This document shows, one piece after another, positions 1 to 7,891 of a DNA stretch of 7,891 nt. The notes beneath the pieces are model-generated. The model saw only the letters and a program-made list of their open reading frames with translations. It was not told where the DNA came from and ran no database searches. The number at the start of each line of letters is the position of its first letter. Positions within the stretch are counted from its first letter, which is position 1. Source of the DNA: Candidatus Delongbacteria bacterium (GTDB lineage: Bacteria; UBA4055); contig JAFGVM010000014.1 in NCBI GenBank assembly GCA_016937995.1, forward strand, positions 1 through 7,891, written 5' to 3'. A program made the translations under genes and the position numbers.

Positions 1-1047
1 AAGCAGTTCCGGATCAACTGTTACAAAATAAGGTACTCCGATCTCTTTATATTTCATAGATCTTATTTCCAAAGTTCCTTTTTCATCAAGAAGGGTTTTG
101 AATTCATTGTTCAGGTCAGTGTGTATCTTCTCTGATCTCATTCGAACATTCCTGTCAACTGAACTCAAAGGGAATACACAACACTTGACCGGGGCTATCT
201 GAGGAGAGAAGATCACTGTTGGTATTATTGCATTTCTGACCTGTAATTCTCTATAGCCATTAAATATTAAAGCCAATATCAATTTGTCAACATCAATATT
301 GATGCTCAGCATATGCGGTAATAATTTCTCGTTTCTTAAAGTATCTTTTATCCTGAGACTGTTAATTTCCTCTTCTGAAAAGCTTCTCTCCGAATTCTCA
401 AAGTAAAAATCAATTCTATCAGAAATAGTGAATACAGTTTCTTCACCGAAAGGAAATTTGAATTTTGTGATATAGCGGTCAAAGAAATAATCATCAGTGC
501 TTGGATGATCTACAATGTTCTGAAACTCGGTAACAATATTTTCATCATTAAATCCGATCTTGTAAAAAAAATCAATAACGAAGTCATTCCATGTTTTCAG
601 CATGGCTTCAGAAGTTGACGGGACAACAAAATAATCCATATTTATATGATTGGAATCTCCGCTATGAAATGTAAATTCGGCAGACTCAAATTGTTCAACA
701 TTAACATTTGAGATACGATTTATACCGAAAGGGATCTCCATTTTTTTTGAACGGAACAGTTCTGAAAATTTATCCAGAACGTCCGTATTTGTAATTTTAT
801 CCATACCGTATATATTGTTCAGTGAAAGGACTGTGGTGTTTTTCCAGGATGCGATTAAATTATTTTTGATCAGTTTACCCATTGCTCCCAGTTTCCAAAC
901 ATAATGATCAGGATTATCAATATCAAAAATTTTTGAGAATAACAGCTTTTCATTGATAAAATTTTCGATCTTAACGAACTGGTTTATCTGTTTAAGATGT
1001 TCTTCCTCTGAATAACTTTTTCTTTCCTTACGTTCCAAAAGAGTCAT
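1..1047 (-). CDS. Degenerate glycyl-tRNA synthetase-like protein (class II aaRS fold), C-terminus cut by window edge
   Basis: The frame is open for 349 codons from ATG 1047 to base 1 with no stop, so only the C-terminus is missing, probably about 45-50 residues. It aligns by eye with alpha2 GlyRS. Residues 51-69 (WKLGAMGKLIKNN...) match motif 1 (WDYGPLGVELKNN). Residues 105-143 match the motif 2 stretch starting IPFGI. Residues 190-215 (FKFPFG...ISDRID) match the family's KFPFGWGELxGIAxRTD. Residues 243-262 match motif 3. Residues 284-345 (IAPVKCCVFPL...KEIGVPYFVTVD) match the anticodon-binding domain. The usual long segment between motifs 1 and 2, including RPETAQGIF, is absent. The motif 2 signature FRNE has become SNVN, and the motif 3 Arg is Lys255. 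Catalytic glycylation is therefore unlikely, and the role is unknown. It lies 17 nt after recO with an AGAGGA ribosome site, so it is probably co-transcribed. The homology is firm; the loss of activity is inference. Confidence 0.85.
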   Translation of the reverse strand, partial: MTLLERKERKSYSEEEHLKQINQFVKIENFINEKLLFSKIFDIDNPDHYVWKLGAMGKLIKNNLIASWKNTTVLSLNNIYGMDKITNTDVLDKFSELFRSKKMEIPFGINRISNVNVEQFESAEFTFHSGDSNHINMDYFVVPSTSEAMLKTWNDFVIDFFYKIGFNDENIVTEFQNIVDHPSTDDYFFDRYITKFKFPFGEETVFTISDRIDFYFENSERSFSEEEINSLRIKDTLRNEKLLPHMLSINIDVDKLILALIFNGYRELQVRNAIIPTVIFSPQIAPVKCCVFPLSSVDRNVRMRSEKIHTDLNNEFKTLLDEKGTLEIRSMKYKEIGVPYFVTVDPELL

Positions 1048-1064
1048 AATTTGATCCTCTAATA

Positions 1065-1796
1065 TTATTTTGCGATCCTGTAATTAATGTGAAAATTTGT
1101 ATATGTGTTGAACATATTGATAAATTCTTTTTTTAAATATTCTTTCTGTGGTTTAATCTTGTATAACTCTTCAAATTTTATTTTTGAAATGCTCTTTAGA
1201 AATGTGGATAATTTTTCAGATATAGGAAAACTGTGGTCGAACATATTTTTACATTTTTTACAATGAAGGTTACCGTTGGTCATATCAAGGTAGTCTGTAA
1301 TATTATTGGAATTACAATTGATACAATTGTCTGTAATAGTGAATTTTATCCCCAGGCACCAAGCAAGCTGGAAATAAAAATAAATTTCAGTATTCTGAGA
1401 TGAAAATTCATGATCCATGTCAGTTGCTTCCAATAATTTTTTTACCAGAAAGAACGTCATCCTGTTCCCGTCGAGGTCATTTAAAGGTAATGTGTTCAAT
1501 ACTGCAAATATATTTAGAACTACAGTGGTCTTTTCGTAATGATCTCTAATATAAGAATAATTCTTCATCAATTCAAAATCAATAATCTTATATTTATTTT
1601 TCTCCCTGAGTATCTCAAGTTTAACATAATTCATTGGTTGTAAAATTGATCTGCCGGTATTTTTTTTTGAAGTAAAACCATGCTTGATTATAGGAATCAT
1701 TCCAAAGTCAGGTGTAAGGAAATTAATAAGTCTGCTGTTTTCCCCATGAACACTACTTTTAAGGATTATACCTTCAGTTTTGATCTCAGTAATCAT
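1065..1796 (-). CDS. recO: DNA repair protein RecO
   Basis: RecO is a cytosolic recombination mediator. With RecR it helps load RecA onto SSB-coated single-stranded DNA, and it anneals complementary strands. The 243-residue length is normal for the family. The N-terminal OB fold is visible at residues 5-75 (TEGIILKSSVHGENSRLINF, then the FGMIPIIKHG strand). A helical C-terminal domain follows and carries a four-cysteine zinc knuckle at C158, C161, C179 and C182, as in Deinococcus RecO; E. coli RecO lacks it. The ATG directly follows the TAA stop of the upstream U32 gene, and no good Shine-Dalgarno is visible (only a weak AAGAG). Expression probably depends on translational coupling. The downstream partner is the GlyRS-like gene, 17 nt away. 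Identification is secure from the conserved N-terminal pattern, size and zinc site. Confidence 0.93.
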   Translation of the reverse strand: MITEIKTEGIILKSSVHGENSRLINFLTPDFGMIPIIKHGFTSKKNTGRSILQPMNYVKLEILREKNKYKIIDFELMKNYSYIRDHYEKTTVVLNIFAVLNTLPLNDLDGNRMTFFLVKKLLEATDMDHEFSSQNTEIYFYFQLAWCLGIKFTITDNCINCNSNNITDYLDMTNGNLHCKKCKNMFDHSFPISEKLSTFLKSISKIKFEELYKIKPQKEYLKKEFINMFNTYTNFHINYRIAK

Positions 1797-3011
1797 TTAT
1801 ACTTTTGCTCTTAAAATTGAACCTGGAACAACTGATTTAAAATATTTCAGCACAACAATCTGATTTGGGTTTGTTTTATAAACATCTCTACCGATAGCAT
1901 CTTTTATTTCCCTGAAACTGACTGTCAATATTCTTTTTCCGGGTATAACGATATCTATTTCCTGCTCTGGATAGAAAGCTCCTTTTACCTCAACCACCAT
2001 TTTCTCTTTGTTAATTATCTCTTTTACCAGACCTACGATCTCATGTGTAATTTCTGCTTTACCGGTATCATATGACTGAGAAGCTTCAATACTTTTATCA
2101 AGGAATTTGAAAGTTGTATAACCTCTGTTGGAGACTTTTTTCAGTTCGATCAACGATTCAGGGTCTGTTTTATAATTTTCCGGATCATTTGAGTATCTGT
2201 CAAGAGCTTCACGGTACGTTTTAATTACAGATGACAGGTAGCTGAGTGTCTTCATTCTTCCTTCGATCTTGATAGAATTTATACCTGCTTTAACGATCTC
2301 CGGGATATATTCAATCAGGCACAGGTCCTTGGAGTTAAAAAAATATGTTCCGCGTTTAGCTTCCTCTTCAATATAAAAGCCCTCCGGGATCTGTTCTGCT
2401 GAAATATCATACTTGAATCTGCAGGTCTGGTTACACTCCCCACGGTTCGCGTCTCTGTCCTTTGTATGATAGCTCAGCATACATCTTCCTGAGTAAGCCA
2501 TACACATTGCTCCGTGAACGAACATCTCAAGTTCTATATCGGTCTTAGCACGGATCTCTCTAATTTCTTCTAAAGATAATTCTCTGGGTAAAATTATCCT
2601 CTGAACATTCAGGCTTTCAAGAAATTTGATTGTTTCATAGTTCATAGCTGAGAATTGAGTTGAAATATGAACTTCGATCTCAGGAACAACTCTTTTAACG
2701 ATGCTTAGTATTCCTAAATCGGATACGATGATAGCATCAACTTTTATTTCATAAAGGAATTTTAAGTAATCCTCAATACCGATAAGGTCTTCGTTATGAG
2801 CTATGATATTAAGAGTTACATATAATCTGACATTATTTTCTTTGCAATATTTCACAGCATTTTCAAGTTCCTCATTACTGAAATTACCTGCGAAAGCTCT
2901 CATTCCAAACGATTTTCCAGAAAGATATACTGCATCAGCTCCGAACTGGATAGCTGTTATCATTTTCTCATAGTTTCCTGCAGGAGCCAATAGTTCTACT
3001 TTATTATTCAT
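1797..3011 (-). CDS. trhP: U32 family protein, TrhP-like (prephenate-dependent tRNA hydroxylation)
   Basis: This is a 404-residue member of the former peptidase U32 family. TrhP proteins are needed for the prephenate-dependent hydroxylation of the wobble uridine that leads to (m)cmo5U/mo5U-type modifications in tRNA; peptidase activity is not established for this branch. The N-terminal TIM-barrel-like region starts ELLAPAGNYEKM and includes FGADAVYLSGK (23-33) and ISTQFSAMN (116-124). The family signature at 166-200 (HGAMCMAYSGRC...RGECNQTCRFKY) supplies cysteines C170, C177, C193 and C197, the likely iron-sulfur ligands. SKDLCLIEYIPEIVKAGINS with SIKIEGRMK (227-254) and SNRGYT follow, then a C-terminal beta-rich domain. 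The length fits TrhP (E. coli YegQ, B. subtilis YrrO). RlhA is far longer, and UbiU/UbiV are shorter and lack the tail. AAGGG precedes the ATG by a normal spacing. It is the first gene of the trhP-recO-GlyRS-like cluster. Confidence 0.9.
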   Translation of the reverse strand: MNNKVELLAPAGNYEKMITAIQFGADAVYLSGKSFGMRAFAGNFSNEELENAVKYCKENNVRLYVTLNIIAHNEDLIGIEDYLKFLYEIKVDAIIVSDLGILSIVKRVVPEIEVHISTQFSAMNYETIKFLESLNVQRIILPRELSLEEIREIRAKTDIELEMFVHGAMCMAYSGRCMLSYHTKDRDANRGECNQTCRFKYDISAEQIPEGFYIEEEAKRGTYFFNSKDLCLIEYIPEIVKAGINSIKIEGRMKTLSYLSSVIKTYREALDRYSNDPENYKTDPESLIELKKVSNRGYTTFKFLDKSIEASQSYDTGKAEITHEIVGLVKEIINKEKMVVEVKGAFYPEQEIDIVIPGKRILTVSFREIKDAIGRDVYKTNPNQIVVLKYFKSVVPGSILRAKV

Positions 3012-3048
3012 TTATTCCCTTTTTTGATGCTTTCTTTGATACAGTAGT

Positions 3049-3079
3049 GTAATAAAGCCAAAATATGCTATAATATCAA
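3049..3079 (-). promoter_or_regulatory. Weak candidate promoter for the trhP-recO cluster
   Basis: On the minus strand, TTGATA (3079-3074) and TATTAC (3054-3049) are separated by 19 nt. This lies between the tRNA terminator and the U32 start codon. The spacing is longer than ideal and alternative hexamers exist in this AT-rich stretch. The strong terminator upstream implies that the cluster needs a promoter here, but this exact choice is uncertain. Confidence 0.25.
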
Positions 3080-3093
3080 TCATAATCTAAAAT

Positions 3094-3122
3094 AAAAAAA
3101 GCTTCCGGAAGGGAAGCTTTTT
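3094..3122 (-). terminator. Rho-independent terminator after tRNA-Arg
   Basis: A perfect 11-bp inverted repeat (AAAAAGCTTCC at 3122-3112, GGAAGCTTTTT at 3106-3096) closes a 5-nt loop. The transcript then runs into seven Us (3100-3094). The first stem base begins about 10 nt beyond the tRNA 3' end. It should stop the tRNA transcript and any read-through from the helicase. The opposite strand has a shorter U tract, and no convergent gene would need it. Confidence 0.9.
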
Positions 3123-3132
3123 AAAGATTTTG

Positions 3133-3206
3133 TACACCATAGAGGATTCGAACCTCTGACCTACGGATTAGAAATCCGGTGCTCTATCCAGCTGAGCTAA
3201 TGGTGC
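3133..3206 (-). tRNA. tRNA-Arg, anticodon TCT
   Basis: It folds as a 74-nt cloverleaf. The acceptor arms are GCACCAT and ATGGTGT, closed at 1:72 by a G-U wobble. The D stem is GCTC/GAGC with a 9-nt loop containing GG. The anticodon arm is CCGGA-TTTCTAA-TCCGT with anticodon TCT at positions 34-36, which reads AGA and AGG. The variable loop is five bases (AGGTC), and the T arm is AGAGG-TTCGAAT-CCTCT. The discriminator is A73. CCA is not encoded, so a CCA-adding enzyme must complete it. The outermost anticodon-stem pair 27:43 is a C-U mismatch. It has its own promoter and terminator. Confidence 0.96.
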
Positions 3207-3225
3207 ATGTCAAAAGACAGACCCC

Positions 3226-3254
3226 AATATAATATTATAGAATTGTATTGTCAA
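3226..3254 (-). promoter_or_regulatory. Sigma70-type promoter of tRNA-Arg
   Basis: A consensus -35 box TTGACA (3254-3249) and a -10 box TATATT (3231-3226) are separated by exactly 17 nt. Initiation would fall near 3219, leaving a leader of roughly 13 nt before tRNA position 1. The -35 box begins only 5 nt after the helicase stop codon. A GGGG run follows the -10; it is not the classic GC-rich stringent discriminator but may affect initiation. Confidence 0.8.
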
Positions 3255-3259
3255 TGAAT

Positions 3260-4387
3260 TTATGGGATATTTAAGTCTGATCTATTTATAGTTATTTGAA
3301 GTTTTCTCTCAATTTTTTTGAGAAATTTAGTTTCGTATTCAGTAGTAAGAGAAATAGTAACACCTTTTTCGCCGGCTCTACCGGTTCTCCCGGCTCTATG
3401 AGTATAGTTTTTCGGGTCTTCAGGAATATCAAAATTTATAATATGACTTACATTTTTGAAATCCAGGCCTCTGGCAGCTATATCAGATGCAACCAGTAGA
3501 TTAATTCTATTGCTTCGGAAATCTCTGATCGCTTTTTCTCTTTCAGATTTTTGCCATGACCCATGGATACAATCTACTTTCAAGTTATGAAATTTAAGCT
3601 TATCATTTAGAATTTCAAGATCATCACTTTTGTTTAAAAATACAATAGCTTTCAGGTTTTTAATGTTTGCAGCAAGATTTCTCAAGATCTTGATCTTATC
3701 TCTCTGCTCACAAACTATGTATTCATGAGAAATATTCAAAGTTGTAACCTGGGTATCTTTAATAATAATAACTTCAGGTTCTTTCATCAATTCAATCAAT
3801 TTTTCTTTGGAGTTATCTGGTATGGTAGCTGAAAATGCCATTAACTGACGATCTTTCATCGTAGCTTTGATTATAGCTTTAGTTTGTACGATATTATTAT
3901 CATCAATAAGCTTATCAGCTTCGTCTAGAATTATAGTCTTCACAGTATGCATTATTATACGCTTCCGAGTGATCAATTCCAGGAGTCTTCCAGCCGATGC
4001 CACAATTATCTGAGGGCTTTTCTTCTTTAGATTCTCGATCTGCCTTTTAATATGAACTGATCCTAGTACAGGTTGGACTGATATTTTAATTCCTGAGTTG
4101 CTAATTAAACTTTCAATTTGACTTTGAATTTGTATAACAAGTTCATAGGTAGGGGCCAGGATCACCACTTGAAGAGATTTGTTATCAATATCCATATTCT
4201 GGATCATAGGTAGCAGATAAGCTAAAGTTTTTCCTGTACCGGTTTCAGAGCTGGCAATTATATCTTTTTTGTTAAAAATAAATGGTATTGTTCTTTGCTG
4301 TATCGTTGTAGGTATAGATATTTTTTCAACTTCGAGAGCTTTTAATAATTTATCATTGATTTTTAATTTACTGAATTCGTTTGTCAT
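3260..4387 (-). CDS. DEAD-box ATP-dependent RNA helicase, compact core only
   Basis: An RNA-dependent ATPase that unwinds short duplexes and remodels RNA-protein complexes in the cytoplasm. Both RecA-like domains are complete. Visible motifs are the Q motif (FSKL at 5-8 with PTTIQQ at 26-31), motif I SETGTGKT (47-54), Ia APTYEL (78-83), Ib SAGRL (131-135), II DEAD (155-158), III SAT (186-188), IV near VFLN (249-252), V SDIAARGLD (301-309) and VI HRAGRTGRAG (330-339). It ends about 35 residues after motif VI, at residue 375. There is therefore no RNA-binding or basic tail like those of CsdA, DbpA or RhlE. That places it with minimal helicases such as B. subtilis YfmL, whose roles are in ribosome biogenesis or cold growth, but the exact target cannot be read from sequence. 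It starts at ATG with GGA 8-9 nt upstream. No terminator separates it from the tRNA, so read-through is likely. Confidence 0.93.
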   Translation of the reverse strand: MTNEFSKLKINDKLLKALEVEKISIPTTIQQRTIPFIFNKKDIIASSETGTGKTLAYLLPMIQNMDIDNKSLQVVILAPTYELVIQIQSQIESLISNSGIKISVQPVLGSVHIKRQIENLKKKSPQIIVASAGRLLELITRKRIIMHTVKTIILDEADKLIDDNNIVQTKAIIKATMKDRQLMAFSATIPDNSKEKLIELMKEPEVIIIKDTQVTTLNISHEYIVCEQRDKIKILRNLAANIKNLKAIVFLNKSDDLEILNDKLKFHNLKVDCIHGSWQKSEREKAIRDFRSNRINLLVASDIAARGLDFKNVSHIINFDIPEDPKNYTHRAGRTGRAGEKGVTISLTTEYETKFLKKIERKLQITINRSDLNIP

Positions 4388-4414
4388 AATTTTTCCATTT
4401 GATTTCTATGACAT

Positions 4415-4443
4415 AATGTATAAAGTATAGGGCTATATTACAA
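4415..4443 (-). promoter_or_regulatory. Candidate promoter for the DEAD-box helicase
   Basis: On the minus strand, TTGTAA (4443-4438) and TACATT (4420-4415) are separated by 17 nt, about 28 nt before the helicase ATG. Each hexamer matches the consensus only partly, and the 114-nt gap (4388-4501) is so AT-rich that other choices exist. No hairpin ending the upstream PAS gene was found in this gap. Confidence 0.4.
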
Positions 4444-4501
4444 ATTATATTTAACAGGAATTTAAATGTGGTTTGATATTATGCTTGAAAGTTAGATAAA
4501 A

Positions 4502-5338
4502 CTAATTTTTATCAGGACCGTAAATTTCTATCTTACATTTAGGGCAGATAGAATGTGAGAATTTTATATTAGTATGCTGAGACAGATAATCTGTGACAGG
4601 ATGCCAGTTTTCTTCTTCATCCCTTATCTGATGACAGGAAGCACAAATAGGAATAAAACCACAAGCTATTTTATCGCCGTCAGCTAATTTGATTTCCAAT
4701 TCCTTTATAAGTTCTTCTTTTTTCTCAGCGATTTGCTTTTGCTCTGTAATATCAGTAAAAAGTCCAAATGCTCCTTTATATTCACCATTTTCATCAATAA
4801 CAGGTGAACTTTTTACAAGAATTGTTCTGATCTGTTTATCGCAACGAATAATATCAAGTTCATAAACCTCGGTTGTACCTTTTTTCCTGATCGCTGTTTT
4901 ATTCAGGATAAAATTAAAATCTTCAGAAGAAGTGAATTCATTAAGACCTTTACCTACCAGTTCATTGCCTTCGCAACCAAATATCTCGTTCCCGGCCTTG
5001 TTTGCAAAAGTAAAAACTTCATTTTCATCTACAATTCCAATTCCCTCGATAAGAGATTCCACAAGAGTTCTATACCTGTGCTCGCTTTTCTTTAGTGCTT
5101 TTTCACTATCCTGAAAATCATGATTCAATTTTTTGACACATTTCCATCTGTAAATGAATATAAAATTAAGGCTTAAAGAAACAAGCATTAGTATAAATAT
5201 GGTAATATCTTTAGTATTATTTTTATGAATAGCAATACCATAAGTAATAAAGATAAAACCAATGAAAGTGAAGAGCAGAACTATTAAAATATCTACAACG
5301 AATGCTTTATTTTTATTTTTAAAAAATTGATTTAACAA
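4502..5338 (-). CDS. Membrane-anchored PAS-domain sensor protein with C-terminal cysteine-pair module, no output domain
   Basis: 278 residues. Two transmembrane helices lie at about 13-35 and 44-64, with a short outer loop and basic flanks that place both ends in the cytoplasm. A short linker (about 70-86, DSEKALKKSEHRYR) leads to one PAS domain with its PAC part (about 87-198: SLIEGIGIVDENEVFTFANKAG to FGLFTDITEQ). A charged, coiled-coil-like helix spans about 199-220. The C-terminus has the motif IPICASCHQIRDEEENW (229-245) and HSICPKCKIEIY (262-273), giving paired cysteines C232/C235 and C265/C268. Very similar tails follow PAS domains in many bacterial sensor proteins; a zinc-binding role is plausible but unproven. 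No histidine kinase, GGDEF, EAL or HTH region is present, so it must signal through a partner, or the output is the tail itself. The PAS ligand cannot be predicted. The start is TTG: the preceding in-frame codon is a stop, and the next ATG (residue 51) would delete the first membrane helix. Confidence 0.85.
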   Translation of the reverse strand: MLNQFFKNKNKAFVVDILIVLLFTFIGFIFITYGIAIHKNNTKDITIFILMLVSLSLNFIFIYRWKCVKKLNHDFQDSEKALKKSEHRYRTLVESLIEGIGIVDENEVFTFANKAGNEIFGCEGNELVGKGLNEFTSSEDFNFILNKTAIRKKGTTEVYELDIIRCDKQIRTILVKSSPVIDENGEYKGAFGLFTDITEQKQIAEKKEELIKELEIKLADGDKIACGFIPICASCHQIRDEEENWHPVTDYLSQHTNIKFSHSICPKCKIEIYGPDKN

Positions 5339-5342
5339 TTAA

Positions 5343-5348
5343 CGCCCC
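5343..5348 (-). promoter_or_regulatory. Ribosome binding site supporting the TTG start of the PAS gene
   Basis: GGGGCG lies upstream of TTG 5338, with six bases between the G run (5348-5345) and the start codon. A stop codon TAA (5341-5339) sits directly before the TTG in the same frame, so no longer version is possible. The G run is one of the few G-rich spots in this gap. Confidence 0.5.
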
Positions 5349-5383
5349 GGTATTTATTATTTTCTTAAGAAATTAAGATGTTT

Positions 5384-5413
5384 TTTATAGTGTCGTTGTG
5401 ACACATATCACAA
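5384..5413 (-). promoter_or_regulatory. Candidate promoter of the PAS gene, overlapped by the CRP-type site
   Basis: TTGTGA (5413-5408) and TATAAA (5389-5384) are 18 nt apart, giving a likely start near 5377 and a leader of about 40 nt. The -35 box is the left half of the CRP-like palindrome. If both are real, the bound factor would compete with RNA polymerase. An alternative promoter activated from the same site would need a -10 near 5370-5375, where only the poor match TAATTT is present. Confidence 0.45.
5396..5413. promoter_or_regulatory. CRP/FNR-family operator-like palindrome
   Basis: TTGTGA-N6-TCACAA is a perfect 6-bp inverted repeat containing TGTGA-N6-TCACA, the textbook CRP half-sites with the correct spacing. 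It sits in the 118-nt gap upstream of the PAS gene and downstream of the permease stop. A second, overlapping 5-bp inverted repeat GTGTC-N5-GACAC spans 5390-5404. The binding protein is inferred by motif only; no regulator gene is in the window. Confidence 0.5.
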
Positions 5414-5456
5414 GATAAGAATAATTATTCAAAAAGTAAATTAAAAAGGTAAGGTT

Positions 5457-6575
5457 TTACACAGTTTTTTTATATCTCCAGACGGCGAGAGAATTTACGA
5501 TCGCAGCGTAGATAAGCATTTTAACACAGAACCCTGAGACAACATTCCAGCCTGCATTTTTCAACAAGATCAGTCTGTTAACTTCGACAGCATATTTAAT
5601 TGGATTGCCAATGTTCAGTATTTTGATCCAGTTCGGCATACTCTCGATCGGAGTAAAAAGACCGCTGGTAAGAATAAAGAACATTACAAAAAAGAATGAA
5701 ACGAACATTGCTTCCTGCTGAGTATTCACAGTCGTAGATATTAATAATCCAAGCCCAAGAACAACGAATAGCAGCGTGGAGATAAACGCAAAAGCGTAAA
5801 GCAGGTTTCCTTCAATAGGTATATCAAAGATCAGCTTTCCTACTCCGAGAGCTGCAAAATATATCAGGTGACCGATGAACCAGAAAGGTATCATCTTACC
5901 GATAATAAGTTCATGCTTTCTGATCGGGGTAACATTCAGCTGTTCAATAGTTCCGATCTCTTTTTCCCTGACAATATTTAAAGCAGTTAAAAGCATCGTA
6001 AGCAGAGTAACTAGTTCAGCTACGATCCCGGGGACCATCAGTGTAGGATAATCAAAGGATGGATTATACCAGTAGTTCGGAATAACATTAATATTTTTGA
6101 AATTATTCACAGCAGAAGAAGGTATTAGCTTCATGGAAATATCCTGATTGAAATCACCTATGATAGAGCTAGCATAAAAAAATGCAAGTTCAGCTTTCTG
6201 ATTATTGATAGCATTTACAAGTATCTGGATCTCACCGGAATTTTCTCTTAAAATATTATTTTCAAAGTTCTCAGGCAGAACGATAATAATATCACTATCA
6301 TCACTGTCGAATTTTTTCAGAGCATTTTCCACAGAGAATTCAAAATCCTCGACGATAAAGAACTCAGATCCCTCAAATTTATTTACAAGTTGTCTTGAAG
6401 ACGATGAAAGGTCATGATCAACTATAGATAGCTTTATATCCTTGATCTCATAGGTAGCTGCATAGGAAAGGATCACTGTCTGGACTATAGGAACAATGAA
6501 GATCAAAGGTAAAAGAGCTTTATTCCTGAAAATCTGAATAAATTCCTTCTGGACTATGTAAAAAATTCTCTTCAT
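5457..6575 (-). CDS. ABC-2 type exporter permease (second subunit)
   Basis: A 372-residue inner-membrane permease of the YhhJ/YbhS/YbhR type. It has a basic N-terminal helix (MKRIFYIVQKEFIQIFRNK), one transmembrane helix at about 20-40, and a large extracytoplasmic domain at about 42-172 that includes the conserved-type WYNPSF. Five further hydrophobic helices lie within about 178-366. The cytoplasmic signature between helices 2 and 3, VREKEIGTIEQLNVTPIRK (202-220), is the likely contact with the ATPase. It is clearly homologous to the neighbouring permease but diverged, so the two probably form a heterodimer powered by the ATPase encoded just upstream. Relatives export drugs or other hydrophobic compounds, but the substrate cannot be read from sequence. 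Its ATG follows the TAA of the first permease with no gap, implying coupled translation. It is the last gene of the operon. No convincing GC-rich terminator was found after it. Confidence 0.9.
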   Translation of the reverse strand: MKRIFYIVQKEFIQIFRNKALLPLIFIVPIVQTVILSYAATYEIKDIKLSIVDHDLSSSSRQLVNKFEGSEFFIVEDFEFSVENALKKFDSDDSDIIIVLPENFENNILRENSGEIQILVNAINNQKAELAFFYASSIIGDFNQDISMKLIPSSAVNNFKNINVIPNYWYNPSFDYPTLMVPGIVAELVTLLTMLLTALNIVREKEIGTIEQLNVTPIRKHELIIGKMIPFWFIGHLIYFAALGVGKLIFDIPIEGNLLYAFAFISTLLFVVLGLGLLISTTVNTQQEAMFVSFFFVMFFILTSGLFTPIESMPNWIKILNIGNPIKYAVEVNRLILLKNAGWNVVSGFCVKMLIYAAIVNSLAVWRYKKTV

Positions 6576-7685
6576 TTACATTCTCGATTTATAGTTTTTA
6601 AGGCTCAGAAGAATAAAGAACACCGTCATTCCTGCGAGAACAAGTGTCGGTTTCCAGATGTATTCTATCCCGAGACCTTTGATCATGATATTTTTAATTA
6701 TTTTGATGAACCAGGTTGCGGGTATAGCTGATGAAACATATTGAAGTATCTCCGGAAGACTTTCAACAGGGAAGATGAATCCAGTTAGAAGTATTGTAGG
6801 AAGCATTAAACCTATCAAAGAAGCGAACATTGCCGTCTGTTGAGTTTCTGCCTTCGTCGATATTAAAATGCCCAGAGAAAGTGCTGTAATAGCGTATAAA
6901 GTGGATTCTGCAAGTAAGATGAAAATATTACCTTCCATAGGCATATTGAAGACATACATTCCCATTCCGATGATAATTCCACTGTTTATAACTGAAAGAA
7001 TCAGATAGGGGAGAACCTTGCCGATTATTATCGTGATCGGCCGTAACGGAGTGATCATCAGCAGTTCCATTGTTCCAAGTTCCTTTTCCCTTGCAAGAGA
7101 GATAGAGGTCAGCATAGCAGATACTATCATCAGCACCAGAGCCATTACGCCCGGTATAAATACAAATACCGACCTAAGTTCCGGATTATATATCATTCTG
7201 ACCTTAGGCTGAATAAGCATTTTCATATCTGGATTTATCTCTGAACTGTAATTTACAATGATAGAGGAAGTATAGTTCGTAAGCATTACAGCGGTATTGA
7301 TATTTGAAGCATCAGCAATTATCTGGACATCGACATTGCCATCATGATCAAGTTTATTTGCAAATTTTTCCGGAAAGATCAAAGCTATCTGAGCAGAACC
7401 GTTCATGAATGAAGTCCCGATGTCATCATATTTGTCAAAGTATTGTACCGAACTGAAATATTCAGACGAAAGAATTTTATTCGTAATATTTATCGTATAG
7501 TTATCTCTGGAGTAATCAATGACAGCTATCTCAGCATTCTTAACTTCATTGGTCAAAGCAAAACCGAAAAGAATGACATCCATGACCGGAATACCGAACA
7601 GGATCAGCAAAGTCCTTCCATCTCTGAAAATGTGGAAGAATTCCTTTTTGACAAATGCTATCAGCTGTTTAAATTGAAATATCAT
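6576..7685 (-). CDS. ABC-2 type exporter permease (first subunit)
   Basis: A 369-residue membrane subunit with the same layout as its downstream neighbour. A cytoplasmic N-terminal helix (FKQLIAFVKKEFFHIFRDGR) precedes transmembrane helix 1 at about 25-44. An extracytoplasmic domain spans about 46-172 and contains MIYNPELRS. Five hydrophobic helices lie within about 174-362. The signature AREKELGTMELLMITPLRP (198-216) marks the coupling segment. GFIFPVESLP (302-311) corresponds to GLFTPIESMP in the second permease, which shows common ancestry. AAGGG sits about nine bases before the ATG. The ATPase stop is only 5 nt upstream. The three genes form an exporter operon; in relatives a periplasmic HlyD-like adaptor is often encoded upstream, which would be outside this window. 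The substrate is unknown. Confidence 0.9.
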   Translation of the reverse strand: MIFQFKQLIAFVKKEFFHIFRDGRTLLILFGIPVMDVILFGFALTNEVKNAEIAVIDYSRDNYTINITNKILSSEYFSSVQYFDKYDDIGTSFMNGSAQIALIFPEKFANKLDHDGNVDVQIIADASNINTAVMLTNYTSSIIVNYSSEINPDMKMLIQPKVRMIYNPELRSVFVFIPGVMALVLMIVSAMLTSISLAREKELGTMELLMITPLRPITIIIGKVLPYLILSVINSGIIIGMGMYVFNMPMEGNIFILLAESTLYAITALSLGILISTKAETQQTAMFASLIGLMLPTILLTGFIFPVESLPEILQYVSSAIPATWFIKIIKNIMIKGLGIEYIWKPTLVLAGMTVFFILLSLKNYKSRM

Positions 7686-7690
7686 TAAAA

Positions 7691-7891
7691 TTACCCTTTT
7701 GTAGAGGTCCCCCTGGCTAATATTTGAAATACTCCGTCCATTGAATCAGCAGAATATTGTTTTTTAAGCTCGGAAGGTTTATCCAGAGCTACGATCTTAC
7801 CATCGACCATGATAGAAACTCTATTGCAGTATTCAGCTTCATCCATGTAGTGTGTTGTAACGAATATTGTCGTTCCGTTATCAGCAGCTTC
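7691..7891 (-). CDS. ABC transporter ATP-binding protein, C-terminal fragment (cut by window edge)
   Basis: The frame is open from the right edge to TAA 7693-7691 and encodes the last 66 residues. It begins within the segment after Walker B. TIFVTTHYMDEAEYCNRV carries the H-loop histidine (14th visible residue) that contacts the ATP gamma-phosphate, and SIMVDGKIVALDKPSELK is the typical end of the nucleotide-binding domain in drug-exporter ATPases of the CcmA/YhhG/YbhF kind. The protein ends GVFQILARGTSTKG. Walker A, the signature motif and Walker B are off the window, so activity cannot be judged. It energises the two permeases that follow. Confidence 0.92.
   Translation of the reverse strand, partial: EAADNGTTIFVTTHYMDEAEYCNRVSIMVDGKIVALDKPSELKKQYSADSMDGVFQILARGTSTKG

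Follow-up and report, generated by a model that had tools for sequence, protein, structure and literature searches.

An open reading frame at the very start of a Delongbacteria contig, directly downstream of recO, was originally predicted to encode a derivative of glycyl-tRNA synthetase (GlyRS) that has lost its catalytic core elements. The locus raises the question of whether this is an unusual synthetase, a decaying copy of one, or a protein that has taken the synthetase scaffold to another function.

A GlyRS-derived gene at a contig edge

The window, meaning the whole stretch of 7,891 nucleotides analysed here, begins at the first base of its contig (G000:C53), so the gene is cut. From an ATG at position 1047 the frame is open down to base 1 and, as predicted, it is intact and has a good ribosome-binding site (Table 1). 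Two relatives from the same genus (L004 and L005), whose records carry the name Candidatus Delongbacteria, encode proteins of 383 amino acids with 67% and 66% identity to the window protein, from which about 34 C-terminal residues are absent by this comparison. Contig ends fall inside the paralogue in 3 of the 11 genomes that carry it (G000, G007 and G009; window positions 1-1047, L012, L015 and L018), the gene being cut in G007 and split over two contigs in G009. A sequencing or frame error as the cause of the unusual sequence is ruled out by the presence of the same gene in ten further genomes.

Table 1. Features of the window, with residues numbered as in the window protein
Feature	Position (nt)	Strand	Remarks
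GlyRS-derived paralogue	1..1047	(-)	349 codons, 3' end cut by contig end
Anticodon-binding-domain homologue, from residue 285	1..195	(-)	cut by contig end
Motif 3 remnant, residues 244-255	283..318	(-)	Asp252 replaces Gly in all paralogues; Lys255 replaces Arg in 8/9
Glycine-pocket strand position, residues 203-213	409..441	(-)	E203 invariant in paralogues only
KFPFG, residues 197-201	445..459	(-)	scaffold retained
REFEQMExEFF position, residues 130-140	628..660	(-)	GDSNHINMDYF
Motif 2 FRNE position, N116-V117-E118-Q119	691..702	(-)	Arg to Val
PFG, residues 106-108	724..732	(-)	retained in all paralogues and GlyRS
Motif 1 remnant, residues 51-69	841..897	(-)	W51, G54, G57, W68 invariant in paralogues
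AGAGG ribosome-binding site	1056..1060	(-)	8 nt 5' of paralogue ATG; from sequence
recO	1065..1796	(-)	directly upstream of paralogue, 17 nt gap; TIGR00613 86.5 bits, over cut-off
U32-family gene	1797..3011	(-)	first of conserved trio; best NCBIfam match TrhP, below cut-off

The derivation from GlyRS was borne out. Lacking its last 34 or so residues, the window protein matches NCBIfam PRK04173 with an E-value of 3.4e-33 and 115 bits (cut-off 312) and TIGR00389 with 55 bits, below the curated cut-off of 243. GlyRS structures in the PDB were matched at 1.3e-16 with the single sequence and at 2.3e-44 with a family profile of nine members, eight full-length and the cut window protein. In hhalign this profile aligned to canonical GlyRS with an E-value of 8.1e-38 over 316 columns. 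These comparisons place the homology to alpha2 GlyRS over the core far above chance. A first structure model, made from three sequences, was discarded (pLDDT 31). A second, with a pLDDT of 58 and biased by the GlyRS rows in its alignment, is usable for the fold only; its best structural match was GlyRS (Z 20.7), with POLG2, the accessory subunit of the animal mitochondrial DNA polymerase gamma, at Z 17.9. In the comparison with both proteins that had been proposed as a check, GlyRS was thus the best match by profile and by this GlyRS-biased model.

Residues lost and kept

Nine paralogues were aligned and compared at the 63 core columns that are invariant in GlyRS. All nine have lost 28 of these, 21 are mixed and 14 are kept. 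The Arg and Glu of RPET, found in 100% of GlyRS, are absent from every paralogue, as is its Pro, and the F and N of motif 2 FRNE are likewise lost in all nine. In motif 3, GxxR has become Dxx(K/R), with Gly replaced by Asp throughout and Arg by Lys in 8 of 9. The Gly of GELxGI, in the glycine-pocket strand, is gone from all paralogues; in human-type GlyRS the glycine pocket is built by conserved glutamates (PMC4938167). The loss of catalytic elements foreseen for the window protein therefore extends to all nine aligned members in the RPET Arg and Glu and the motif 3 Gly. The motif 2 Arg is different: four paralogues still have R there and five do not, the window protein having V, and part of the loss is thus peculiar to the window sequence.

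The kept positions look structural. Motif 1 retains its W and G, KFPFG its FG and the anticodon domain its EG; PFG, the P ahead of motif 3 and AP are conserved as well. In window numbering the alignment is invariant at W51, G54, G57, W68, P106-F107-G108, F200-G201, D213, P244 and D252. The landmark coordinates of the original prediction (motif 1, PFG, KFPFG, DRID and the PHMLSI/DVDK blocks) agree with these positions, and the segment between motifs 1 and 2 is shortened as described, with 37 residues from motif 1 to PFG. FRNE and GELEGIA are indeed lost, but each had been placed slightly out of register: FRNE aligns with N116-V117-E118-Q119 and not with SNVN, and GELEGIA with residues 203-209 and not 202-208. 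Neither shift changes the conclusion, drawn from the alignment, of catalytic loss.

Four residues, R111, E203, N218 and D252, are invariant among the paralogues only, GlyRS being different or variable there, and indicate that the site has been remodelled and has constraints of its own. All paralogues lack the G, Y, D and T of GxxYxxxDExGT, which are invariant in the anticodon domain of GlyRS. Pfam HGTP_anticodon is below its cut-off in the window protein and is matched by 8 of the 9 family members.

Distribution, constraint and gene order

The Delongbacteria sample consisted of 13 genomes from one family and 7 genera. Orthologues of the paralogue were found in 11 of them, covering 6 genera. 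Genomes G003 and G006 yielded no paralogue, no recO match and no close match to the window U32 protein, which may reflect either an assembly gap or loss of the block; the single-sequence recO search overlooked the recO of G002, which adjoins the G002 paralogue. A search of 277 genomes from outside the phylum gave no second GlyRS-like match at E-values up to 1e-20. A similar paralogue should have shown there, because the single-sequence search reaches paralogues at 27-28% identity with E-values of about 1e-43. The viral contigs searched held no relative of the family, and matches in phages and plasmids were GlyRS-like at 22-28% identity and, where annotated, glycine--tRNA ligases. One 231-kb viral contig carries a 235-aa ORF (L175:2285-2992), a short synthetase-like phage protein that matches GlyRS residues 163-313 (32%) and has the motif FRKEE.

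A separate dimeric GlyRS of canonical type is present in all 13 genomes, although in G009 a contig edge leaves just an N-terminal fragment of it, and GlyQ is in none of the 13. The canonical GlyRS of the window's own genome has 468 amino acids, with RPET, FRNE and GVQR. Absence of any other GlyRS, named in the original prediction as a point in favour of an active synthetase, is thereby ruled out. The canonical GlyRS of G004 (L019:1220-2710) stands apart from those of the other Delongbacteria in both trees, which suggests its replacement by a foreign gene.

The dN/dS of the paralogue is 0.12 (G008/G010) and 0.08 (G011/G012), similar to recO and U32, with canonical GlyRS lower at about 0.04. By this measure the family is under purifying selection, and pseudogene decay is ruled out by these ratios together with the intact frames, in keeping with the original view that the gene is not decaying.

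In the window, recO directly follows the U32-family gene, and 9 of the 10 loci that could be read share the order U32-recO-paralogue; the G001 paralogue has relocated, whereas U32 and recO have remained together. The U32 gene is separated from a DEAD-box helicase gene by a tRNA-Arg (TCT; 3132-3206, minus strand), and positions 4502-5338 encode a PAS-domain protein whose C-terminus is rich in cysteine (CASCHQI, CPKC) and in which Pfam finds no kinase domain. In several genomes the paralogue faces a convergent cluster of four genes (L033:3132-7196), which encode a DUF6754 protein and three proteins without a Pfam match.

Of 80 GlyRS loci from other phyla, no fewer than 12 have recO immediately 5' of ordinary glyS on the same strand, and all nine neighbours tested against NCBIfam were RecO. 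The position of the paralogue is therefore that of glyS elsewhere, and its linkage to recO is most simply read as the old glyS slot, not as evidence for DNA repair. This weakens the adjacency as functional evidence. The paralogues form a single clade with 100/100 support, but its position on the GlyRS tree could not be placed, the stem being too long. AU tests rejected neither union with the canonical Delongbacteria GlyRS (p 0.099) nor union with the recO-linked GlyRS group (p 0.30), and sub-group profile scores lean weakly towards the latter. Descent from a recO-linked glyS is probable and, since the tree cannot place the paralogue, it rests on gene order and this lean in similarity.

Function and comparison with known systems

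The paralogue is probably a phylum-specific, non-catalytic binding protein derived from GlyRS, its loss of catalysis being inferred from sequence. A glyS in the old recO-glyS slot would have given rise to it, with the separate GlyRS doing the charging. Having lost the residues for ATP and glycine and the insert between the motifs, it would no longer make glycyl-adenylate. It would retain the class II scaffold and the motif 1 positions, probably as a dimer, and is likely to act by binding protein or RNA, on the pattern of HisZ or POLG2. The acidity of the family (pI 5.0-5.5) and the loss of GlyRS-invariant positions in the anticodon domain make a protein partner slightly likelier than free nucleic acid.

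The same two features count against the possibility, tentative in our view, that the paralogue is a tRNA-binding factor working through its anticodon-domain homologue, where it might chaperone tRNA, regulate tRNA-Gly or pair with the real GlyRS in a heterodimer, perhaps together with the neighbouring U32 (TrhP-like) tRNA hydroxylase. In its favour, the domain has been retained, as have the positions of motif 1, which is the dimer motif of class II synthetases, and the first gene of the trio has a tRNA-modifying enzyme as its best match. That gene is under the TrhP cut-off, however, and the insert and RPET are gone from the paralogue. That the protein is still an active ligase of an unusual kind, acting on glycine or some other substrate through alternative residues as other synthetase-derived ligases do, is highly improbable. 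The motif 2 Arg in four of nine paralogues and the one paralogue with a motif 3 Arg do count against inactivity, motif 3 has Arg or Lys in all, and several of the new invariants are within former active-site motifs. An active site would nevertheless require conservation of the residues that hold ATP and glycine, which is not seen among the paralogues, and the Asp in place of the motif 3 Gly is universal.

A role in DNA replication or repair with RecO, raised in the original prediction, fared poorly. As a POLG2-like factor, the paralogue would either serve a DNA polymerase as accessory subunit or work alongside RecO in repair. This is unlikely, even with the tight gene order and with a family profile that also reaches POLG2, a known non-catalytic GlyRS relative (E 2e-13). 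The order can be inherited, given recO before ordinary glyS elsewhere, and the G001 paralogue has left the recO locus. PolA, the indirect indicator of a POLG2-type partner, is of ordinary size (900-918 aa where complete), and the region between the motifs has no room for an insert like the POLG2 dimerisation domain. The profile of canonical GlyRS reaches POLG2 at 126 bits and that of the paralogues at 53 (155 to GlyRS), so the likeness to POLG2 is one of analogy. The original comparison thus holds for the kind of protein, a non-catalytic GlyRS relative, but not for kinship. It is conceivable, if doubtful, that the paralogue is a bacterial counterpart of POLG2 in a wider sense: a phylum-wide dead GlyRS serving as a dedicated subunit of a repair, replication or tRNA-modification machine, which arose independently of the animal protein when the recO-linked glyS decayed, its charging function having passed to another GlyRS.

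Non-catalytic synthetase paralogues with new jobs are already known in POLG2 and HisZ. No bacterial non-catalytic GlyRS family was found in the open-access papers searched, and none is named in the parts consulted of a review of synthetase duplication (PMC9437257). A dead GlyRS that is phylum-wide and strongly constrained would be an independent parallel to both known cases. The family is also an annotation hazard, such proteins being easily called a second glycine--tRNA ligase.

The closest comparison is with dimeric bacterial GlyRS (alpha2, PRK04173/TIGR00389). Homology to it extends through the catalytic core and the anticodon domain, and the paralogue sits after recO as glyS does in other phyla. 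The paralogue differs in lacking RPET, the glycine pocket and the motif 3 Gly, in the deletion of the insert, and in scoring far under the curated cut-offs. POLG2, which is homologous to class II synthetases (PMC4419789), is non-catalytic with a GlyRS-like fold, but it is found in animals only and is nearer to GlyRS than to the paralogue family, which has no sign of its insert and no special PolA. Yeast GlyRS2 and the synthetase-like amino acid:carrier-protein ligases are also among the synthetase duplicates in the duplication review (PMC9437257). These retain catalysis. From the same review, HisZ is a bacterial, non-catalytic paralogue of HisRS that serves as a binding and regulatory subunit of HisG. 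Like HisZ, the protein described here would be a bacterial synthetase paralogue without catalysis, as judged from its residues, although HisZ is derived from HisRS and its partner is known.
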